64,000 nucleotides of DNA from an uncultured Caulobacterales bacterium. Its GTDB lineage: Bacteria > Pseudomonadota > Alphaproteobacteria > Caulobacterales > Caulobacteraceae. This document shows positions 1 through 64,000 of this stretch, one piece after another (the first letter of the stretch is position 1; each line of letters opens with the position of its first letter). The DNA lies in contig CAISEP010000016.1 of NCBI GenBank assembly GCA_903884425.1, forward strand, positions 248,001 through 312,000. Direction: 5' to 3'. The translations under genes and the position numbers were made by a program. The notes under the pieces were generated by a model that saw nothing but the letters and a program-made list of their open reading frames with translations, was not told the origin of the DNA and searched no databases.

Positions 1-435
1 CTTCTCCACCAGGATGGCGGGGGGGCGGCGGGGTCGCCCGGCCAGGTCGATGCAGGCGGCGAAGACCACCGCGTCCGCCAGCCGGGCCTCTCCCCGAAGG
101 ATGGTCTGGCGGACGGTGAGCTTGGCCCCCCGGAAGGCGTCATAGGTGGTGCGCACCAGCAGGGCATCATCGATCCGCGCGGGCAGCTTGTAGTCCACCT
201 CCACCCGGGTGACGACGAAGGCGGCGGGGTCTTCCCGGTCCAGCAGCAGGCTGTGGCCCACCCCGATGGCCCGGAGGAAGTCCGACCGTCCCCGCTCGAA
301 ATAGCGGACATAGTTGGCGTGATAGACGAGGCCGGTGAAGTCGGTGTCCTCGTAATAGACCCGGATGGGCAGGAAGTGCTCCCGGCCCACGAACCATCCG
401 GCGGTGGGGCTCGTATCCTCGGGCGCGCCGGTCAT
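1..435 (-). CDS. ybgC: YbgC-type acyl-CoA thioesterase (partial, runs off window start)
   Basis: This is a 4-hydroxybenzoyl-CoA thioesterase family hotdog protein of the kind usually found before tolQRAB. The N-terminal part shows the family signature [20 protein letters not shown] at about residues 24-43, which contains the catalytic Asp and the Tyr-His-Asn-Tyr run. The ATG at 435-433 overlaps the ruvB stop as ATGA, so it is translationally coupled to ruvB. The frame stays open for 145 codons to coordinate 1, and the C-terminus lies outside the window. By family knowledge it hydrolyses short acyl-CoA esters; the natural substrate cannot be seen here. A tol-pal cluster beyond the left edge is expected from gene order in relatives. 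Confidence 0.88.
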
Positions 436-1475
436 GCGTCGTCTCCGAACAGGTCGCCGGCCCCGGGCGGCGGGGTGGCTGGCGTGGACGGCATGGGCAA
501 TCCCATGTGCTGATAGGCCAGCGACCCGGCGATGCGGCCCCGGGGCGTGCGCTGGATGAACCCCTGTTGCAGCAGATAGGGCTCGATGACGTCCTCCACC
601 GAATCGCGGGCTTCCGCCAGCGCTGCGGCCAGTGTCTCAGCCCCCACCGGGCCGCCGCCATAGGTTTCAATCAGCGCACGAAGATAGCGACGGTCGAGGC
701 TGTCCAGCCCCTTCTCGTCCACCTCCAGACGGGCCAGCGCCCGGCGGGCGGCGTGCCGGTCGATGGCCGGTGCCGCATCGGCGGCGGCAAAGTCCCGCAC
801 CCGGCGCAGCAGCCGTCCCGCCACCCGCGGCGTGCCCCGGGCCCGGTGGGCGATCTCCTCGGCCCCGTCCGCCGTCAGGGGGGCCCCCATCTTGCGGGCG
901 GCATGGGCCAGCACCTGGCAGAGCTCCTCGGCCGAATAGAACTCCAGCCTAAGGGGAATGCCGAACCGGTCCCGCAGCGGCGTGGCCAGCAGCCCCGCCC
1001 GGGTGGTCGCCGCCACCAGGGTGAAGGGGGCCAGATCGATGCGGACGGAGCGGGCGGAGGGTCCCTCCCCGATGATCAGGTCCAGCACATGGTCCTCCAT
1101 CGCCGGATAGAGGATCTCCTCCACGGCGGGGGGCAGGCGGTGGATCTCGTCGATGAACAGGACGTCGTTGGCCTCGAGATTGGTCAGGATCGCCGCCAGG
1201 TCCCCGGCCTTGGCCAGCACCGGCCCGGCGGTGGCGCGGAAGTTCACCCCCATTTCCCGGGCGACGATCTGGGCCAGCGTGGTCTTGCCCAGCCCCGGCG
1301 GGCCGAACAGCAGGACATGGTCCAGGGGCTCTCCCCGGGCCCGGGCCCCGTCGATGAACACCTTCAGATTGGCCTTGAGCGTCGGCTGGCCGACGAATTC
1401 CATCAGGGTCTGGGGGCGCAGCGCCCGGTCGGCGGTCTCGAACCCCTCCCGCTCGCCGGAGATCAGCCGGGTCAT
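432..1475 (-). CDS. ruvB: Holliday junction branch migration helicase RuvB
   Basis: RuvB is the hexameric AAA+ motor that drives branch migration of Holliday junctions together with RuvA. The 347-residue length is normal. The Walker A motif GPPGLGKT is at residues 58-65, followed by a Walker B ending in FIDEIHRL, a sensor I region (LVAATTRAG) and a C-terminal winged-helix domain ending in TPRGR. The start ATG at 1475 overlaps the ruvA stop by ATGA, and its own stop overlaps the ybgC start. It is the third gene of ruvC-ruvA-ruvB, so SOS-type control upstream of ruvC would extend to it. Confidence 0.98.
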
Positions 1476-2086
1476 CGGCCCACCTCCTGCAGGGCGGCCT
1501 TGATCAGGGCGCTGAGCGCCGGGTCAGGGCCCAGGCGCTGCTCCGCCGTCTCCACCGCCCGGCGGGCCGCGGATTCGGCAATGCCCAGGCCCAGAAGCGC
1601 GGCCACGGCCTCCCCCGACGCCCGCACCACGGGGGACGCGGACGGGGACGGGCCCGCCGCGTCCGGACCGATGGACAGACCGGCGGCCAGGGGCTTGCCC
1701 TTCAGCTCGGTGACGATGCGCTGGGCGAGCTTGGGTCCCACCCCGCTGGCCCGGGCCACGGCGGCCTTGTCGTCGCGGACCACCGCCGCGGCCAGCTCCG
1801 CCGGCGGCAGGATGTCGAGGACGGCCAGCGCCGCCTTGGGCCCCACCCCCTGGATGGCCTGCAGGGAGACGAAGGCCGCGCGATCGGACTTGGACAGGAA
1901 GCCGAACAGGCGGGTGCCGTCCTCCCGGGTCTGGCTCTCGATGTGCAGCACCACCGGCTCGCCCAGGGGCGGCAGGCGGGTGAGGGTGCGGGTGCCGCAG
2001 CGGACCAGATAGCCCACCCCCCCCACATCGATCACGGCGTCGTCCCCCTCCGCATCGACGAACAGGCCGCTGAGGCGTCCGATCAT
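1472..2086 (-). CDS. ruvA: Holliday junction branch migration complex subunit RuvA
   Basis: RuvA is the junction-binding tetramer that loads RuvB. The protein is 204 residues and starts [10 protein letters not shown]. It has an N-terminal OB fold, two helix-hairpin-helix motifs ([12 protein letters not shown] and [12 protein letters not shown]) and a short C-terminal RuvB-binding helical domain after a Pro/Ser-rich linker. The open frame extends far upstream, but this ATG at 2086 overlaps the ruvC stop (ATGA) and matches the family N-terminus. It sits between ruvC and ruvB with 4-bp overlaps on both sides. Confidence 0.97.
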
Positions 2087-2589
2087 GCCGCCCCCCGCAG
2101 GCGCGCGATCCGCAGATGGGCGTGGGCGATGGCCACGGCCAGGGCATCGGCGGCGTCCTCCCCCGGCTCGCCGCAGGTGGGCAGAAGGCGGCGGACCATG
2201 AAGCCCACCTGCCCCTTGTCCGCGGCGCCCGCCCCGACCACGGCCTTCTTCACCAGCCTTGTATTGTACTCCGCCACGGTCAGTCCCGCCCGGGCAGGCG
2301 CGATCAGGGACGCCGCGCGGGCATGGCCCAGCTTCAGGGTGGAGGCGGGGTTCATGTTGACGAACACCTCCTCCACTGCCGCCTCGTCGGGGGCATGTTC
2401 GGCAATCACGGCAGTGATGGCCTCGAACAGGTGCAGCAGCCGCTCGGCGAAGTCCGCGGTCTTCGGCGGCGCGATCTCCCCATGGGCCACATGGCTGAGA
2501 CGCGAGCCCTCGCAGCTGATCACGCCCCAGCCGGTGCGGACCAGTCCCGGATCCAGTCCCAGGATGCGAAGCCGATTCGTGTTCTTCAT
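2083..2589 (-). CDS. ruvC: Crossover junction endodeoxyribonuclease RuvC
   Basis: RuvC is the dimeric resolvase that cuts Holliday junctions. The protein is 168 residues from the ATG at 2589. It shows the RNase H-like acidic residues: Asp in LGLDPG near the N-terminus, Glu in AAVEEVF and the C-terminal DAADALAVA segment. GTG codons in the same frame at 2598 and 2607 would add three or six residues. The ATG is preferred because [15 protein letters not shown] fits the family N-terminus and a GTGGAAC stretch lies just upstream. It is the first gene of the ruvCAB operon. The start codon lies inside a GTTC-N7-GTTC palindrome (see the separate site). Confidence 0.96.
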
Positions 2590-2595
2590 GTGTTC
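2581..2595 (-). promoter_or_regulatory. LexA-type SOS box over the ruvC start codon
   Basis: The + strand reads GTTC-TTCATGT-GTTC, an exact match to the alphaproteobacterial LexA operator GTTC-N7-GTTC (GAAC-N7-GAAC on the ruvC strand). The ruvC ATG lies within the spacer. Repression of ruvC by LexA and induction on DNA damage is the natural inference. The match is seen directly; binding is not shown. Confidence 0.72.
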
Positions 2596-2639
2596 CACAC
2601 TGTCCACTGCCCGGGCCCTCAGGGGAAGCGGCCTTTTCG

Positions 2640-2655
2640 GTTAATGCAGCGTTAA
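2640..2655 (-). promoter_or_regulatory. CtrA-type box upstream of ruvC
   Basis: On the ruvC strand this is TTAA-CGCTGCA-TTAAC, an exact match to the Caulobacter CtrA consensus TTAA-N7-TTAAC. It lies about 51-66 nt upstream of the ruvC ATG, a plausible position at or just upstream of a -35 region. It also lies about 83 nt upstream of the divergent dienelactone hydrolase gene, so either gene could be the target. Exact TTAA pairs are rare in DNA this GC-rich. Confidence 0.55.
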
Positions 2656-2737
2656 ATCGGACCCCGCTGCGGGGTGGCGGTGCTGGCGCTGGCCGGTCGG
2701 CGAGGCTAGATGTCGGAAAACACCGGAGACGTCCCCC

Positions 2738-3418
2738 ATGTCCAGCCTGATCCACCTGACCGCCGCCCATGACGGCTTCCAGTTCTCCGCCCTGCACGCC
2801 CCCGCCCAGGGGACCCGCCGGGGCGGGGTGATCATCATCCAGGAGATCTTCGGCCTGGACCGCTATGTGCACGAGGACGTGGCCCGCTGGTCGGCCCTGG
2901 GCTTCGAGGCCCTGGCCCCCTCCATGTTCGACCGGCAGGAGCCCGGCTACACCGCCGGCCACGACCCCGACGGCTTCCAGACCGGAGTGAAGTACGCCAC
3001 GGCCAACGGCCCGGACAATGCCATGGGCGACATCGCCGCCTGCGTGGCGCACCTGGCCCCCCGGGGACCGGTATTCATCGTCGGCTACTGCTACGGCGGC
3101 ACCATGGCCTGGCTGGCCGCCAGCCGGGTGCCGGGCCTGGCCGCCGCGTCCAGCTATTACGGCGGCGGCGTTGCCGGCATGGCGGGCCTGCCGCTGCAGT
3201 GCCCGGTCATCGTCCATCTCGGGCGCAAGGACGGGCACATTCCCGCCGACGAGGTGAAGGCCAAGGTGGCCGCCGCCCATCCGGAGGTGGCGGTGCACAT
3301 CTATGAGGGCTCCGGCCACGGCTTCAACAATGACGGGGTGGAGGCCCAGGACCCGGCGGATGCCGCCCTGGCCCGGCAGCGGACGCTGGAGCTGTTCCAG
3401 GCCCACGGCGCCGCCTGA
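2738..3418 (+). CDS. Dienelactone hydrolase family protein (first of tandem pair)
   Basis: This is a 226-residue cytoplasmic alpha/beta hydrolase of the dienelactone hydrolase family. The family catalytic residues are visible: Cys118 in GYCYGG, Asp165 in LGRKDG, His194 in GSGHGF and the gating Glu36 in [13 protein letters not shown] ribosome-binding site lies about 8 nt before the ATG. The stop overlaps the start of the next gene (TGATG), a close paralogue, so the pair is probably translated together. No chloroaromatic degradation genes lie nearby, so the true substrate is unknown and carboxymethylenebutenolidase activity should not be assumed. Confidence 0.88.
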
Positions 3419-4101
3419 TGGAGGCGACGGTCCGCCTGACCAGTCCCGTCGACGGCTTCGGCTTCGAGGCCTTCCACGTCACCCCGCCCGAGCAGCGGCG
3501 GGGGGGACTGGTGCTGATCCACGAGATCTTCGGCGTGACCGATCACATCCGCGACCTGGCCCGGGGCTTTGCCGCCGACGGCTACGAGGTGCTGGCGCCC
3601 GCCCTGTTCGACCGCCAGGTCCCGGGCCTCGCCGCCGGCTACGATCCCGAGGGCATCCGAATCGGCCGGGCCTGTTCCGAAGCCGCGCCCTGGGACGAGG
3701 TGGCGCAGGACCTGAGCGCCTGTGTGGCGGCCCTGGCCCCGCCGGTCTTCGCGGTGGGCTATTGCTGGGGCGGGACGGCGGCCTGGCTGGCGGCGGCGCG
3801 GATCGGGGGCGTGGCCGCAGCCTCCGCCTATTACGGCCGCCGCATTCCCGAGTTGATCGACGAGGCCCCCCGGTGCCCGCTGATCTGTCATTTCGGCCGC
3901 ACCGATCCCACCATTCCGCCGGAGACGGTGGCCGCCATCCGCGACCGGTATCCGGACCTGCCCGTGCACGTCTATGAGGCCGGACACGGCTTCGCCTCGG
4001 ACCGGCGGCCGGACTATGTGGAGGACGCGGCGCGGCTGGCGCGGCTCAGGACCCTGCAGCTGTTCCACCGTAATGCCGGCATCCGGTCCGACGACCCCTG
4101 A
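3418..4101 (+). CDS. Dienelactone hydrolase family protein (second of tandem pair)
   Basis: This 227-residue paralogue of the preceding gene has the same layout: Glu36 in LIHEIFG, Cys116 in GYCWGG, Asp163 in FGRTDP and His190 in EAGHGF. Its ATG overlaps the upstream stop by one base. The two proteins align without large gaps (both carry APxxFDRQ near residues 60-66), so they look like an old tandem duplication that has since diverged. The lid region between about residues 67 and 100 differs most, which would be expected to change substrate choice. The gene ends three bases before the convergent cyclophilin gene. Confidence 0.87.
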
Positions 4102-4104
4102 GGA

Positions 4105-5211
4105 TCAGCCCGGCTCCGGGGTCGAGGCCGCAGGCTTCGGCGGCGGCGGCGGGGCCGCAGGGGGTGTGATCCGCACCGGCACCTCGAGATCGCAGACGGA
4201 GAAGTCCGCGCCGCGCTGGGTGCGGACGCGGTCGATCACCGCCTGGAAGGCGGGTCCGGTGGTGTCGGCGATCTCCACCGTCGGCCGTTCGGCGGCGGGC
4301 ATGTCCGCCAGCACCCGCACGCGCACCATCCTGTCCGGCGTGGCCGGGGGTTCTCCCACCGCCAGGCTGCGGAGGATGTCGAGGCCCGACAGCACCCGGC
4401 CCACCACGCTGTAGCCCCGGTCGAGGCGGCGGGCGGGGTCGCGCATGAAGAAGATCTCGCTGTTGCCGGTGTCGGGGGCAGCATCGTGGCCCATGCCCAT
4501 CACCCCGGCGCAATAGGCCCCCCAGGCGGTGATCCGGTGGTCGGGGGAGCGGGCCATCAGGTCCTCCGAGGCTGACTCGTAGGGCTGGCCCTGCAGCAGC
4601 CCCGCCGCACCCCCGGTGGGCCGCTGGGCCACCACGTGCGGCATGTCCGCCCCGAGGCGGAAGGTGAATTCCGGCGGCAGGTTGGGCTCGGAGCTCTTGC
4701 CGCCGTCATGGTTGTTGGGGTTGCCGGTCTGGGCCACGAACCCGTCGATCACTCGGTGGAACAAAAGTCCGTCATAGAGGCCCCGGCGGGCGAGCTGCTT
4801 CACCCGGGCCACGGACTGGGGCGCCATGACCGGGGCCAGGGCAATGATCACCGTGCCCTTGCTGGTCTCGAGGATGAGGGTGTTGTCCGGATCGGCCGGT
4901 CGCCATTCCAGAGCCGCCGCCGGCGGGGCCGTCGGGGCCGCGGCGGCGGGCGGCGCGGCGGCCGGCGGTGGGGGTCTGGGCTTGCGGCGGCGCTTCGGCG
5001 GCTTCGGCCGGTCCGCCGGGGCGGAGGCGTCCGCCGCCCGGGGCGTGGCCCCCCCTTCCGGAGGTCCGGACTGGGACGGATCGGCAAAGCTCTCCACCCC
5101 GCCGGCCCCATGACCGCCTGAGCCGGGGGGCGGCTCCGCCCGCGCGGGGGCCAGGAGGGCCGCGGACAGAAGGACGGCCGCGGCCGTGGACAGGGTGAGA
5201 GATCGAATCAT
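4105..5211 (-). CDS. Secreted cyclophilin-type peptidyl-prolyl isomerase
   Basis: The 368-residue protein starts MIRSLTLSTAAAVLLSAALL and has a signal peptide ending near ARA, so it is predicted to act in the periplasm. An upstream in-frame extension to 5286 lacks sense as a signal sequence and was rejected. A long Gly/Pro/Ala/Lys-rich linker (about residues 27-110) precedes the cyclophilin domain, recognised by GTVIIALAPVMAPQSV, FHRVIDGFVAQTGNP and, later, NSEIFFM and YSVVGRV. The proline-rich C-terminal tail ends PPPPPKPAASTPEPG. The isomerase catalyses cis-trans peptidyl-proline isomerisation in exported proteins. The long linker suggests it reaches across or is tethered in the envelope, which is inference. 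Confidence 0.9.
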   Translation of the reverse strand: MIRSLTLSTAAAVLLSAALLAPARAEPPPGSGGHGAGGVESFADPSQSGPPEGGATPRAADASAPADRPKPPKRRRKPRPPPPAAAPPAAAAPTAPPAAALEWRPADPDNTLILETSKGTVIIALAPVMAPQSVARVKQLARRGLYDGLLFHRVIDGFVAQTGNPNNHDGGKSSEPNLPPEFTFRLGADMPHVVAQRPTGGAAGLLQGQPYESASEDLMARSPDHRITAWGAYCAGVMGMGHDAAPDTGNSEIFFMRDPARRLDRGYSVVGRVLSGLDILRSLAVGEPPATPDRMVRVRVLADMPAAERPTVEIADTTGPAFQAVIDRVRTQRGADFSVCDLEVPVRITPPAAPPPPPKPAASTPEPG

Positions 5212-5285
5212 GCGGTCGGCTCCCGTTCGTCCCGACCTAGACCCCGAGATGTAAACGGGCGGTATGTGCCGCCGATCGGCAGCCA

Positions 5286-5318
5286 TGAAAAACCCCCGCC
5301 GGAGAACCGACGGGGGTT
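5286..5318 (-). terminator. Rho-independent terminator of the pet operon
   Basis: On the minus strand an 8-bp perfect stem (AACCCCCG / CGGGGGTT, arms 5311-5318 and 5291-5298) with a 12-nt loop runs directly into TTT. It lies about 30 nt after the petC stop and before the cyclophilin gene start. Confidence 0.82.
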
Positions 5319-5347
5319 GTTCGCAGAAAGCCGGTCCAGCGGCGTCG

Positions 5348-6241
5348 TCAGTGCGACACGTTCCGCCAGATCTGCCGGTAGGAGAGATAGGTCAACAGGG
5401 TGAAGACCAGCAGGAACAGCATCACGGCGATGCCGGTCTGCTTGCGCTCCACCTGGTGCGGATCCGCCGCCCAGGCCAGGAAGGTGGCCACGGCATGGGC
5501 TTCGTTGGCCGCGGTGGACGGGGTCTTGTCGTCGAACTGGACCCGGTCGTCGACGAGCTGCCGCGCCATGGCGATGAAGCCGCCTTCCGGCACCTTGTCC
5601 TTCGCCCCCTTCCAGTAGGAGCTCATGTCCCCGGCCATGTAGGGGTTGTAGTACTTGCCATCCGGCACGGTCATCCCGGCGGGGGCCTCCTCGTAGCCGA
5701 GCAGCAGGCTGTAGATGTAGGCCGGGCCACCCTCACGGGCGCGGGCGATCACCGACAGGTCCGGCGGCAGGGCCCCGCCGTTGGCGGCGCGGGCGGCGGC
5801 CTCGTTGGCGAAGGGGGCCTTGAAGCGGTCCGCGGCGGTGGCCGGGCGCTGGATCACGTCACCCGTGTCGGGGTCGATGTCCGGCACCTTGTACTGGGCC
5901 GCGATGGCCTTGGCATAGGGGCTCTCCGCCGGGGAGATGTTCGGGTGCTTCGGATCCCAGAAGGGACCGCCCGGCTGCGCCAGGTCCCGGTAGGACAGGA
6001 GGTTCATGGAATGGCAGGCGGAGCAGACCTCCGCATAGACCTTGAAGCCCCGCTGCAGTTCCGCCTGATCGAAGCGACCGAACGGACCTTCGAAGGAGAA
6101 GCTGACCTCCTGCGGTTCCTTGGCATTGGTCTTGGCCTGGGCAACACCGGTGCCGAGGGCCGCAACCCCCAGCGCCAGAGCCGCCACGGCCAGCGCGCGC
6201 AGACCGTGGAAACCGGAGCGCCCCAGAATGGAAGACGACAT
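5348..6241 (-). CDS. petC: Cytochrome c1 of the bc1 complex
   Basis: The 297-residue cytochrome c1 carries one covalent haem in the periplasm and passes electrons from the Rieske protein to soluble or anchored cytochrome c. A signal peptide ends near GVAQA (residue 36), the haem site CSACH is at residues 73-77, and the axial Met is probably in NPYMAGDMSS. A C-terminal membrane anchor (TGIAVMLFLLVFTLLTYL) is followed by a short basic tail. The gene lies 5 bp after petB, in the order petA-petB-petC, and is followed by a strong terminator. It is a separate gene, not the fused cyt b/c1 (fbcH) found in some Bradyrhizobia. Confidence 0.96.
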   Translation of the reverse strand: MSSSILGRSGFHGLRALAVAALALGVAALGTGVAQAKTNAKEPQEVSFSFEGPFGRFDQAELQRGFKVYAEVCSACHSMNLLSYRDLAQPGGPFWDPKHPNISPAESPYAKAIAAQYKVPDIDPDTGDVIQRPATAADRFKAPFANEAAARAANGGALPPDLSVIARAREGGPAYIYSLLLGYEEAPAGMTVPDGKYYNPYMAGDMSSYWKGAKDKVPEGGFIAMARQLVDDRVQFDDKTPSTAANEAHAVATFLAWAADPHQVERKQTGIAVMLFLLVFTLLTYLSYRQIWRNVSH

Positions 6242-6246
6242 GGGGA

Positions 6247-7581
6247 TCAGCCCTTCTTTTCCGGCGACGCCGTGGCGCCGCTCAACATGGCCGCGCCACC
6301 CTTGGGGAGCACGGGGGTCGAAATGGTGTCCGGCACGGGCAGGGTCTTCTCGAAGAGGCCCAGCAACGGAAGCACGGCGATGAAGTAGGCGAAGTAGTAG
6401 ACCGCCAGGACGCGGGACAGCATCACCACCGTGAAGCCCGTCGGGTCGCCGGTGACCGCATCGCGGCCGATCGGGATGACCACGTCATCCGGCAGCTTGC
6501 CCCCGCACCAGCCGAGACCCAAGGTCGCGGCGATGAACAGGAAGAAGAACCACCGCGCCGTCGGCCGATAGCGCATGGACCGCACCTTGGAGGTGTCGAG
6601 CCAGGGCAGGGCGAACAGCATGGCGATGGCGCCGAACATGCCCAGAACGCCGAACAGCTTGTCCGGCACCGCCCGCAGGATGGCGTAGAAGGGCAGGAAG
6701 TACCACTCCGGCACGATGTGGGAGGGCGTCGCCAGCGGGTTGGCCATCACCTGGTTGTCCGCATGGCCCAGCGCTTCCGGCGCGAAGAACACGAACCAGG
6801 AGAACAGCAGCAGGAACACCAGGATCGCGAAGCCGTCCTTCACCGTGTAGTACGGATGGAAGGGAACCGTGTCCTCCTTGGACTTCACGTCCACGCCCAC
6901 CGGGTTGTTGTTGCCCGGGACGTGCAGCGCCCAGATGTGCAGGCCGACGACGCCGGCGATCATGAAGGGCAGCAGGTAGTGCAGGGAGAAGAAGCGGTTC
7001 AGGGTGGCATTGTCCACCGCGAAGCCGCCCCACAGCCAGGTGGTGATCGCCGTGCCGACGCCCGGGATCACGTTGTCGAAGGCCGAGAACAGGTTGGTGA
7101 TCACCACCGCGCCGTAATAGCTCATCTGACCCCAGGGCAGGACGTAGCCCATGAAGGCTGTGGCCATCATCAGCAGGTAGATGACGCAGCCCAGCAGCCA
7201 CAGAATCTCCCGGGGGGCCTTGTAGGAGCCGTAATAGAGGCCGCGGGCGATGTGCACATAGACGGCCAGGAAGAACATCGACGCACCGTTGGCGTGGATA
7301 TAGCGGATCATCCAGCCGTGGTTCACGTCGCGCATGATGTGCTCGACGCTGTTGAAGGCGAGCCCGGCATTGGCCACATAGTGCATGGCCAGCACCACGC
7401 CGGTGACGATCTGGATGACCAGGCACACCGCCAGGATGCCGCCGAAGGTCCACCAGTAGTTCAGGTTCTTCGGCGTGGGGAAGTCGATGGCCGTGTCATA
7501 GGCCATGCGCACGATGGGAAGACGGACGTCGAGCCAACGCTCGAAGCCGGTCTTGGGTTCGTATTTCGAATGTCCGCTCAT
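6247..7581 (-). CDS. petB: Cytochrome b of the bc1 complex
   Basis: This is a 444-residue integral membrane protein that holds the two b haems and the quinol oxidation and reduction sites. The N-terminal b6-like half contains the haem-ligand segments (around [11 protein letters not shown] and [11 protein letters not shown]-type motifs), and the Qo-site signature [13 protein letters not shown] is present in the C-terminal half. Eight or so hydrophobic segments are visible. The length, about 444, is slightly long because of a hydrophilic C-terminal tail rich in Ala/Ser. It is the middle gene of petABC, 14 bp after petA. Confidence 0.97.
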
Positions 7582-7595
7582 GGGTCGTTCGCGCC

Positions 7596-8138
7596 TTAGC
7601 CGATCTTGACCTTGGTGGGTCCGGTGAATTCATAGGAGGGCAGCTCGAGGTTCCGAGGTGCCGGTCCCTTGCGGATGCGGCCGGCGGTGTCATAGACCGA
7701 GCCGTGGCAGGGGCAGAACCAGCCACCGTAGTCGCCGGTGCCGAAGTTCGGCACGCAGCCCAGATGGGTGCAGACGCCGATGACGATCAGCCATTCCTGC
7801 TTGCCCGGCTTGGTGCGCGAGGCGTCGGTGGCGGGGTCGCGCATGTCGGCGTGGTCGTCCTTCACCGAGGCCGCGATCTCGGCCGGGGTGCGGTGACGCA
7901 CGAACACCGGCTTGCCACGCCACTTGACCACCAGCTGCTGGCCGGGGGCCACCTTGCCGATGTCCTGCTCGATGGAGGCCAGCGCCAGCGTGTCCGCGGA
8001 CGGGTTCATCTGGTCGATGAACGGCCAGGCCACGGCAGCAACGCCCACGGCACCCGTGGCCATGGCGGCGATATGGATGAAGTCACGACGACTGGGATCG
8101 TCCCCATGCGTCTCGTGCGCGTTCACGGTTTCGGCCAC
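7596..8138 (-). CDS. petA: Ubiquinol-cytochrome c reductase Rieske iron-sulfur subunit
   Basis: This is a 180-residue Rieske protein with an N-terminal twin-arginine signal anchor (SRRDF at residues 16-20, then a hydrophobic segment). The [2Fe-2S] ligands are Cys123, His125, Cys142 and His145 in CTHLGC and CPCHGS; Cys128 and Cys144 form the conserved disulfide. I chose the GTG at 8138 because an AAAGGG ribosome-binding sequence lies about 6 nt upstream; a longer frame starting at 8198 has no family match. It is the first gene of petABC. Confidence 0.95.
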
Positions 8139-8328
8139 GTCGTCACCCTTTGTCGGTCCAGCCCGCCGCCCGCGGCGCGGAGCCTGGCATTGTCCCACTC
8201 AAACGTCCGGTTCCGTCAATGAGTCCCCGAACGACCCTGTCAGCGTCTCATAGGCCCGTAGGGGCGCTTGTCGCAAGGGCGACGGCGCAGCTATGGCCCT
8301 TCCACACCGATATGATGGAGCGATTAGA

Positions 8329-8784
8329 ATGCGGCTCGCGCTTTTTCAACCCGACATTCCGCAAAACGTGGGGGCCGCGATCCGTTTGAGTGCGTGTTTC
8401 GGCGTTCCGCTGGAGATTATCGAGCCCTGTGCCTTCCCGGTGTCCGACCGGAGTCTCAAGCGGGCGTCCCTGGACTACGGCCCCGAAGCGGTGATCCGGC
8501 GACACGATTCCTGGGACGCCTTCCTTGCCGCGCCGGAGCGGACGGAGGGTCGGCTGCTCCTGTTCACCACCCGGGGGGCGGTGCGGCTGGACCGGTTCCG
8601 GTTCGAGGGCGGCGACACCCTGCTGTTCGGCCAGGAAAGCTGCGGTGCCCCCGAAGACGTCCATGCCCGGGCACAGGCGCGGATCTGCATCCCGATCCGG
8701 CCCCAGACCCGGTCCCTCAATCTGTCCGTGTCGGCGGGGGTGGCGCTCTACACCGCCCTCGGCACCACCGGCGGCCTGCCCTGA
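8329..8784 (+). CDS. trmL: tRNA (cytidine(34)-2'-O)-methyltransferase TrmL
   Basis: This is a 151-residue SPOUT-class methyltransferase that modifies the wobble base of certain leucine tRNAs. The knotted SAM-binding motifs are present: [11 protein letters not shown] near the N-terminus, [11 protein letters not shown] in the middle and [14 protein letters not shown] at the C-terminus. The ATG at 8329 follows GGAGCG and fits the family start [13 protein letters not shown]; an upstream ATG at 8293 adds 12 unlike residues. It is divergent from petA with a 190-bp gap. The following hemF may be cotranscribed. Confidence 0.93.
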
Positions 8785-8926
8785 TCCGGTCGGCCACCCA
8801 GGAGTGATCGGGCAAATTCCGCCCCCCCCTCTTGCGACCCACCCGGCGAACACGGCAGATGGGCGGACGGACACGGCCCGGCGGGATCGACGCGGGGCCC
8901 CTCTTCAGACCAGGGACGAAACGGTG

Positions 8927-9832
8927 ATGTCATCCGAACCCAAGACGGAGACCCTGTCTCCCCCGGACGTCGCCACGCTGGACGCGCGCAAGACCGCGGC
9001 GTCCACCTGGTTCGCCGCCCTCAGGGACCGGATCTGCGCGGCCTTCGAGGGGCTGGAGGATGCGGCCCCCGCCCACCTCTATCCCGGCGCACCGGGGCGG
9101 TTCGAGCGGACCCCGTGGGACCGCCCGGCCGGGGGCGGCGGCGTCATGTCGGTGATGCGCGGCCGCCTGTTCGAGAAGGTCGGCGTCCACGTCTCCACCG
9201 TGCACGGGGAGTTCTCGTCGGACTTCGCCCGGACCATGCCCGGGGCGGAGGAGGATCCGCGCTTCTTCGCCACCGGCATCAGCCTGATCGCGCACATGAC
9301 CAATCCCCGGGTGCCGGCGGTGCACATGAACACCCGCTTCATCGTCACCTCGAAGTCGTGGTTCGGCGGCGGCGGCGACCTGACCCCCCTGCTGGACGAC
9401 CAGCGGCGCCAGGACGCCCCGGACTCCGTGGCCTTCCACGCCGCCATGAAAGCCGCCTGCGACCGCTTCGACCCCGCCTGGTACCCGAAGTACAAGGCCT
9501 GGTGCGACGAATACTTCCACCTGGCCCACCGGAACGAGCCGCGGGGGGTGGGGGGCATCTTCTACGACCACCACAATACCGGGGACTGGGACCGGGACTT
9601 CGAATTCACCCGGGGCGTGGGCGAGGCCTTCCTCGACATCTATCCGAAGATCGTCGCCGGGCGGATGGTCGAGCCCTGGACCGAGGCCGAGCGGGAGGAA
9701 CAGCTGATCCGCCGCGGCCGCTATGTGGAGTTCAACCTGCTCTACGACCGGGGCACCCTGTTCGGGCTGAAGACCGGCGGCAATGTCGCCTCGATCCTCA
9801 GCTCCATGCCGCCGGTGGTGAAGTGGCCCTGA
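8927..9832 (+). CDS. hemF: Oxygen-dependent coproporphyrinogen-III oxidase HemF
   Basis: HemF converts coproporphyrinogen III to protoporphyrinogen IX using O2 in haem synthesis. The 301-residue protein has the family motifs [27 protein letters not shown]-type ([10 protein letters not shown]), [31 protein letters not shown] and the C-terminal [14 protein letters not shown]. The ATG at 8927 is preferred because the longer frame back to 8525 overlaps trmL out of frame. It lies 142 bp after trmL. Nearby bc1 and cytochrome c genes are haem users, but no link in regulation is visible. Confidence 0.96.
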
Positions 9833-9841
9833 GCCGCAGCC

Positions 9842-11272
9842 TCACTGCCCGGAGGCAAGGGCCTTCATCAGCCGGTAGGTGAACTCCACCTCCTCGTCGA
9901 ACACCTGGACGCCGATCCGCTCGTCCTGCCCGTGGGCGCGGCCGTCGTCCAGATCGTCCCAGCTGGCGTCCACGCCGTAGCTGGGCATGCCCCCCAGCCG
10001 GGTGAAGGCGCTGTCCGTGGCCCCGGCGGACATGATCGGCAGCAGCACGGGCTCCGGCCACATGCTGTTCTTCACCGCCTCGATGGTCTTCAGCAGCTTC
10101 GGCGCGGGGGGCGATTCCGGGCTGGCATCGCCGGGATAGACGTCCGTCACCTTGATCGCCGGATCGGCCAGCACCTGGATCAGCTGGGCCTTGATCCCGT
10201 CCAGGGGCTCGCCCGGAATCACCCGGCACTGGATGGTGGCCTTCGCCCGCTGGGGCAGCGCGCTCTCCGCGTGACCGCCGGAGATTTCCGTGGCCGTGCA
10301 GGTGGTGCGGAAGTCGATGTTGGTCTCCGTATTGGCGGACAGACGCTCCACCGCCGCCGGGTCCGGCTGGCCGCTGGCCATGGACAGCATGTCGGCCGCC
10401 ACCTGCCCGCTCTCCAGCTTCGCGCGCCCGGCGAAGTACAGCTTCGAGGTGTCGGTCAGGTGCACCGGGAAGCGGTAGGCCCCCAGCCGGGCCAGGGCCG
10501 CGGACAGGTGGAAGATCGGATTTGCCGGAGTGGGACGGGAGGAGTGGCCGCCCTTGTCGGTGATCTCCAGCCCGTAGGTCACATAGATCTTCTCGCTGGT
10601 CTGGACCCCCAGATACAGCTTCTTCCCGTGCTTGACCCCCGCCTCGCCCCCGTCGGGATTGATCACCAGGGCGGCGTCCACCAGGTCCCGGTGGGTCTTC
10701 ACCAGCCAGTTCACGCCATTGGCGTCGCCGCCCGCCTCCTCGTCGGCGGTGAAGGCCACGATGATGTCGCCCTTCGGCTTGAATCCCTCCCGCTTCAGGC
10801 GGATCACGCTCTCCAGGGTGGCGGCGTCCTGCGACTTCATGTCGATGGTGCCACGGCCGTAGAACCAGCCGTCCTTCTCCACCAGCTTGAAGGGATCGGT
10901 GGTCCAGTCCTCCCGCCGGGCATTCACCACGTCCAGATGGCAGATGTAGAGGATGGGCTTCGCCTTGCCCTGGCCCCGCAGCCGGACCACCACATTGCCC
11001 TTGGTGGGATGATCGGCGGGGGCCAGCACGGCGATGTCCGCATCGGCAAAGCCCGCCGCCCGCAGCCGGGCCGCCACGGCATTGGCCGCGACGGTGGAGC
11101 CCTTGTCGTGCTGGGTGTCGATCTCGATCAGCTCCTTCAGCAGGGCGCGGCCGAGTGCCTGGTCGGCCGGGGGCGGCACGAGGCTGGCGGTGGGCGCGGC
11201 CCCCGCGGTTGCGGCGAGGGCGCAAAGGGCAGAGGCGGCGAACAGCGCGCCAACGGATCGGGAAAGGGACAT
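9842..11272 (-). CDS. Secreted M20/M25/M40-family zinc metallopeptidase
   Basis: This 476-residue protein starts at the ATG at 11272 behind a good GGAGA site and has a signal peptide (MSLSRSVGALFAASALCALA, cleavage near AGA). The M20 dinuclear zinc ligands are in CHLDVV, GTIDMKS, TADEEAGG and MSAGATDSAFTRLG; a dimerisation (lid) domain sits between them. The longer frame to 11425 would bury the signal peptide and was rejected. It is predicted to be a periplasmic or secreted carboxypeptidase or dipeptidase. It converges on hemF with a 9-bp gap. Confidence 0.88.
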   Translation of the reverse strand: MSLSRSVGALFAASALCALAATAGAAPTASLVPPPADQALGRALLKELIEIDTQHDKGSTVAANAVAARLRAAGFADADIAVLAPADHPTKGNVVVRLRGQGKAKPILYICHLDVVNARREDWTTDPFKLVEKDGWFYGRGTIDMKSQDAATLESVIRLKREGFKPKGDIIVAFTADEEAGGDANGVNWLVKTHRDLVDAALVINPDGGEAGVKHGKKLYLGVQTSEKIYVTYGLEITDKGGHSSRPTPANPIFHLSAALARLGAYRFPVHLTDTSKLYFAGRAKLESGQVAADMLSMASGQPDPAAVERLSANTETNIDFRTTCTATEISGGHAESALPQRAKATIQCRVIPGEPLDGIKAQLIQVLADPAIKVTDVYPGDASPESPPAPKLLKTIEAVKNSMWPEPVLLPIMSAGATDSAFTRLGGMPSYGVDASWDDLDDGRAHGQDERIGVQVFDEEVEFTYRLMKALASGQ

Positions 11273-11427
11273 GCAGTCTCCGCAGGCCAGGGGCCGGATG
11301 GGGTAGAGAGGGCCCACTGTCGCCCGGAAGCGTCCGCGTGGACAAGCCCTAGGCGGTCGGCGTAGAACCCCCGCCAGCCAGCCGTGCGCCGCGCGGCATT
11401 CCCTGCACCCGATCTCAGAGCCCACAC

Positions 11428-12174
11428 ATGGCCGGCCATTCCAAGTTCAAGAACATCCAGTTCCGCAAGGGCGCCCAGGACAAGAAGCGCTCCAAGCTGT
11501 TCTCCAAGCTGTCCCGGGACATCACCATCGCCGCCAAGACCGGCACCCCCGACCCGGCCTCCAATGCCCGCCTGCGCCTGGCCATCACCAATGCCCGGGC
11601 GGAATCCATGCCCAAGGACAATATCGACCGGGCCATCAAGAAGGCCCTGGGCGGAGAGACCGACACCTACGAGGACATCCGCTACGAGGGCTTCGGCCCC
11701 GGCGGCATCGGCCTGATCGTCGAGGTGCTGACCGACAACCGCAACCGCACCGCGGCCAATGTCCGCTCCACCTTCTCCAAGAACGGCGGGAACATGGGGG
11801 AAAGCGGGTCGGTGGCCTTCATGTTCGACCGGCTGGGCCAGATCACCTATCCGGCCTCCGCCGGGTCGGAGGACGCGATCATGGAAGCGGCCATCGAGGC
11901 CGGTGCCGAGGACGCCGAAAGCGATGCGGACGGCCACACCATCTACACCGCCTTCGAGGACCTGGGCGCGGTAATCGAGGCGCTGGAAGCCTCCCTGGGC
12001 CCGGCCCGGTCCACGGCCATGATCTGGCGGCCCAAGACCCTGACCCCCATCGCCGGGGATGACTGCGCGACCCTGATGAAGCTGATCAACGCCCTCGACG
12101 ACGACGACGACGTGCAGAATGTCTGGGCGAACTTCGACATGAGCGAAGAGGACCTGGGCAAGTACGCCTCCTGA
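11428..12174 (+). CDS. yebC: YebC/PmpR family protein
   Basis: The 248-residue protein begins with the family signature [15 protein letters not shown] and contains [20 protein letters not shown] and ENRNRT-type motifs. YebC proteins have been described both as DNA-binding regulators and, more recently, as ribosome-associated factors that relieve stalling at proline runs. In many bacteria yebC lies next to ruvC; here it is about 9 kb away. A 7-bp stem hairpin lies about 30 nt after the stop. Confidence 0.95.
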
Positions 12175-12203
12175 GCCTTCTCACCGCCGCGGACGCAAGA
12201 GGA

Positions 12204-12231
12204 CGCCCCGCATCCGGAGGGACACGGGGCG
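12204..12231 (+). terminator. Possible weak terminator hairpin after yebC
   Basis: CGCCCCG (12204-12210) and CGGGGCG (12225-12231) can form a 7-bp GC stem with a 14-nt loop between the convergent yebC and the small secreted gene. There is no T tract on either side, so Rho-independent termination is uncertain. Confidence 0.35.
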
Positions 12232-12293
12232 CATGAGGTGGGTCGTGCGGAGAGGCTTGCCGCGGCAGCCGGGCGGACGCCGCGGGTGAGCGG

Positions 12294-12683
12294 TCAGCGA
12301 CCGGTGCTGGCCGCCCCGGCGGAGCTGCCGTTGCGGGCGATGTTGCCCGGCAGATAGGCGGGGCAGCGGGTCTGCAGGTCCGCCTGGGCCCGGGCGCGCC
12401 AGTAGCTGCCGTGATGGGCGACCCCGGCGGCGTCCGCATGGGCGGACTGGGCCATGGTCAGGGCCAGGGGCTCGCGCTGGGCGCTGCCGGCGTCCATGGC
12501 CCGGTCATAGGCCGCGGCGTCCTGGTTCAGGCCCTGGGCCAGTCCGGCGCACCGCGCGGCATTGATGAACCCGACATCGGTCAGGCGGCTGTCCGCGGCA
12601 TTGGCCTGGGACGCGGCAAGGACACCGGCCGTGAGCAGGGTGGCGGCGAACAGGAGCGGGGCGGCGGCGGTTTCGATTTTCAT
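12294..12683 (-). CDS. Small secreted protein of unknown function
   Basis: I do not recognise the family. The 129-residue product starts MKIETAAAPLLF with a GAGGAT site about 9 nt upstream and has a clear signal peptide ending near SQANA (about residue 31). The mature part is about 98 residues, largely helical and Ala-rich, with two cysteines (AARCAGLAQ and TRCPAYLP) that could form one disulfide, as in other periplasmic helical proteins. The frame continues upstream to 12776 without a plausible start. It is divergent from the DUF1289 gene across an AT-rich 264-bp region that holds a Fur-like box. Confidence 0.72.
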   Translation of the reverse strand: MKIETAAAPLLFAATLLTAGVLAASQANAADSRLTDVGFINAARCAGLAQGLNQDAAAYDRAMDAGSAQREPLALTMAQSAHADAAGVAHHGSYWRARAQADLQTRCPAYLPGNIARNGSSAGAASTGR

Positions 12684-12821
12684 CTTCAATATCCTCGTGC
12701 GGGTTTGAGTAAGAGTTTCAACTCTGGTTACGGGCCTGTACGTTTCGGCTTCGACCTTGGCGGCGGACCAATTCAACGAGGATCTTTTCTCAAAGTCGGG
12801 CTAATATTAGAAGTTAAATCG

Positions 12822-12885
12822 CTGTCATTTTACTCAATTACACTCTCGCAATGAAAATCATTACATGTCGTTCATTGAATGACAG
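12822..12885. repeat. Nested inverted repeats in AT-rich intergenic region
   Basis: An outer pair CTGTCATT (12822-12829) / AATGACAG (12878-12885) encloses an inner pair CAATGAA (12849-12855) / TTCATTG (12871-12877). The region is markedly AT-richer than its neighbours and lies between divergent genes. It looks like an operator region or a structured 5' leader. Confidence 0.55.
12850..12863. promoter_or_regulatory. Fur-like box
   Basis: AATGAAAATCATTA matches the central core of the classical Fur box (AATGATAATCATTA) at 13 of 14 positions. It lies 84 nt upstream of the DUF1289 start and 166 nt upstream of the divergent secreted protein. Iron control is inferred from the motif alone. Confidence 0.5.
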
Positions 12886-12947
12886 GCCGGTAATGTTTCG
12901 GTATCGGGCGGGATGGTGCGCGGCCTGGAACTTTGCTAGGAAGCCCC

Positions 12948-13157
12948 ATGGCCACCCAACCGCCCGAACCCGTCGCGACGCCGTGCATCAAGGTGTGCAT
13001 GGTGGATGGCGAGAGCGGCCTGTGCCTGGGGTGCTACCGGACCCTGCCGGAGATTGCCGGATGGGCCAGGCTGTCGGCGGACAGCCGCGCCGCGCTCATC
13101 CAGTCCCTGCCCGGCCGCCGGGACCGCATCTCCCCGGAAAAGCTCGGCCTGATCTGA
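12948..13157 (+). CDS. DUF1289 domain protein
   Basis: This 69-residue protein has the DUF1289 cysteine pattern [20 protein letters not shown] followed by EIAGWARLS, a presumed metal-binding small domain. The ATG at 12948 is chosen over 12933 because the family starts shortly before the first Cys. The function of the family is unknown. In many alphaproteobacteria it sits beside a TIGR02281-type aspartic protease, exactly as here. The upstream region carries a Fur-like box, which is of interest for a protein with four closely spaced cysteines. Confidence 0.88.
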
Positions 13158-13263
13158 CCTCACGAGGTCGTTCAAAAAATTGCACCTGAGGTCGCCGGGA
13201 TTCACCGGATGCAAAGGACGATCCCCTAGTCTGCTGTCAAAGAACAGAGGCCGGGATCAAGGC

Positions 13264-13815
13264 ATGGCGAATTCAGTGGGCGTGGTGGCGACGGCGACGA
13301 TCTGCGCCGTTCTGGTGGGCGAAGTGGTGATGCACACCCGGGACTTCGGCCATCTGAACATCCAGTGGACCCCGGCGGCTTCTGCCCAGACCGCGCCTGC
13401 CACCCAGGCGGACCTGGCCGTCGCCCCCGCGGCCCGGGATGGACAACCTCCCGCCGCCTATGTGGGCAAGGGCAAGGACGGCCACTACTGGGCCTGGGCC
13501 CAGATCGACGGCCATCCGGTCCGCGTGCTGATCGACACCGGCGCCTCCGCCGTGGCCCTGACCCCCGAAGATGCCCGCCGGGCCGGGGTGGACCTGGAAC
13601 TCCTGGTCTACAACCGGGATGTGAACACCGCCCAGGGCGTCACCCATGCCGCAGCGGTGACCCTGGGCCACGTGTCCGTGGCCGGTGCCGATGTCAGCGG
13701 GGTCGAGGCCCTGGTGGTTCCCAGGGGCCTGTCCTCCTCGCTGCTGGGCATGAGCTATCTCGGACGGCTGGAAGGCTTCGAGGCCACCCGGTCCGGGCTG
13801 ATCCTTCACCCTTGA
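13264..13815 (+). CDS. Retropepsin-like (TIGR02281 type) aspartic protease
   Basis: This 183-residue single-lobe clan AA protease has an N-terminal membrane anchor or signal (VGVVATATICAVLVGEVVM) and the active-site motif IDTGASAVAL with Asp91. Later segments GVEALVV and LLGMSYLGRL match the family's flap and the C-terminal strand. Such proteins must dimerise to form the active site. It should face the periplasm. The ATG at 13264 follows an AAGG; the frame extends to 13180 without a family match. The preceding DUF1289 gene is a usual partner. It converges with the FKBP gene. Confidence 0.88.
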   Translation: MANSVGVVATATICAVLVGEVVMHTRDFGHLNIQWTPAASAQTAPATQADLAVAPAARDGQPPAAYVGKGKDGHYWAWAQIDGHPVRVLIDTGASAVALTPEDARRAGVDLELLVYNRDVNTAQGVTHAAAVTLGHVSVAGADVSGVEALVVPRGLSSSLLGMSYLGRLEGFEATRSGLILHP

Positions 13816-13830
13816 GGTCGATGCCCGCGC

Positions 13831-14346
13831 CTATCCGGCCGGCTTGATCGACACCAGCTCCACCTTGAAGACCAGGTCGGCATTGGCCGGGATCGGTCCC
13901 ACACCCTTCTCGCCATAGGCGAGGTAGGACGGGATGTGGATCAGCCACTCATCCCCCGGACGCATCAGCTGCAGCGCGGCGACCCAGCCCGGGATCAGCT
14001 TGCCCAGGGGAAAGGTGGCTGTCCCGCTCTTGTCGCCGGCAGAGCTGTCGAACACCTTGCCATTGGTCAGGCGACCCTCGTAGCGCACGACGATCTCGTC
14101 GGAGCGGCGGGGATGGGCCCCCGTGGCCGCGCCGGATTTCAGCACCTTGTAGCGCAGCCCGCCCAGGGCCACGACACCGGGGGCCCCGACGGACAGGGGG
14201 TCCGCCGTCGCGCCGCCGGAACCCGACGGGGTGACGCCGGTCTCGGCGCAGGCCCCCAGAGTGAGGACGGCAGCCAGGGCCGCGGGGACCAGCAGGCGGC
14301 GGTGGCCGCGGGGTGTCGCGGGGATGCGATGATCGATAGTCGTCAT
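13831..14346 (-). CDS. FKBP-type peptidyl-prolyl isomerase lipoprotein
   Basis: The 171-residue protein has a long basic N-terminus, a hydrophobic stretch and a lipobox LTLGAC, so it is predicted to be a lipoprotein. The FKBP domain is clear: VVRYEGRLTNGKVFDSS, FPLGKLIPGWVAALQLM, GDEWLIHIPSYLAYGEKGV and the closing DLVFKVELVSI. It would act as a periplasmic proline isomerase or chaperone. The window thus has two exported isomerases of different families (see the cyclophilin at 4105). Confidence 0.92.
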   Translation of the reverse strand: MTTIDHRIPATPRGHRRLLVPAALAAVLTLGACAETGVTPSGSGGATADPLSVGAPGVVALGGLRYKVLKSGAATGAHPRRSDEIVVRYEGRLTNGKVFDSSAGDKSGTATFPLGKLIPGWVAALQLMRPGDEWLIHIPSYLAYGEKGVGPIPANADLVFKVELVSIKPAG

Positions 14347-14471
14347 GACTTCAGTCCTCTGCTCGCGGTCGCGTCGGGAAATCCCTCGGACGGCCGTTGC
14401 GCCCCCCTCCCGTCAGGGACACCTGATCGATTGAGACAGACTCAACAGAAATGGCGAAAATCCGCAAAACC

Positions 14472-14789
14472 TTATTGCGGTGCCGGGCCGCCGGTGTGCT
14501 CATCGGGGGCGAGGACCCGGAGCGAAAGGGCGTGGACCGGACCCTTCAGCTCCTCGGCCAGGGCGGCATTGACCAGCCGCTGGCGGGGCACACGGCCCAG
14601 CCCGCGAAACGCCTCGGCAACCACCGTCACGGTAAAGTGGCTCTCTCCCCCCTCCCGGGAGCCGGAATGACCCTGATGGTGCGCGCTGTCGTCCACGACC
14701 TCGAGAACGCTCGGCGCAAAGGCCGCCGTGAGCTTCTTGACGATGGAATCCCGAACCTGGCCCAAAGCCGTCTCCCGTTTGTCGCCCAT
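14472..14789 (-). CDS. bolA: BolA family protein
   Basis: This is a 105-residue BolA-like protein with VVDDSAHHQGHSG, GESHFTVTVVAEAFRG and RQRLVNAALAEELKGPVHAL. BolA proteins act with monothiol glutaredoxins in iron-sulfur cluster handling and some bind DNA. The conserved His in the C-terminal GPVHAL segment, a cluster ligand in the family, is present. It is divergent from the J-domain gene with an 80-bp gap. A similar bolA/J-domain/cobS order occurs in other alphaproteobacteria as I recall. Confidence 0.92.
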   Translation of the reverse strand: MGDKRETALGQVRDSIVKKLTAAFAPSVLEVVDDSAHHQGHSGSREGGESHFTVTVVAEAFRGLGRVPRQRLVNAALAEELKGPVHALSLRVLAPDEHTGGPAPQ

Positions 14790-14869
14790 ATCGGCTCAAA
14801 GCGGGTTTCAACCCGCAATTCCGCGTCGTCAATTCTTGAATGTGAAAACTTCGACCGCATACTGAGCCC

Positions 14870-15535
14870 ATGAGTGAGGCTTTCCGATACACCCCCCGAT
14901 TTGTCGACATCCGCGTCCGTCCGCCCAAGCCGGACGAGGAGGCTGCGGCGACGGAGGACGTGCTGAGGCTGAAGCCGGGCGAAAAGCCGTGCGAATGGCC
15001 GGGCTGCCGCATCGCCGGGGCCGCCAAGGCGCCCAAGTCCCGGGACATTCCCAACGAGCACTACTGGTTCTGCGTGCCCCATGCGGGGGAGTACAACCGC
15101 AACTGGGACTATTTCGCCGGCATGAGCGAGGCGGAGGTGCGCAAGGTGCAGGAGGCCCGCCTCACCGGCGACCGGCCGACCTGGGAGTTCAAGGCGTCCC
15201 GCTTCAGCCGGGAGGCGGCCAGCTTCTCCGCCAAGGCCGGGACCGGTCAGGGCTATTCCGACCCCTTCGGCATGTTCGGCGCGGCCAAGGCCCGGGCCCG
15301 GGCGGAGGCCGAGGCGTCGGACCGGTTCCGCCGCATGGGCAAGCTGGAACGCAAGGCCCTGGCCGAACTCGACCTCGAGGACACGGCGGACGGCACCGTC
15401 ATCCGGACCCGGTATCTGGAGCTGGTGAAGCGGTGCCACCCGGACACCAACGGCGGCGACCGCTCTACCGAGGCCAAGCTGCAGCGGGTGCTGAAGGCCT
15501 ACAAGACGTTGAAGTCCGCCGGGCTGGTGCAGTGA
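14870..15535 (+). CDS. J-domain protein with N-terminal Cys/His cluster
   Basis: The 221-residue protein ends in a DnaJ domain with the HPD motif at residues 190-192 (RCHPDTNGG), so it should stimulate an Hsp70 ATPase. The N-terminal half is not a standard DnaJ part. It has Cys41, Cys46, Cys68 and His71 in CEWPGC and FCVPH, spaced as in a small zinc site, then a charged helical linker. It lies 65 bp before cobS on the same strand. Its role is unknown; assistance in cobaltochelatase assembly is a guess from position only. Confidence 0.82.
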   Translation: MSEAFRYTPRFVDIRVRPPKPDEEAAATEDVLRLKPGEKPCEWPGCRIAGAAKAPKSRDIPNEHYWFCVPHAGEYNRNWDYFAGMSEAEVRKVQEARLTGDRPTWEFKASRFSREAASFSAKAGTGQGYSDPFGMFGAAKARARAEAEASDRFRRMGKLERKALAELDLEDTADGTVIRTRYLELVKRCHPDTNGGDRSTEAKLQRVLKAYKTLKSAGLVQ

Positions 15536-15600
15536 CGGATCGTCAGGTTTCCGCTGCGGCGCCGGTTTCCAACCCGTCCAATCCGCGCTAATCGGAACCC

Positions 15601-16596
15601 ATGACCCGCGAAGCTCCCTCTGATCCGTTGCTCTCCATCGCCCCCGACCACAAGGTGTCGGTCCGCGAGGTGTTTGGCGTCGATTCCGACATGATGGTCC
15701 CGGCGTTCAAGACGCCCGACTCCCATGTGCCGGAGGTGGACCCCTCCTATCGCTTCGATCCGCAGACGACGCTGGCCATCTGCGCCGGCTTCGCCTTCGA
15801 CCGGCGGGTGATGGTCCAGGGCTATCACGGCACGGGCAAGTCCACCCACATCGAGCAGGTCGCCGCCCGGCTGAACTGGCCGCTGGTGCGGGTGAACCTG
15901 GACAGCCACGTGAGCCGCATCGACCTCGTCGGCAAGGACGCCATCGTCCTGAAGGACGGCAAGCAGGTCACCGAATTCCGCGAGGGCATGCTGCCCTGGG
16001 CCCTGCAGCGCCCCATCGCGCTGGTGTTCGACGAATACGACGCCGGGCGTCCGGACGTGATGTTCGTGATCCAGCGGGTGCTGGAGGTGCAGGGCAAGCT
16101 GACCCTGCTGGACCAGAACCGGGTGATCCGGCCGAACCCTTACTTCCGCCTGTTCGCCACCACCAACACCATCGGGCTCGGCGACACCACCGGCCTCTAT
16201 CACGGCACCCAGCAGATCAATCAGGGCCAGATGGACCGCTGGTCCATCGTCACCACCCTGAACTATCTCGCCCATGACGCCGAGGCGGAGATCGTGCTGG
16301 CCAAGTCCCCGAGCTATGACTCGGTGGAGGGTCGCCGGACCCTGAACGCCATGGTCCGGGTGGCAGACATGACCCGCAACGCCTTCATGAACGGGGACAT
16401 CTCCACCGTGATGAGCCCACGGACCGTGATCACCTGGGCCCAGAATGCGGAGATCTTCGGGGATGTGGGCCTGGGCTTCCGCCTCACCTTCCTGAACAAG
16501 TGCGACGAGCTGGAACGCCCCACCGTGGCGGAATTCTACCAGCGGGCCTTCGGGACCGACCTGCCGGAGAGCGCCGCCCGGGTGAAGGTGGTCTGA
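15601..16596 (+). CDS. cobS: Aerobic cobaltochelatase ATPase subunit CobS
   Basis: CobS is the AAA+ (MoxR-like) ATPase of the CobNST complex, which inserts cobalt into hydrogenobyrinate diamide in aerobic cobalamin synthesis. At 331 residues it has the usual length. Walker A is GYHGTGKST at 74-82, Walker B is LVFDEYDAG, and [20 protein letters not shown] matches CobS closely. The partner gene cobT, commonly found nearby, is not in this window; a minus-strand lipoprotein gene follows instead. Confidence 0.94.
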
Positions 16597-16606
16597 CCCC
16601 GCCCAC

Positions 16607-17503
16607 CTAGCGGGGCGCGGCCTCCGCTGCGGCGGCCAGCACGGGCAACACCTTGGGCGTGTCGCGGATGCGATCCCCGCTCCAGCCCGGCTGGCGCTTC
16701 AGCCATTCCGTATCCGGCGCAAAGCTCTTGGCCGCATGGCTCAGGGCCTCCACGGCGATGCCATGCCGATCGGTCTGGGCGATCAGGCCGCCTACCACCC
16801 GGACATCCCAGACCTCGAACGGACCGCGGCTGTCGAGCCCCGTGGCGGCGAACACATAGGCCTGGGCCGGCTGGCCCCGGTACTGGCAGGAAAACCGCGT
16901 CTCCCCCGCCTTCACCAGGGTGCGGGCCGCGGGCGGACCATCCACCCCGGCGAGGGCGGCAGAGGCGTCGGGCAGGGACTGCCCCCCCGTGGGATTTACC
17001 TGATCGCAGTGGCCGCCCAGCTTGCCCCGGCCCCATTCGGCGGCGAAGGCCTGGCCCTCGTGATAGGGGGACACGGTCAGGGCGCGGCCCTCGCCGGGCA
17101 TGTAGATGCGGCCCTCCGTCAGCCCGGCATCGGCCAGCGCCGTGGTCGGCGGGGTGAAGTCGGGAATGTCCGGGTCGCCGATGAAGATCTCCGCCGAACC
17201 GTCCGGGGCCGAGGCCCGCAGCCAGGGCCGCACCTCGCCCGTGGTCAGGCGACGCAGGCCGCCCTGGGCGGGCCAGCCCTCCGGCAGTTCCACGGTGAAG
17301 GCATGCTCCGTCGGCTCCGCATAGGGAGCCCAGTGGGCCTGGTCCGCTGACGGATGGGCCCCGGAGGACTGCGATGCCCCCTGCGCCGCCTCCTCCTGAC
17401 GGGAGCATCCCGTCCCGGCGAGCAGCATCGCCAGGCCGAGGCCCAGGCACAGGCCTGCCGCCCTGCCGATCGGTATCCGCCCCCCCGTCCTGACCGCGCC
17501 CAT
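16607..17503 (-). CDS. Predicted lipoprotein of unknown function
   Basis: The 298-residue product starts at the ATG at 17503 behind a purine-rich GGGAGACGAGG stretch. It has a hydrophobic segment ending in the lipobox LAGTGC, so the mature protein should be an acylated envelope protein. The body reads FTVELPEGWPAQGG near the start of a beta-rich region; I do not recognise a named family. The GEVRPWLRASAPDGSAEIFIGDPD stretch recalls secreted proteins that begin with a MOG1/PsbP-like fold, but this is only an impression. It converges on cobS with a 10-bp gap. Confidence 0.72.
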   Translation of the reverse strand: MGAVRTGGRIPIGRAAGLCLGLGLAMLLAGTGCSRQEEAAQGASQSSGAHPSADQAHWAPYAEPTEHAFTVELPEGWPAQGGLRRLTTGEVRPWLRASAPDGSAEIFIGDPDIPDFTPPTTALADAGLTEGRIYMPGEGRALTVSPYHEGQAFAAEWGRGKLGGHCDQVNPTGGQSLPDASAALAGVDGPPAARTLVKAGETRFSCQYRGQPAQAYVFAATGLDSRGPFEVWDVRVVGGLIAQTDRHGIAVEALSHAAKSFAPDTEWLKRQPGWSGDRIRDTPKVLPVLAAAAEAAPR

Positions 17504-17533
17504 GGCCCTCGTCTCCCGTCCGGACCGGATTAA

Positions 17534-19624
<2,091 letters not shown>

Positions 19625-19710
19625 GCGACCGGCGAGGGGGCGGACCGGCGATTGCCCTTGGCAGTGCAACGCGCTAAGCCCGCCCCTCGCCTTTCATCCA
19701 GAGCCCGATC

Positions 19711-19971
19711 ATGTCCGACACCTTGCCCGACCGCCTGAGCGTCAACCCCAGGAGCCCCTATTATGACGAGGCGGTGCTGTCCCGAGGGGTGGGCATCCGC
19801 TTCAAGGGCGAGGAAAAGACCAATGTGGACGAATACTGCGTCTCCGAGGGCTGGGTGCGCCTGACCGTGGGCAAGCAGGTGGACCGCAAGGGCAATCCCC
19901 TGACGGTGAAGCTCGCCGGCGAGGTGGTGCCCTATTTCCTCACCGAAGCCGACGGCGAAACGGCGGAATAG
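19711..19971 (+). CDS. DUF3297 family protein
   Basis: The 86-residue protein matches DUF3297: LPDRLSVNPRSPYYDEAVL at the N-terminus, GVGIRFKGEEKTNVDEYC and the closing EGWVRLTVGK and NPLTVKLAGEVVPYF. The function of the family is unknown. It is small, charged and has no signal peptide, so it is cytoplasmic. It lies 86 bp after thiC on the same strand and may be read through from it. Confidence 0.85.
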   Translation: MSDTLPDRLSVNPRSPYYDEAVLSRGVGIRFKGEEKTNVDEYCVSEGWVRLTVGKQVDRKGNPLTVKLAGEVVPYFLTEADGETAE

Positions 19972-19977
19972 CGCCCC

Positions 19978-20733
19978 CTAGCCCGCGGCATGCAGGGACG
20001 TGCCGTGGGTCTTCAGCCAGGCCCGGGACGTCTTCAGCGCCGGATGCAGCCGGGCATTGATCTCCCAGAAGCCCGGCCCGTGATTGGCCTCGATCAGGTG
20101 CGCGCATTCGTGCGCCGCCACATAGTCGAGCACCGCGGGGGGCGCGAGGACCAGCCGCCAGCTGTAGCGGATCTGGGCAGGCTCTCCCCGATGCGCCTGC
20201 TTGCACGAGCCCCAGCGGGCCTTGGCATCGGTGATGCTGATCTGCGGCAGGGGCTGGCCGAGCGCCGCCGCATGGACGGCCGTGCGCGCCACCAGACGGT
20301 CCTGGGCCAGGGCCTTCAGGCCGCGGACGACGCCGCGAGCGAACACCTCACCCTCCCCATAGGCCAGCAAGCGGGCGGGCTCGTCCGCCGTGGCGGGCTT
20401 GAAGGTCGGGCGGATGCGCATGGCCGCCCGCTCCAGCCGGCAGGGCCGACCCTCCACCGCGATCATCTGGCCGGGGGCAAAGCGGATCGGTTCCGGCAGG
20501 CGGGACAGCTGGGCGGCGATCCAGGCCTGGCGCTGGCGGGCAAAGCTCACGGCATCGGCCAGTCGCGCCCGGTCCGGGGCCGTGGCCACCACGACCCGCT
20601 CCCGGCTGTCCAGGCGCAGGCTGATCCGCCGGGCCCCCGCATGCACCCGCAGGCGCAGCGGCAGGCCGTCGATCTCGATCCGGTCCCCGTGGTCCAGCCG
20701 GGGTCTGGGGGTCAGGAGCGTGCGAAGGGACAT
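19978..20733 (-). CDS. YgjP/SprT-like M48-type metalloprotease
   Basis: This is a 251-residue cytoplasmic protein of the YgjP (DUF45) family. The zinc motif is AAHECAHLIEANHGPGFW, with HExxH realised as HECAH and a downstream His. The ARWGSC motif (SITDAKARWGSCKQAH) is also diagnostic. The start ATG at 20733 fits MSLRTLLTPRPRL; a longer frame to 21054 overlaps the GNAT gene and was rejected. The family is thought to be a peptidase but substrates are unknown. Confidence 0.87.
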   Translation of the reverse strand: MSLRTLLTPRPRLDHGDRIEIDGLPLRLRVHAGARRISLRLDSRERVVVATAPDRARLADAVSFARQRQAWIAAQLSRLPEPIRFAPGQMIAVEGRPCRLERAAMRIRPTFKPATADEPARLLAYGEGEVFARGVVRGLKALAQDRLVARTAVHAAALGQPLPQISITDAKARWGSCKQAHRGEPAQIRYSWRLVLAPPAVLDYVAAHECAHLIEANHGPGFWEINARLHPALKTSRAWLKTHGTSLHAAG

Positions 20734-20768
20734 GACCGCAAGTCTAGAGCAGGTTTCGCCGTCCGGCT

Positions 20769-21257
20769 CTAGTCGGCGAGGTCCAGCATCATGCGGATGT
20801 CGCAGCGGGCATAGGGGGACGGATGTCCCTCGCCGTCCGCCAGTTCGCGGAACCCGAGGCTGCGGTAGAGGCTGATGGCCGGGGTGAGCTTGCGGCCGCT
20901 CTCCAGATAGATGTGGGCCGCGCCCAGCGCCCGGCAGCGGGCGATCGCGGCCTCCAGCAGGGCGCGGCCGAGGCCCGTCCCGCGATGGGTCTCCGCCACC
21001 GTCATCTTGCAGACCTCCAGCGTCTGCGCGTCGTGCCACAACAGGGCCACGCACCCCACCGGCCGGTCACCGGCCACCGCCATCAGCACGTCGCCGCCGG
21101 TGTCCACGAACACGCCCTGCGGGTCGCCCAGCACCCGGCGATCCTCGTCCTCCAGGGCGAATTCCCTTGTGATCCAGGCCTCGTTCAGGACGCGGAAGGC
21201 CTCGGCATCCGACGGCTGGAAGCTGCGGAAGGTCACCTCCGCCGTGTCGGCTCCCAT
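20769..21257 (-). CDS. GNAT family N-acetyltransferase
   Basis: The 162-residue protein has the GNAT acetyl-CoA pyrophosphate loop in ETHRGTGLGRALLEAAI and the C-terminal SLYRSLGFRE that is typical of the fold. The acceptor substrate cannot be told from sequence. The ATG at 21257 follows the phaZ stop with one base between, so it is the second gene of a phaZ-GNAT operon. Confidence 0.88.
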   Translation of the reverse strand: MGADTAEVTFRSFQPSDAEAFRVLNEAWITREFALEDEDRRVLGDPQGVFVDTGGDVLMAVAGDRPVGCVALLWHDAQTLEVCKMTVAETHRGTGLGRALLEAAIARCRALGAAHIYLESGRKLTPAISLYRSLGFRELADGEGHPSPYARCDIRMMLDLAD

Positions 21258-21258
21258 G

Positions 21259-22506
21259 TCAGACGATCTCGTGGGCCGTGATGAACGACCGCACCCGGGG
21301 ATAGATCTCCTCCCGGAAGCGGCGGCCGTTGAACACGCCATAATGGCCGACGCCCGGCTGGACATAGAGCATGCGCTTGTCGTCCGGAATGCCGGTGCAC
21401 AGGACGTGGGCGGCCTGGGTCTGGCCGACGCCGGAAATGTCGTCCAGCTCCCCTTCCACGGTCATCAGGGCGATGTCCTTCACCGCGTCCGGGCGCACGT
21501 CCCGTCCCCGGTGGGTCAGGAGGCCCCGGGGCAGCAGGTGCTGCTGGAAGACGATGTCGATGGTCTGGAGATAGAACTCCTCCGTCAGGTCGAGGACCGA
21601 CAGGTATTCGTCGTAGAACTCCAGGTGCTTGGCCGCCTGGTCTCCGTCGCCCTGCACCAGATGCTCGAAATAGGCCTTGTGCGCGTCCTGGTGCCGCTGG
21701 GCGTTCATGCTCATGAAGCTGTAGAGCTGGACAAAGCCCGGATAGACCCGGCGCCCGACCCCCGGATGGGGCGGCGGCACGGTGTAGATCATGTTGGACT
21801 TGAACCAGGCGAAGGGCCGCTCCTCCGCCAGCTTGTTGGGGGCGGTCGGCGACAGGCGGGCATCGATGGGGGAGCCCATGAAGGTCATGCTGGCGGGACG
21901 GGAGGGGTCCTCGTCCTCGGCCATCAGGGTGGCGGCGGCCAGCACCGGCGGACCCGGCTGGCACACGGCCACCACGTGCGGCCGGGGCCCCAGCACCCGC
22001 AGCATGTCCTGGATGTGGTCCACATAGTCGTGGAAGTCGAAGCGGCCTTCCAGCACGCTGACCTGGCGGGCATTCACCCAGTCGGTGATGTAGACCTCGT
22101 GGTCCGGCAGGAAGGCCTCCACCGTGCCGCGGAGCAGGGTGGCATAGTGGCCCGACAGGGGGGCGACGATCAGCACCGCCGGGTCCAGGGTCCGCCGCCC
22201 GGCCTTGCGCAGGTCCGCCGATTCCCGGCTGAAATGGACGAGGTTGACCCAGGGGCTGGACCACACCGTGTGGGTGTTCACCCGCACCGGCTGGCCGTTG
22301 ATCAGGGTCTGGTCGATCATCCAGTCAGGCTTGCCGTAGCGGCGGGTGACCGTGGCGAACAGGTCCGTGGCCGCCGCCATGTTCCGGGCAAAGGGGTGTT
22401 CGGCCACCGGATTGTAGGGCGCGCTCCAGAAGTCCCGCGCCGCCCGGGCCAGGGTCCGCATGGGCGTGCCGGCGTGATATCCCATCTCGTTCAGGGCGTA
22501 GAGCAT
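21259..22506 (-). CDS. phaZ: Intracellular polyhydroxyalkanoate depolymerase
   Basis: This 415-residue protein matches the TIGR01849 (PhaZ1) family of intracellular PHB depolymerases, which mobilise native storage granules. The nucleophile is Cys182 in AVCQPGPPVLAA, equivalent to Cys183 of the Ralstonia enzyme. Asp in VEGELDD and His in GVGHYGVFNG complete the expected triad. I start at MLYALNEMGYHAG (22506), which is the family N-terminus; an ATG seven codons upstream at 22527 is also possible. It implies the organism makes PHB. An inverted repeat lies upstream. Confidence 0.93.
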   Translation of the reverse strand: MLYALNEMGYHAGTPMRTLARAARDFWSAPYNPVAEHPFARNMAAATDLFATVTRRYGKPDWMIDQTLINGQPVRVNTHTVWSSPWVNLVHFSRESADLRKAGRRTLDPAVLIVAPLSGHYATLLRGTVEAFLPDHEVYITDWVNARQVSVLEGRFDFHDYVDHIQDMLRVLGPRPHVVAVCQPGPPVLAAATLMAEDEDPSRPASMTFMGSPIDARLSPTAPNKLAEERPFAWFKSNMIYTVPPPHPGVGRRVYPGFVQLYSFMSMNAQRHQDAHKAYFEHLVQGDGDQAAKHLEFYDEYLSVLDLTEEFYLQTIDIVFQQHLLPRGLLTHRGRDVRPDAVKDIALMTVEGELDDISGVGQTQAAHVLCTGIPDDKRMLYVQPGVGHYGVFNGRRFREEIYPRVRSFITAHEIV

Positions 22507-22539
22507 GGCGAGCGGTCGCCTCCGCATGACAAGGTTTGC

Positions 22540-22557
22540 GCATGAGCCATATCATGC
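22540..22557. repeat. Inverted repeat upstream of phaZ
   Basis: GCATGA-GCCATA-TCATGC is a perfect 6-bp inverted repeat with a 6-nt spacer, 34-51 nt before the phaZ ATG. Its place and symmetry fit an operator for a dimeric regulator. TGC-rich sequence continues downstream (CTGCACTTGCG). I cannot assign a regulator. Confidence 0.45.
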
Positions 22558-22631
22558 TGCACTTGCGAAATAGGTAATGTCGACGCGATTCCCCTGACAA
22601 AATCAGGCGATTCCGCACATTTTTCGGTGAT

Positions 22632-23291
22632 CTAGCCGCCGTGCATGGCCTTGGCGATATCCTCCGCCAGCTTGGCGGGCCCCTGCTCATAGGACAGGGG
22701 TGCGGCAAACCGGCCCTGGGGATCCATCAGATAGATGGCCGCGCTGTGCGCCACCTGATAGTCCTTGTCCTTGTTTTCCTTGGCATAATAGACCCGATAG
22801 GCCCGCGCCACCGCCGCGATCTCCGCCGGCGAGCCGGTGAGGGCCACCACCGGCTTCGGAAAGCCCGGCTGGTCCAGCCAGGCCTTCAGCTGGGCGGGCG
22901 TGTCCCGGGCCGGGTCCACGGAGATGAACACCGACTGCAGGCGCGCCCCGTCGGGGCCGAGCTTCGTCTGGGCCCCGCCCAGGGTCTGCATCGTCGCCGG
23001 GCAGATGTCCGGACAGGACACATAGCCGAAGAACACCGCGCTCCAGTGCCCCTTCAGCAGGGCCTCGCTGACCCGGTGGCCGTTCTGGTCCGTGAGGACG
23101 AAGGGCCCGCCGATGTCGGCGGTGCCGTTGCCGGACCGGGCCGCGGGCTGGGTCATCCACAGCCATCCCACCAGACCCAGCACCATCACCGCCATGGTCA
23201 GCAGGAACAGCACTGCCGGGCTGGCCAGGGGCAGCCGTGTCGTGCCGCCGCTCCTGGGTTGCGCAGGTCCGGGTCCGGAGTAACGTTTCAT
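22632..23291 (-). CDS. SCO1/SenC family copper chaperone
   Basis: The 219-residue protein has one N-terminal membrane anchor (LFLLTMAVMVLGLVGWLW) and a thioredoxin-like domain facing the periplasm. The copper ligands are Cys93 and Cys97 in SCPDICP and His182 in VAHSAAIYLMD. Proteins of this type help build the CuA site of cytochrome oxidase; SenC/PrrC members also act in redox sensing. It is divergent from regB with only 26 bp between the starts, as senC and regB are in Rhodobacter. Confidence 0.94.
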   Translation of the reverse strand: MKRYSGPGPAQPRSGGTTRLPLASPAVLFLLTMAVMVLGLVGWLWMTQPAARSGNGTADIGGPFVLTDQNGHRVSEALLKGHWSAVFFGYVSCPDICPATMQTLGGAQTKLGPDGARLQSVFISVDPARDTPAQLKAWLDQPGFPKPVVALTGSPAEIAAVARAYRVYYAKENKDKDYQVAHSAAIYLMDPQGRFAAPLSYEQGPAKLAEDIAKAMHGG

Positions 23292-23317
23292 AACAGGCTC
23301 CCAGGCGAGACTGAGTC

Positions 23318-24715
23318 ATGTCCTTGACCCGATCCTTCCGCCACCTCCGGTCGCCGGGACCGTCCCGCAGCGATCAGACCGTTAAGCCGGGTTCGCCCGG
23401 GCTTCAAGGGCCGGGCGTCGCGGACGGACACCTGTGGGACTGGACCGAGGCCCGTCGCGGCCTGAGGCTGCGGACGCTGATCGTCCTGCGCTGGGTGTCC
23501 CTCTTCGCCCAGCTGACCACGGTTCTGTGGGTGGCGCTGGGCCTGCACTTCACCCTGCCCCTGGGCCCGTGCCTGATGGTGCTCGCCCTCACCGGCTGGA
23601 TGAACCTGTCCCTGGAGCTGGCCTCCCCCGCCGGACGGCTGACGGGGCGGTGGGAATCGGTGTTCCAGCTGAGCCTCGACCTGATCGAGATGTCGGTGCT
23701 GATCGGCCTGACCGGCGGCCTCGCCAATCCCTTCATCCTGATGCTGGTGGCCCCGGTGACGGTGGCTGCCGCCACCCTGCCGGCCCGCAGCGCCGCAGCC
23801 CTCGGCCTGCTGTCCGCCGTGTGCGTGACGGCCCTGTTCTTCTTCGCCCTGCCCCTGCCCTGGTTCCCGGGCGAGGCCTTCCGGTCGCCCTGGCTCTACC
23901 GCTTCGGCATGTGGGCGGCCACGGTGTCCGGCATCGGTTTCAATGCCGCCTATGCCTGGCAGGTCTCGGCGGAGGCGGCGCGGATGGAGCTGGCGCTGGC
24001 CACCACCCAGGCCGTGCTGGCGCGGGAGCAGCGCCTGTCGGCCCTCGGCGGGCTGGCCGCCGCCGCCGCCCACGAGCTGGGCACGCCCCTGGCCACGCTG
24101 CAGGTGGTGACCCGGGAGCTGCTGCGGGACAACCCCGAGCCCTCGCCCCTGCGGGAGGACCTGCAGCTGCTGTCGGAACAGAGCCAGCGCTGCCGGGACA
24201 TCCTGATGCGCCTGTCCCGCTCGCCGGATGCGGAGGACGCCCACCACGCGCGGCTGGCGATCATTCACCTGCTGGAGGAAGTGGCCGAACCCTACCGCAT
24301 GGAGGGCATCACCCTGAGCTGTCAGGTGGAGGGCGGCCCGCCCCTGGAGGTCCGCCGCCTGCCGGAGGTGCTGCACGGCCTGTCATCCCTGGTGGAGAAC
24401 GCCGTCGACTTTGCCGGGACGGAGGTGGAGCTGCGGGCCCAGGTGACCGCGGACGTGCTGCGCATAGAGATCCGCGACGACGGCCCCGGCTTTGCCGCCG
24501 ATGTGCTGGCCCGGCTGGGGGAGCCCTATCTGACCACCCGCAGCCAGGGGGAGAATTCCCGCACGCATCATCAGGGGCTGGGTCTGGGATTCTTTATCGC
24601 CAAGACCCTGCTGGAACGCTCCGGTGCCCGGGTGGAAGTCGGCAACCGCCGTCCCAACGGGGCCGTGGTGACCGCGCTCTGGTCCCGGGCGAGCCTCGAG
24701 GCCGTGACCGGCTAG
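23318..24715 (+). CDS. regB: RegB/PrrB-type redox-sensing histidine kinase
   Basis: The 465-residue membrane kinase has about six hydrophobic segments, with the ubiquinone-binding heptapeptide GGLANPF at 133-139. The H-box is AAAHELGTPLATL with His252. The redox cysteine Cys292 in SQRCRDIL lies 40 residues later, the same spacing as His225 and Cys265 of Rhodobacter RegB. ATP-binding motifs ENAVDFAG, DDGPGF and GLGLGFFIAKTLL follow. It would sense quinone and thiol redox state and phosphorylate a RegA regulator, which is not in this window. It ends at a CTAG shared with the convergent holA stop. Confidence 0.93.
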   Translation: MSLTRSFRHLRSPGPSRSDQTVKPGSPGLQGPGVADGHLWDWTEARRGLRLRTLIVLRWVSLFAQLTTVLWVALGLHFTLPLGPCLMVLALTGWMNLSLELASPAGRLTGRWESVFQLSLDLIEMSVLIGLTGGLANPFILMLVAPVTVAAATLPARSAAALGLLSAVCVTALFFFALPLPWFPGEAFRSPWLYRFGMWAATVSGIGFNAAYAWQVSAEAARMELALATTQAVLAREQRLSALGGLAAAAAHELGTPLATLQVVTRELLRDNPEPSPLREDLQLLSEQSQRCRDILMRLSRSPDAEDAHHARLAIIHLLEEVAEPYRMEGITLSCQVEGGPPLEVRRLPEVLHGLSSLVENAVDFAGTEVELRAQVTADVLRIEIRDDGPGFAADVLARLGEPYLTTRSQGENSRTHHQGLGLGFFIAKTLLERSGARVEVGNRRPNGAVVTALWSRASLEAVTG

Positions 24716-25764
24716 AGCCCCCGCCGCCGGGCGCGCCCGGCAATGTTCAGGGCCAGCCGCTCGGCGATCAGGCCGTCGGGATAGCCGGTGGTCTTGCACT
24801 GGCGGTCGGCCTCCAGCACGTCGGGCTGCAGGGCGTCCAGGTCCGACAGCCGCCAGGCGCGGAGCTGGCGCAGGAACTCCCGCTCCTGCTTCCAGAACAC
24901 GCCCACGGCCTTGGCCGCCTCCTGCGGGCCCATGCCGGTGCCGAGGAGAGTCGCGGCCCGGCGCAGGCGCATCAGGTGCTGGCCCATGGCGCGGACGGCG
25001 GCGGGTCCGCCCTCCCCCTCCGCCCGGGCCCGGCGAAGCCCGCCCTGGGCCTCGGCCACCCGTCCGCCGAAGGCATCGTTGGCGGCATCGAACAGGGAGG
25101 CCTCGGGCTCCACCCCCAGATGCGCCTCCAGGTCCGCCGCATTGGCGGTCACGCCGCTGCCGGGGCCCAGATACAGGACCAGGCGCTCGATCTCCTGGCG
25201 CATGACGCCGCGCTCCTTGGGCAGGCGACTGACGAACATCTCCAGCGCGTCCGACGTCAGGCCCACCTTGTCCGCGGCCAGGGCCTCGCGGACCAGGCGG
25301 GAGACGTCCCCCACCTCGTCCTCGTAGACGGCGATGGCAGCGGCAAGCTTGCCCGCCTCCGCCGTCTTGCGCAGGGGGGAGCTGCGGTCGAGGGCCGTCG
25401 CCTCGATCAGGAAGAAGGCATCGGGATTGAGCTGGCCGTCCAGATGCGCCTTCAGGGCATCGGCGGCGATCCGCAACGGCCCCGCCTTGTCGCCGGTCAG
25501 CTTCAGCCGCACCAGCCGCCGCCCCCCCATCATGGACAGGGCCGCCAGCTCGTCCATCAGCCGGCCGGCGTCCTGCTCCAGATCGGTCTCGGTCAGCAGG
25601 GCGACGTCGAAGGGGTCGTCGATGTTCGGCACGATCCGCCGGGCCAGGCCGTCCGCCCGCTCCCGCACGCCGCCGCGGTCACGGCCGTGGAGCAGGCACG
25701 CCCGGATGTCCGGCGGCGGATGCCCCAGGAAGCGGTCGACCTCGGGCCGCTTGGACAGGATCAC
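24712..25764 (-). CDS. holA: DNA polymerase III delta subunit
   Basis: HolA is the clamp-loader subunit that opens the beta clamp. The 350-residue protein shows family segments IRACLLHGRDRGGVRERAD at the N-terminus, LSMMGGRRLVRLKL and, later, RQEIERLVLYLG. The start is taken as GTG at 25764, giving VILSKRPEVDRFL, which matches related proteins; no good ribosome site is visible, so coupling to lptE, which ends 10 bp upstream, is likely. The frame continues upstream inside lptE and was cut. Confidence 0.9.
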   Translation of the reverse strand: MILSKRPEVDRFLGHPPPDIRACLLHGRDRGGVRERADGLARRIVPNIDDPFDVALLTETDLEQDAGRLMDELAALSMMGGRRLVRLKLTGDKAGPLRIAADALKAHLDGQLNPDAFFLIEATALDRSSPLRKTAEAGKLAAAIAVYEDEVGDVSRLVREALAADKVGLTSDALEMFVSRLPKERGVMRQEIERLVLYLGPGSGVTANAADLEAHLGVEPEASLFDAANDAFGGRVAEAQGGLRRARAEGEGGPAAVRAMGQHLMRLRRAATLLGTGMGPQEAAKAVGVFWKQEREFLRQLRAWRLSDLDALQPDVLEADRQCKTTGYPDGLIAERLALNIAGRARRRGL

Positions 25765-25774
25765 GGGGTGCCGG

Positions 25775-26293
25775 TCACGGGGTGGGCCGTGCCGCAAAAT
25801 AGCGCAGCAGCCGCAGGCGCAGCAGGTCCGCGGCCTGGGCCGCCACCCGGGCCTCGCCATCCTGCTCGGCCGCCAGACCCGCATAGGGCTGGTCGGCGGA
25901 GTCATAGGTGGCCATGGCCTCGATCTGGTCCTTCAGCGCCACCTTGCCCGTCGCCGCATCCCGCAGCTCGAACTTCACCGTCATGGTGATCTCGTAGCGG
26001 CTGGCCACGTTGTTGACCCGCAGGCCCCGGGGGGTGCGGCGACTCGAGGTGTCCAGCATCAGCTTCCAGGAGGCGTGATCGTCATGGCGGCCCAGGGCAT
26101 CGTTCAGGCGCTGCTGCAGCAGGAAACCGCCGCGGCTGTGTTCGGACAGCTGGACGGAAATGTCGTCCAGCGCGCCGCCCGCAGCCGACTGGGCGTACAT
26201 GGGCGTGAAGCCGCAGCCCGCCAGACTGACGGCGCACACGGCCGCGCCCAGGAGAAATCCGCGTCTCAGGACGGCCGTGGCCTTCGCAATCAT
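25775..26293 (-). CDS. lptE: LPS-assembly lipoprotein LptE
   Basis: The 172-residue lipoprotein has a signal sequence with lipobox SLAGC followed directly by GFTPMYA, the alphaproteobacterial LptE signature. LptE plugs the LptD outer membrane translocon for lipopolysaccharide insertion. GAGGAAAC lies about 7 nt before the ATG at 26293. The order leuS-lptE-holA, common in proteobacteria, supports the call despite the weak sequence conservation of this family. Confidence 0.9.
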   Translation of the reverse strand: MIAKATAVLRRGFLLGAAVCAVSLAGCGFTPMYAQSAAGGALDDISVQLSEHSRGGFLLQQRLNDALGRHDDHASWKLMLDTSSRRTPRGLRVNNVASRYEITMTVKFELRDAATGKVALKDQIEAMATYDSADQPYAGLAAEQDGEARVAAQAADLLRLRLLRYFAARPTP

Positions 26294-26333
26294 GCGCGTT
26301 TCCTCTTCCCTGACATCGGCGGCGCCGGGCGGG

Positions 26334-28910
<2,577 letters not shown>

Positions 28911-28922
28911 GCGGGCGACTTA

Positions 28923-29405
28923 TCAGCCCTTCACGTTGATCGTCGAGAGCTTTAGCTGCCGGGCGCGGGTCAGGATGGCGTTTTCCACATCCACGTCGGT
29001 CTGGCCGGACACCGGCGCATTGGTCCAGCCGCCGGCCGTGTCCTTGACCTGCTTGAAGACCGTGACCGACACCCCGTCCGCGCGCAGGCGGGTGTCGAGG
29101 ATGTAGACGGTCGCCTTGAACCGCTCATCGGGCTTTTCCGGATTGGCGTACCAGTCGGTGATGATCACGCCGCCGAACGGATCGGCCGAGGCCAGCGGCA
29201 TGAAGGACAGGGTGTCGAGGGACGCACGCCACAGGAAGGCATTGACGCCGATCCCCGCGGGGGCAGCGGCGGCGGCCTTGTCGGGATTGCGCTTGCCGAA
29301 GGGGAAGCTGCCGGTTCCGCCGGACGCCTGGTCGCCGCCATGGGCGCAGGCCGTCAGCAAGAGCGCACCGGCCATCACCGCACCGACCCTGAGTGTAAAC
29401 GACAT
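28923..29405 (-). CDS. DUF3576 family lipoprotein
   Basis: The 160-residue protein matches DUF3576: LWRASLDTLSFMPLASADP and GGVIITDWYANPEKPDERFK are strongly conserved in the family. The N-terminus has a hydrophobic segment with lipobox LLTAC, so it is a predicted lipoprotein. I start at 29405 (MSFTLRVGAV), 9 nt after a GGAG; an ATG at 29420 would add five residues. The family function is unknown, but its place before leuS is conserved in alphaproteobacteria. Confidence 0.87.
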   Translation of the reverse strand: MSFTLRVGAVMAGALLLTACAHGGDQASGGTGSFPFGKRNPDKAAAAAPAGIGVNAFLWRASLDTLSFMPLASADPFGGVIITDWYANPEKPDERFKATVYILDTRLRADGVSVTVFKQVKDTAGGWTNAPVSGQTDVDVENAILTRARQLKLSTINVKG

Positions 29406-29748
29406 CTTCCACTGCTCCATCACGCTGGTCCGACGATGTCGGCGTATCCTTTGCCCTCGACGCAACAGGGCTCCGCCCGCCACGCCGCCAGGGACGCTCC
29501 ATATCCCGAACTTGGTCCTATACCACGGCAGGAAAGCGTCCAAGTCGCAAAAATTTACCATCGGTCGTGGCCCTGCCGCCACAGGGGGGACAGTTCCTGT
29601 CGAAAATCACCCCTTTTGATTGACGCTTATCAATCATGCGGCTTAAGCCAAAGGTCAGGGTAATCCCGTCTACTGAGCGTGGACATCGGGGATTGGCTCG
29701 AATCCGGGTCCGACGCGACGTCGGCCCTGCAGTTGGGATGGAAGTGAC
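29406..29748. other. 343-bp divergent intergenic region (DUF3576 / ntrZ)
   Basis: No gene is seen. It should hold the promoters of the leuS operon and of ntrZ. The recognisable elements are the FNR/FixK-type box at 29620-29633 and the surrounding TGATTGA / TCAATCA inverted repeat at 29617-29636. The part near 29540-29645 is AT-richer than the flanks. Confidence 0.6.
29620..29633 (+). promoter_or_regulatory. FNR/FixK-type box upstream of ntrZ
   Basis: TTGAC-GCTT-ATCAA is an exact match to TTGAY-N4-RTCAA, the operator of the CRP/FNR family members FNR, FixK and AadR. Its centre is about 122 nt before the ntrZ start and about 221 nt before the DUF3576 start. Oxygen-linked control is inferred. 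Confidence 0.62.
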
Positions 29749-30135
29749 ATGTCTTGGAAGGCGACCCTGGCTACGGCTGCGGCGCTCCTGATTGCGGGGG
29801 CGGCCCATGCCGCGTCTGCAGAAACGGTCAAGACGACGGCTCAGAACAACTTTGCCGGGGAAATCGATCCCACCGGTCCGTGGACGGTGACGCCGGACCA
29901 CAAGACCCTGCTGTTCGGCGGCAGCGGACGCTGGGGCCTGAAGCTCGACATGGAACAGCCCCTGGGCCGGGACATGGCCTGGAAGGACGTCAATGCCGGG
30001 GCCTATCTGAAGCTGACCCCCACGATCCGGGTCGGTGGCTCGGTGGGTCTGGGCGACCGTCTGGCCCAGCCGCAGAAGGTGACGCCGCAGGACACCGCCC
30101 CCCGGGTGCATCTCGAGACCGCCTTCAAGTTCTGA
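29749..30135 (+). CDS. ntrZ: NtrZ-family periplasmic regulatory protein
   Basis: The 128-residue protein has a signal peptide (LATAAALLIAGAAHAASA) and a short beta-rich mature part: GRWGLKLDMEQPLGRDMAWK, VNAGAYLKLTPTIRVGGSVG and the terminal VHLETAFKF. This matches the NtrZ family, in Caulobacter a periplasmic inhibitor of the NtrY sensor kinase. The ending in aromatic-F-K-F also resembles a small outer-membrane-like strand. The NtrY-NtrX genes are not in this window. It overlaps the 3' end of the convergent ThiE-like gene by 11 bp. Confidence 0.78.
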   Translation: MSWKATLATAAALLIAGAAHAASAETVKTTAQNNFAGEIDPTGPWTVTPDHKTLLFGGSGRWGLKLDMEQPLGRDMAWKDVNAGAYLKLTPTIRVGGSVGLGDRLAQPQKVTPQDTAPRVHLETAFKF

Positions 30136-30796
30136 CGCGACCGCGGCCCGGTCGGGCCTTGCCGATCGCCTCCACTGCTGCGAACCCCACGACGCCCGTT
30201 CCCTTCAGTCTCGCCACCGTTCGGGGGCCGACCCCTCCCAGGGCCAGCACCGGGATCGTGGCCGTGCGCACCATGGCGGCCAGGCGCGTGACGCCGAGGG
30301 GTCGGCCGGCCGACGGGCTTCGGCTGGGAAAGACGGCCGACAGGAACGCCCCATGCGCCCCCGCTCGCCCGGCACGGGCCAGGGCCGCGGTGCTGTGGGC
30401 CGCGACCGTCACGATCCAGCGCGGCCTCTGACGGCGCAGTCGCGGCAGGTGGCGGAGGTCCCGCTCCGGCAGATGGACTCCGTGGGCCCCCACCCGGGCC
30501 GCCAGGGCCGCATCCTGACCGATCAGCAGCACCAGGCCCCGTCGCCGGGCCAGCCGTGACAGGGCCAGGGCCTCAGCGGCGGCACCCGGCCGGCCGAAGC
30601 CTCGATGGACAATGCCCGCCCCCCGGGGCAGACGCTCCGCCGCCGCGACCACATCGGCCATCCGGTCCGGGTCGGTGAACATCCACAGGCACGGAAGCGC
30701 GCGGGCACCCTTTTCCTTTGCCCCGTGACGGCGCAAGTAAAGGGCGGTCCTCGACAGACCCTCCAGTTCCGAACCCGGCAGAGCCAATGTCCGCAC
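30125..30796 (-). CDS. Divergent ThiE-like (thiamine phosphate synthase family) protein
   Basis: The 223-residue product has the ThiE barrel pattern: LLIGQDAALAARVGAHGVHLPE for the strand after the substrate loop, FLSAVFPSRSP for the GPxFPTxTK region and PVLALGGVG for the phosphate site. However, the usual QLRxK pyrophosphate motif is replaced by IVHRGFG. It may be a TenI-like or altered paralogue rather than true ThiE. The start is unsure: GTG at 30796 is chosen behind GGAG, which makes the 5' end overlap yggS by 10 bp. It also overlaps ntrZ at the other end. Confidence 0.72.
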   Translation of the reverse strand: MRTLALPGSELEGLSRTALYLRRHGAKEKGARALPCLWMFTDPDRMADVVAAAERLPRGAGIVHRGFGRPGAAAEALALSRLARRRGLVLLIGQDAALAARVGAHGVHLPERDLRHLPRLRRQRPRWIVTVAAHSTAALARAGRAGAHGAFLSAVFPSRSPSAGRPLGVTRLAAMVRTATIPVLALGGVGPRTVARLKGTGVVGFAAVEAIGKARPGRGRVRT

Positions 30797-31467
30797 CCTC
30801 CTCCGCTCCCCACGACCCGGCACGGTCCCGCCGGGACATCCTCGACCGGATTGTCATGGCCGCCCGCGAGGCCGGCCGCAAGGACGTGCCGACCCTGGTG
30901 GCCGTGAGCAAGGTCCAGCCGTGGGAGAGGATCGCACCGGTGCTCGCCGCCGGCCAGCGGGTGTTCGGCGAGAACCGGGTGCAGGAGGCCCAGGCCCGCT
31001 GGGCGGGGGTGCGCGACACGCACCCTGACCTGGAGCTGCGGCTGATCGGTCCCCTGCAGAGCAACAAGGCCAGGGCGGCCCTGGAGCTGTTCGACGTGAT
31101 CGAGACCGTGGACCGGGAATCCCTGGCCGCCGCCCTGGCCGAGGCCATTGCCCGGGGGGCCCCGCGGCGGCGGTTCTATGTGCAGGTGAACACCGGCGAG
31201 GAACCGCAGAAGGCCGGGGTGATCCCGGCCGACGCGGACGCCTTCATCGAGCGCCTGCGGACCCACCACGGCCTGATGCCGGAGGGGCTGATGTGCATCC
31301 CCCCGGCGGACGAGGCCCCGGGGCCGCATTTCGCCCTTCTGGCGAAGATCGCCGCCCGCAACGGCCTGGACCGGCTGTCCATGGGCATGAGTTCGGATTT
31401 CGAGACCGCCGTTCGCTTCGGGGCCACCTCGGTCCGGGTCGGCTCGGCCCTGTTCGGGACCCGCTGA
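30787..31467 (+). CDS. YggS family PLP homeostasis protein
   Basis: This 226-residue protein binds pyridoxal phosphate on the Lys in LVAVSKVQPWE. Family motifs FGENRVQEAQARW, LRLIGPLQSNKARAAL, VQVNTGEEPQKAG and LDRLSMGMSSDFETAVRFGATSVRVGSALFG are all clear. YggS/PROSC proteins buffer free PLP and influence amino-acid metabolism; no catalytic reaction is established. It heads a plus-strand cluster with moeB one base downstream. Confidence 0.95.
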   Translation: MSAPSSAPHDPARSRRDILDRIVMAAREAGRKDVPTLVAVSKVQPWERIAPVLAAGQRVFGENRVQEAQARWAGVRDTHPDLELRLIGPLQSNKARAALELFDVIETVDRESLAAALAEAIARGAPRRRFYVQVNTGEEPQKAGVIPADADAFIERLRTHHGLMPEGLMCIPPADEAPGPHFALLAKIAARNGLDRLSMGMSSDFETAVRFGATSVRVGSALFGTR

Positions 31468-31468
31468 G

Positions 31469-32269
31469 ATGGCGGGCCCGCCCCTCCTGTCCCCGAGCGA
31501 GGTGGAGCGTTATGCCCGGCACCTGGTGCTGCGCGAGATCGGCGGGCCCGGCCAGCAGCGGCTGAAGGCCGCGCGGATGCTGGTGGTCGGGGCCGGGGGT
31601 CTGGGGGCCCCGGCGGCCCTCTATCTGGCGGCGGCGGGGGTGGGCACGATCGGCCTCCTCGACCCCGACCGGGTCAGCCTGTCGAACCTGCAGCGCCAGG
31701 TGCTGTTCACCACCGGGGATGTGGGTGCCGCCAAGGTGACGGCCGGGGCCGCCCATCTGGCCGCCCTCAATCCCGAGATCACCCTCGTCCCCCATGACGT
31801 CCGGCTGGACGACCACAATGCCGACGCCCTGCTGGCCGGATACGACATCATCCTGGACGGCACGGACGACTTCGCCACCCGGTTTGCCGTGAACGCCGCG
31901 TGCCTGCGCCTGGGCCGACCGCTGGTTTCCGGTGCCCTGGGACGATGGACCGGTCAGGTGGGGGTGTTCGGGGTCGGCGACGGTCCCTGCTATCGCTGCC
32001 TGGTGCCCGAGATCCCCCCGGAGGCGGAGACCTGCCAGGCGGTGGGCGTCATCGGGGCCCTGGCCGGAATGATCGGGGCGATGATGGCCCTGGAAGCGAT
32101 CAAGCTGGCCGCGGGCCTGACCCAGGGCCTGATCGGACGCCTGCTGGTGCATGACGCCCTGGCGGCGGAGACCCGGACCCTGCGGGTGCCCCGGGACCCC
32201 GGCTGCCCCGGCTGCGGCGGGCACCGCCCCCCCGGTCCCTCCCTCAACCTGCCCGGAGTTCGGACATGA
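31469..32269 (+). CDS. moeB: HesA/MoeB/ThiF family adenylyltransferase
   Basis: The 266-residue E1-like enzyme has the nucleotide site [11 protein letters not shown] at 41-51, LSNLQRQVLF, DGTDDFATRF and the zinc pairs CYRC (174/177) and CPGC near the C-terminus. Cys189 (EAETCQAVG) matches the MoeB position next to the active site. There is no rhodanese domain. It would adenylate the C-terminal glycine of a small sulfur carrier (MoaD or ThiS). The nearby ThiE-like gene makes a thiamine role conceivable, but overall it is closer to MoeB. It overlaps the hydrolase gene by ATGA. Confidence 0.87.
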   Translation: MAGPPLLSPSEVERYARHLVLREIGGPGQQRLKAARMLVVGAGGLGAPAALYLAAAGVGTIGLLDPDRVSLSNLQRQVLFTTGDVGAAKVTAGAAHLAALNPEITLVPHDVRLDDHNADALLAGYDIILDGTDDFATRFAVNAACLRLGRPLVSGALGRWTGQVGVFGVGDGPCYRCLVPEIPPEAETCQAVGVIGALAGMIGAMMALEAIKLAAGLTQGLIGRLLVHDALAAETRTLRVPRDPGCPGCGGHRPPGPSLNLPGVRT

Positions 32270-33312
32270 CACCTCTCGTGAAGCGGCTCGGCGTGGCCCT
32301 CGTGGTCGTCGCGGCCCTGATCGCCATCGCCTTTGCGGTCCTGCATCGCGGCAGCATCCCCTATGCCACCCTGGAGCAGCGGTATGCCGCCCCCGCGTCC
32401 CGCTACCTCGATCTGCCGGACGGGGTGCATGTGCATTATCGCGACGAGGGCCCGGCCACGGCACCGGTGATCGTGCTTGTCCACGGCTTTGCCGACTCCA
32501 CCGCCACCTGGGACGCCTGGATCGCGAGCCTGAAGGGGCGCTACCGGGTGATCAGCCTCGACCTGCCCGGGCACGGCCTGACCCGCGCCCCGCGGACCTG
32601 GCCCGCGGGTACCGGACAATATGCGGACCTTGTGGACCGGGTCGTCGTGGACCGCCTGGGGGTTCGCCGCTTTGCCCTGGCCGGAAACTCCATGGGCGGG
32701 GCGGTGGCCTGGACCTATGCCCTGAGCCACCCGGACCGCCTGACTGCCTTGGTGCTGGTGGATGCGGCGGGCTGGCCGGAGGCCCCGCGCAAGCCGGGCG
32801 GCCGGTCCGACGGGGCCCTGGCCTTCCAGATGCTGCGCACCCCCTGGGGACGCTGGCTGCTGAGCCACATCGACCTGCGCCCGGTGATCGCCCAGGGACT
32901 GCGCAAGGCCTTCCACGACCCGTCCAAGGTCACGGACGCCATGATCAACCGGTTCTCGGACCTCAGCCACGCGCCGGACCATCCGGCCATCATCCTGGGC
33001 ATGCAGGGCCATCCGGGCATTCGGGCCACGCCGGAGGCCATGGGCAGGATCCATACCCCGACCCTGGTGATGCACGGGGTCGATGACCGGCTGATCCCGG
33101 TGGAGGCCGGTCAGCGCTTTGCCGCGACCATCCCGGGGGCGGAGCCGATTCTCTATCCGGACAGCGGCCACACGCCGCAGATGGAAATCCCGGACCGGTC
33201 GGTGGCGGACCTGATCGCCTTCCTCGCCCGCCATCCCGACGGCGGCGGGCCCCTCCCCGGTCAGGCGGCGGGGCCGTCCCCCGCCACGTCCCCGTCGGAC
33301 AAGGGGGCATAG
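32266..33312 (+). CDS. Membrane-anchored alpha/beta hydrolase
   Basis: This 348-residue protein starts with a single membrane segment (LGVALVVVAALIAIAFAVL) and then an alpha/beta hydrolase fold. It shows the oxyanion HGF (LVHGFADST), nucleophile Ser142 in GNSMGG, Asp in GVDDRLIP and His in SGHTPQME. The substrate is unknown; such anchored hydrolases in the periplasm include lactonases and lipases. The last 52 bp overlap the 3' end of the convergent cation-efflux gene, so its Pro/Ser-rich tail is coded on both strands. Confidence 0.87.
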   Translation: MTPLVKRLGVALVVVAALIAIAFAVLHRGSIPYATLEQRYAAPASRYLDLPDGVHVHYRDEGPATAPVIVLVHGFADSTATWDAWIASLKGRYRVISLDLPGHGLTRAPRTWPAGTGQYADLVDRVVVDRLGVRRFALAGNSMGGAVAWTYALSHPDRLTALVLVDAAGWPEAPRKPGGRSDGALAFQMLRTPWGRWLLSHIDLRPVIAQGLRKAFHDPSKVTDAMINRFSDLSHAPDHPAIILGMQGHPGIRATPEAMGRIHTPTLVMHGVDDRLIPVEAGQRFAATIPGAEPILYPDSGHTPQMEIPDRSVADLIAFLARHPDGGGPLPGQAAGPSPATSPSDKGA

Positions 33313-34325
33313 ACCTCGGGAAAGGCCCCGCCATGGGGCTCGGCCCGGCCGTCGGGGTCGGGGTGGATCAGGATGTCCGCCGCCGGGAACTGCGCCAGGA
33401 TCCGCCGCTCTGCCGCCACGACGATGCGGTGGGCGGCCTCCAGGCTGAGGGCGGGGTCCAGCTCCATGTGCATCTGCAGATGGACGAAGGGCCCCGACGC
33501 CCGGGACCGGAGCTGGTGCACGCCCCGGACCTGCGGATCGTCCGCGGCCAGGCGCAGGATCGTCTCCCGGTCCTCCTCGTCCAGTTCCCGGTCCATCAGC
33601 TGGGCGGCGGCATCGCGGAACACGTTGATCGCACCCCAGACCAGCCAGCCGGCCACCACCAGACCCGCCACGGCATCGATCCGCGGCTCCCGGAAGATCA
33701 TCACGCCGACCAGACCGACGAGGGCGGCGATGTTGCAGACCAGATCGGCGAGGTAGTGGGCCCGGTCCCCGTGGATGGCCACGGACCCGGTCTGGCTGAG
33801 CACGCGGGACTGCTGCCACACCAGTCCGCCCACGGCGACACTGGAGGCGATCAGCACCGCCACCCCGTACAGCTCGGACTCCACCGGCTGCGGATGCAGG
33901 ATCCGCCCGACCGCCTCCTGGGTGATGACGGCGGCGGAGGCGAAGACCAGTCCGGCCTGCATCAGGCTGGCAAAGGCCTCTGCCTTGCCGTGGCCGAACC
34001 GGTGTTCCGCATCCGGCGGGGCGGCGGCATAGCGCACGGCGAAGAAGGTGGTCAGGGCCGCCACCAGATCGAGGGCGGAATCCCCCAGGGAGGCTAGCAT
34101 GCCCACAGAGCCGCTGGCGATCCAGGCCGCCCCCTTGGCCACGACCAGGGCCGAGGCCAGGGCCACGGACAGGCGGGTGACGTGCCCCGTCAGGGCCACG
34201 CTCTCCTTGGCCGTGACCCCGCCGGGTCGGGCAGACCCGTGGCCATGCCCGTGTCCGTGCCCATGTGCGTGCCCGTGTGCGTGTCCGTGCCCGGCCTGTG
34301 AAGTGTGCGGTGCCATCGGGCTCAT
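33261..34325 (-). CDS. Cation diffusion facilitator (FieF type)
   Basis: The 354-residue protein is a six-helix divalent metal/proton antiporter. Metal-site motifs SLGDSALDL and GDRAHYLADL (DxxxD and HxxxD) and RFGHGKAEA are present, with a C-terminal cytoplasmic metal-binding domain. The N-terminus has an uncommon His/Gly-rich stretch (about residues 13-30) encoded by an imperfect 6-bp-type repeat near 34245-34300. Zn, Fe or Cd export is likely; the metal cannot be fixed. The start at 34325 is chosen; an ATG three codons later is possible. Confidence 0.9.
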   Translation of the reverse strand: MSPMAPHTSQAGHGHAHGHAHGHGHGHGHGSARPGGVTAKESVALTGHVTRLSVALASALVVAKGAAWIASGSVGMLASLGDSALDLVAALTTFFAVRYAAAPPDAEHRFGHGKAEAFASLMQAGLVFASAAVITQEAVGRILHPQPVESELYGVAVLIASSVAVGGLVWQQSRVLSQTGSVAIHGDRAHYLADLVCNIAALVGLVGVMIFREPRIDAVAGLVVAGWLVWGAINVFRDAAAQLMDRELDEEDRETILRLAADDPQVRGVHQLRSRASGPFVHLQMHMELDPALSLEAAHRIVVAAERRILAQFPAADILIHPDPDGRAEPHGGAFPEVYAPLSDGDVAGDGPAA

Positions 34326-34430
34326 ATACTGCGCGATCCGGGCGCCTGCACCCGCAATAATGTCGAAATCCGGAGGCGCTCGAGGTAAACCTTAACTGTC
34401 GGCATGCCTAGATACGGTCTGGACCGTCGG

Positions 34431-34446
34431 GTCCCCGCACGGGGAC
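34431..34446 (+). promoter_or_regulatory. Hairpin in the leader of the citrate synthase gene
   Basis: GTCCCC-GCAC-GGGGAC is a perfect 6-bp stem with a 4-nt loop, 31 nt before the ATG. A second imperfect symmetry CGGTC-TG-GACCG lies at 34414-34425. They could be an operator plus a leader stem; the function is not known. Confidence 0.4.
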
Positions 34447-34477
34447 ACCCGCCGGCTTGACGACGGAGCTTTTCTGC

Positions 34478-35737
34478 ATGGCCGCCCTCTGGATCACCGC
34501 CGACGAGGCCCAGGCGCGTCTCGGCGTTCGACTTCAGACCCTCTATGCCTATGTCAGCCGGGGGCTGATCACCGCCCGTACCGACGAGACCGATCCCCGC
34601 CGCAGCCTCTATGCGGCGGAGGACATCACCCGGCTGGTACAGCGCCGCAGCCGCGGCCGCGAGGCGGTGGCCCAGCGGGCGCTGGATCACGGGGACCCGG
34701 TGCTGAGCTCGGCCATCACCGTCATCCATGACGGCCGGCCCTGGTACCGGGGCCGGGACGCCATCGCCTGGGCCGATACCGCCTCCCTCGAGGAGACCGC
34801 CCGCCTTCTTTGGGACTGCGACGAGGACCCGTTTGTCGGCCTGGTGCCGCACCCCTCCACCGGGGTCGGGGGCGATGCCCGGGCACGGGCCTTTTCCCTG
34901 CTGGCCTACCGGGCGGCCAATGATCCCGCCACATCCGGCCGCTCGGACAAGGCCCTGCGCCGGGAAGCCGCCTCGATCATGATCGACCTGGTGGACGCCA
35001 TGTCCGGCGCCGCCCGCAACGGCCTGATCCACGAGCGCCTGGCCAAGACCTGGCGGGTGGACTCCGGCAAGGCCGACATCCTGCGCCGCTGCCTGGTGCT
35101 GGCCGCCGATCACGAACTGAACGCCTCGACCTTCGCCACCCGGGTGGCCGCCTCCACCGGCGCGTCCCTCGCCGCCTGCGCGCTGGCGGGGCTCAGCACC
35201 CTGTCCGGCCCGCTGCACGGGGGCATGACCCTGCAGGTGGCCGCCTTCATCGCCGAGTGCCGCCGCACCAACGATCCGCGCAGCACCGCGGCCCTTCGCC
35301 TGAGCCAGGGCCTGGACGTGCCCGGCTTCGGCCAGCTGGTCTATCCGGCGGGGGACCCCAGGGCCCGGGCCATTGCCCAGGCTCTGATCTTCGCCGACGA
35401 CCTCCGGGAGATCGCCGTGGCCGGGGAGAGCGTGACAGGGGTGGCGCCGAACCTGGACTTTGCCCTGGTGGCCGCCACCCGGACGCTGGGCCTGCCCGTG
35501 GACGCGGCCTTCACCCTGTTCACCGTCGGACGGGCGGTGGGCTGGTTCGCCCACGCCATCGAGCAGCGCACCGCCCAGCGGCTGATCCGCCCGCGGGCCA
35601 GCTATGTGGGTCTGGAGCCGGGATATCTCGACCGGCAGGACATGGTGTTCGAGGCAGCGCCGGCCCCGGCCGTGGTCACGGACCCGGAGGTCCCTGCGGA
35701 GGGGACGTCCGAAGCCCTCGCCGCCAGCCACGGCTGA
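34478..35737 (+). CDS. Citrate synthase family protein with N-terminal helix-turn-helix
   Basis: The 419-residue protein starts with a MerR/excisionase-like DNA-binding segment (WITADEAQARLGVRLQTLYAY, residues 5-25, then SRGLITARTDETDPRRSLY). This is fused to a citrate synthase domain from about residue 80. The catalytic elements are visible: His in AADHELNASTF, His in SGPLHGGM and Asp in APNLDFALV. The ATG at 34478 lies 9 nt after GGAG; the TTG at 34457 is less likely. The fold suggests citrate or 2-methylcitrate formation, with a possible DNA-binding role that I infer only from the N-terminus. Confidence 0.86.
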   Translation: MAALWITADEAQARLGVRLQTLYAYVSRGLITARTDETDPRRSLYAAEDITRLVQRRSRGREAVAQRALDHGDPVLSSAITVIHDGRPWYRGRDAIAWADTASLEETARLLWDCDEDPFVGLVPHPSTGVGGDARARAFSLLAYRAANDPATSGRSDKALRREAASIMIDLVDAMSGAARNGLIHERLAKTWRVDSGKADILRRCLVLAADHELNASTFATRVAASTGASLAACALAGLSTLSGPLHGGMTLQVAAFIAECRRTNDPRSTAALRLSQGLDVPGFGQLVYPAGDPRARAIAQALIFADDLREIAVAGESVTGVAPNLDFALVAATRTLGLPVDAAFTLFTVGRAVGWFAHAIEQRTAQRLIRPRASYVGLEPGYLDRQDMVFEAAPAPAVVTDPEVPAEGTSEALAASHG

Positions 35738-35753
35738 CGGGGTCGCAGGACGC

Positions 35754-36182
35754 TCAGTCCTCGGCGGTGAGCAGGGGACCGAGACCGGGAATGGTGTTCA
35801 GCACGTCCTTCAAAAGGTCGCGGCCGGTGGTCTCCCGCACGAACTGCATGGCCACCGGCAGGATCGCCTGCATGTCGGCGGTGGTGATCCCCTGACGGGT
35901 CAGGCGCTGGCCGACCGACATGGCGTCGGACATGGCCGCACCGCTGGCACCGCCGACATTGCGCATCATCCCGGCCACCAGGCCACCGGCCTTGTTCTGG
36001 CCGAGGACCGCGCCCTGCTTGGCCAGGTCCTCCGCACCGGGGACCGAGGCGAACAGGTCCTTCACCTGCGACGGATCCGCGTGCTTCTCCAGCAGGAACA
36101 GGGCTGCGGACAGGGCGGTATTGGCTTGTTCGGGGGTCAGTCCTGTGCGGTCTGCCGCCCGTGCGACGAGGGTCTGGATCAT
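35754..36182 (-). CDS. Small helical protein of unknown function
   Basis: The 142-residue product has no signal peptide or membrane segment. It is rich in helix-favouring residues and Gly turns. Segments such as TGLTPEQANTALSAALFLL, KQGAVLGQNKAGGLVAGMM and a terminal PGLGPLLTAED resemble proteins of the DUF2780/DUF2267 kind, in which a helical repeat ends in PG motifs. I am not certain of the family. No clear ribosome site precedes the ATG at 36182. It converges with the citrate synthase gene. Confidence 0.68.
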   Translation of the reverse strand: MIQTLVARAADRTGLTPEQANTALSAALFLLEKHADPSQVKDLFASVPGAEDLAKQGAVLGQNKAGGLVAGMMRNVGGASGAAMSDAMSVGQRLTRQGITTADMQAILPVAMQFVRETTGRDLLKDVLNTIPGLGPLLTAED

Positions 36183-36240
36183 GAGGCAGATGATCTAGAG
36201 GAACTCGTCCGCCGCGTCCACGCCCTCGCGTCCGGCGGGC

Positions 36241-37047
36241 TCAGGCCTCGGACACGGCCATGGGCGTGCCGGGGGCCGGCTGGGTCCGGGTGAACACCCA
36301 TTCGGTCTCCGCCGACAGGTCCAGCCGGAAGCTGTAGCCCGCCCGGTCGAAGCCCTTCAGCTCCTCCGCCCGGGTGATCCGGTGGTCGATGGCATAGCGG
36401 GCCATCAGGCCGCGCCCGGTCTTGGCGAACAGGGACAGGTTGCGCAGCTCCCCGTCGCGGATCTGGCGGAAGCTGCAGGTCACCACCGGGTGCTTCAGGG
36501 CCTTGCGGTCCACCGCGCCGAAATATTCGATGCTGGCCAGGTTCACCAGGGTGGGATCGGCATGGGTCTTCAGGGTCTCGGCCAGGCGCCGGGCGATCCG
36601 GTCCCCCCAGAAGTCGTAGAGGCTTGACCCCCGGGGCGTGGCGAGGCGGGTGCCCATCTCCAGCCGGTGGGGCTGGATCCGGTCCAGGGGCCGCAGGACG
36701 CCGTAGAGGCCGGACAGGATGCGCACATGGTCCTGCGCCCAGGCCAGCCCGTCGCCGTCCAGGGTCCGGGCCTTCAGCCCCTCATAGACATCCCCGGCAA
36801 AGGCCAGCGCCGCCTGGACTCCTTCCGCCTTCTCCGGATCGGGCTGGAAGGCGCGGAAGCGCTGGGCGTTGAGATCGGCCAGGGCCTCGGAAATCCCCAT
36901 CAGCCGGGTCAGGTCCGCTGCCTTCAGCCGCCGGGTCACCTTCGCCAACGCTGCGGTGTCCCGCACGAGCATCGGATCGGTGGCCGGGATGTCCGGCGCG
37001 GGGGGCGAGAAATCGAGGGTCTTGGCAGGAGACAGTACGACGAGCAT
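36241..37047 (-). CDS. yaaA: YaaA family peroxide-stress protein
   Basis: The 268-residue protein starts with the diagnostic MLVVLSPAKTLDF and continues with LTRLMGISEALADLNAQRF, LSGLYGVLRPLDRIQPHRLEM and a C-terminal FKTGRGLMARYAI-like block (AKTGRGLMARYAIDHRI). In E. coli YaaA lowers intracellular iron damage during peroxide stress. GAGAGGG lies just upstream of the ATG. It lies 33 bp after the cupin gene on the same strand. Confidence 0.94.
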   Translation of the reverse strand: MLVVLSPAKTLDFSPPAPDIPATDPMLVRDTAALAKVTRRLKAADLTRLMGISEALADLNAQRFRAFQPDPEKAEGVQAALAFAGDVYEGLKARTLDGDGLAWAQDHVRILSGLYGVLRPLDRIQPHRLEMGTRLATPRGSSLYDFWGDRIARRLAETLKTHADPTLVNLASIEYFGAVDRKALKHPVVTCSFRQIRDGELRNLSLFAKTGRGLMARYAIDHRITRAEELKGFDRAGYSFRLDLSAETEWVFTRTQPAPGTPMAVSEA

Positions 37048-37080
37048 CAGACCCTCTCGGTCACGTCCGGAACGGTCTGC

Positions 37081-37533
37081 TCAATATGGCGTTCCGTCCC
37101 GGCGGCGGTAGCCCACCGCGGGGTCGCTGACCATATCTATGTCGGGATACTCACAGACATCGTCGTCGGGGTGGGCCGTGCCGATCTCCAGCAGCACGGC
37201 GTCCCGGTCGGAGCGGTTCTGGAAGTGGTGCCCGTCGGCGTCCCCGGCGCGGAAGCCGGCACAGTCCCCGGCCCGCAGGATTTCCTCCCCGGCCTCGGTG
37301 ACCAGCACCACCTCGCCCTCCAGCACCATGACGAACTCGTCGTCATGGGTGTGCCAGTGCCTCTGGCTGGACCAGACCCCGGGCGGCAGGCGAAGCTGGT
37401 TCACGCCGAACTGGGTCAGGCCCGCCGCCTGCGCCAGCCGCCGCCGCCGCCGGTCCCGGCAGGGCACGTCGAAGGGGGCGGGGTAACCTGTTCCGACCCT
37501 TTCGGGGGCCGTGGACTTGTCGATCCGCTTCAT
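37081..37533 (-). CDS. Cupin-domain protein
   Basis: The 150-residue protein has a single cupin barrel. The metal motif 1 reads HWHTHDDEFVMVLEGE, the second motif includes GDADGHHFQNRS. The two His and Glu of motif 1 are intact, so metal binding is likely. The ATG at 37533 (MKRIDKS) follows AGGTG. Substrate unknown. It probably forms a two-gene unit with yaaA. Confidence 0.85.
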   Translation of the reverse strand: MKRIDKSTAPERVGTGYPAPFDVPCRDRRRRRLAQAAGLTQFGVNQLRLPPGVWSSQRHWHTHDDEFVMVLEGEVVLVTEAGEEILRAGDCAGFRAGDADGHHFQNRSDRDAVLLEIGTAHPDDDVCEYPDIDMVSDPAVGYRRRDGTPY

Positions 37534-37595
37534 CACCTGCGCTCCCGTCCCGTGAAGGCTTTCTCTCGGACCCCAGCTAGCCTAAAGCTGGCGGA

Positions 37596-38753
37596 ATGTC
37601 CGCTCCATCCTCCATCGATCCCGTGGAACTTGCCCGGGACCTGATCCGCCGACCGTCGGTGACGCCCGCAGACGAAGGGGCCATGGACATCGTCCAGTCC
37701 GCCCTGGAGGGCCTGGGCTTCCACTGCCGACGCCTGCGCTTCGGTGAGATCGAGAACCTCTATGCCCGCCGGGGCGGGGCCGGGCGCAACCTGTGCTTCG
37801 CCGGACATACCGACGTGGTGCCGGTGGGCGACAGCGCCGCCTGGAGCCGCCCGCCCTTCGCCGCGGAGCTGGCCGAGGCGCTCCTGTGGGGCCGGGGCGC
37901 GGTGGACATGAAAAGCGCCATCGCCGCCTTCATCGCCGCCATCCCCGCCACCCTGCCAGAAGACGGGGCCCTGTCCCTGCTGATCACCGGGGACGAGGAG
38001 GGCCAGGCCCGGGACGGAACCCGCGCCGTGGTGGAATGGCTGAAGGCGCAGGGGGAGCGCATCGACCACTGCCTGGTGGGGGAACCCACCTCCGCCGCGC
38101 GGCTGGGAGACATGATCAAGATCGGTCGCCGGGGCAGCCTCAATGCCTGGCTGACGGTGGAGGGGGTGCAGGGCCACGTGGCCTATCCGGACCGGGCGGC
38201 CAATCCGGCCCCGGTGCTGGTGCGCCTGCTCCAGGCCCTGGACAGCCACCGGCTGGACGAAGGCTATCCGGAATTCCAGCCCTCCAATCTCGAGATCACC
38301 GAGATGGAGATCGGCAATCCCGCCCAGAACATCATCCCCGCCCGCGCCCGGGCCCGGATCAACATCCGCTTCAATCCCGCCCACAAGGGGGCTGAGCTGG
38401 TCCGCTGGCTGGAGGCGGAGGCCCGTCGCGCCAATGCCGGGTTCCGCGGCACCGTATCCGTGGACGCCGCCATCTCCGGCGAGGCCTTCCTGACGCCGCC
38501 GGACCCGTTCGTGGCCCTGTGCGCCGAGGCGATCGAGGGGGAGCTGGGGGTGCAGCCGGTCCTGTCCACCACCGGCGGCACCTCTGACGCCCGCTTCATC
38601 CGCGACCTGTGCCCGGTGATCGAGTTCGGGCTCGTCGGCACCACCATGCACCAGGTGGACGAGCGCGTGCCCGTGGAAGAGGTCCGTGCCCTTTCCCGGG
38701 TCTATGGCCGGATCATCGCGGGCTATTTCGCCCGGCCCGGCAGCGGGGCGTGA
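37596..38753 (+). CDS. dapE: Succinyl-diaminopimelate desuccinylase DapE
   Basis: DapE removes succinate from N-succinyl-LL-diaminopimelate in lysine and peptidoglycan precursor synthesis. The 385-residue protein has the dinuclear zinc M20 residues: His71 and Asp73 in AGHTDVVP, Asp104 in GAVDMKS, Glu134-Glu135 in TGDEEGQ and the terminal His in GTTMHQVDE. The GGTSDARF motif and length match DapE rather than a general peptidase. It is divergent from the cupin gene with 62 bp between and overlaps the next gene by GTGA. Confidence 0.95.
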   Translation: MSAPSSIDPVELARDLIRRPSVTPADEGAMDIVQSALEGLGFHCRRLRFGEIENLYARRGGAGRNLCFAGHTDVVPVGDSAAWSRPPFAAELAEALLWGRGAVDMKSAIAAFIAAIPATLPEDGALSLLITGDEEGQARDGTRAVVEWLKAQGERIDHCLVGEPTSAARLGDMIKIGRRGSLNAWLTVEGVQGHVAYPDRAANPAPVLVRLLQALDSHRLDEGYPEFQPSNLEITEMEIGNPAQNIIPARARARINIRFNPAHKGAELVRWLEAEARRANAGFRGTVSVDAAISGEAFLTPPDPFVALCAEAIEGELGVQPVLSTTGGTSDARFIRDLCPVIEFGLVGTTMHQVDERVPVEEVRALSRVYGRIIAGYFARPGSGA

Positions 38754-39337
38754 GCGGCACCGTGTCGGACAACCTGGCGATGGACACCCTGCGCGCGGCC
38801 CGGGGGACAGTCCGGCTGATCCGCTTCGACCCCGCCTGGTCCCGGGATTTCGACCTGTCGCGGCTCGGCTTCATCCGGTCCTTCTTCGCCCAGGCCCTGC
38901 GCGCCCCCCTGGCCATCCTGTTCACCTGCGTCCTCGCCCGGGCCGCCGGGGAGGAGATCACCCGGGACCTGATCCTGCAGACCGCCGCGGCGCTGGCCAT
39001 GGGCATTGTCGGCTATACCCTGGTGGTCTGGATCGCCGCGCGGCTGATCGGGCTGCCGGACTGGCGGGCCTATCTGGTGCTGGTGAACTGGGGAGACCTG
39101 GTGTTCGCCGGGGTGATGACGACGGTGTCGTCCCTGGCCGTGTTCGGCGAGAACGGGGCCGTCGCCGCCCAGCTGATCTGGCTGATGCTGGCCGCCCCGG
39201 TGCAGATCCTGTTCCTGTGGCGGGCGGCCCGGGTGACGCTGAGGGCCGATGTGGCGGCCACCGTCCTGTTGATCGTGCTGGACATCGCCATGTCCGTGGC
39301 CGCCGATCAGCTGGCGGCGCTGCTGATCCCCACCTGA
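38750..39337 (+). CDS. Polytopic membrane protein of unknown function
   Basis: The product, 195 residues if the GTG at 38750 is used, has about five hydrophobic segments, for example near [51 protein letters not shown] and [18 protein letters not shown] do not recognise the family with confidence; it is of the size and layout of small YIP1-like or transport-linked proteins. GTG 38750 overlaps the dapE stop; ATG 38777 ([11 protein letters not shown]) is an alternative. The last 31 bp overlap the convergent truA gene. Confidence 0.74.
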
Positions 39338-40086
39338 TCCTCCGGCCCGTAGGTCACACCGGAGAGATAGAGACCTGCCGCCGGGGCCACGGGCCCGCAG
39401 CGTCGCCGGTCCCGCGCCGCCAGGGCCGCGGCCAGATCGTCCACGGTCCAGCGCCCCGCACCCACCTCCGCCAGGGAGCCGGTGAGCGAGCGGACCTGCC
39501 GGTGCAGGAAGGAGCGGGCGGCAAAGCGCAGATGCACCTCCTCCCCCACCCGCGCCACGGTGATCCGGTCCAGGGTCTTCACCGGGCTCTTCGACTGGCA
39601 GGCCAGGTCGCGGAAGGTGGTGAAGTCGTGGGTGCCCACCAGGCACGCCGCCGCCTGTTCCATCTGCGCCACGTCCAGGGGGGACTTCACCCACCAGACC
39701 CGCCCCTTCTCGATGGCCGGCGGGGGCTTGCGGTCGAGGATGCGGTAGAGATACCGCCGACCGGTGGCGGAGAACCGGGCATGGAAGTCCGGGGCCGCCC
39801 GGGTTGCGGACAGGATGGTGACCGGATGCGGCACCAGATGGGCGTTCAGGGCGTCGCGCACCACGTCCGGCGACCAGTCCTTCTCGAGATCCGCATGGAT
39901 CACCTGGTGGATGGCATGGACACCGGTATCGGTCCGACCGGCGGCATGGATGCGCAGGGTTTCGCCACAGAAGCGCTGGATCGCATCCTCGATGACGCCC
40001 TGGACGGTGACCAGGCCATGCTCCTGCGCCTGGAACCCCTTGAAGGGTCCGCCGTCATATTCGATGTCCAGTCGGTAGCGGGGCAT
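39307..40086 (-). CDS. truA: tRNA pseudouridine(38-40) synthase TruA
   Basis: The 259-residue enzyme isomerises uridines 38-40 in tRNA anticodon stems. The catalytic Asp lies in [11 protein letters not shown], the N-terminus [19 protein letters not shown] is typical, and [16 protein letters not shown] and [14 protein letters not shown] are conserved blocks. The ATG overlaps the fmt stop by one base (TGATG), giving an fmt-truA unit. Confidence 0.96.
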
Positions 40087-41021
40087 CAGCCCAGCCGCTC
40101 CGACGGGGTCACCGGCAGGCCGCGCAGAAAGGCTTGCGCATCGGCGGCGGCCCGGCCCTCCCGCTGCAGCCGCAGCAGCCGGACGGCTCCGGTGCCACAG
40201 GCCACCCGCAGCTGGTCGTCCAGCACCTCTCCCGGCGCGCCGTCCCCCAGGGCGAGACGGGAGTCGAGGGCCTTGACGCGCACCGGGCCCTTCGGCGTCT
40301 CGAGGACGAACCAGGCCCCGGGAAAGGGGGACAGGCCGCGGATCTGCCGGTCGATCTCCACCGCCGGTCGCGACCAGTCGATCCGCGCCTCCGCCGGGGT
40401 GATCTTGCGGGCATAGGTGGCCCCGGTCTCCGCCTGGGGGGTCTCCACCGCCGTTCCCGCGGCGATGGCGGCCAGCGCCTCCGGCCAGAGCGCGGCCCCC
40501 AGCACGGCCAGCCGGTCGTGCAGGGTCTGGGCCGTGTCGTCGGCGGCGATCTTCGTCCGGGCGGTGAACAGGACCGGGCCCTCGTCCAGGCCCGCGCTCA
40601 TGCGCATCACCTGCACCCCGGTCTCCCGGTCCCCGGCCAGGATCGCCCGCTGGATCGGTGCCGCCCCCCGCCAGCGGGGCAGGAGGGAGCCATGCAGGTT
40701 GAAGCTGCCCAGGCGCGGCGCGTCCAGCACCGCCGGCAGCAGGATCTGGCCATAGGCCACCACCACCGCCGCATCGAGGTCCAGGGCCCGGAACCCGGCA
40801 ATGGCGTCCGGGTCCCTCATGGACTTCGGCGTGCGCACCTCAAGGCCCCGGGCCTCGGCAAAGGCCTGGACCGGGGAGGGCTGCAGCACCTGGCCGCGCC
40901 CGCGGGGGGACGGGGGCTGGGTATAGACGGCCACCACCTGGTGACCCGCATCGAGCAGGGCCCGCAGGCTCTGCACGGCGAAGTCCGGTGTGCCCATGAA
41001 GGCAAGGCGCAAGGGGGTCAT
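40086..41021 (-). CDS. fmt: Methionyl-tRNA formyltransferase
   Basis: Fmt formylates initiator Met-tRNA. The 311-residue protein begins [19 protein letters not shown] and includes [42 protein letters not shown] in two adjacent motifs that hold the catalytic Asn, His and the SLLP loop, and a C-terminal OB-like domain. The ATG at 41021 is supported by GAGGTGACC; the GTG at 41027 was not chosen. It is followed at once by truA. Confidence 0.97.
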
Positions 41022-41031
41022 GGTCACCTCG

Positions 41032-41727
41032 TCACTGGCTCTGCCACGGGTGCACCGCAGAGCCGCGAATGAAGCCCACCGTCGCCCCCGACAGGCCGAC
41101 GATGATGAACTGGACGGACATGGCGCAGAGCACGAGGCCCAGCACCCGGACCACGATCATCATGCCGGTCTTGCCCAGCAGGCGGCTGATCAGCCCGGTG
41201 GCCAGGAAGGCCATCAGCACGGTCAGCGCCACGGCGGCGATGGCCGCCAGTCCGGCTATGCGGCTGGGCCAGTCATTGGCGTCGCTGGCATAGATCACCA
41301 CGGTGGAGATCGCCCCCGGACCGATCAGCAGCGGCATGCCGAAGGGCACGATCAGACGCTCGAAATGGCGGCGCGCGTCGGCGGATGCCGTCTCCGCCGC
41401 GTCGGGCACCGACTCGGCTGCCGGTTCGGCGGGGGCATGCGCCCCGCCGTCAGCGGACATCTGCAAGCCCAGGAGCAGCAGCATCAGGCCACCGGCAATG
41501 CGGAAGGCGGGCATGGAAATGCCGAAGAACTGCAGGATCCCCGTCCCGGTCACGTAGAAGAAGGTCAGGAAACCTGCGGTGAACAGGGACAGATAGATGA
41601 CCAGCGTGCGCTGCGCCGCCTTGGGCACGCCCAGCGTTGCGGCGGCATAGAGGGGCACATTGCCGACCGGATCGATCAGCGCGAACAGGGCGATGAAAAA
41701 GTTGACCGCAACTTCGAGCTGGCCCAT
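41032..41727 (-). CDS. MarC family integral membrane protein
   Basis: The 231-residue protein has about six membrane segments and the family signature [20 protein letters not shown] near the N-terminus, plus [17 protein letters not shown] in the middle. A hydrophilic Ala/Glu-rich loop of about 30 residues separates the two halves, longer than in many MarC proteins. Despite the name, no role in drug resistance is established. The start at 41727 follows AAGG. It lies 10 bp before fmt. Confidence 0.9.
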
Positions 41728-41808
41728 CACGATACCTTCACCACTCACGCCGTTCCCGAGGGATCGGTCCCCCGGCCAGGGTCCTCGGGGACCGCAGAAG
41801 GAGCCCGC

Positions 41809-42510
41809 ATGTCCGCAGATCCCCGCCTGATCGTCGCGCTCGATGTTCCCACCCGCGCCGAGGCCGAACGGCTGGTCCGGTCTGTGGACGACGCAGTGTC
41901 ATTTTACAAGATCGGGCTGCAATTGTTCGCCACCGACGGCATGGCGCTCGCCCGGGACCTGAAGGCGGCGGGCAAGTCGGTATTCCTGGACTGGAAGCTG
42001 CACGACATCGGGGCCACCGTGGAAAAGGCTGCCGCCGCCGTGGTGGCATCGGGGGCCTGCGACCTGCTGACCGTCCATGCGGAACCGCAGGTACTGGCCG
42101 CCGCCGTCCGCGGACGCGGGTCGCACCCGACGGCGCGGATTCTCGGGGTCACCGTGCTCACCAGCCTCGACGACGCGGCCCTGGCCGAGATCGGCTATGG
42201 CCTGTCCGTCACCGCCCTGGTGGAGCGTCGTATCCGCCAGGTGGTGGACAGCGGCGCGGACGGGGTGGTGGCCAGCCCGCACGAGGCGGCCATGGCCCGG
42301 CGGATCGGCGGCCCGAACTTCCTGGTGGTGACCCCCGGCGTGCGTCCGGCCGGTGCCGCCATGGACGATCAGGCCCGGGCAGCGACGCCGGCCGATGCGC
42401 TCCGGGCCGGGGCCAGCCACCTGGTGGTGGGTCGCCCGGTGACCGCCGCTGCCGATCCCCGCGCCGCCGCCCTCGCCCTCGGTGCGGAAATGTCGCAGGT
42501 TCCGGCCTGA
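41809..42510 (+). CDS. pyrF: Orotidine 5'-phosphate decarboxylase
   Basis: PyrF makes UMP from OMP in the last step of pyrimidine synthesis. The 233-residue barrel protein has LIVALDVPTRAEAE at the N-terminus, the catalytic DxKxxD block as FLDWKLHDIGATV, and VVTPGVRPAG with the phosphate-binding VVGRPVT near the end. The ATG at 41809 follows AGAAGGAG; the long frame upstream overlaps marC and is not coding. It stands alone, divergent from marC. Confidence 0.95.
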   Translation: MSADPRLIVALDVPTRAEAERLVRSVDDAVSFYKIGLQLFATDGMALARDLKAAGKSVFLDWKLHDIGATVEKAAAAVVASGACDLLTVHAEPQVLAAAVRGRGSHPTARILGVTVLTSLDDAALAEIGYGLSVTALVERRIRQVVDSGADGVVASPHEAAMARRIGGPNFLVVTPGVRPAGAAMDDQARAATPADALRAGASHLVVGRPVTAAADPRAAALALGAEMSQVPA

Positions 42511-42624
42511 CTTCCTTCGCCGACAAGGGGTCCTTGGCGCGCAGGAATTGATTCGGCCCCTTGCACCGGCCACGCCGGTCCGCTTACCTCCTCGGCAAAG
42601 CTGAAAACCGTCGGGAGTTGCGCC

Positions 42625-44562
<1,938 letters not shown>

Positions 44563-44671
44563 GGCCCCTCCCGGGCACCGGGCCGCGCGAATTCTGCTGA
44601 CAAGCCCGCGCCCGGAGTACAGGCTGTGATCCAACAGGGCGGGCCGCCGAATGAGCCCGCCGGGAGGTCAC

Positions 44672-46177
44672 ATGCCGGTCGATACCAATGCCCCGCCCAC
44701 GGGGGGCGGTACCCTGTCCGATGCCCTGGGCCAGGGACTGGACCCCGGCTCCGAGGTCATTGCATCGGGCCCGCCGGATCTGGGCGGCATCTTCCGCCTG
44801 CCCCGGGCGGCCTGGGCCTGGGCCCTGTTCCAGGGGGTGCGGGACCCCTATGTGGTGGTGGTGGGCATCTATATCTTCGCCCCCTATTTCGCCACCACGG
44901 TGGTCGGCGACCCGGTCCGCGGCCAGCAGATCGTCGCCAATATCAGCACCATCCAGGGACTGATCCTCAGCCTGTCCGCGCCCCTGCTGGGGGCGGCGGT
45001 GAACCGCATGGGACCGCGCAAGCCCGGCCTCGCCCTCTGCGTCGGCCTGATGGTCCCGATGATCGCGGCCCTGTGGTTCGTGCATCCGGGCCCCGGTGGC
45101 CTGTCGGTGCTGGTCACCAGCCTGATGCTGGGCACGATCGGCGCGCTGCTCGTCTATACGGACCTGCTGCACAATGCCCTGCTGAGCGCCGTGACCCCGC
45201 CACAGCAGGCCCCGGTGGCCTCCGGCCTCGCCTATTCCCTGCTGAACGCCATCTCCACCGCCATTCTGGTGGCCGTGCTCTGGGCCTTCGTGCTGCCGGG
45301 AAAGGTGGCCTGGCCGTTCATTCCCCCCGCCCCCCTGTTCGGACTGAACGTCGCCGCGCACGAGCCGGAACGGATCGTCGGCCCGATCATCGCCGTGCTG
45401 CTGGCCCTGGGGTCGGTGCCAGTGTTCCTGCTGGCCCCGGACGCCGCGCGCACGGGGGTCCGCCTGCGGGATGCCCTGGTGGAGGGGGCGAAGGAACTCG
45501 TCGCCACGGTCAAGGTCCTGCGGGGGGAGCGCAACATCACCCTCTTCCTCGCCTCGCGCATGATCTACACCGACGGCAAGACCGCGCTCCTGGCCTTCAG
45601 CGGCCTCTATGCCAAGGGCGTCATGCACTGGCACGTGCTGGAGATGCTGGCCTTCGGCATCCTGCTGTCGATCTTTGCCGTGGTCGGCGGCTTCGTGGGG
45701 GCCGGTCTCGACCTCGTGCTGGGGCCGCGCCGGGCGGTCATGCTGGAGGTGGCGGGCTCCCTGACCTGCGTGGTGCTGGCCACGGGCATGAGCCCGCACG
45801 CCATCCTCTATGTCATCCCGTGGGACAGCGCGGCCCATCCCGCCCTGTGGAACGGGCCCATGTTCCGGACCCTGCCCGAGGTGCTCTATCTGTGCATCGG
45901 GTTCGGCACGGCGATCTTCGTCACCGCCGCCTATTCCTCGAGCCGGATGCTGCTGGTACGGCTGGCCCCGCCGGAAAAGCTGGGGTCGTTCTTCGGCCTC
46001 TATGCCCTGAGCGGCACGGCCACCATGTGGCTGGGGGCGCTGATGGTGGGCATCTTCACCGCCCTTTGGCACACCCAGGAGGCGGGATTCGCGGCGATTG
46101 CCGGGCTTCTGACCCTGGGCGGGCTCGGCATGACCCTGGTCCGGGGCGGGGATCCCCTTCCCAGGCGACCCGGCTGA
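44672..46177 (+). CDS. MFS transporter, UMF1-like
   Basis: This 501-residue protein has about 12 membrane segments and an UMF1/ATG22-like layout: a long hydrophilic N-terminus, the first helix near VRDPYVVVVGIYIFAPYF, a loop NRMGPRKPGLAL and a conserved SSRMLLVRLAPPEKLGSFFGLYALSG block. The ATG at 44672 is preceded by GGGAGG. The solute is unknown; relatives are linked with amino-acid or nucleobase export. It follows acs on the same strand but with a gap of 109 bp. Confidence 0.86.
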   Translation: MPVDTNAPPTGGGTLSDALGQGLDPGSEVIASGPPDLGGIFRLPRAAWAWALFQGVRDPYVVVVGIYIFAPYFATTVVGDPVRGQQIVANISTIQGLILSLSAPLLGAAVNRMGPRKPGLALCVGLMVPMIAALWFVHPGPGGLSVLVTSLMLGTIGALLVYTDLLHNALLSAVTPPQQAPVASGLAYSLLNAISTAILVAVLWAFVLPGKVAWPFIPPAPLFGLNVAAHEPERIVGPIIAVLLALGSVPVFLLAPDAARTGVRLRDALVEGAKELVATVKVLRGERNITLFLASRMIYTDGKTALLAFSGLYAKGVMHWHVLEMLAFGILLSIFAVVGGFVGAGLDLVLGPRRAVMLEVAGSLTCVVLATGMSPHAILYVIPWDSAAHPALWNGPMFRTLPEVLYLCIGFGTAIFVTAAYSSSRMLLVRLAPPEKLGSFFGLYALSGTATMWLGALMVGIFTALWHTQEAGFAAIAGLLTLGGLGMTLVRGGDPLPRRPG

Positions 46178-46189
46178 CGCCGAAGGCCC

Positions 46190-46684
46190 CTATTCGGAGG
46201 CCGGGCCCGCCGGGGCACCGGGCAGGGAGACGCCGGGAGAGGACGGGGCCGGGCTGCTTCCGCCGCCACCACCGCCGCCGCCGGTGCGGATGCTGACCTG
46301 GCAGTTGGGCGAGCAGGCCATGTCCGTCCGCTCCGCACCGCGGAACACGCTCACGCGGCCCGTATGGGCGACACCGACCACCACTTCGGTGGAATAGAGG
46401 GTCCGGCCGGCCCCATCGAGCACCACCACGTCCGTCACGCCATAGCCGCGACCGCTGACGAACAGGGTGTGGCTGTCCACCACGGTCACATCGGCCACGC
46501 TGGGGTTGCCCACCACCACGGACTGGGCGGCACCGGCGATCTTCAGCCGTGCCGAATGATCCAGCGGCACCACCAGGGCTTCGGCCCGCGCGGTGTTCGC
46601 ACCGGCCAGGACCGTCACGGCCGCAGCCGCCGCCACCGAGAACAGGGTGATCGGACGAAGCGAAGGAGGGGAGCCGAAGCGCAT
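46190..46684 (-). CDS. Stand-alone pilus assembly N-terminal-domain protein
   Basis: The 164-residue protein has a signal peptide to about ARA (residue 34), then a domain of the type found at the N-terminus of CpaC/RcpA secretins (PF13629-like): VPLDHSARLKIAGAAQSVVV, GNPSVADVTVVD and LFVSGRGYGVTDVVVLD. Two cysteines follow in MACSPNCQVSI, then a Gly-run and a Pro/Ser-rich tail. It has no secretin channel domain. It is on the minus strand at the edge of the Tad locus, divergent from the first pilin across a 613-bp region. It is likely a periplasmic part of the pilus system. Confidence 0.85.
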   Translation of the reverse strand: MRFGSPPSLRPITLFSVAAAAAVTVLAGANTARAEALVVPLDHSARLKIAGAAQSVVVGNPSVADVTVVDSHTLFVSGRGYGVTDVVVLDGAGRTLYSTEVVVGVAHTGRVSVFRGAERTDMACSPNCQVSIRTGGGGGGGGSSPAPSSPGVSLPGAPAGPASE

Positions 46685-47297
46685 GTCACGAAGTCTCCAG
46701 AGGGTGCGGGACCGGTCGGACCCTGTCGCGTGCGTGTCGCGCCCGCGCGGCTTCAGAGCCGATCAGCGGTCAGGGTGCGTTCAAATCGTCAACAAACCCC
46801 TTATTCCATGGCGGCGAGGGCGGGTTTCCGGCGTACCGGCTGCGGTGGACGGCCCATGGGCCATCCCGCGGCGATGCCCCGTCGTCCGGGGAGGGGCCGG
46901 GCACCCGAAAATCGCCCAAATTGCGCCCTATGGTTGCTTATTGCCCAGAGTCACTCGGCGACATTCCGGATAAATCGCGACATTTTGTCTCACCTGCGGC
47001 GATCGACGCCCAGCCCGCTCCGCAGGCCCTGGAGGGACGAGTCCTTATAGAGCAAGAGGATATGAAGACGCGTCAATAGGTATTAACCACAGGTGAAGGC
47101 GCCTTCCGGCGGACAGCCGTCAAATTCGACGAAGTTAATAGCGAGTAATGTTAATATCTTGATTACTATAAGATCGAAATTATTGGTTGTTGACTTCACA
47201 TAACATTAACTCATGTGGGGCAGATTACTCAGGCAATAAGGGGTCAGGCGAGTGGAAACGCTCTAACCCCGCTCGCTTGGCAAATGAGGAGAATATT
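46685..47297. other. 613-bp intergenic region upstream of the first pilin
   Basis: I see no gene here. The left half (to about 46960) is as GC-rich as the genome and holds only the presumed promoter of the minus-strand gene. The right half (47040-47297) is AT-rich, as expected for a strongly regulated promoter plus leader. It contains two direct copies of GTTAATA (47134-47140, 47150-47156) and the CtrA-like box at 47195-47210. Confidence 0.6.
47195..47210 (+). promoter_or_regulatory. CtrA-like box upstream of pilA
   Basis: TTCA-CATAACA-TTAAC differs at one position from TTAA-N7-TTAAC. It lies 88 nt before the pilin ATG and overlaps a TTGACT (47190-47195) that could act as a -35 element. In Caulobacter pilA transcription is activated by CtrA. 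Confidence 0.5.
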
Positions 47298-47462
47298 ATG
47301 ACCAAGTTCGTGACGCGCTTCCTGAAGAACGAATCCGGCGCCACTGCCATTGAATATGGCCTGATTGCCGCCCTGATCGCCGTCGTGGTGATCGGCGCTG
47401 TGACCGCGGTCGGCAACAACCTGAGCGGCAAGTTCAACAATATCGCGAACTCCGTGAAGTAA
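47298..47462 (+). CDS. pilA: Flp/Fap-type major pilin (short)
   Basis: The 54-residue prepilin reads MTKFVTRFLKNESGATAIEY followed by a hydrophobic helix and a short polar end. Cleavage is expected after the Gly before ATAIEYGLI, leaving a mature pilin of about 40 residues; Tad pilins are among the shortest known structural pilins. GAGGAGAA lies 7-13 nt upstream of the ATG. The start of the protein is very like Caulobacter PilA as I recall it. A strong terminator follows before the second pilin. Confidence 0.95.
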   Translation: MTKFVTRFLKNESGATAIEYGLIAALIAVVVIGAVTAVGNNLSGKFNNIANSVK

Positions 47463-47564
47463 TTCGGCGTCCTCTCCGGTGGCTGCGGCGTCTCGGACTC
47501 CGCGACCGCCGGGGACTGCCATCAGACCTCGCCCCAAGAGCGGGGTCCGGACTATGCCTGGCGG

Positions 47565-47604
47565 GGGCCGCGACGTTCATCCGTTGCGGCCCTTTCTTTT
47601 TCTC
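47565..47604 (+). terminator. Strong terminator between the two pilin genes
   Basis: An 11-bp GC-rich stem (47565-47575 with 47582-47592, including one G-U pair) with a 6-nt loop is followed by TTTCTTTTTCTC. This is a textbook intrinsic terminator about 100 nt after the first pilin stop. It would let the first pilin be made in large excess over downstream genes. Confidence 0.88.
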
Positions 47605-47624
47605 ACCGCGACGGAGACCGTCCG

Positions 47625-47789
47625 ATGCGATTGCTCTTGAAAGACTTTGCTTCGGACCAGTCCGGTGCGACCGCGATCGAATACGGCCTGATCGTCGCCC
47701 TGATCGCCCTGGTGGTGATCGCTGCGATGACCAACCTTTCCAACGTCATCTGGAACAAGCTCAACAACGTCGCGACAGCGATCAAATAG
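47625..47789 (+). CDS. Second Flp-type pilin
   Basis: This is a 54-residue paralogue of the first pilin: an acidic-basic leader MRLLLKDFASDQSG, then ATAIEYGLIVALIALVVIAAM and a polar C-terminus NKLNNVATAIK. GGAG lies about 8 nt before the ATG. Only the residues around the cleavage site and helix are conserved between the two. It lies behind the terminator and 69 bp before cpaA, so it probably belongs to another transcript and may be a minor pilin. Confidence 0.93.
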   Translation: MRLLLKDFASDQSGATAIEYGLIVALIALVVIAAMTNLSNVIWNKLNNVATAIK

Positions 47790-47858
47790 GGCCTAAACGC
47801 TTCTTTATAGGGTGGCGGTCTAGTCTGGTTGCCTGTCATCACGGAAGCTGAACCGCAC

Positions 47859-48380
47859 ATGTCTCTTCTGAATCTTCTGGTGGTCGGTCTGTTTCCGGCC
47901 GTGGTCATCTTCGCCGCCCTGCGCGATGCGACCACCATGACCATCCCCAACTGGCTCTGCGGCCTCGGCGCGGTGTTGTTCGTTCCGGCCGCCCTGATCA
48001 GTGGCATGAACATGAGCACCGCCGGCATCGCCCTGGCGGTGGGCTTTGCGTCCCTGGTGGCCGGCATCGGCCTCTTTGCCGCCCGCTTCGTCGGTGGCGG
48101 CGATGCCAAGCTGTTCGCGGTCTGCGGGCTGTGGCTCGGCTGGCCGTCCTGGATCGAATTCGTCATGTGGACGGCGGTCGCCGGTGGCGGCCTCGCGGTC
48201 GCCCTGCTCGGCGCGCGCAAGCTGGCCGCCCAGTGGCCTGTCCGCATGCCGGACTGGACCTCGCGACTGCTCAGTCCGGGCGGGGACATACCCTACGGCA
48301 TCGCCATATGCGTCGGGGCCCTCTGCGCCTTTCCGGACAGCCCGGTGATGCACGCCGTCCGCGTGGCGAGCGGCATCTGA
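47859..48380 (+). CDS. cpaA: Prepilin peptidase CpaA (A24 family)
   Basis: The 173-residue membrane aspartic protease cleaves Flp prepilins. The two catalytic Asp regions are RDATTMTIPN (about residue 23) and FVGGGDAKLF. About four to five membrane helices are seen. The ATG at 47859 follows GGAAG with rather wide spacing; the frame goes back to 47829. It is of the short type lacking the N-methylase part, usual in tad loci. A 222-bp regulatory gap separates it from cpaB. Confidence 0.92.
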   Translation: MSLLNLLVVGLFPAVVIFAALRDATTMTIPNWLCGLGAVLFVPAALISGMNMSTAGIALAVGFASLVAGIGLFAARFVGGGDAKLFAVCGLWLGWPSWIEFVMWTAVAGGGLAVALLGARKLAAQWPVRMPDWTSRLLSPGGDIPYGIAICVGALCAFPDSPVMHAVRVASGI

Positions 48381-48459
48381 CGCCGACAGGGCCTTGTCCC
48401 GGCTGGGATTCGGGAACGACCCGCTGAACGGAGCGCATCCCCGACACTCCAAGTGATGC

Positions 48460-48474
48460 TTACGTAGTTGTTAA
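48460..48474 (+). promoter_or_regulatory. CtrA-like box 1 upstream of cpaB
   Basis: TTAC-GTAGTTG-TTAA differs at one position from TTAA-N7-TTAA. It is 129 nt before the cpaB ATG and 29 nt from the second box. Confidence 0.4.
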
Positions 48475-48502
48475 GCAAAAAGCGCCCCTCGACCACAAAG
48501 GC

Positions 48503-48518
48503 TTAGTCGAACGTTAAC
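48503..48518 (+). promoter_or_regulatory. CtrA-like box 2 upstream of cpaB
   Basis: TTAG-TCGAACG-TTAAC differs at one position from TTAA-N7-TTAAC. It lies 85 nt before the cpaB ATG, a distance similar to the box before pilA. Confidence 0.52.
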
Positions 48519-48554
48519 CTGAGACGACGAAGGTCTGCCACGTCGGGTGGGTCG

Positions 48555-48590
48555 GATTCCGCGATTCGTCCATTTCCGGCTCGAGGAATC
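48555..48590. promoter_or_regulatory. Cluster of three GANTC (CcrM) sites before cpaB
   Basis: GATTC at 48555-48559, GATTC at 48563-48567 and GAATC at 48586-48590 lie within 36 bp between the CtrA-like box and the cpaB start. A fourth GATTC is at 48407-48411. In Caulobacterales GANTC is methylated by CcrM and read by GcrA. Whether these are used is unknown. Confidence 0.45.
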
Positions 48591-48602
48591 GGAGCTGGGG
48601 CC

Positions 48603-49493
48603 ATGGGTCCGAAACGGATCATCGTACTGAGTATTGCCGGCCTTGCCGCGGTGTTGGCGCTGTTCCTCTTCCGCAGCCTCGCCACCGGCAAGGAAAACAA
48701 GCCTGCGCCGGCTCCCGTCGTGCAGGCCGGTCCGGCCCTGATCTATGTGGCCGTCGCCGGGCGCGACATCAGCGTCGGCGACCGGCTCGCGGAGTCGGAC
48801 CTGACCTGGCAGCCCTGGCCTGCGGCCAACATCAATCCCGACTACATCACCAATGGTCCGGTCCCCAACTTCACCGGCACGACCGGCGTCGGCAAGGCGG
48901 CCAGCGGGGCCATTGCCGTGGCGGACTCCGTCAAGCAGCGGGCCCTGGGCATGCAGGGCACCCCCGGCGAGGTGTTCCTCGGCGGCGTGGCCAAGGAAAT
49001 CCTGCGCAAGGGCGAGCCGGTGGTGCTGGCCAAGGTGGTCCGCGCCGGTCAGTCCGGCGTCATGGCCGTGCGGCTGGAGCCCGGCATGCGGGCCATGGCC
49101 ATTCCCCTGTCCCCCGAAAGCTCCGCCGGCGGTTTCGTGCTGCCGGGTGACCACGTGGACGTGGTTCAGGTGCGCAAGCTGGACGGCGGGGTGGTGACCT
49201 CGACCACCGTCATGAAGAACGTCCGGGTCCTGGCCATCGACCAGAGCACGGCGACCTCGAACAAGGGCTCGACCCTGGGGGCCACCGCGACCCTGGAAGT
49301 CGCACCCGAGCAGGCCGAGAACCTGGTTCTGGCCCGCGCCCAGGGCGAGCTGACCCTGGTCCTTCGGTCCTATGCCGATGTGGGCGGCCCCACGATCGAC
49401 GGCATGATGAAGAAGGCCCAGGCGCTGATCTCCAGCCCCGTTGTCCGCGTCTACCGCAATGCCGCCCCCACTGAAGTCAAGGTAGCCCGGTGA
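48603..49493 (+). CDS. cpaB: Pilus assembly protein CpaB/RcpC
   Basis: This 296-residue protein has an N-terminal membrane anchor, then a SAF-like domain (VAVAGRDISVGDRLAESDL) and the RcpC/CpaB core with GMRAMAIPLSPESSAGGFVLPGDHVDVV. It is periplasmic and is thought to modulate the CpaC secretin. The ATG at 48603 follows GGAGCTGG. It is the first gene of a tight plus-strand run to tadC, and its stop overlaps cpaC by GTGA. Confidence 0.94.
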   Translation: MGPKRIIVLSIAGLAAVLALFLFRSLATGKENKPAPAPVVQAGPALIYVAVAGRDISVGDRLAESDLTWQPWPAANINPDYITNGPVPNFTGTTGVGKAASGAIAVADSVKQRALGMQGTPGEVFLGGVAKEILRKGEPVVLAKVVRAGQSGVMAVRLEPGMRAMAIPLSPESSAGGFVLPGDHVDVVQVRKLDGGVVTSTTVMKNVRVLAIDQSTATSNKGSTLGATATLEVAPEQAENLVLARAQGELTLVLRSYADVGGPTIDGMMKKAQALISSPVVRVYRNAAPTEVKVAR

Positions 49494-51226
49494 CCCTGAA
49501 CCTTCACGCCGCCCCGTTGCACCGCCGCCCCGCCCCGCGCCGGCCCCTCCGGTGGCGCACCGCCGCCTGTGCGCTTCTGGCCGCGACCAGCCTCTCCGCC
49601 TGTCTTGCAGACGCCGCCCTGGCCGCGACGACCCCCGCTTCGGCACCAGCCGGCGACACAAGCCTGGTCGGTGCCCCGAAGCGCGGGCGCGAGGCCGTGG
49701 CCCGCCGGGCCCGGGCCCAGGCCGCCACGGCAGCGGCCGTGGCCGCGGCCCAGTCGGAACCTGCGGCCGTGGTGCAGACGCCGGTGAACGAACAGACCGT
49801 CCGGGTCGATCTCGGCGGCGGCGGGGCCTCCCGGTCCCTGACCCTGCCCCGGGGCAAGTCGGCGGTGATCGAGCTGCCGGTGGATGCCCGGGACGTGGTG
49901 GTCTCCAACCCGAAGGTCGCCGAAGTGATCCTGTCGACCCCGCGGCGGGTCTATCTGCTCGGCCAGACGGCGGGACAGACCGACGCGGTGTTCTTCGACG
50001 GCACCGGTCGCCAGCTGCTGCGCCTCGAGGTGCGGGTGGACCAGGACGTGTCCGGCATCGCCCAGACCCTGGGCCGGATGCTGCCCGGATCGCAGCTGCA
50101 CGTGGAAGCGGTCAATGACAGCGTCATCCTGTCCGGCCAGGTCCCCGACGCGGCTTCGGCCGACAAGGCGGTGCGGGTGGCCGGCGGCTTTGTCAGCAAG
50201 CCGGACAACGTCATCAACATGCTGAGCATCGCCGGTCCGGAGCAGGTGATGCTCAAGGTGCGGATCGTCGAGGTCAACCGTTCGATCATCAAGCAGCTGG
50301 GCTTCAACCTGTCGACCCTGGTGGGCCAGACCGGCATGAACCAGTACCTGGCCGGCATCTCCCCCACCTACGGGGTCAACGGCGCGCTGATGGGCGGGCT
50401 GACGGGCGGATACCAGATCAACACCACCTCCCAGCCTGAACTGCCCTGCGCCGCCGGCAATTGCGTCGTGCACGGGCCGACCTCCGGCTATTCCAACTGG
50501 AATACCGCCGTTCCCGCGACGACCGCGGGGTCCACCGGCGTGAACCAGGCCAAGGCGATGATTCAGGCCTTCGAACGGGTGGGCCTGGTCCGCACCCTGG
50601 CCGAGCCGAATGTGACCGCCATTTCCGGCGAAAGCGCCAAGTTCCTGGCCGGGGGCGAGTTCCCCGTGCCCGTCAGCCAGGACTCCAGCGGCCGCATCAC
50701 CGTGGAATTCAAGCAGTACGGCGTCGGTCTCGGCTTTTCGCCGGTGGTTCTGGGGCCGGGCCGGATCTCGCTGAAGGTGTCCACCGAGGTCTCGGAAATC
50801 AGCAGCCTGAATGCCTTTTCCGCCTCCGGGTCCAGCTCCGGATCGACCCTGGTCATCCCGGGCCTGAATGTCCGTCGGGTCGAGACCACCGTGGAACTGC
50901 CCTCCGGCGGGGCCCTGATGCTCGCCGGCCTGCTGCAGAACACCACAAAGCAGACCCTGGACGCCCTGCCCGGCCTGATGGAGCTGCCGGTGATCGGATC
51001 CCTGTTCCGCTCCCGGGACTTCCTGAACAATCAGAGCGAACTGGTGGTGATCATCACGCCCTATCTCGTCAAGGGCACCAGCCCCGACCAGCTGGCGACC
51101 CCGGCGGACGGGCTGGTCATGGCCAACGACTTCGAGACCGACCTGCTCGGGCATCTGAACTCCGGCTTCAGCAAGCCGGCCGCCGGCGCGACCTACCAGG
51201 GACCCTTTGGCTATGTTGTGGAGTAA
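49490..51226 (+). CDS. cpaC: Outer membrane secretin CpaC/RcpA
   Basis: The 578-residue secretin forms the pore for the Flp pilus. After a signal peptide (cleavage near ALAA, residue 46) there is a pilus N-terminal domain (about 104-180, with DVVVSNPKVAEVIL), a BON-like region (about 185-245) and the secretin domain from about 250, with VMLKVRIVEVNRSIIKQLG, LAEPNVTAISGESAKFLAGG and a C-terminal GLLQNTTKQTLDALPGL. The GTG start overlaps the cpaB stop. The N-terminal domain is shared with the separate protein at 46190. Confidence 0.96.
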   Translation: MTLNLHAAPLHRRPAPRRPLRWRTAACALLAATSLSACLADAALAATTPASAPAGDTSLVGAPKRGREAVARRARAQAATAAAVAAAQSEPAAVVQTPVNEQTVRVDLGGGGASRSLTLPRGKSAVIELPVDARDVVVSNPKVAEVILSTPRRVYLLGQTAGQTDAVFFDGTGRQLLRLEVRVDQDVSGIAQTLGRMLPGSQLHVEAVNDSVILSGQVPDAASADKAVRVAGGFVSKPDNVINMLSIAGPEQVMLKVRIVEVNRSIIKQLGFNLSTLVGQTGMNQYLAGISPTYGVNGALMGGLTGGYQINTTSQPELPCAAGNCVVHGPTSGYSNWNTAVPATTAGSTGVNQAKAMIQAFERVGLVRTLAEPNVTAISGESAKFLAGGEFPVPVSQDSSGRITVEFKQYGVGLGFSPVVLGPGRISLKVSTEVSEISSLNAFSASGSSSGSTLVIPGLNVRRVETTVELPSGGALMLAGLLQNTTKQTLDALPGLMELPVIGSLFRSRDFLNNQSELVVIITPYLVKGTSPDQLATPADGLVMANDFETDLLGHLNSGFSKPAAGATYQGPFGYVVE

Positions 51227-51233
51227 GACCGGC

Positions 51234-51959
51234 ATGACGCGCATACCGCTGATCACCGCCCTTGCCGTCTCCGCGCTGATGCTGTCGGCCTGCGCGACCG
51301 GCGGGCCCCGGCCGAAGGCGGTTCCGACCGCCTCCACCAAGACCGGCAACCCGACCTTTGACCCCAAGGCCCCCACCGACTTCGACCGCTACCGGGCGAT
51401 CACCCGGGAGAGCAACGGGGAGCTGGCCCTGGCCCAGCACCCCAATGGTCGCCTGTCCGACGCGCAGAAGTCGGTCCTGATCGCCCTGGCGCAGGACAAT
51501 CTCGCCCAGGAGGGCCAGACCTTCACCATCCGCACGGCCGCGGGGGAGGCCAGCGTCGGAGACGCGGCCCAGACGGCCCGCGCGGCGGCGGAGGTCCTGC
51601 GGTCCGCCGGCATCTCAGCGTCCCGGATCCTCATGGACCATTATGACGCGGCCGGATCCGGAGCCCCCATCAAGATCACCTATCGCACCATCCAGGCCGT
51701 CGGACCCGACTGCCGCAAGGGCTGGGACGACCTGGCCGCCACCGGCAGCAACCGGGTCTACGGGCATTTCGGCTGCGCCGATGCGGCCAACCTGGCGGCC
51801 ATGATCGCCAATCCCCGGGACCTGCAGCATCCGGCGGCAGAGGATCCCTCGGATGCCACCCGCCGCGGCGTCATCCTCGGCAAGTACCGGAAGGGCGAAC
51901 AGACCACCGCCTCCAAGGATGACCAGGCCTCCGGCGCCGTTTCCAACTCGGTCAAATAG
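51234..51959 (+). CDS. cpaD: CpaD family pilus assembly lipoprotein
   Basis: The 241-residue protein has a lipobox (MLSAC) and a CpaD domain with FTIRTAAGEASVGDAAQTARAAAE and, at the end, GHFGCADAANLAAMIANPRDL, the family's most conserved block. It is an outer membrane lipoprotein thought to assist the secretin. The ATG at 51234, 5 bp after the cpaC stop, fits the signal; the frame begins 27 bp earlier inside cpaC. Confidence 0.94.
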   Translation: MTRIPLITALAVSALMLSACATGGPRPKAVPTASTKTGNPTFDPKAPTDFDRYRAITRESNGELALAQHPNGRLSDAQKSVLIALAQDNLAQEGQTFTIRTAAGEASVGDAAQTARAAAEVLRSAGISASRILMDHYDAAGSGAPIKITYRTIQAVGPDCRKGWDDLAATGSNRVYGHFGCADAANLAAMIANPRDLQHPAAEDPSDATRRGVILGKYRKGEQTTASKDDQASGAVSNSVK

Positions 51960-51961
51960 CG

Positions 51962-53350
51962 ATGGCCTTCACAATGTCCGATCCGTCTGCAGAGCTTGAC
52001 CCCTTCGAAGCCGAAGCAGCCATCGACGCGCCCCAGTGGGTGACGGCCGGGGAGCCGGCATCGGGCCTCGGCGTCCACGGGGTCGATCCCGTTCCCGCCG
52101 CTCCGCCCCCCGGCGGGGCTCTGGTCGCCCTGGACGAGTCCGCGTCCGGCGAGCTGCCCGTGCCCCGGATCGCCATCCACTTCTTCTGCCGCAACGAGGA
52201 GACGGCCGCGGCCGCCACCCGGGCCGCCGGCGACCGGCGCCTGTCCCGCGCCACCCCCAAGGTGCTGCGCGGCGGCCTGTCCGAAGCCATCGCCATCTAC
52301 CAGGAGCAGCCCACCCCCCCGCTGATCGTGGTGGAATGCCTGGAGCCGGGCCTGGAGCTGCTGCAGAAGCTGGAGACCCTGGCCGAGGTCTGCGATCCCA
52401 ACACCAAGGTGGTGGTGATCGGGGCCTCCAACGACATCGCCCTCTATCGCGAGCTGATGCGCCGGGGGGTCAGCGAATATCTGGTGCCGCCGATCCAGCC
52501 CCTGCAGCTGATCCGCACCATTGCCGGCCTCTATGCCGACCCGACCACCCCGTTCGTCGGCCGCACGGTGGGCTTCGTGGGGTCCAAGGGCGGGGTCGGA
52601 GCCTCGACGCTGGCGCACAACATCGCCCACACCCTCGCCGAGCAGGTGAAGGTGAACACGGTCATTGCCGACTATGATCTGGCCTTCGGCACCGCCGGGC
52701 TCGATTTCAACCAGGACCCGCTGCAGGGCGTCTATGATGCCCTGCACCAGCCCGACCGCCTCGACCCGGTGCTGCTGGACCGGATGACGGCCCGCTGCAC
52801 CGACCGGCTGAGCCTGTTCGCGGCCCCCGCCACCCTGGACGATGTCTACGAATTCGGCCCCGACGTGTTCGAGGAGGTGTTCAACCGCATCCGGACCACC
52901 GCCCCGTTCGTGATCATGGACATTCCCCACACCTGGAACACCTGGGTCAAGCAGACCATCCTGGCCTGCGACGACGTGATCCTGGTGGCGACCCCGGACC
53001 TGGCCTCCCTGCGCAATGCCAAGAACCTGATCGATCTGATCCGCAAGGCGCGGCCGAACGATGCACCGCCGCGGCTGATACTGAACCAGATGGGTGTGCC
53101 CGGGCGTCCGGAAATCCCGGTGAAGGAGTTCGCCAAGGCCCTGCAGCTCGAGCCCGCCCTGGTCCTGCCCTTCGATGCCAAGCTGTTCGGCGAGGCCGCC
53201 AACAACGGGCAGATGCTGGTCGAGATCAACCCGAAGGCCAAGGCCGTGGAGGGTCTGCTCGAATTCGCCCTGGCCCTGTCCCGGCGGGAGGCCGCGCCGG
53301 CACCGCCCAAGACGCGGTCGCTGATCGAGCGCCTTCTGAAGCGCGCCTGA
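51962..53350 (+). CDS. cpaE: Pilus localisation ATPase CpaE/TadZ
   Basis: The 462-residue protein has an acidic N-terminal extension, a receiver-like domain without phosphorylation-site assignment (about 68-190) and a MinD/ParA-like ATPase with a deviant Walker A KGGVGAST at 209-216. In Caulobacter CpaE marks the pole where the pilus is built. It starts 2 bp after cpaD. The N-terminal 65 residues are low-complexity and probably disordered. Confidence 0.95.
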   Translation: MAFTMSDPSAELDPFEAEAAIDAPQWVTAGEPASGLGVHGVDPVPAAPPPGGALVALDESASGELPVPRIAIHFFCRNEETAAAATRAAGDRRLSRATPKVLRGGLSEAIAIYQEQPTPPLIVVECLEPGLELLQKLETLAEVCDPNTKVVVIGASNDIALYRELMRRGVSEYLVPPIQPLQLIRTIAGLYADPTTPFVGRTVGFVGSKGGVGASTLAHNIAHTLAEQVKVNTVIADYDLAFGTAGLDFNQDPLQGVYDALHQPDRLDPVLLDRMTARCTDRLSLFAAPATLDDVYEFGPDVFEEVFNRIRTTAPFVIMDIPHTWNTWVKQTILACDDVILVATPDLASLRNAKNLIDLIRKARPNDAPPRLILNQMGVPGRPEIPVKEFAKALQLEPALVLPFDAKLFGEAANNGQMLVEINPKAKAVEGLLEFALALSRREAAPAPPKTRSLIERLLKRA

Positions 53351-53366
53351 AGGAGGAACGGAAAAC

Positions 53367-54866
<1,500 letters not shown>

Positions 54867-54879
54867 GGGACAGAGACCG

Positions 54880-55869
54880 ATGGACATGTCGTCGATCTGG
54901 CCCGTCGTCGCCGCCCTGCTCGGCTTCGTGGCCCTGGCCGGTGTCGGCTGGGTGCTGGTCGGAGACCAACCCACAAGTGCCAAGGCGACCAAGCGGATCT
55001 CCTCGGTCTCCACCGACACCAAGAGCGAAGCCGCCCGCGGCCGCACGAACCAGGACACCCAGGCCGCCCGGCGCAAGCAGATCCTGCAGACCCTGAAACA
55101 GCAGGAGAACCAGGACCGCAAGGCCAAGCTGAGCCTTGAATCCCGCCTGATCCAGGCCGGCCTGTCCTTCACCGTCCGGGACTTCTGGGTCGGCTCGGGG
55201 ATCATCGGCGTCCTGTCCGTGCTGATCGCCCTCCTGCTCCGCGCGCCCATCCTGGCGGCCGTGGGCATCGGCTTCGGGGCCGGGCTCGGCCTGCCCCGGT
55301 GGCTCCTGTCGAACATGGCCAAGAGCCGCGCCAAGAAGTTCACCGAGGAGTTCCCAAACGCCATCGACATCATCGTGCGCGGCATCAAGTCCGGCCTGCC
55401 GGTGCACGACTGCATGCGCCTGATCGCCTCCGAGAGCCCCGAGCCCCTGGCCAAGGAGTTCAAGAAGCTGATGGAAAGCATCGCGGTGGGCACCTCCATC
55501 GATCAGGCGCTGGAGAAGATGTACGACCGCATGCCGACCTCGGAGGTGCGGTTCTTCTCAATCGTGCTGGCCATCCAGCAGAAGACCGGCGGCAATCTGG
55601 CCGAGGCGCTGAACAACCTGTCCGTCGTGCTTCGCGCCCGCAAGCTGCTGCGGGAGAAGATCAAGGCCCTGTCCGGGGAAGCCGTGGCGTCCGCCTTCAT
55701 CATCGGCTCCCTGCCTCCCGGCATCGGGCTGATGGTGACCCTGACCTCGCCCGGCTACATGAACCCCCTGATCAACGACCCCCGCGGGCACGTGATCCTG
55801 GGCATCGGCATCGGCATGGAGATGCTCGGCATCTTCGTCATGCGCCGCATGATCAACTTCAAGTTCTGA
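54880..55869 (+). CDS. tadB: Tad inner membrane platform protein TadB (CpaG)
   Basis: The 329-residue protein has an N-terminal helix, a charged coiled segment and a T2SSF/GspF-like domain with FPNAIDIIVRGIKSGLPVHDCM and QQKTGGNLAEALNNLS. Three further helices follow. With TadC it forms the platform on which pilin is assembled and on which CpaF acts. It lies 13 bp after cpaF and 9 bp before tadC. Confidence 0.94.
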   Translation: MDMSSIWPVVAALLGFVALAGVGWVLVGDQPTSAKATKRISSVSTDTKSEAARGRTNQDTQAARRKQILQTLKQQENQDRKAKLSLESRLIQAGLSFTVRDFWVGSGIIGVLSVLIALLLRAPILAAVGIGFGAGLGLPRWLLSNMAKSRAKKFTEEFPNAIDIIVRGIKSGLPVHDCMRLIASESPEPLAKEFKKLMESIAVGTSIDQALEKMYDRMPTSEVRFFSIVLAIQQKTGGNLAEALNNLSVVLRARKLLREKIKALSGEAVASAFIIGSLPPGIGLMVTLTSPGYMNPLINDPRGHVILGIGIGMEMLGIFVMRRMINFKF

Positions 55870-55878
55870 GGCGGGCCC

Positions 55879-56877
55879 ATGGAAAGCTTCATGGCCTTCT
55901 TCGAGCCGGCCAACCTGCTCTCGGTCTTCGTGGCCGTGATCGTGTTCGCCACCGTCGTGACCCTGATCACGCCCATCCTCTATCGCGACAAGCTGACCGA
56001 CCGGATGAAGTCCGTCGCCAGCCGCCGGGACGAGCTGCGCCGCCTGGCCCGCGCCCAGATGCGCAACGAGGCCCCGACCCTGCGCCAGACGGACGAGGGC
56101 TTCTACAAGAAGGTGGTGGACCAGCTGCAGCTGTCGCGGCTGCTGGAGGACCCCAAGGTGGTCGACACCCTGGCCCAGGCCGGGTTCCGCGGGCCCCGGC
56201 CGGTGACGACCTTCTACTTCTTCCGGTTCGTGACGCCCTTCGTGTTCCTGACCTTCGCCATCATCTACATCTATGTGCTGAAGGCCATCGGCTGGCCGCC
56301 CATGACCAAGATCGCCGCCTGCTGCGTGCTGTTCGTCGCCGGCTTCTATGCGCCGAACGTCTATCTGCAGAACGTGATCACCAAGCGCCGCACGGCCATC
56401 GTCGGGGCCTTTCCCGACGCCCTTGACCTGCTGCTGATCTGCGTGGAATCCGGCATGTCCATCGAGCTGGCCATCCAGAAGGTGGCGTCGGAGATCGGCA
56501 CCCGGTCCATCGAGCTGGCCGAGGAGCTGACCCTGCTCAGCGCGGAGCTGTCCTACCTGCCCGAACGCCGTCAGGCCTATGAGGGCCTGTCCAAGCGGGT
56601 CAACTATCCGGGCATCAAGGCCGTGACCACGGCCATGACCCAGGCGGAACGCTACGGCACACCCCTGGGCACGGCCCTGCGGGTCATGGCCAAGGAAAAC
56701 CGGGAGCTGCGCATCGCCGAGGCCGAGAAGATCGCCTCCCAGCTGCCGGCCAAGCTGACCGTGCCCATGGTGCTGTTCTTCCTGCCGGTGCTGTTCCTGG
56801 TGATCCTGGGCCCTGCCTACATCAAGGCCACCGACACCAATACCAAGAGCGAGACCGAGCAGCGGATGCGCCACTGA
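55879..56877 (+). CDS. tadC: Tad inner membrane platform protein TadC (CpaH)
   Basis: The 332-residue T2SSF-domain paralogue of TadB has AFPDALDLLLICVESGMSIELAI and a conserved QAERYGTPLGTALRVMAKE block. Four hydrophobic segments are predicted, including one at each end. It is the last gene of the plus-strand pilus run. A 14-bp perfect palindrome follows the stop directly. Confidence 0.94.
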   Translation: MESFMAFFEPANLLSVFVAVIVFATVVTLITPILYRDKLTDRMKSVASRRDELRRLARAQMRNEAPTLRQTDEGFYKKVVDQLQLSRLLEDPKVVDTLAQAGFRGPRPVTTFYFFRFVTPFVFLTFAIIYIYVLKAIGWPPMTKIAACCVLFVAGFYAPNVYLQNVITKRRTAIVGAFPDALDLLLICVESGMSIELAIQKVASEIGTRSIELAEELTLLSAELSYLPERRQAYEGLSKRVNYPGIKAVTTAMTQAERYGTPLGTALRVMAKENRELRIAEAEKIASQLPAKLTVPMVLFFLPVLFLVILGPAYIKATDTNTKSETEQRMRH

Positions 56878-56891
56878 CCCGTGCGCACGGG
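56878..56891. terminator. Perfect palindrome after tadC
   Basis: CCCGTGCGCACGGG follows the tadC stop at once. As RNA it can make a 5-bp stem with a GCGC loop; there is no T tract. It may mark the 3' end of the pilus operon, but the termination function is uncertain. Confidence 0.35.
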
Positions 56892-56916
56892 GCCGGGCGG
56901 GTCCGGCGGGGCGCGG

Positions 56917-57798
56917 CTAGCGGATCTCCGGCGCGGCGGGCCGGGCGGACGGCGGCGCGGCAGTTCCCTGCGCGACGGCCCCGGGCTGGACCGACCTCAG
57001 ATAGGCCAGATTGGCCGTCGCCACCTCCGGCGGCAGGTCCTCGCGGATCAGGCGCTCCGCCTCGTCGAGCTTGCCCTCAAGGCCGATGATGAGGGCCAGG
57101 TTCTGCCGCACCTGGATGGTGGCGTCCGGTCGGGCCACCGCCCGCCGCAGCAGCGCCTCTGCCTCGGCCCGTTCCCCCTTGGCGGCATGGAACATGGCCA
57201 GGTTCGACAGGACCGCGGGATTTTCCGGGGACAGGGCGAGCGCCTTGTCATAGGCCTCCAGCGCCTCGGCGGGCCGCAGGCTCTGCTCCAGCGCCACTCC
57301 CAGCAGCGAATAGGGCCGCCAGTCCTTCGGCGCGAGGCGGCTGGCCTGCTTCAGGGGCTGGATGGCGTAGAAGCCCTGGCGCTCGCTGATCCGGGCGCGG
57401 GCGATCTCCAGGATCGCGTCCAGATTGTCCGGATGCAGGGCGATGACCTTGGTGGCCGCGGCGTCGGCCTCGTCATAGCGGGCCAGCTGGCGAAGGGCGA
57501 TGGACAGCCGGATTCCGGCCTCCGCATCGGACGGATCGATGTCGGCCTCCCGGGTCCAGAAGGCTGCCCGGGCGAGGGGGTCGAGGCGTTCCGCGGCCTG
57601 CCGCTCGGCGGGCAGGGCCTTGTGCAGCCGCTCCGGCGGGGTCGCCCGGGGCGGGGCGGGCGGGGTTGCGGCCGCCGTCGTCGGCACACTCTTCGGAGCC
57701 GCCGGACCTGCGACCGTCGGGTCGGCCGCCAGAGCCGGTCCCGCCAGCAGGATGACGGCGAGAAGGGTTGCGAGGGACTGAGGGTTCGTACACATCAT
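56917..57798 (-). CDS. TPR protein, TadD-like
   Basis: The 293-residue protein has a signal peptide (SLATLLAVILLAGPALA) and at least four tetratricopeptide repeats between about residues 80 and 260, for example YDEADAAATKVIALHPDNLD and PAEALEAYDKALALSPENPA. TadD-type TPR lipoproteins are standard parts of tad loci, but here no lipobox is seen. The two starting Met codons at 57798 and 57795 lie behind GGGAAG. It converges with tadC and probably forms a docking part of the pilus machine. Confidence 0.86.
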   Translation of the reverse strand: MMCTNPQSLATLLAVILLAGPALAADPTVAGPAAPKSVPTTAAATPPAPPRATPPERLHKALPAERQAAERLDPLARAAFWTREADIDPSDAEAGIRLSIALRQLARYDEADAAATKVIALHPDNLDAILEIARARISERQGFYAIQPLKQASRLAPKDWRPYSLLGVALEQSLRPAEALEAYDKALALSPENPAVLSNLAMFHAAKGERAEAEALLRRAVARPDATIQVRQNLALIIGLEGKLDEAERLIREDLPPEVATANLAYLRSVQPGAVAQGTAAPPSARPAAPEIR

Positions 57799-57851
57799 GG
57801 CGCTTCCCGAAGTCGCGGCGAATGGCCCGGCGCAGTGTCTTCGGCGTCGTC

Positions 57852-57867
57852 TCAATTTTGCGTTAAC
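57852..57867. promoter_or_regulatory. CtrA-like box between the TPR and aminopeptidase genes
   Basis: TCAA-TTTTGCG-TTAAC differs at one position from TTAA-N7-TTAAC. It lies 54 nt from the TPR gene start and 33 nt from the aminopeptidase start, so a role at the TPR gene is the better fit. Confidence 0.4.
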
Positions 57868-57899
57868 ACATTTGCGTCGGTTGTAACGGAGTGCAGGTC

Positions 57900-59285
57900 T
57901 TGAGCCATCCCCTTCCCAACCTGATTGCCGAGAGCCCGGCGGCGGGAACCGTCTGGCTGGTGACGGAGGCGCAGTGCGCCGCGCAGGTGGCCGCGGACAC
58001 CGACCTGGCAAGCCTCTGCACCCTGCACGACTTTGCCGGACAGGCCGGACGCCTGGTCCTGCGGACAGGCCAGGACGGACCGGAGGCGTGGTTCGGCCTC
58101 GGTCGCTCGGCCGGATCGGTGATGGCCCTCCGGGCGCTGGCGGAACGCCTGCCGCCGGGGGACTGGCGCATCGGCGGCGAGGCCCCCTGGCCGCAGGACC
58201 GCATTGCCCTGGCCTTCGCCCTCGGCGGCTACAGCTTCGACCGCTACAAGCAGGTGAAGGCCCGGCCCGGCCCGCGGCTGGTTGTCGGCGAGGCCGCGCC
58301 GGAGGCCCTGCGCATCGCCGGGGCCTGTGCGCTGGCCCGGACCCTGATCAACACCCCCGCCGCCGACATGGGACCCGCAGAGCTGGAAGCCGCTGCCCAG
58401 GCCGTGGCGGAGGCCCACGGCGCGACCCTGTCGGTGGTCACGGGCGACGACCTGCTCCGCGAGAACTATCCCTCCGTCCATGCCGTGGGCCGGGCTGCCG
58501 CCCCCGCCCGGGCCCCGCGCATGATCGAGATCCAGTGGGGCGACCCGAAGGCCCCGGTGGTGGCCCTGGTGGGCAAGGGGGTGACCTTCGATACCGGCGG
58601 CCTCGACCTCAAACCCTCCGCCGGCATGCGGTGGATGAAGAAGGACATGGGGGGTGCGGCCCATGCCCTGGCGCTGGGCCAGCTGATCATGGGGGCCGGT
58701 CTGCCGGTGCGGCTGGTGATCCTGGTGGCGGCAGTGGAGAACGCCGTCTCCGGCGATGCCATGCGCCCGGGGGACGTGCTGAACACCCGCAAGGGGCTGA
58801 CCGTGGAGGTCGGCAATACCGATGCGGAGGGGCGGCTGATCCTGTCCGACGCCCTGACCCGGGCCGGGGAACTCTTTCCCGTCCTGACCCTGGACTTCGC
58901 CACCCTGACCGGCGCGGCCCGGGTGGCCCTGGGCCCGGACGTGCCCCCCTTCTTCACCGATGACGAAGCCCTGGCGGCGGACCTGGCCGCGGCGGCGCGG
59001 GAGACGGAGGACCCCATCTGGCGCCTGCCCCTGTGGGATGCCTATGACGAGTCCCTGGAGTCCGACATTGCCGATCTGAAGAACGACTCCGATGCCTGGG
59101 CTCAGGCAGGTGCCGTCACCGCCGCCCTGTTCCTGCGCCGGTTCGCCCCGGAGGGCAGCTGGGCCCATTTCGACATCTTCGCCTGGCGGTCGCGCAAGCT
59201 GCCCGGTCGCGCCTTCGGCGGCGAGGCCCAGGCCCTGCGCGCGGCCTTCGAGATGATCCGCAAGCGCCATGGAGTCCCCGGATGA
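57900..59285 (+). CDS. Leucyl aminopeptidase family (M17) protein
   Basis: This is a 461-residue M17 cytosolic aminopeptidase with two-metal motifs GVTFDTGGLDLKPSAGM and GNTDAEGRLILSDAL (the DAEGR block). The Lys of KGVTFDTGG is present. It trims N-terminal residues from peptides. The start is unsure: TTG at 57900 has GGAG 8 nt upstream and gives MSHPLPNLIA, while GTG at 57891 has no spaced ribosome site. It overlaps the NlpC gene by ATGA. Confidence 0.91.
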   Translation: MSHPLPNLIAESPAAGTVWLVTEAQCAAQVAADTDLASLCTLHDFAGQAGRLVLRTGQDGPEAWFGLGRSAGSVMALRALAERLPPGDWRIGGEAPWPQDRIALAFALGGYSFDRYKQVKARPGPRLVVGEAAPEALRIAGACALARTLINTPAADMGPAELEAAAQAVAEAHGATLSVVTGDDLLRENYPSVHAVGRAAAPARAPRMIEIQWGDPKAPVVALVGKGVTFDTGGLDLKPSAGMRWMKKDMGGAAHALALGQLIMGAGLPVRLVILVAAVENAVSGDAMRPGDVLNTRKGLTVEVGNTDAEGRLILSDALTRAGELFPVLTLDFATLTGAARVALGPDVPPFFTDDEALAADLAAAARETEDPIWRLPLWDAYDESLESDIADLKNDSDAWAQAGAVTAALFLRRFAPEGSWAHFDIFAWRSRKLPGRAFGGEAQALRAAFEMIRKRHGVPG

Positions 59286-60148
59286 CCGACCCACGGGGTG
59301 TTCTGGCCCGCGACGGCATGGCGGCGGCCCGGCTGGAGGGGATCCTTCCCGCCCGGCGCTATGTCTCCACCACCCGGCGGCGGATCGTCGCCCCCGTGGC
59401 CCCCCTGCGCCGGGCTCCCCGACTGGAGGCGGAGCAGCTGTCCCAGTTGCTGTTCGGCGAGACGGTGGAGGTGCTGGACGTGGCCGAGGGCTATGCCTTC
59501 GCCCAGTCCGGACGGGACGGCTATGTGGGCTATGTGGACGCCGACTGCCTCGACCCCCCGTCCGCCGGGAGCCCGTCCGCCGGGACCGCGTCCGTCGAGG
59601 CGGACCTGCGGGTGGCGGTGCTGCGCACCTATGCCTTCACCGAGCCGTCGATCAAGTCCCTGCCGCAGGGGCTCTATTCCCTCAACGCCCTGATCACCCC
59701 GCACGCCCGGGAGGGCCGGTTCGTCAAGGCCCGCGACGGCGGCTGGTTCATCGCCGAGCATCTCGCCCCCCTGGACCGGTTCGAGACCGATCCGGTGGCC
59801 GTGGCCGAACGGTTCATCGGCACCCCCTATCTGTGGGGCGGCAACGAGAGCCTGGGGCTCGACTGTTCGGGGCTGGTGCAGCAGGTCCTGCGCGCCTGCG
59901 GCCTGGCCTGTCCGAGGGATTCCGACCAGCAGATGGCGCTGGGCACCCCCATCGATCCGGAGGCGGGGCTGATGCGGGGCGATCTGGTGTTCTGGCGGGG
60001 GCATGTGGGCTTCCTGGCCGACAGCAATGCCCTGCTGCACGCCAATGGCCACCACATGGCCGTGGTGGTCGAGCCCCTGGACGAGGCGATCCGGCGGATC
60101 GAGGCCGCGGGCTCGGGCCAGCCGACGGCCTGGCGTCGGCTGGCCTGA
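59282..60148 (+). CDS. NlpC/P60 family hydrolase with SH3 domain
   Basis: The 288-residue protein has an SH3-like domain (about 35-90), a second SH3-like region (about 108-165) and a C-terminal NlpC/P60 peptidase. The catalytic Cys195 is in LDCSGLVQ, His241 in RGHVGF and a third polar residue near HANGHH. It is the gamma-D-glutamyl-diamino acid endopeptidase type acting on cell wall peptides, and no signal peptide is visible, so it may act on recycled muropeptides. Residues 92-101 arise from a 14-bp direct repeat in the DNA. Confidence 0.9.
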   Translation: MTDPRGVLARDGMAAARLEGILPARRYVSTTRRRIVAPVAPLRRAPRLEAEQLSQLLFGETVEVLDVAEGYAFAQSGRDGYVGYVDADCLDPPSAGSPSAGTASVEADLRVAVLRTYAFTEPSIKSLPQGLYSLNALITPHAREGRFVKARDGGWFIAEHLAPLDRFETDPVAVAERFIGTPYLWGGNESLGLDCSGLVQQVLRACGLACPRDSDQQMALGTPIDPEAGLMRGDLVFWRGHVGFLADSNALLHANGHHMAVVVEPLDEAIRRIEAAGSGQPTAWRRLA

Positions 60149-60180
60149 CCGACCCGCCTCGGGACGCTCCCGGAACGAAC

Positions 60181-60214
60181 AACGCCGCCGCTCCCGCAAG
60201 GAGGCGACGGCGTT
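60181..60214. terminator. Hairpin between convergent NlpC and cytochrome c genes
   Basis: AACGCCG (60181-60187) and CGGCGTT (60208-60214) with three or four inner pairs form a stem of about 11 bp. On the minus strand it is followed by TTGTTCG, which is modestly T-rich. It may serve the cytochrome c gene, the NlpC gene or both. Confidence 0.5.
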
Positions 60215-60240
60215 GCCGTGGTTCACATGGATTCGCCGGA

Positions 60241-60906
60241 TCAGGCGGCGGGCTTGGCATCCGCCGGCTTGGCCGCGCCAGCCGGGGCCGCGGCAGGAGC
60301 CGCGCCCGCTGCAGCCGGAGCCGCGGCGGCAGGCGCCGGAGCGGCGGCGGCCGGGTTCGGTGCCGGGATGGCCAGCGGGCTGGAGCTCTGCTGCCGCAGC
60401 CAGGCGATCAGGTTGATCCGGTCTTCCCGCTTCTTCAGGCCCACGAACGACATCTTGGTGCCGTTGATGTAGGCCGACGGACCGGAGAGGAATTCATAGA
60501 CGTGCTGGTAGTCCCAGGCCGCCTGCTTGCCGCCGAAATCGGTCATGCCCTGGGAATAGGCGAAGCCCGCATGGGAGCCGGGCTTGCGGCCCAGGACGCC
60601 CCACAGGTTCGGACCGGTCTGGTTCGGACCGCCATTGGCGAAGTTGTGGCAGGAGGCGCACTTCTGCGACACGGCGGCCCCGGCGGCCACGTCGGCCTTG
60701 GCCAGTTCCGTGCCCCAGTCCGGCGGCGTGTCCGCCACTTCGGTCGCGGCACCCGCATCCCCCGTCGCCACCGCAATGGCGTAGCCCGGTGCCTTCACCG
60801 GGGTGGGCGCGAACAGCATCTCGGCGCCCTGGCGCACGATCAGCAGCAGCAGCACCGCACCGAGCAGGCCGCCAAAAATCTTGTTCCAGCGAAGTTCGTC
60901 TTTCAT
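60241..60906 (-). CDS. Membrane-anchored cytochrome c (CycM type)
   Basis: The 221-residue protein has a membrane anchor (FGGLLGAVLLLLIV, residues 11-24), a haem site CASCH at 83-87 and the axial Met152 in GTKMSFVG. It is of the class I cytochrome c kind that links the bc1 complex to oxidases. After the haem domain there is an unusual tail of about 40 residues that is nearly all Ala and Pro. Together with petABC it gives most of the bc1-to-oxidase path within this window. Confidence 0.92.
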   Translation of the reverse strand: MKDELRWNKIFGGLLGAVLLLLIVRQGAEMLFAPTPVKAPGYAIAVATGDAGAATEVADTPPDWGTELAKADVAAGAAVSQKCASCHNFANGGPNQTGPNLWGVLGRKPGSHAGFAYSQGMTDFGGKQAAWDYQHVYEFLSGPSAYINGTKMSFVGLKKREDRINLIAWLRQQSSSPLAIPAPNPAAAAPAPAAAAPAAAGAAPAAAPAGAAKPADAKPAA

Positions 60907-61151
60907 GTCGCCCCATGAGCCTCTGAGAGCAAAAATGGGTCTGGCCGCGTCAAGCGTGTCAGACCGCTGGAACGGTCCGGGGGAACAGTCCGTCGGAGGC
61001 CGACGGGACCAGGCACCAAAACCCGTTCTTGCGTGGGCGTCTCTGACACGCTACCGCGGCTCACGCAACCATTCGCGTGATGTCTTCCGCCCTTGCAGGC
61101 GCAATCAGCCCGCAACAGGGACGGAATTTGGCCGGGACACTGCAGAACACC

Positions 61152-61892
61152 ATGACCCCGATCCTTCTCATTCCCGCCCGGATGGCGGCCACCCGACTGC
61201 CGGACAAGCCCCTGGCGGAGATCGCCGGCGTGCCCATGATCGTCCGTGTGCTGCGCCGCGCCGAGGCGGCTGGCGTCGGTCCTGTGGCCGTGGCGGCAGG
61301 GGATCCTGCCATTGTCGACGCGGTCCGCGCGGCAGGGGGCACGGCGGTGCTGACCGATCCGGACCTGCCGTCGGGGTCGGACCGGATCATGGCGGCGCTG
61401 GCCGCCCTCGACCCGGCCGGTCGGCATGACGCGGTGATCAATCTCCAGGGCGACATGCCCTTCGTCGATCCCGCCATGGTGCGGGCCTGCGCCGAGCTTC
61501 TGGCCACCCGGCCGGATTGCGATGTCTCCACCCTGGTCGCCCCGGAAATGTCGCCGGCCGACCGGACCAATCCGGACGTGGTGAAGGCCGTGCTGGCCCT
61601 GGCCGAGGACGGCCGGTCGGGCCGGGCGCTCTATTTCACCCGCTCCACCCTCTATGGCGACGGACCCATCTGGCGGCACATCGGCCTCTATGGCTATCGG
61701 CGGGACGCGCTGGCCCGGTTCACCAAGGCCCCCCCGTCACCCCTGGAGCGGCGGGAGAAGCTGGAACAGCTCCGCGCCCTGGAAATGGGCATGACCCTTC
61801 ACGCCGCGGTGTTCGCCACGGCCCCGATCTCGGTGGACACCCCCGCGGACCTCGCGGCCGCCCGAGCGGAAGCGGAAAGGACCGGCGCATGA
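61152..61892 (+). CDS. kdsB: 3-deoxy-manno-octulosonate cytidylyltransferase
   Basis: KdsB makes CMP-Kdo for lipopolysaccharide core synthesis. The 246-residue protein shows LLIPARMAATRLPDKPL at the N-terminus, SGSDRIMAAL, VINLQGDMPFV and HIGLYGYRRDAL, all family blocks. The ATG at 61152 is preferred over 61077 because the family starts at this point. It overlaps pheA by ATGA. The 245-bp region before it has no other clear element. Confidence 0.95.
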   Translation: MTPILLIPARMAATRLPDKPLAEIAGVPMIVRVLRRAEAAGVGPVAVAAGDPAIVDAVRAAGGTAVLTDPDLPSGSDRIMAALAALDPAGRHDAVINLQGDMPFVDPAMVRACAELLATRPDCDVSTLVAPEMSPADRTNPDVVKAVLALAEDGRSGRALYFTRSTLYGDGPIWRHIGLYGYRRDALARFTKAPPSPLERREKLEQLRALEMGMTLHAAVFATAPISVDTPADLAAARAEAERTGA

Positions 61893-62752
61893 CCCGTCCC
61901 GGCATCGCCTTCCAGGGAGAGTTCGGCGCCAACAGCGACGAGGCCTGCCGGGAGCACTTCCCCGACCACCAGCCGACCCCCTGCGCCACCTTCGAGGATG
62001 CCTTCGAGGCCATCCGCTCCGGGACCTGCGCGCTGGGCCTGATCCCGGTGGAGAATTCCATCGCCGGGCGGGTGGGGGACGTGCACCACCTGCTGCCGGC
62101 CTCCGGCCTGAAGATCATCGGGGAGCGGTTCAAGCCCATCCGCCACCAGCTGATGGCCAATCCCGGCACCGCCCTCGCCGACATCCGCGTGGTCTCCAGC
62201 CACGTGATGGCCCTCGGCCAGTGCCGCAACGTGATCCGGGAGCTGGGCCTGCGGACGGAGACCGCCTCGGACACCGCCGGCGCCGCCAAGGCCCTGGCGG
62301 AGCACCCGGACCGGAGCCGGGCCGCCATCGCCCCGGCGCTGGCCGCCGATCTCTACGGCCTTGAGATCCTGCGCCGGGACATCGAGGATGCGCACCACAA
62401 CACCACCCGGTTCCTGGTCATGACCGCCGATCCGAACCCGCCGCGGCCACCTCCGGGCGTCGATTGCGTCACCAGCTTCGTGTTCCGGGTCCGCAACGTC
62501 CCCGCGGCCCTCTACAAGGCCATGGGTGGCTTCGCCACCAACGGCGTGAACATGACCAAGCTGGAAAGCTACATGGAGGGCGGGACCTTCACCGCCACGG
62601 TCTTCTATGCCGATGTGGAGGGCCGTCCCGAGGACCGGAACCTCACCCTGGCGCTGGAGGAACTGGCCTTCTTCTCGGAGCGGATCGAGATCCTGGGCGT
62701 CTATCCCGCGGACCCCTTCCGGCATCGCGCCGTTCCGCCGACTGTGGACTGA
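61889..62752 (+). CDS. pheA: Prephenate dehydratase
   Basis: The 287-residue enzyme turns prephenate into phenylpyruvate for phenylalanine synthesis. It has IAFQGEFGANSDEA, LIPVENSIAGRVGDV and the catalytic NTTRFLVM, followed by an ACT domain with NMTKLESYM for phenylalanine feedback. There is no chorismate mutase domain. It is coupled to kdsB through an ATGA overlap. Confidence 0.96.
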   Translation: MTRPGIAFQGEFGANSDEACREHFPDHQPTPCATFEDAFEAIRSGTCALGLIPVENSIAGRVGDVHHLLPASGLKIIGERFKPIRHQLMANPGTALADIRVVSSHVMALGQCRNVIRELGLRTETASDTAGAAKALAEHPDRSRAAIAPALAADLYGLEILRRDIEDAHHNTTRFLVMTADPNPPRPPPGVDCVTSFVFRVRNVPAALYKAMGGFATNGVNMTKLESYMEGGTFTATVFYADVEGRPEDRNLTLALEELAFFSERIEILGVYPADPFRHRAVPPTVD

Positions 62753-62776
62753 ACGGCACGTCGCGGCAGCGCCACC

Positions 62777-62805
62777 TTGCATCGCGGCCGGAATTTTACT
62801 ATTGT
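62777..62805 (+). promoter_or_regulatory. Likely sigma-70-type promoter of greA
   Basis: TTGCAT (62777-62782) and TATTGT (62800-62805) are separated by 17 bp and lie 80 nt before the greA ATG. Each hexamer matches the consensus at four of six positions, and the -10 lies in a locally AT-rich stretch (AATTTTACTATTG). Confidence 0.45.
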
Positions 62806-62884
62806 CTTCCGCCGGTTGTTCGCGCCCGCAGCCCGGCCTGTCACTTCTGAACTCCCCTAGGGCGACTTGAGCTCACTGTCCGCA

Positions 62885-63358
62885 ATGGAAAAAGTGCCTA
62901 TGACCGGCGAGGGCTACAAGGCTCTCGACGAAGAACTGAAGCGTCTCAAGTCTGTGGAGCGTCCGGCGGTGATCGCCGCGATCTCGGAGGCCCGCAGCCA
63001 CGGCGACCTTTCGGAAAATGCCGAATACCACGCTGCCAAGGAGCGGCAGGGCTGGATCGAGGGCCGCATCGCGGAGATCGAGGACAAGATCAGCCGCGCC
63101 CAGATCATCGACGTGTCGAAGCTCTCCGGCGATCAGGTGAAGTTCGGTGCCACCGTCACCGTGCTGGACGAGGACACCGAGGAATCGGCCCGCTACCAGG
63201 TGGTCGGCGAGCATGAGGCGGACGTGAAGAAGGGCCGCCTGTCCCTGACCTCGCCGCTGGCCCGCGGCATGATCGGCAAGAGCGCCGGCGACGTGTTCGA
63301 GGTGGTCACCCCCGCGGGCGTCAAGGCCTACGAGGTCATCAAGGTCGAGTGGATCTGA
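62885..63358 (+). CDS. greA: Transcription elongation factor GreA
   Basis: The 157-residue protein rescues backtracked RNA polymerase. It has an N-terminal coiled coil ([20 protein letters not shown]), the acidic tip around [12 protein letters not shown] and a C-terminal FKBP-like domain. MEKVPMT at 62885 is the standard start; a TTG 18 nt upstream is not needed. The following gene starts inside its last codons. Confidence 0.97.
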
Positions 63359-64000
63359 CGGACCCGGCGACGGTTTCGCAGGCCGACGCCCCACGGCCCC
63401 TGTCCATCTGGGCGGTGACCGACGGCCGGATCGGCATCGAGAACCAGGCCCTGGGCCTGGCGGAGGCCGTCGCACGGCGGGTCCCGGCCCACATCACCGT
63501 CAAGCGCGTCACCTGGCCCCGCTGGATGCGCCGCACCCCGTCCCGCTTCATCCCCGCCCTGCCCGGGCTGCTGGCCACCGGAGGGGCGGACATCGCCCCG
63601 CCCTGGCCCGACCTGTGGATCGGCAACGGGCGGGCGGCCATCCCCCTGTCCATCGCCGTGCGACGATGGTCGCAGCACCGGACCTTCGTGGTCCAGCTGC
63701 AGGATCCCCTGCGCCCGGCCCGGCTGTTCGACCTGACCATCCCCCCCACCCATGACCCGTTGCGGGGACCGGACGTGTTCCCGATCATCGGCGCGCCGCA
63801 CCGGGTGACGCCGGAGCGGCTGGCCGAGGCCTACAGGGCCTTTGCGCCGCAGCTCGACCCCCTGCCGCGCCCCCGGCTGGCGGTGCTGATCGGCGGCACC
63901 GCCAAGGCCTATGGCCTGAGCGCCGAACGGGCCCGGCAGATGGCCGACGAGATCGCCCGGACGGTGACGGCCCGGGGCGGTTCGCTGATGCTGACCTTTT
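63349..64000 (+). CDS. ELM1 family (DUF1022) protein, partial
   Basis: The visible 217 residues, running off the right edge, show the family opening [23 protein letters not shown] and then [46 protein letters not shown] and [15 protein letters not shown]. These proteins resemble plant ELM1, which takes part in mitochondrial fission; their fold is like nucleotide-sugar transferases, and the bacterial role is unknown. The GTG start at 63349 overlaps greA by 10 bp, with AAGG upstream. Confidence 0.86.

Follow-up and report, generated by a model that had tools for sequence, protein, structure and literature searches.

The exact TTAA-N7-TTAAC motif upstream of ruvC in the window (the whole stretch of 64,000 nucleotides that was analysed) is best explained as a CtrA box of the ruvCAB promoter, which would bring CtrA input into an SOS-controlled operon; we put the probability of this reading at roughly 0.55. 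It rests on the exact consensus, a fixed spacing of 60 bp to the LexA box, the retention of both half-sites amid diverged flanks in three genera, the turnover of the neighbouring gene, and the presence of CtrA and LexA genes in the genome. The features of the locus are as follows.

432..1475, minus strand: ruvB (Pfam RuvB_N, AAA_lid_4 and RuvB_C)
1472..2083, minus strand: ruvA (Pfam RuvA_N and RuvA_C)
2083..2589, minus strand: ruvC (Pfam RuvC, 1.5e-42)
2574..2578, no strand assigned: GANTC (CcrM methylation) site just within ruvC, from the sequence
2581..2595, minus strand: LexA (SOS) box GAAC-N7-GAAC, across the ruvC start codon
2599..2604, minus strand: GACAGT, possible -10 element (GAnnnT in relatives)
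2621..2629, minus strand: conserved block GCTTCCCCT, an information peak and possible -35 element
2640..2655, minus strand: predicted CtrA box TTAA-CGCTGCA-TTAAC, exact consensus, which relatives keep at 60 bp from the LexA box
2652-2655 and 2641-2644, minus strand: half-sites of the predicted CtrA box
2738..3418, plus strand: divergent dienelactone hydrolase 1 (Pfam DLH, 7e-35)
3418..4101, plus strand: dienelactone hydrolase 2 (Pfam DLH, 1.2e-36)

The ruvC strand (minus) at 2640-2655 reads TTAACGCTGCATTAAC, which bears out the exact CtrA box claimed by the sequence-only reading; no second exact TTAA-N7-TTAAC is present in the 64 kb window, and 100 shuffles of the window gave none. Genome-wide (3.58 Mb) the exact pattern, with 20 strand-wise matches at about 12 places, has a rate of about 6e-4 per 100 bp; the reversed control has 5 matches. 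The LexA box at 2581-2595 is likewise exact, reading GTTCTTCATGTGTTC on the plus strand and GAACACATGAAGAAC on the ruvC strand, and the ruvC ATG (complement of 2587-2589) lies inside it. The CtrA box is located upstream of the LexA box with a gap of 44 bp, close to the 45 bp or so given earlier, and the distance from start to start is 60 bp.

RuvC was identified first in 100 relatives and later in 390 family genomes; upstream DNA was taken from more than 100, and the ruvC promoters were aligned on the LexA box. An exact LexA box is present in 143 of the 160 distinct Caulobacteraceae ruvC promoters, the ATG falls within the LexA box in 126 of the 160, and a GANTC site follows the box by no more than 25 nt in 136 of 143 promoters. 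Within the window's genus, TTAA-N7-TTAACC lies exactly 60 bp upstream of the LexA box in four of six genomes, a fifth (G002) has TTTA-N7-TTAAC at 62 bp, and the dyad is lost in the sixth (G005). The second genus (g22) has TTWA-N7-TTAR at exactly 60 bp in 37 of 51 ruvC promoters, most of these copies having TTAG as the second half; any other distance accounts for at most 3 promoters, and those with the dyad at 83-84 bp are insertion variants (about 24 bp) that keep it. Exact dyads were found in three genomes of the third genus (g20), at 60, 61 and 62 bp, and one-mismatch dyads at 62 bp in genera g6, g9 and g19. TTWA-N7-TTAR at exactly 60 bp is present in 43 of the 390 genomes, with zero control matches, these dyad counts coming from related genomes and not representing independent events. 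Many relatives have a degenerate dyad (TTWA-N7-TTAG) or none; among the family genomes compared, the full dyad is absent from Brevundimonas- and Asticcacaulis-like and most Phenylobacterium-like genomes, as from G005. The two halves, whose want of conservation was to count against the box, are thus both kept in three genera, at a constant spacing from the LexA box.

The exact composite TTAAN7TTAA-N38..56-GAACN7GAAC gave 20 matches in 19 of the 390 family genomes (reversed control, 0), and 18 of the 20 lie at the ruvC start (17 genomes, 3 genera). The two matches outside ruvC (G361 and G280) were set aside as incidental LexA-like matches; that of G280 is near an integrase-like gene, and the Phenylobacterium-like G361 (L188, about 1500-1590) has a full CtrA box and a LexA-like box upstream of a FlgB/FlgC/FliE-like flagellar basal-body operon. 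A tighter composite (gap 0-30) has no matches in the window's own genome. Between the window's genus and 22 g22 representatives, identity is 0.64 and 0.57 in the two halves, against near-background values for flank and spacer (0.33 and 0.35, respectively); the diverged flanks argue against simple shared descent of the dyad. A 4+4 mask slid along the region scored best at -60. Information content peaks at both halves (with the last base of the second half conserved in part), at the block from -34 to -27 relative to the LexA box, and at the LexA box with its GANTC. The counterpart of the block in g22 is GCTTTTCCT.

Several variants of the upstream element were observed in other lineages. Brevundimonas ruvC loci (L066, L072, L079 and others) have in common a different conserved element of roughly GGTCATTGTYCGTTAACCCTCTTTGGGGCATGA, which includes a single TTAACC-like half-site and precedes the LexA box by about 25-40 bp. 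Phenylobacterium-like loci (L238, L242, L245, L252 and others) have, in place of the full dyad, a TYAACCCTTCC half-site that precedes the LexA box by about 35 bp. Four g22 loci (L012, L197, L214 and L217) have GANTC inside the dyad spacer (TTTACGACTCGTTAG) at 60 bp, which could place a CcrM methylation site within the CtrA-like box. One contig (L192, G328 contig C75) has a second ruvC promoter with the first codons joined to unrelated sequence, in a genome whose other ruvC is intact; this copy may be a truncated duplicate or an artefact of assembly.

The box might belong to the divergent dienelactone hydrolase pair, or serve both sides, as the sequence-only reading had allowed. It is nearly symmetric, an exact or one-mismatch copy stands between the two genes in all five same-genus genomes that keep the hydrolase beside ruvC, and in G005 (L008), where the hydrolase has moved away, the box is also gone. 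However, the divergent hydrolase is the upstream neighbour of ruvC only in the window's genus, and two other genera keep the dyad at the same distance from ruvC without it: in g22 the neighbour is either an M20-like peptidase (divergent) or a nucleoside hydrolase (co-directional), and in g20 either a MATE-like gene (co-directional) or a PAP2-like phosphatase (divergent). Some dyad loci thus have no divergent gene at all, the nucleoside hydrolase and MATE-like genes running toward ruvC. The one-mismatch dyads of L020 (g20) and L140 (g9) have a co-directional yebC directly upstream (neighbours other than yebC and the hydrolase were named from sequence, with no profile). The distance from dyad to LexA box is 59-62 bp whatever the upstream neighbour. 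Within the window's genus the distance from ruvC to the hydrolase ranges over 140-182 bp, whereas dyad and LexA box are 60 bp apart in the four genomes with an exact copy and 62 bp apart in G002. Because the dyad is kept while the upstream neighbour varies, the site appears to belong to ruvC rather than to the hydrolases. The ruvC side of the alternative has therefore held and the hydrolase side has lost ground, the dyad persisting where the hydrolases are absent; ownership by the hydrolases is improbable, though the dyad may serve both sides within the window's genus.

As to the factor that reads the site, the genome has genes for a CtrA that is 91% identical to Caulobacter CtrA over residues 1-226 and for a LexA (TIGR00498, 185 bits, over the cut-off), and the LexA motif is enriched genome-wide (68 vs 15). 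CtrA acts at the ftsZ promoter region and at the origin in C. crescentus. Other exact CtrA boxes of this genome lie at the ftsA-ftsZ junction and in the intergenic region between the ferrochelatase and PPPase genes, which by analogy with Caulobacter is probably the replication origin; the latter region (contig C16, 423603-423647; L045, L047) has two full CtrA boxes 28 bp apart. CtrA would thus be the natural reader of the box upstream of ruvC. It is unlikely, but a more serious rival than the hydrolase pair, that TTWA-N7-TTAR is instead the site of another regulator or a portion of the core promoter, the exact CtrA matches having arisen by drift in certain lineages. The TTAG second half of most g22 promoters and the partial conservation of its last base point that way; such copies, and the TTTA-N7-TTAG of the C. 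crescentus-like genome, could bind CtrA weakly or bind another factor. On the other hand, CtrA sites have just this TTAA core and this spacing of 11 bp from half to half. Exact copies are found repeatedly in three genera, and those of the window's genus have the trailing C. Reports moreover describe degenerate full CtrA motifs in C. crescentus, for example TTAT-N7-TCAA (PMC4287350), and a half-site of the form TTAG in the sciP promoter of B. subvibrioides (PMC7987155). A chance AT-rich motif in a GC-rich intergenic region is very improbable: the site is single and its half-sites are short, but shuffling gave none in 100 trials and its position is conserved in 43 genomes with zero control matches. 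The conservation of the dyad's position led to the rejection of a chance origin.

The second genus is very likely Caulobacter, since the PopZ of one of its members (G326) is identical over 177 residues to what we take to be the C. crescentus sequence. For C. crescentus ruvC (CC3238) the predicted dyad is TTTACCCTCCGTTAG, probably a degenerate form with two mismatches.

Under the CtrA-box reading, phosphorylated CtrA would bind upstream of the promoter core and increase transcription of ruvCAB in those cell types and phases that have active CtrA. LexA, sitting on the start codon and probably on the transcription start as well, would repress the promoter until its removal upon DNA damage. Activation is the favoured role for CtrA, since the box is placed upstream of, and not over, the probable promoter core. 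In CtrA-regulated promoters a motif beginning near -35 of the transcription start goes with activation, and one over the -10 element with repression. A sigma-70 consensus scan of the ruvC promoter found no promoter. The GAnnnT element just before the LexA box is weakly conserved (at -9 and -5 relative to the box) and suggests that transcription begins close to the box, giving a message with no leader or almost none; a start there would place the CtrA dyad at about -60 to -46, so that its position relative to the ruvC transcription start may be near -60. Full CtrA motifs in C. crescentus mostly begin near -35 of the transcription start (PMC4287350), and with a start some 30 bp farther upstream the dyad would be at this usual position. 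Joint cell-cycle and DNA-damage control of Holliday junction processing, suggested by the sequence-only reading, would follow from such an arrangement. A wider proposal is advanced tentatively and with less confidence than the CtrA box itself: that a positionally fixed module, made up of the CtrA dyad, a LexA operator 60 bp away on the start codon and an adjacent CcrM site, couples the resolution of Holliday junctions to the cell cycle and the SOS response, and possibly to DNA methylation, in Caulobacter and two related genera, and that dyad quality tunes the basal strength and SOS timing of ruvCAB between species. The conserved dyad could set ruvC promoter strength and so link Holliday junction resolution to the state of the chromosome; it is a concrete, mutable element, and the link is directly testable in a model organism.

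ruvC is a published SOS gene and GANTC is conserved at ruvC in Caulobacterales (PMC7987155). The C. crescentus ruvC is induced by damage and served as a late SOS gene in reporter assays, and the timing of SOS genes in that organism is attributed to intrinsic promoter strength and partly to sigma factor use (PMC12700426). CtrA at ruvC is a new candidate, predicted from the genomes compared. No CtrA-ruvC link was found in the open literature searched, including papers on the CtrA regulon of Hyphomonas and Alphaproteobacteria, Brucella repair, Caulobacter CcrM and a recent SOS factor; subscription papers or supplements might list one. Predicted CtrA and LexA sites also share promoters (lexA, Tad pilus, flagella) in Dinoroseobacter shibae (PMC6473078), although that overlap is in silico, concerns a different alphaproteobacterial order and leaves the ruv genes unmentioned. 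The locus resembles LexA-controlled Caulobacterales ruvC in its exact GTTC-N7-GTTC operator and GANTC; unlike the reading proposed here, the papers on that system describe no CtrA input (PMC7987155, PMC12700426). With the CtrA-activated promoters of C. crescentus (PMC4287350), described in a text without ruvC, it shares the motif, the half spacing, a cognate CtrA and an intergenic upstream position, but the box here may lie upstream of the usual -35 and is paired with a LexA operator.

Follow-up and report, generated by a model that had tools for sequence, protein, structure and literature searches.

Citrate synthase (CS)-like genes in excess of the standard one have been described in the Caulobacterales. 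Caulobacter crescentus carries two of them side by side, citB and citC (CCNA_03757/03758), and the cell-cycle role belongs to CitA, its standard citrate synthase (eLife 2020 e52272, PMC7083601). In that study, CitB complements an E. coli gltA mutant and CitC fails to do so. Regulators built on enzyme folds are also an already known kind; the nearest idea is FapR, a repressor that senses malonyl-CoA through a hot-dog fold of enzymatic origin (reviewed in PMC5052256). Our searches of the literature, covering open-licence full texts, returned no paper on a regulator that joins a helix-turn-helix (HTH) to citrate synthase, or on its operator. Here we analyse a gene of this HTH-CS architecture within a 64-kb stretch of DNA, referred to as the window, together with its relatives. 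From gene order and identities, CitC is most likely an HTH-CS protein too, and CitB/CitC a set of paired genes of the kind described below.

Domain architecture and leader of the HTH-CS gene

The HTH-CS gene occupies a single open frame and encodes two domains.

34478..35737, + strand: HTH-citrate synthase gene, 419 aa, single open frame
34490..34651, + strand: MerR/HTH_17-type winged helix, residues 5-58 (Pfam, AlphaFold2, Foldseek)
34532..34558, + strand: recognition helix, residues 19-27, near-invariant throughout the family (family alignment)
34700..35623, + strand: citrate-synthase-fold domain, residues 75-382 (Pfam, AlphaFold2, PDB match)

An alternative TTG start at 34457, where the related genome G001 has an ATG, would add seven residues (426 aa). 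The start at 34478 is at least as likely, since a GGAG lies 9 nt 5' of its ATG.

The preliminary description had recognised a MerR/excisionase-type HTH in the N-terminal part of the protein, and structure prediction bears this out. Pfam matches HTH_17 (1.6e-4) and MerR_1 (5.7e-3) at residues 5-57, both under the gathering cut-offs. AlphaFold2, run with 41 family sequences (mean pLDDT 88), predicts a clear winged helix with helices 8-15, 19-27 and 47-59 and strands 33-35 and 43-46, the recognition helix being intact. Residues 61-73 form a linker of low confidence that leads into the citrate-synthase fold. When modelled separately with 28 sequences, the HTH reached a pLDDT of 85. A Foldseek search with the HTH alone retrieved SoxR-DNA, GlnR-DNA, RacA-DNA, BldC, Xis and CbpM, all weakly (E at least 0.02, about 0.02-0.1), and many MarR-type winged helices were also among the matches. 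The long antiparallel dimerisation helix that follows the HTH in MerR was not encountered in the model, in which the last helix ends at about residues 59-67 and is succeeded by the linker and the CS fold. The latter matches Citrate_synt (PF00285) at 3.1e-56, and its best PDB match is CitA of Mycobacterium tuberculosis (28% identity in the structure match).

The gene stands alone, flanked by a convergent DUF2780 gene downstream and by the following features upstream.

33261..34325, - strand: divergent cation-diffusion-facilitator (FieF-like) gene, upstream neighbour (Pfam)
34381..34413, no strand: leader block, probable promoter by its conservation in three species of the genus (alignment)
34414..34446, no strand: symmetric elements, present, unconserved and unsupported as an operator

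The FieF-like protein bears a long N-terminal His-Gly repeat, HGHAHGHAHGHGHGHGHG, which is possibly a metal-binding tail.

The symmetric elements had earlier been proposed as an auto-operator. They do exist (ACGGTC/GACCGT at 34414-34427 and GTCCCCG/CGGGGAC at 34431-34446), but lie where the leader varies most and were not found in G003 and G001, which are the closest species. We rejected the proposed role because of this lack of conservation. The operator typical of the family (see below) is missing from the leader.

Active site of the window protein

Three positions of the active site deserve separate mention and are listed with their equivalents in other citrate synthases.

35216..35218, + strand: His247, equivalent to pig catalytic His274, kept (alignment)
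35333..35335, + strand: Gln286, in place of pig His320, E. coli GltA H305-306 and C. crescentus CitA H303
35456..35458, + strand: Asp327, equivalent to pig catalytic Asp375, kept (alignment)

Alignment with the GltA of the same genome shows that, of seven residues with a role in substrate binding or catalysis, the window protein keeps six, among them also His212, Arg295, Arg352 and Arg371. The catalytic His and Asp that had been reported as kept are thus indeed His247 and Asp327, but at the second catalytic His the motif GFGHRVY has become GFGQLVY. The same Gln is found in four genomes (the window's, G001, G002a and G003). In C. crescentus CitA, the substitutions H303A and H303W abolished complementation of E. 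coli gltA (PMC7083601). Since the residue lost here occupies the same position, loss of synthase activity is likely, and we regard it as quite likely that the window protein is catalytically inert as a citrate synthase; the Gln could still leave residual activity. The cell has another citrate synthase in any case: a standard gltA lies apart from the HTH-CS gene at G000:C1:116649-117743 of the same genome. The possibility that the protein lacks a recognition helix or is the sole citrate synthase of its cell can therefore be set aside.

A protein family with a shared operator

HTH-CS homologues were found in 31 of 60 related genomes, counting a match only if it included the HTH; among 299 genomes sampled across the phylum, 37 carry the gene. 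As the preliminary description had surmised, such proteins are present in databases, under the annotation 'citrate synthase family protein'. A tree of 57 rows groups them in a single clade (support 100/100), separate from GltA and from the neighbouring CitB-type citrate synthases, and places the window protein in a branch of 18 Caulobacterales proteins (support 100/98). The recognition helix, xTLYAYVSRG, is near-invariant even in members that retain just two of the seven active-site residues, and the window protein, with this helix in its winged helix and a fused CS domain, fits the family architecture. One protein of its sub-branch, G002a (L064), is the sole member there with a clearly altered recognition helix (QTLQSYVDRG), and its DUF2332 site (see below) is degraded (11/15).

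For the analysis of upstream regions we used a first set of 52 genes. It leaves aside L003, L004 and L005 (contigs shared with G003, G001 and G017), the near copies L017, L020, L021, L023 and L024, the fragment L025, G040 (short locus), G008 (split over contigs) and other plasmid matches. The search upstream of these 52 genes revealed a leader sequence common to the family, GTCAATCTTGATCAATATAATCAATAT. It defines a 23-bp operator, TCAATNTTGAT-N7-ATCAA, close 5' of the HTH-CS start codon and mostly 22-60 bp from it. In its core, TCAATNTTGATN7ATCAA, 15 bases are specified. Outside the window's branch (34 loci of the first set), the core is matched at 15/15 in 19 loci and at 14/15 in 10, the other five scoring 13, 12, 11, 10 and 7 of 15; for three Deltaproteobacteria/Myxococcales rows the start codons are unreliable, so that their scores of 12, 13 and 14/15 (184-234 bp away, on the other strand) are not trustworthy.

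The operator was then tested on 30 new loci, that is, all those of the 299-genome sample that had not already served to define it. The core was perfect in 26 and matched at 14/15 in one, giving 27 of 30 with at most one mismatch. Lower scores were obtained for G343, G112 (no operator) and G078 (spacer variant); G343 shares its genus with two members of the window's branch. Across 27 whole genomes, all 10 perfect core matches sit at the HTH-CS gene, and six sites with one mismatch lie away from it. Those in G005, G028, G013 (two) and G033 lie within coding frames or for other reasons do not occupy a promoter position, and were discarded as targets. A 12/15 operator-like site was also observed near the downstream end of the HTH-CS gene of G031 (L082:6404, - strand), the own leader of which scores just 10/15.

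The spacer varies in sequence and is constant in length, at 7 bp, as would be expected of a dyad bound by a dimer. Three TCAAT repeats, spaced about one helical turn apart, likewise lie within the operator, and on their account head-to-tail binding, which has reportedly been seen for BldC, could take the place of an inverted-repeat dimer.

Active-site retention and divergent neighbours

Retention of the active site accompanies retention of the operator. Of the 58 genes with an operator (at least 13/15), 54 retain all seven residues, versus 7 of the 25 without one, a count that ignores kinship. Outside the window's branch, G031, G078 and G112 have lost both operator and active-site residues. 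A plasmid copy of B. cenocepacia contradicts the coupling, having neither operator nor divergent partner and yet all seven residues. Our reading of the coupling is that the pocket works for the switch and would be free to drift where self-regulation is gone. Within the first set, the seven residues are complete in 16 of the 18 HTH-CS proteins that adjoin a second CS gene and in 15 of the remaining 16; in the window's branch, where no such partner adjoins the gene, they are complete in only 4 of 18, the other 14 having lost one to five.

Because most members outside the window's branch keep all seven residues, catalysis is possible in them. The family could accordingly be seen as bifunctional trigger enzymes, working (2-methyl)citrate synthases that repress their own gene. 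The complete active sites of operator-bearing members and a fold that matches active synthases speak for this, whereas the Gln at the second catalytic His of the window protein speaks against it, as does the failure of CitC, by inference a family member, to rescue E. coli gltA where CitB succeeded (PMC7083601). On balance we consider it unlikely.

An ordinary extra isoenzyme, with the HTH as an inert or structural add-on, would be consistent with the strong PF00285 match and the database annotation. It is difficult to reconcile with the pattern of conservation: mean identity within the window's branch is higher in the HTH than in the CS domain (0.64 versus 0.51; 0.59 versus 0.55 in the CS-paired group). 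Given also the family-specific operator, the presence of gltA in the same genome and the loss of His320, this explanation is very improbable.

HTH-CS genes are mostly divergent from a metabolic gene. A second CS gene adjoins them in 18 of the 52 first-set loci, and a divergent CS is present in 24 of the 30 new loci, the gap measuring 61-108 bases in 21 cases. In three cases (L188, L189 and L190 of G147, G089 and G336), the CS gene is about 1.1 kb off, with room for an intervening gene, and the HTH-CS operator is perfect. In all 17 neighbouring CS proteins compared, the catalytic Asp is replaced by Glu (NVEF), for example in L039:318-1406 (-). For CitB of C. crescentus, probably of the same type as these Glu-bearing partners, activity in E. 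coli has been published.

Such adjacency might suggest that the HTH-CS protein and its divergent partner form a heteromeric citrate synthase, in which the former would be non-catalytic or would tether the complex to DNA. The window's genome has no such partner, though, and several lineages pair the same operator with a neighbour other than CS, which makes this explanation scarcely tenable. The operator stays constant and the divergent neighbour varies among CitB-like CS, CoA-transferase family III, DUF2332 and FAD-NAD(P)-binding proteins; one HMGL-like neighbour accompanies a variant operator. A constant site beside a changing neighbour is typical of a divergent regulator, not of an enzyme subunit. 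On the strength of the shared operator and the usual divergence from a metabolic gene, we consider it highly likely that the HTH-CS family consists of transcription regulators with a CS-fold sensor. The earlier idea of a regulator that binds DNA, responds to a metabolite and stems from citrate synthase is thereby well supported for the family, through its recognition helix, operator and divergent pairs. The window protein itself is probably not an active citrate synthase.

The window's branch and a candidate target in trans

No recognisable own-gene operator is present in any of the 18 members of the window's branch, where the best score is 11/15 and some half sites occur. The leader of the window gene reaches 8/15 at best, and none of 672 tiles of 190 bp covering the 64-kb window attains 12/15 of the core. 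A FieF-like homologue lies directly upstream of HTH-CS in 14 of the 18 members, and in five paired relatives it lies behind the CS partner. From this placement, a CS partner was probably deleted between the two genes; the window's genome has none. The FieF-like neighbour may itself be a partner or target of HTH-CS, but no operator was found for it.

Comparisons among the genes of the window, G003 and G001 gave dN/dS values of 0.02-0.07 in the HTH part and 0.02-0.05 in the CS part, so that the gene is not a relic. That it is decaying towards loss after deletion of the partner, as the multiple active-site losses of the branch and the missing operator might suggest, is hardly credible in view of its intact frame, these low values in both domains and the same Gln in four genomes.

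Scanned with the family core, the window's genome contains no site with fewer than two mismatches and two sites with exactly two, one of which precedes a DUF2332 gene on a contig other than that of HTH-CS. The other (C23:51051) precedes a frame that resembles a fragment of a mobile element. The pattern TTGAYN7ATCAANCTTGA is matched perfectly once in the genome, at G000:C20:27549-27571, 31-53 bp before the DUF2332 gene. G001 carries a perfect site there and G003 one with a single mismatch, and in the three closest genomes, which are a single lineage and not three independent tests, the best match of the pattern is the DUF2332 promoter.

More broadly, the dyad TTGA-N9-TCAA, which overlaps a -35-like TTGAC, occurs in 9 of 14 DUF2332 promoters from genomes with HTH-CS versus 0 of 10 from genomes without it (p=0.002), with the qualifications that three of the nine (G000, G001 and G004) represent one genus and that the DUF2332 genes from genomes lacking the regulator are remoter homologues, a few of which follow closely on another gene. 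The promoters of G003 and G002 miss the dyad by one base. In G024 the HTH-CS gene is preceded by a full operator, and the sole other one-mismatch site of that genome lies before DUF2332 as well; in two Roseomonas-type plasmids (Pseudoroseomonas cervicalis and Roseomonas mucosa) DUF2332 is itself the divergent neighbour of HTH-CS, with a perfect operator. Control of gltA was rejected as an alternative, since 11.1 kb around the gene in the window's genome contain no TTGA-N9-TCAA dyad and no core above 11/15.

Pfam gives no function for DUF2332. Its members share the motif LEIGASAGLN (L139:2334-3401 (-), L059:4848-5903 (-) and L096:397-1470 (-)), which we presume to resemble SAM-dependent methyltransferases.

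With moderate confidence, we propose DUF2332 as a target of the window protein. The protein itself is likely a one-component regulator acting in trans, with a former citrate synthase as its sensor and DUF2332 as its best candidate target.

Proposed mechanism and comparison with known systems

In the mechanism that we propose from these sequence comparisons, a dimer of the family protein, dimerisation being suggested by the CS fold, would bind the 23-bp site. It would thereby control its own gene and probably the divergent neighbour, because the operator lies mostly in the short gap between the two. The sequences themselves establish the architecture, the lost residues, the conserved operator and the site at DUF2332, whereas DNA binding, ligand, direction of regulation and the loss of activity are inferred. 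A ligand held in the old active site, presumably oxaloacetate, an acyl-CoA or their condensation product, would switch DNA binding, the first two being suggested by analogy. In the window's branch, the neighbouring CS and the own operator have disappeared and the active site is decaying. Purifying selection on both domains suggests that the window protein has probably persisted as a catalytically inert regulator in trans, for which the DUF2332 gene, through the site before its start, is the best candidate target. It is reasonably plausible that citrate synthase founded a widespread family of transcription factors with a conserved operator, that the old active site responds to a metabolite of central carbon metabolism, and that one Caulobacterales branch is a dead enzyme without self-regulation, rewired in trans on DUF2332.

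If so, bacteria would read their oxaloacetate or acyl-CoA status directly at promoters. Many proteins now filed as citrate synthase would gain a testable function, DUF2332 a first lead, and a single bacterial order would offer every natural stage between a complete active site and an enzyme without activity. The failure of C. crescentus CitC to complement a citrate synthase mutant would also find a possible reason.

Among known systems, CitB/CitC and the window's genome have in common the extra CS-like genes of Caulobacterales; the latter lacks CitB. The portions of eLife 2020 e52272 concerned with CitC describe no HTH and no role as a regulator for it. The GltA-type synthases and M. tuberculosis CitA (PDB 8gm9, 6wgy) share the fold of the window protein; the second catalytic His is kept in GltA-type synthases (8giw and the GltA of the same genome), whereas the window protein has Gln. 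To our knowledge, none of these synthases bears a DNA-binding head. The MerR/BldC/Xis proteins (SoxR, GlnR, RacA, BldC, Xis) have the same winged-helix topology, but HTH-CS proteins possess neither the coiled coil nor any known sensor domain of MerR and carry the CS fold instead. FapR differs from the HTH-CS family in HTH type and operator, and its sensor fold is not citrate synthase. The likeness lies in the plan of the molecule: a DNA-binding domain joined to a fold that comes from an enzyme and binds a CoA ester, acting as a dimer on its own regulon, as set out in a review (PMC5052256).
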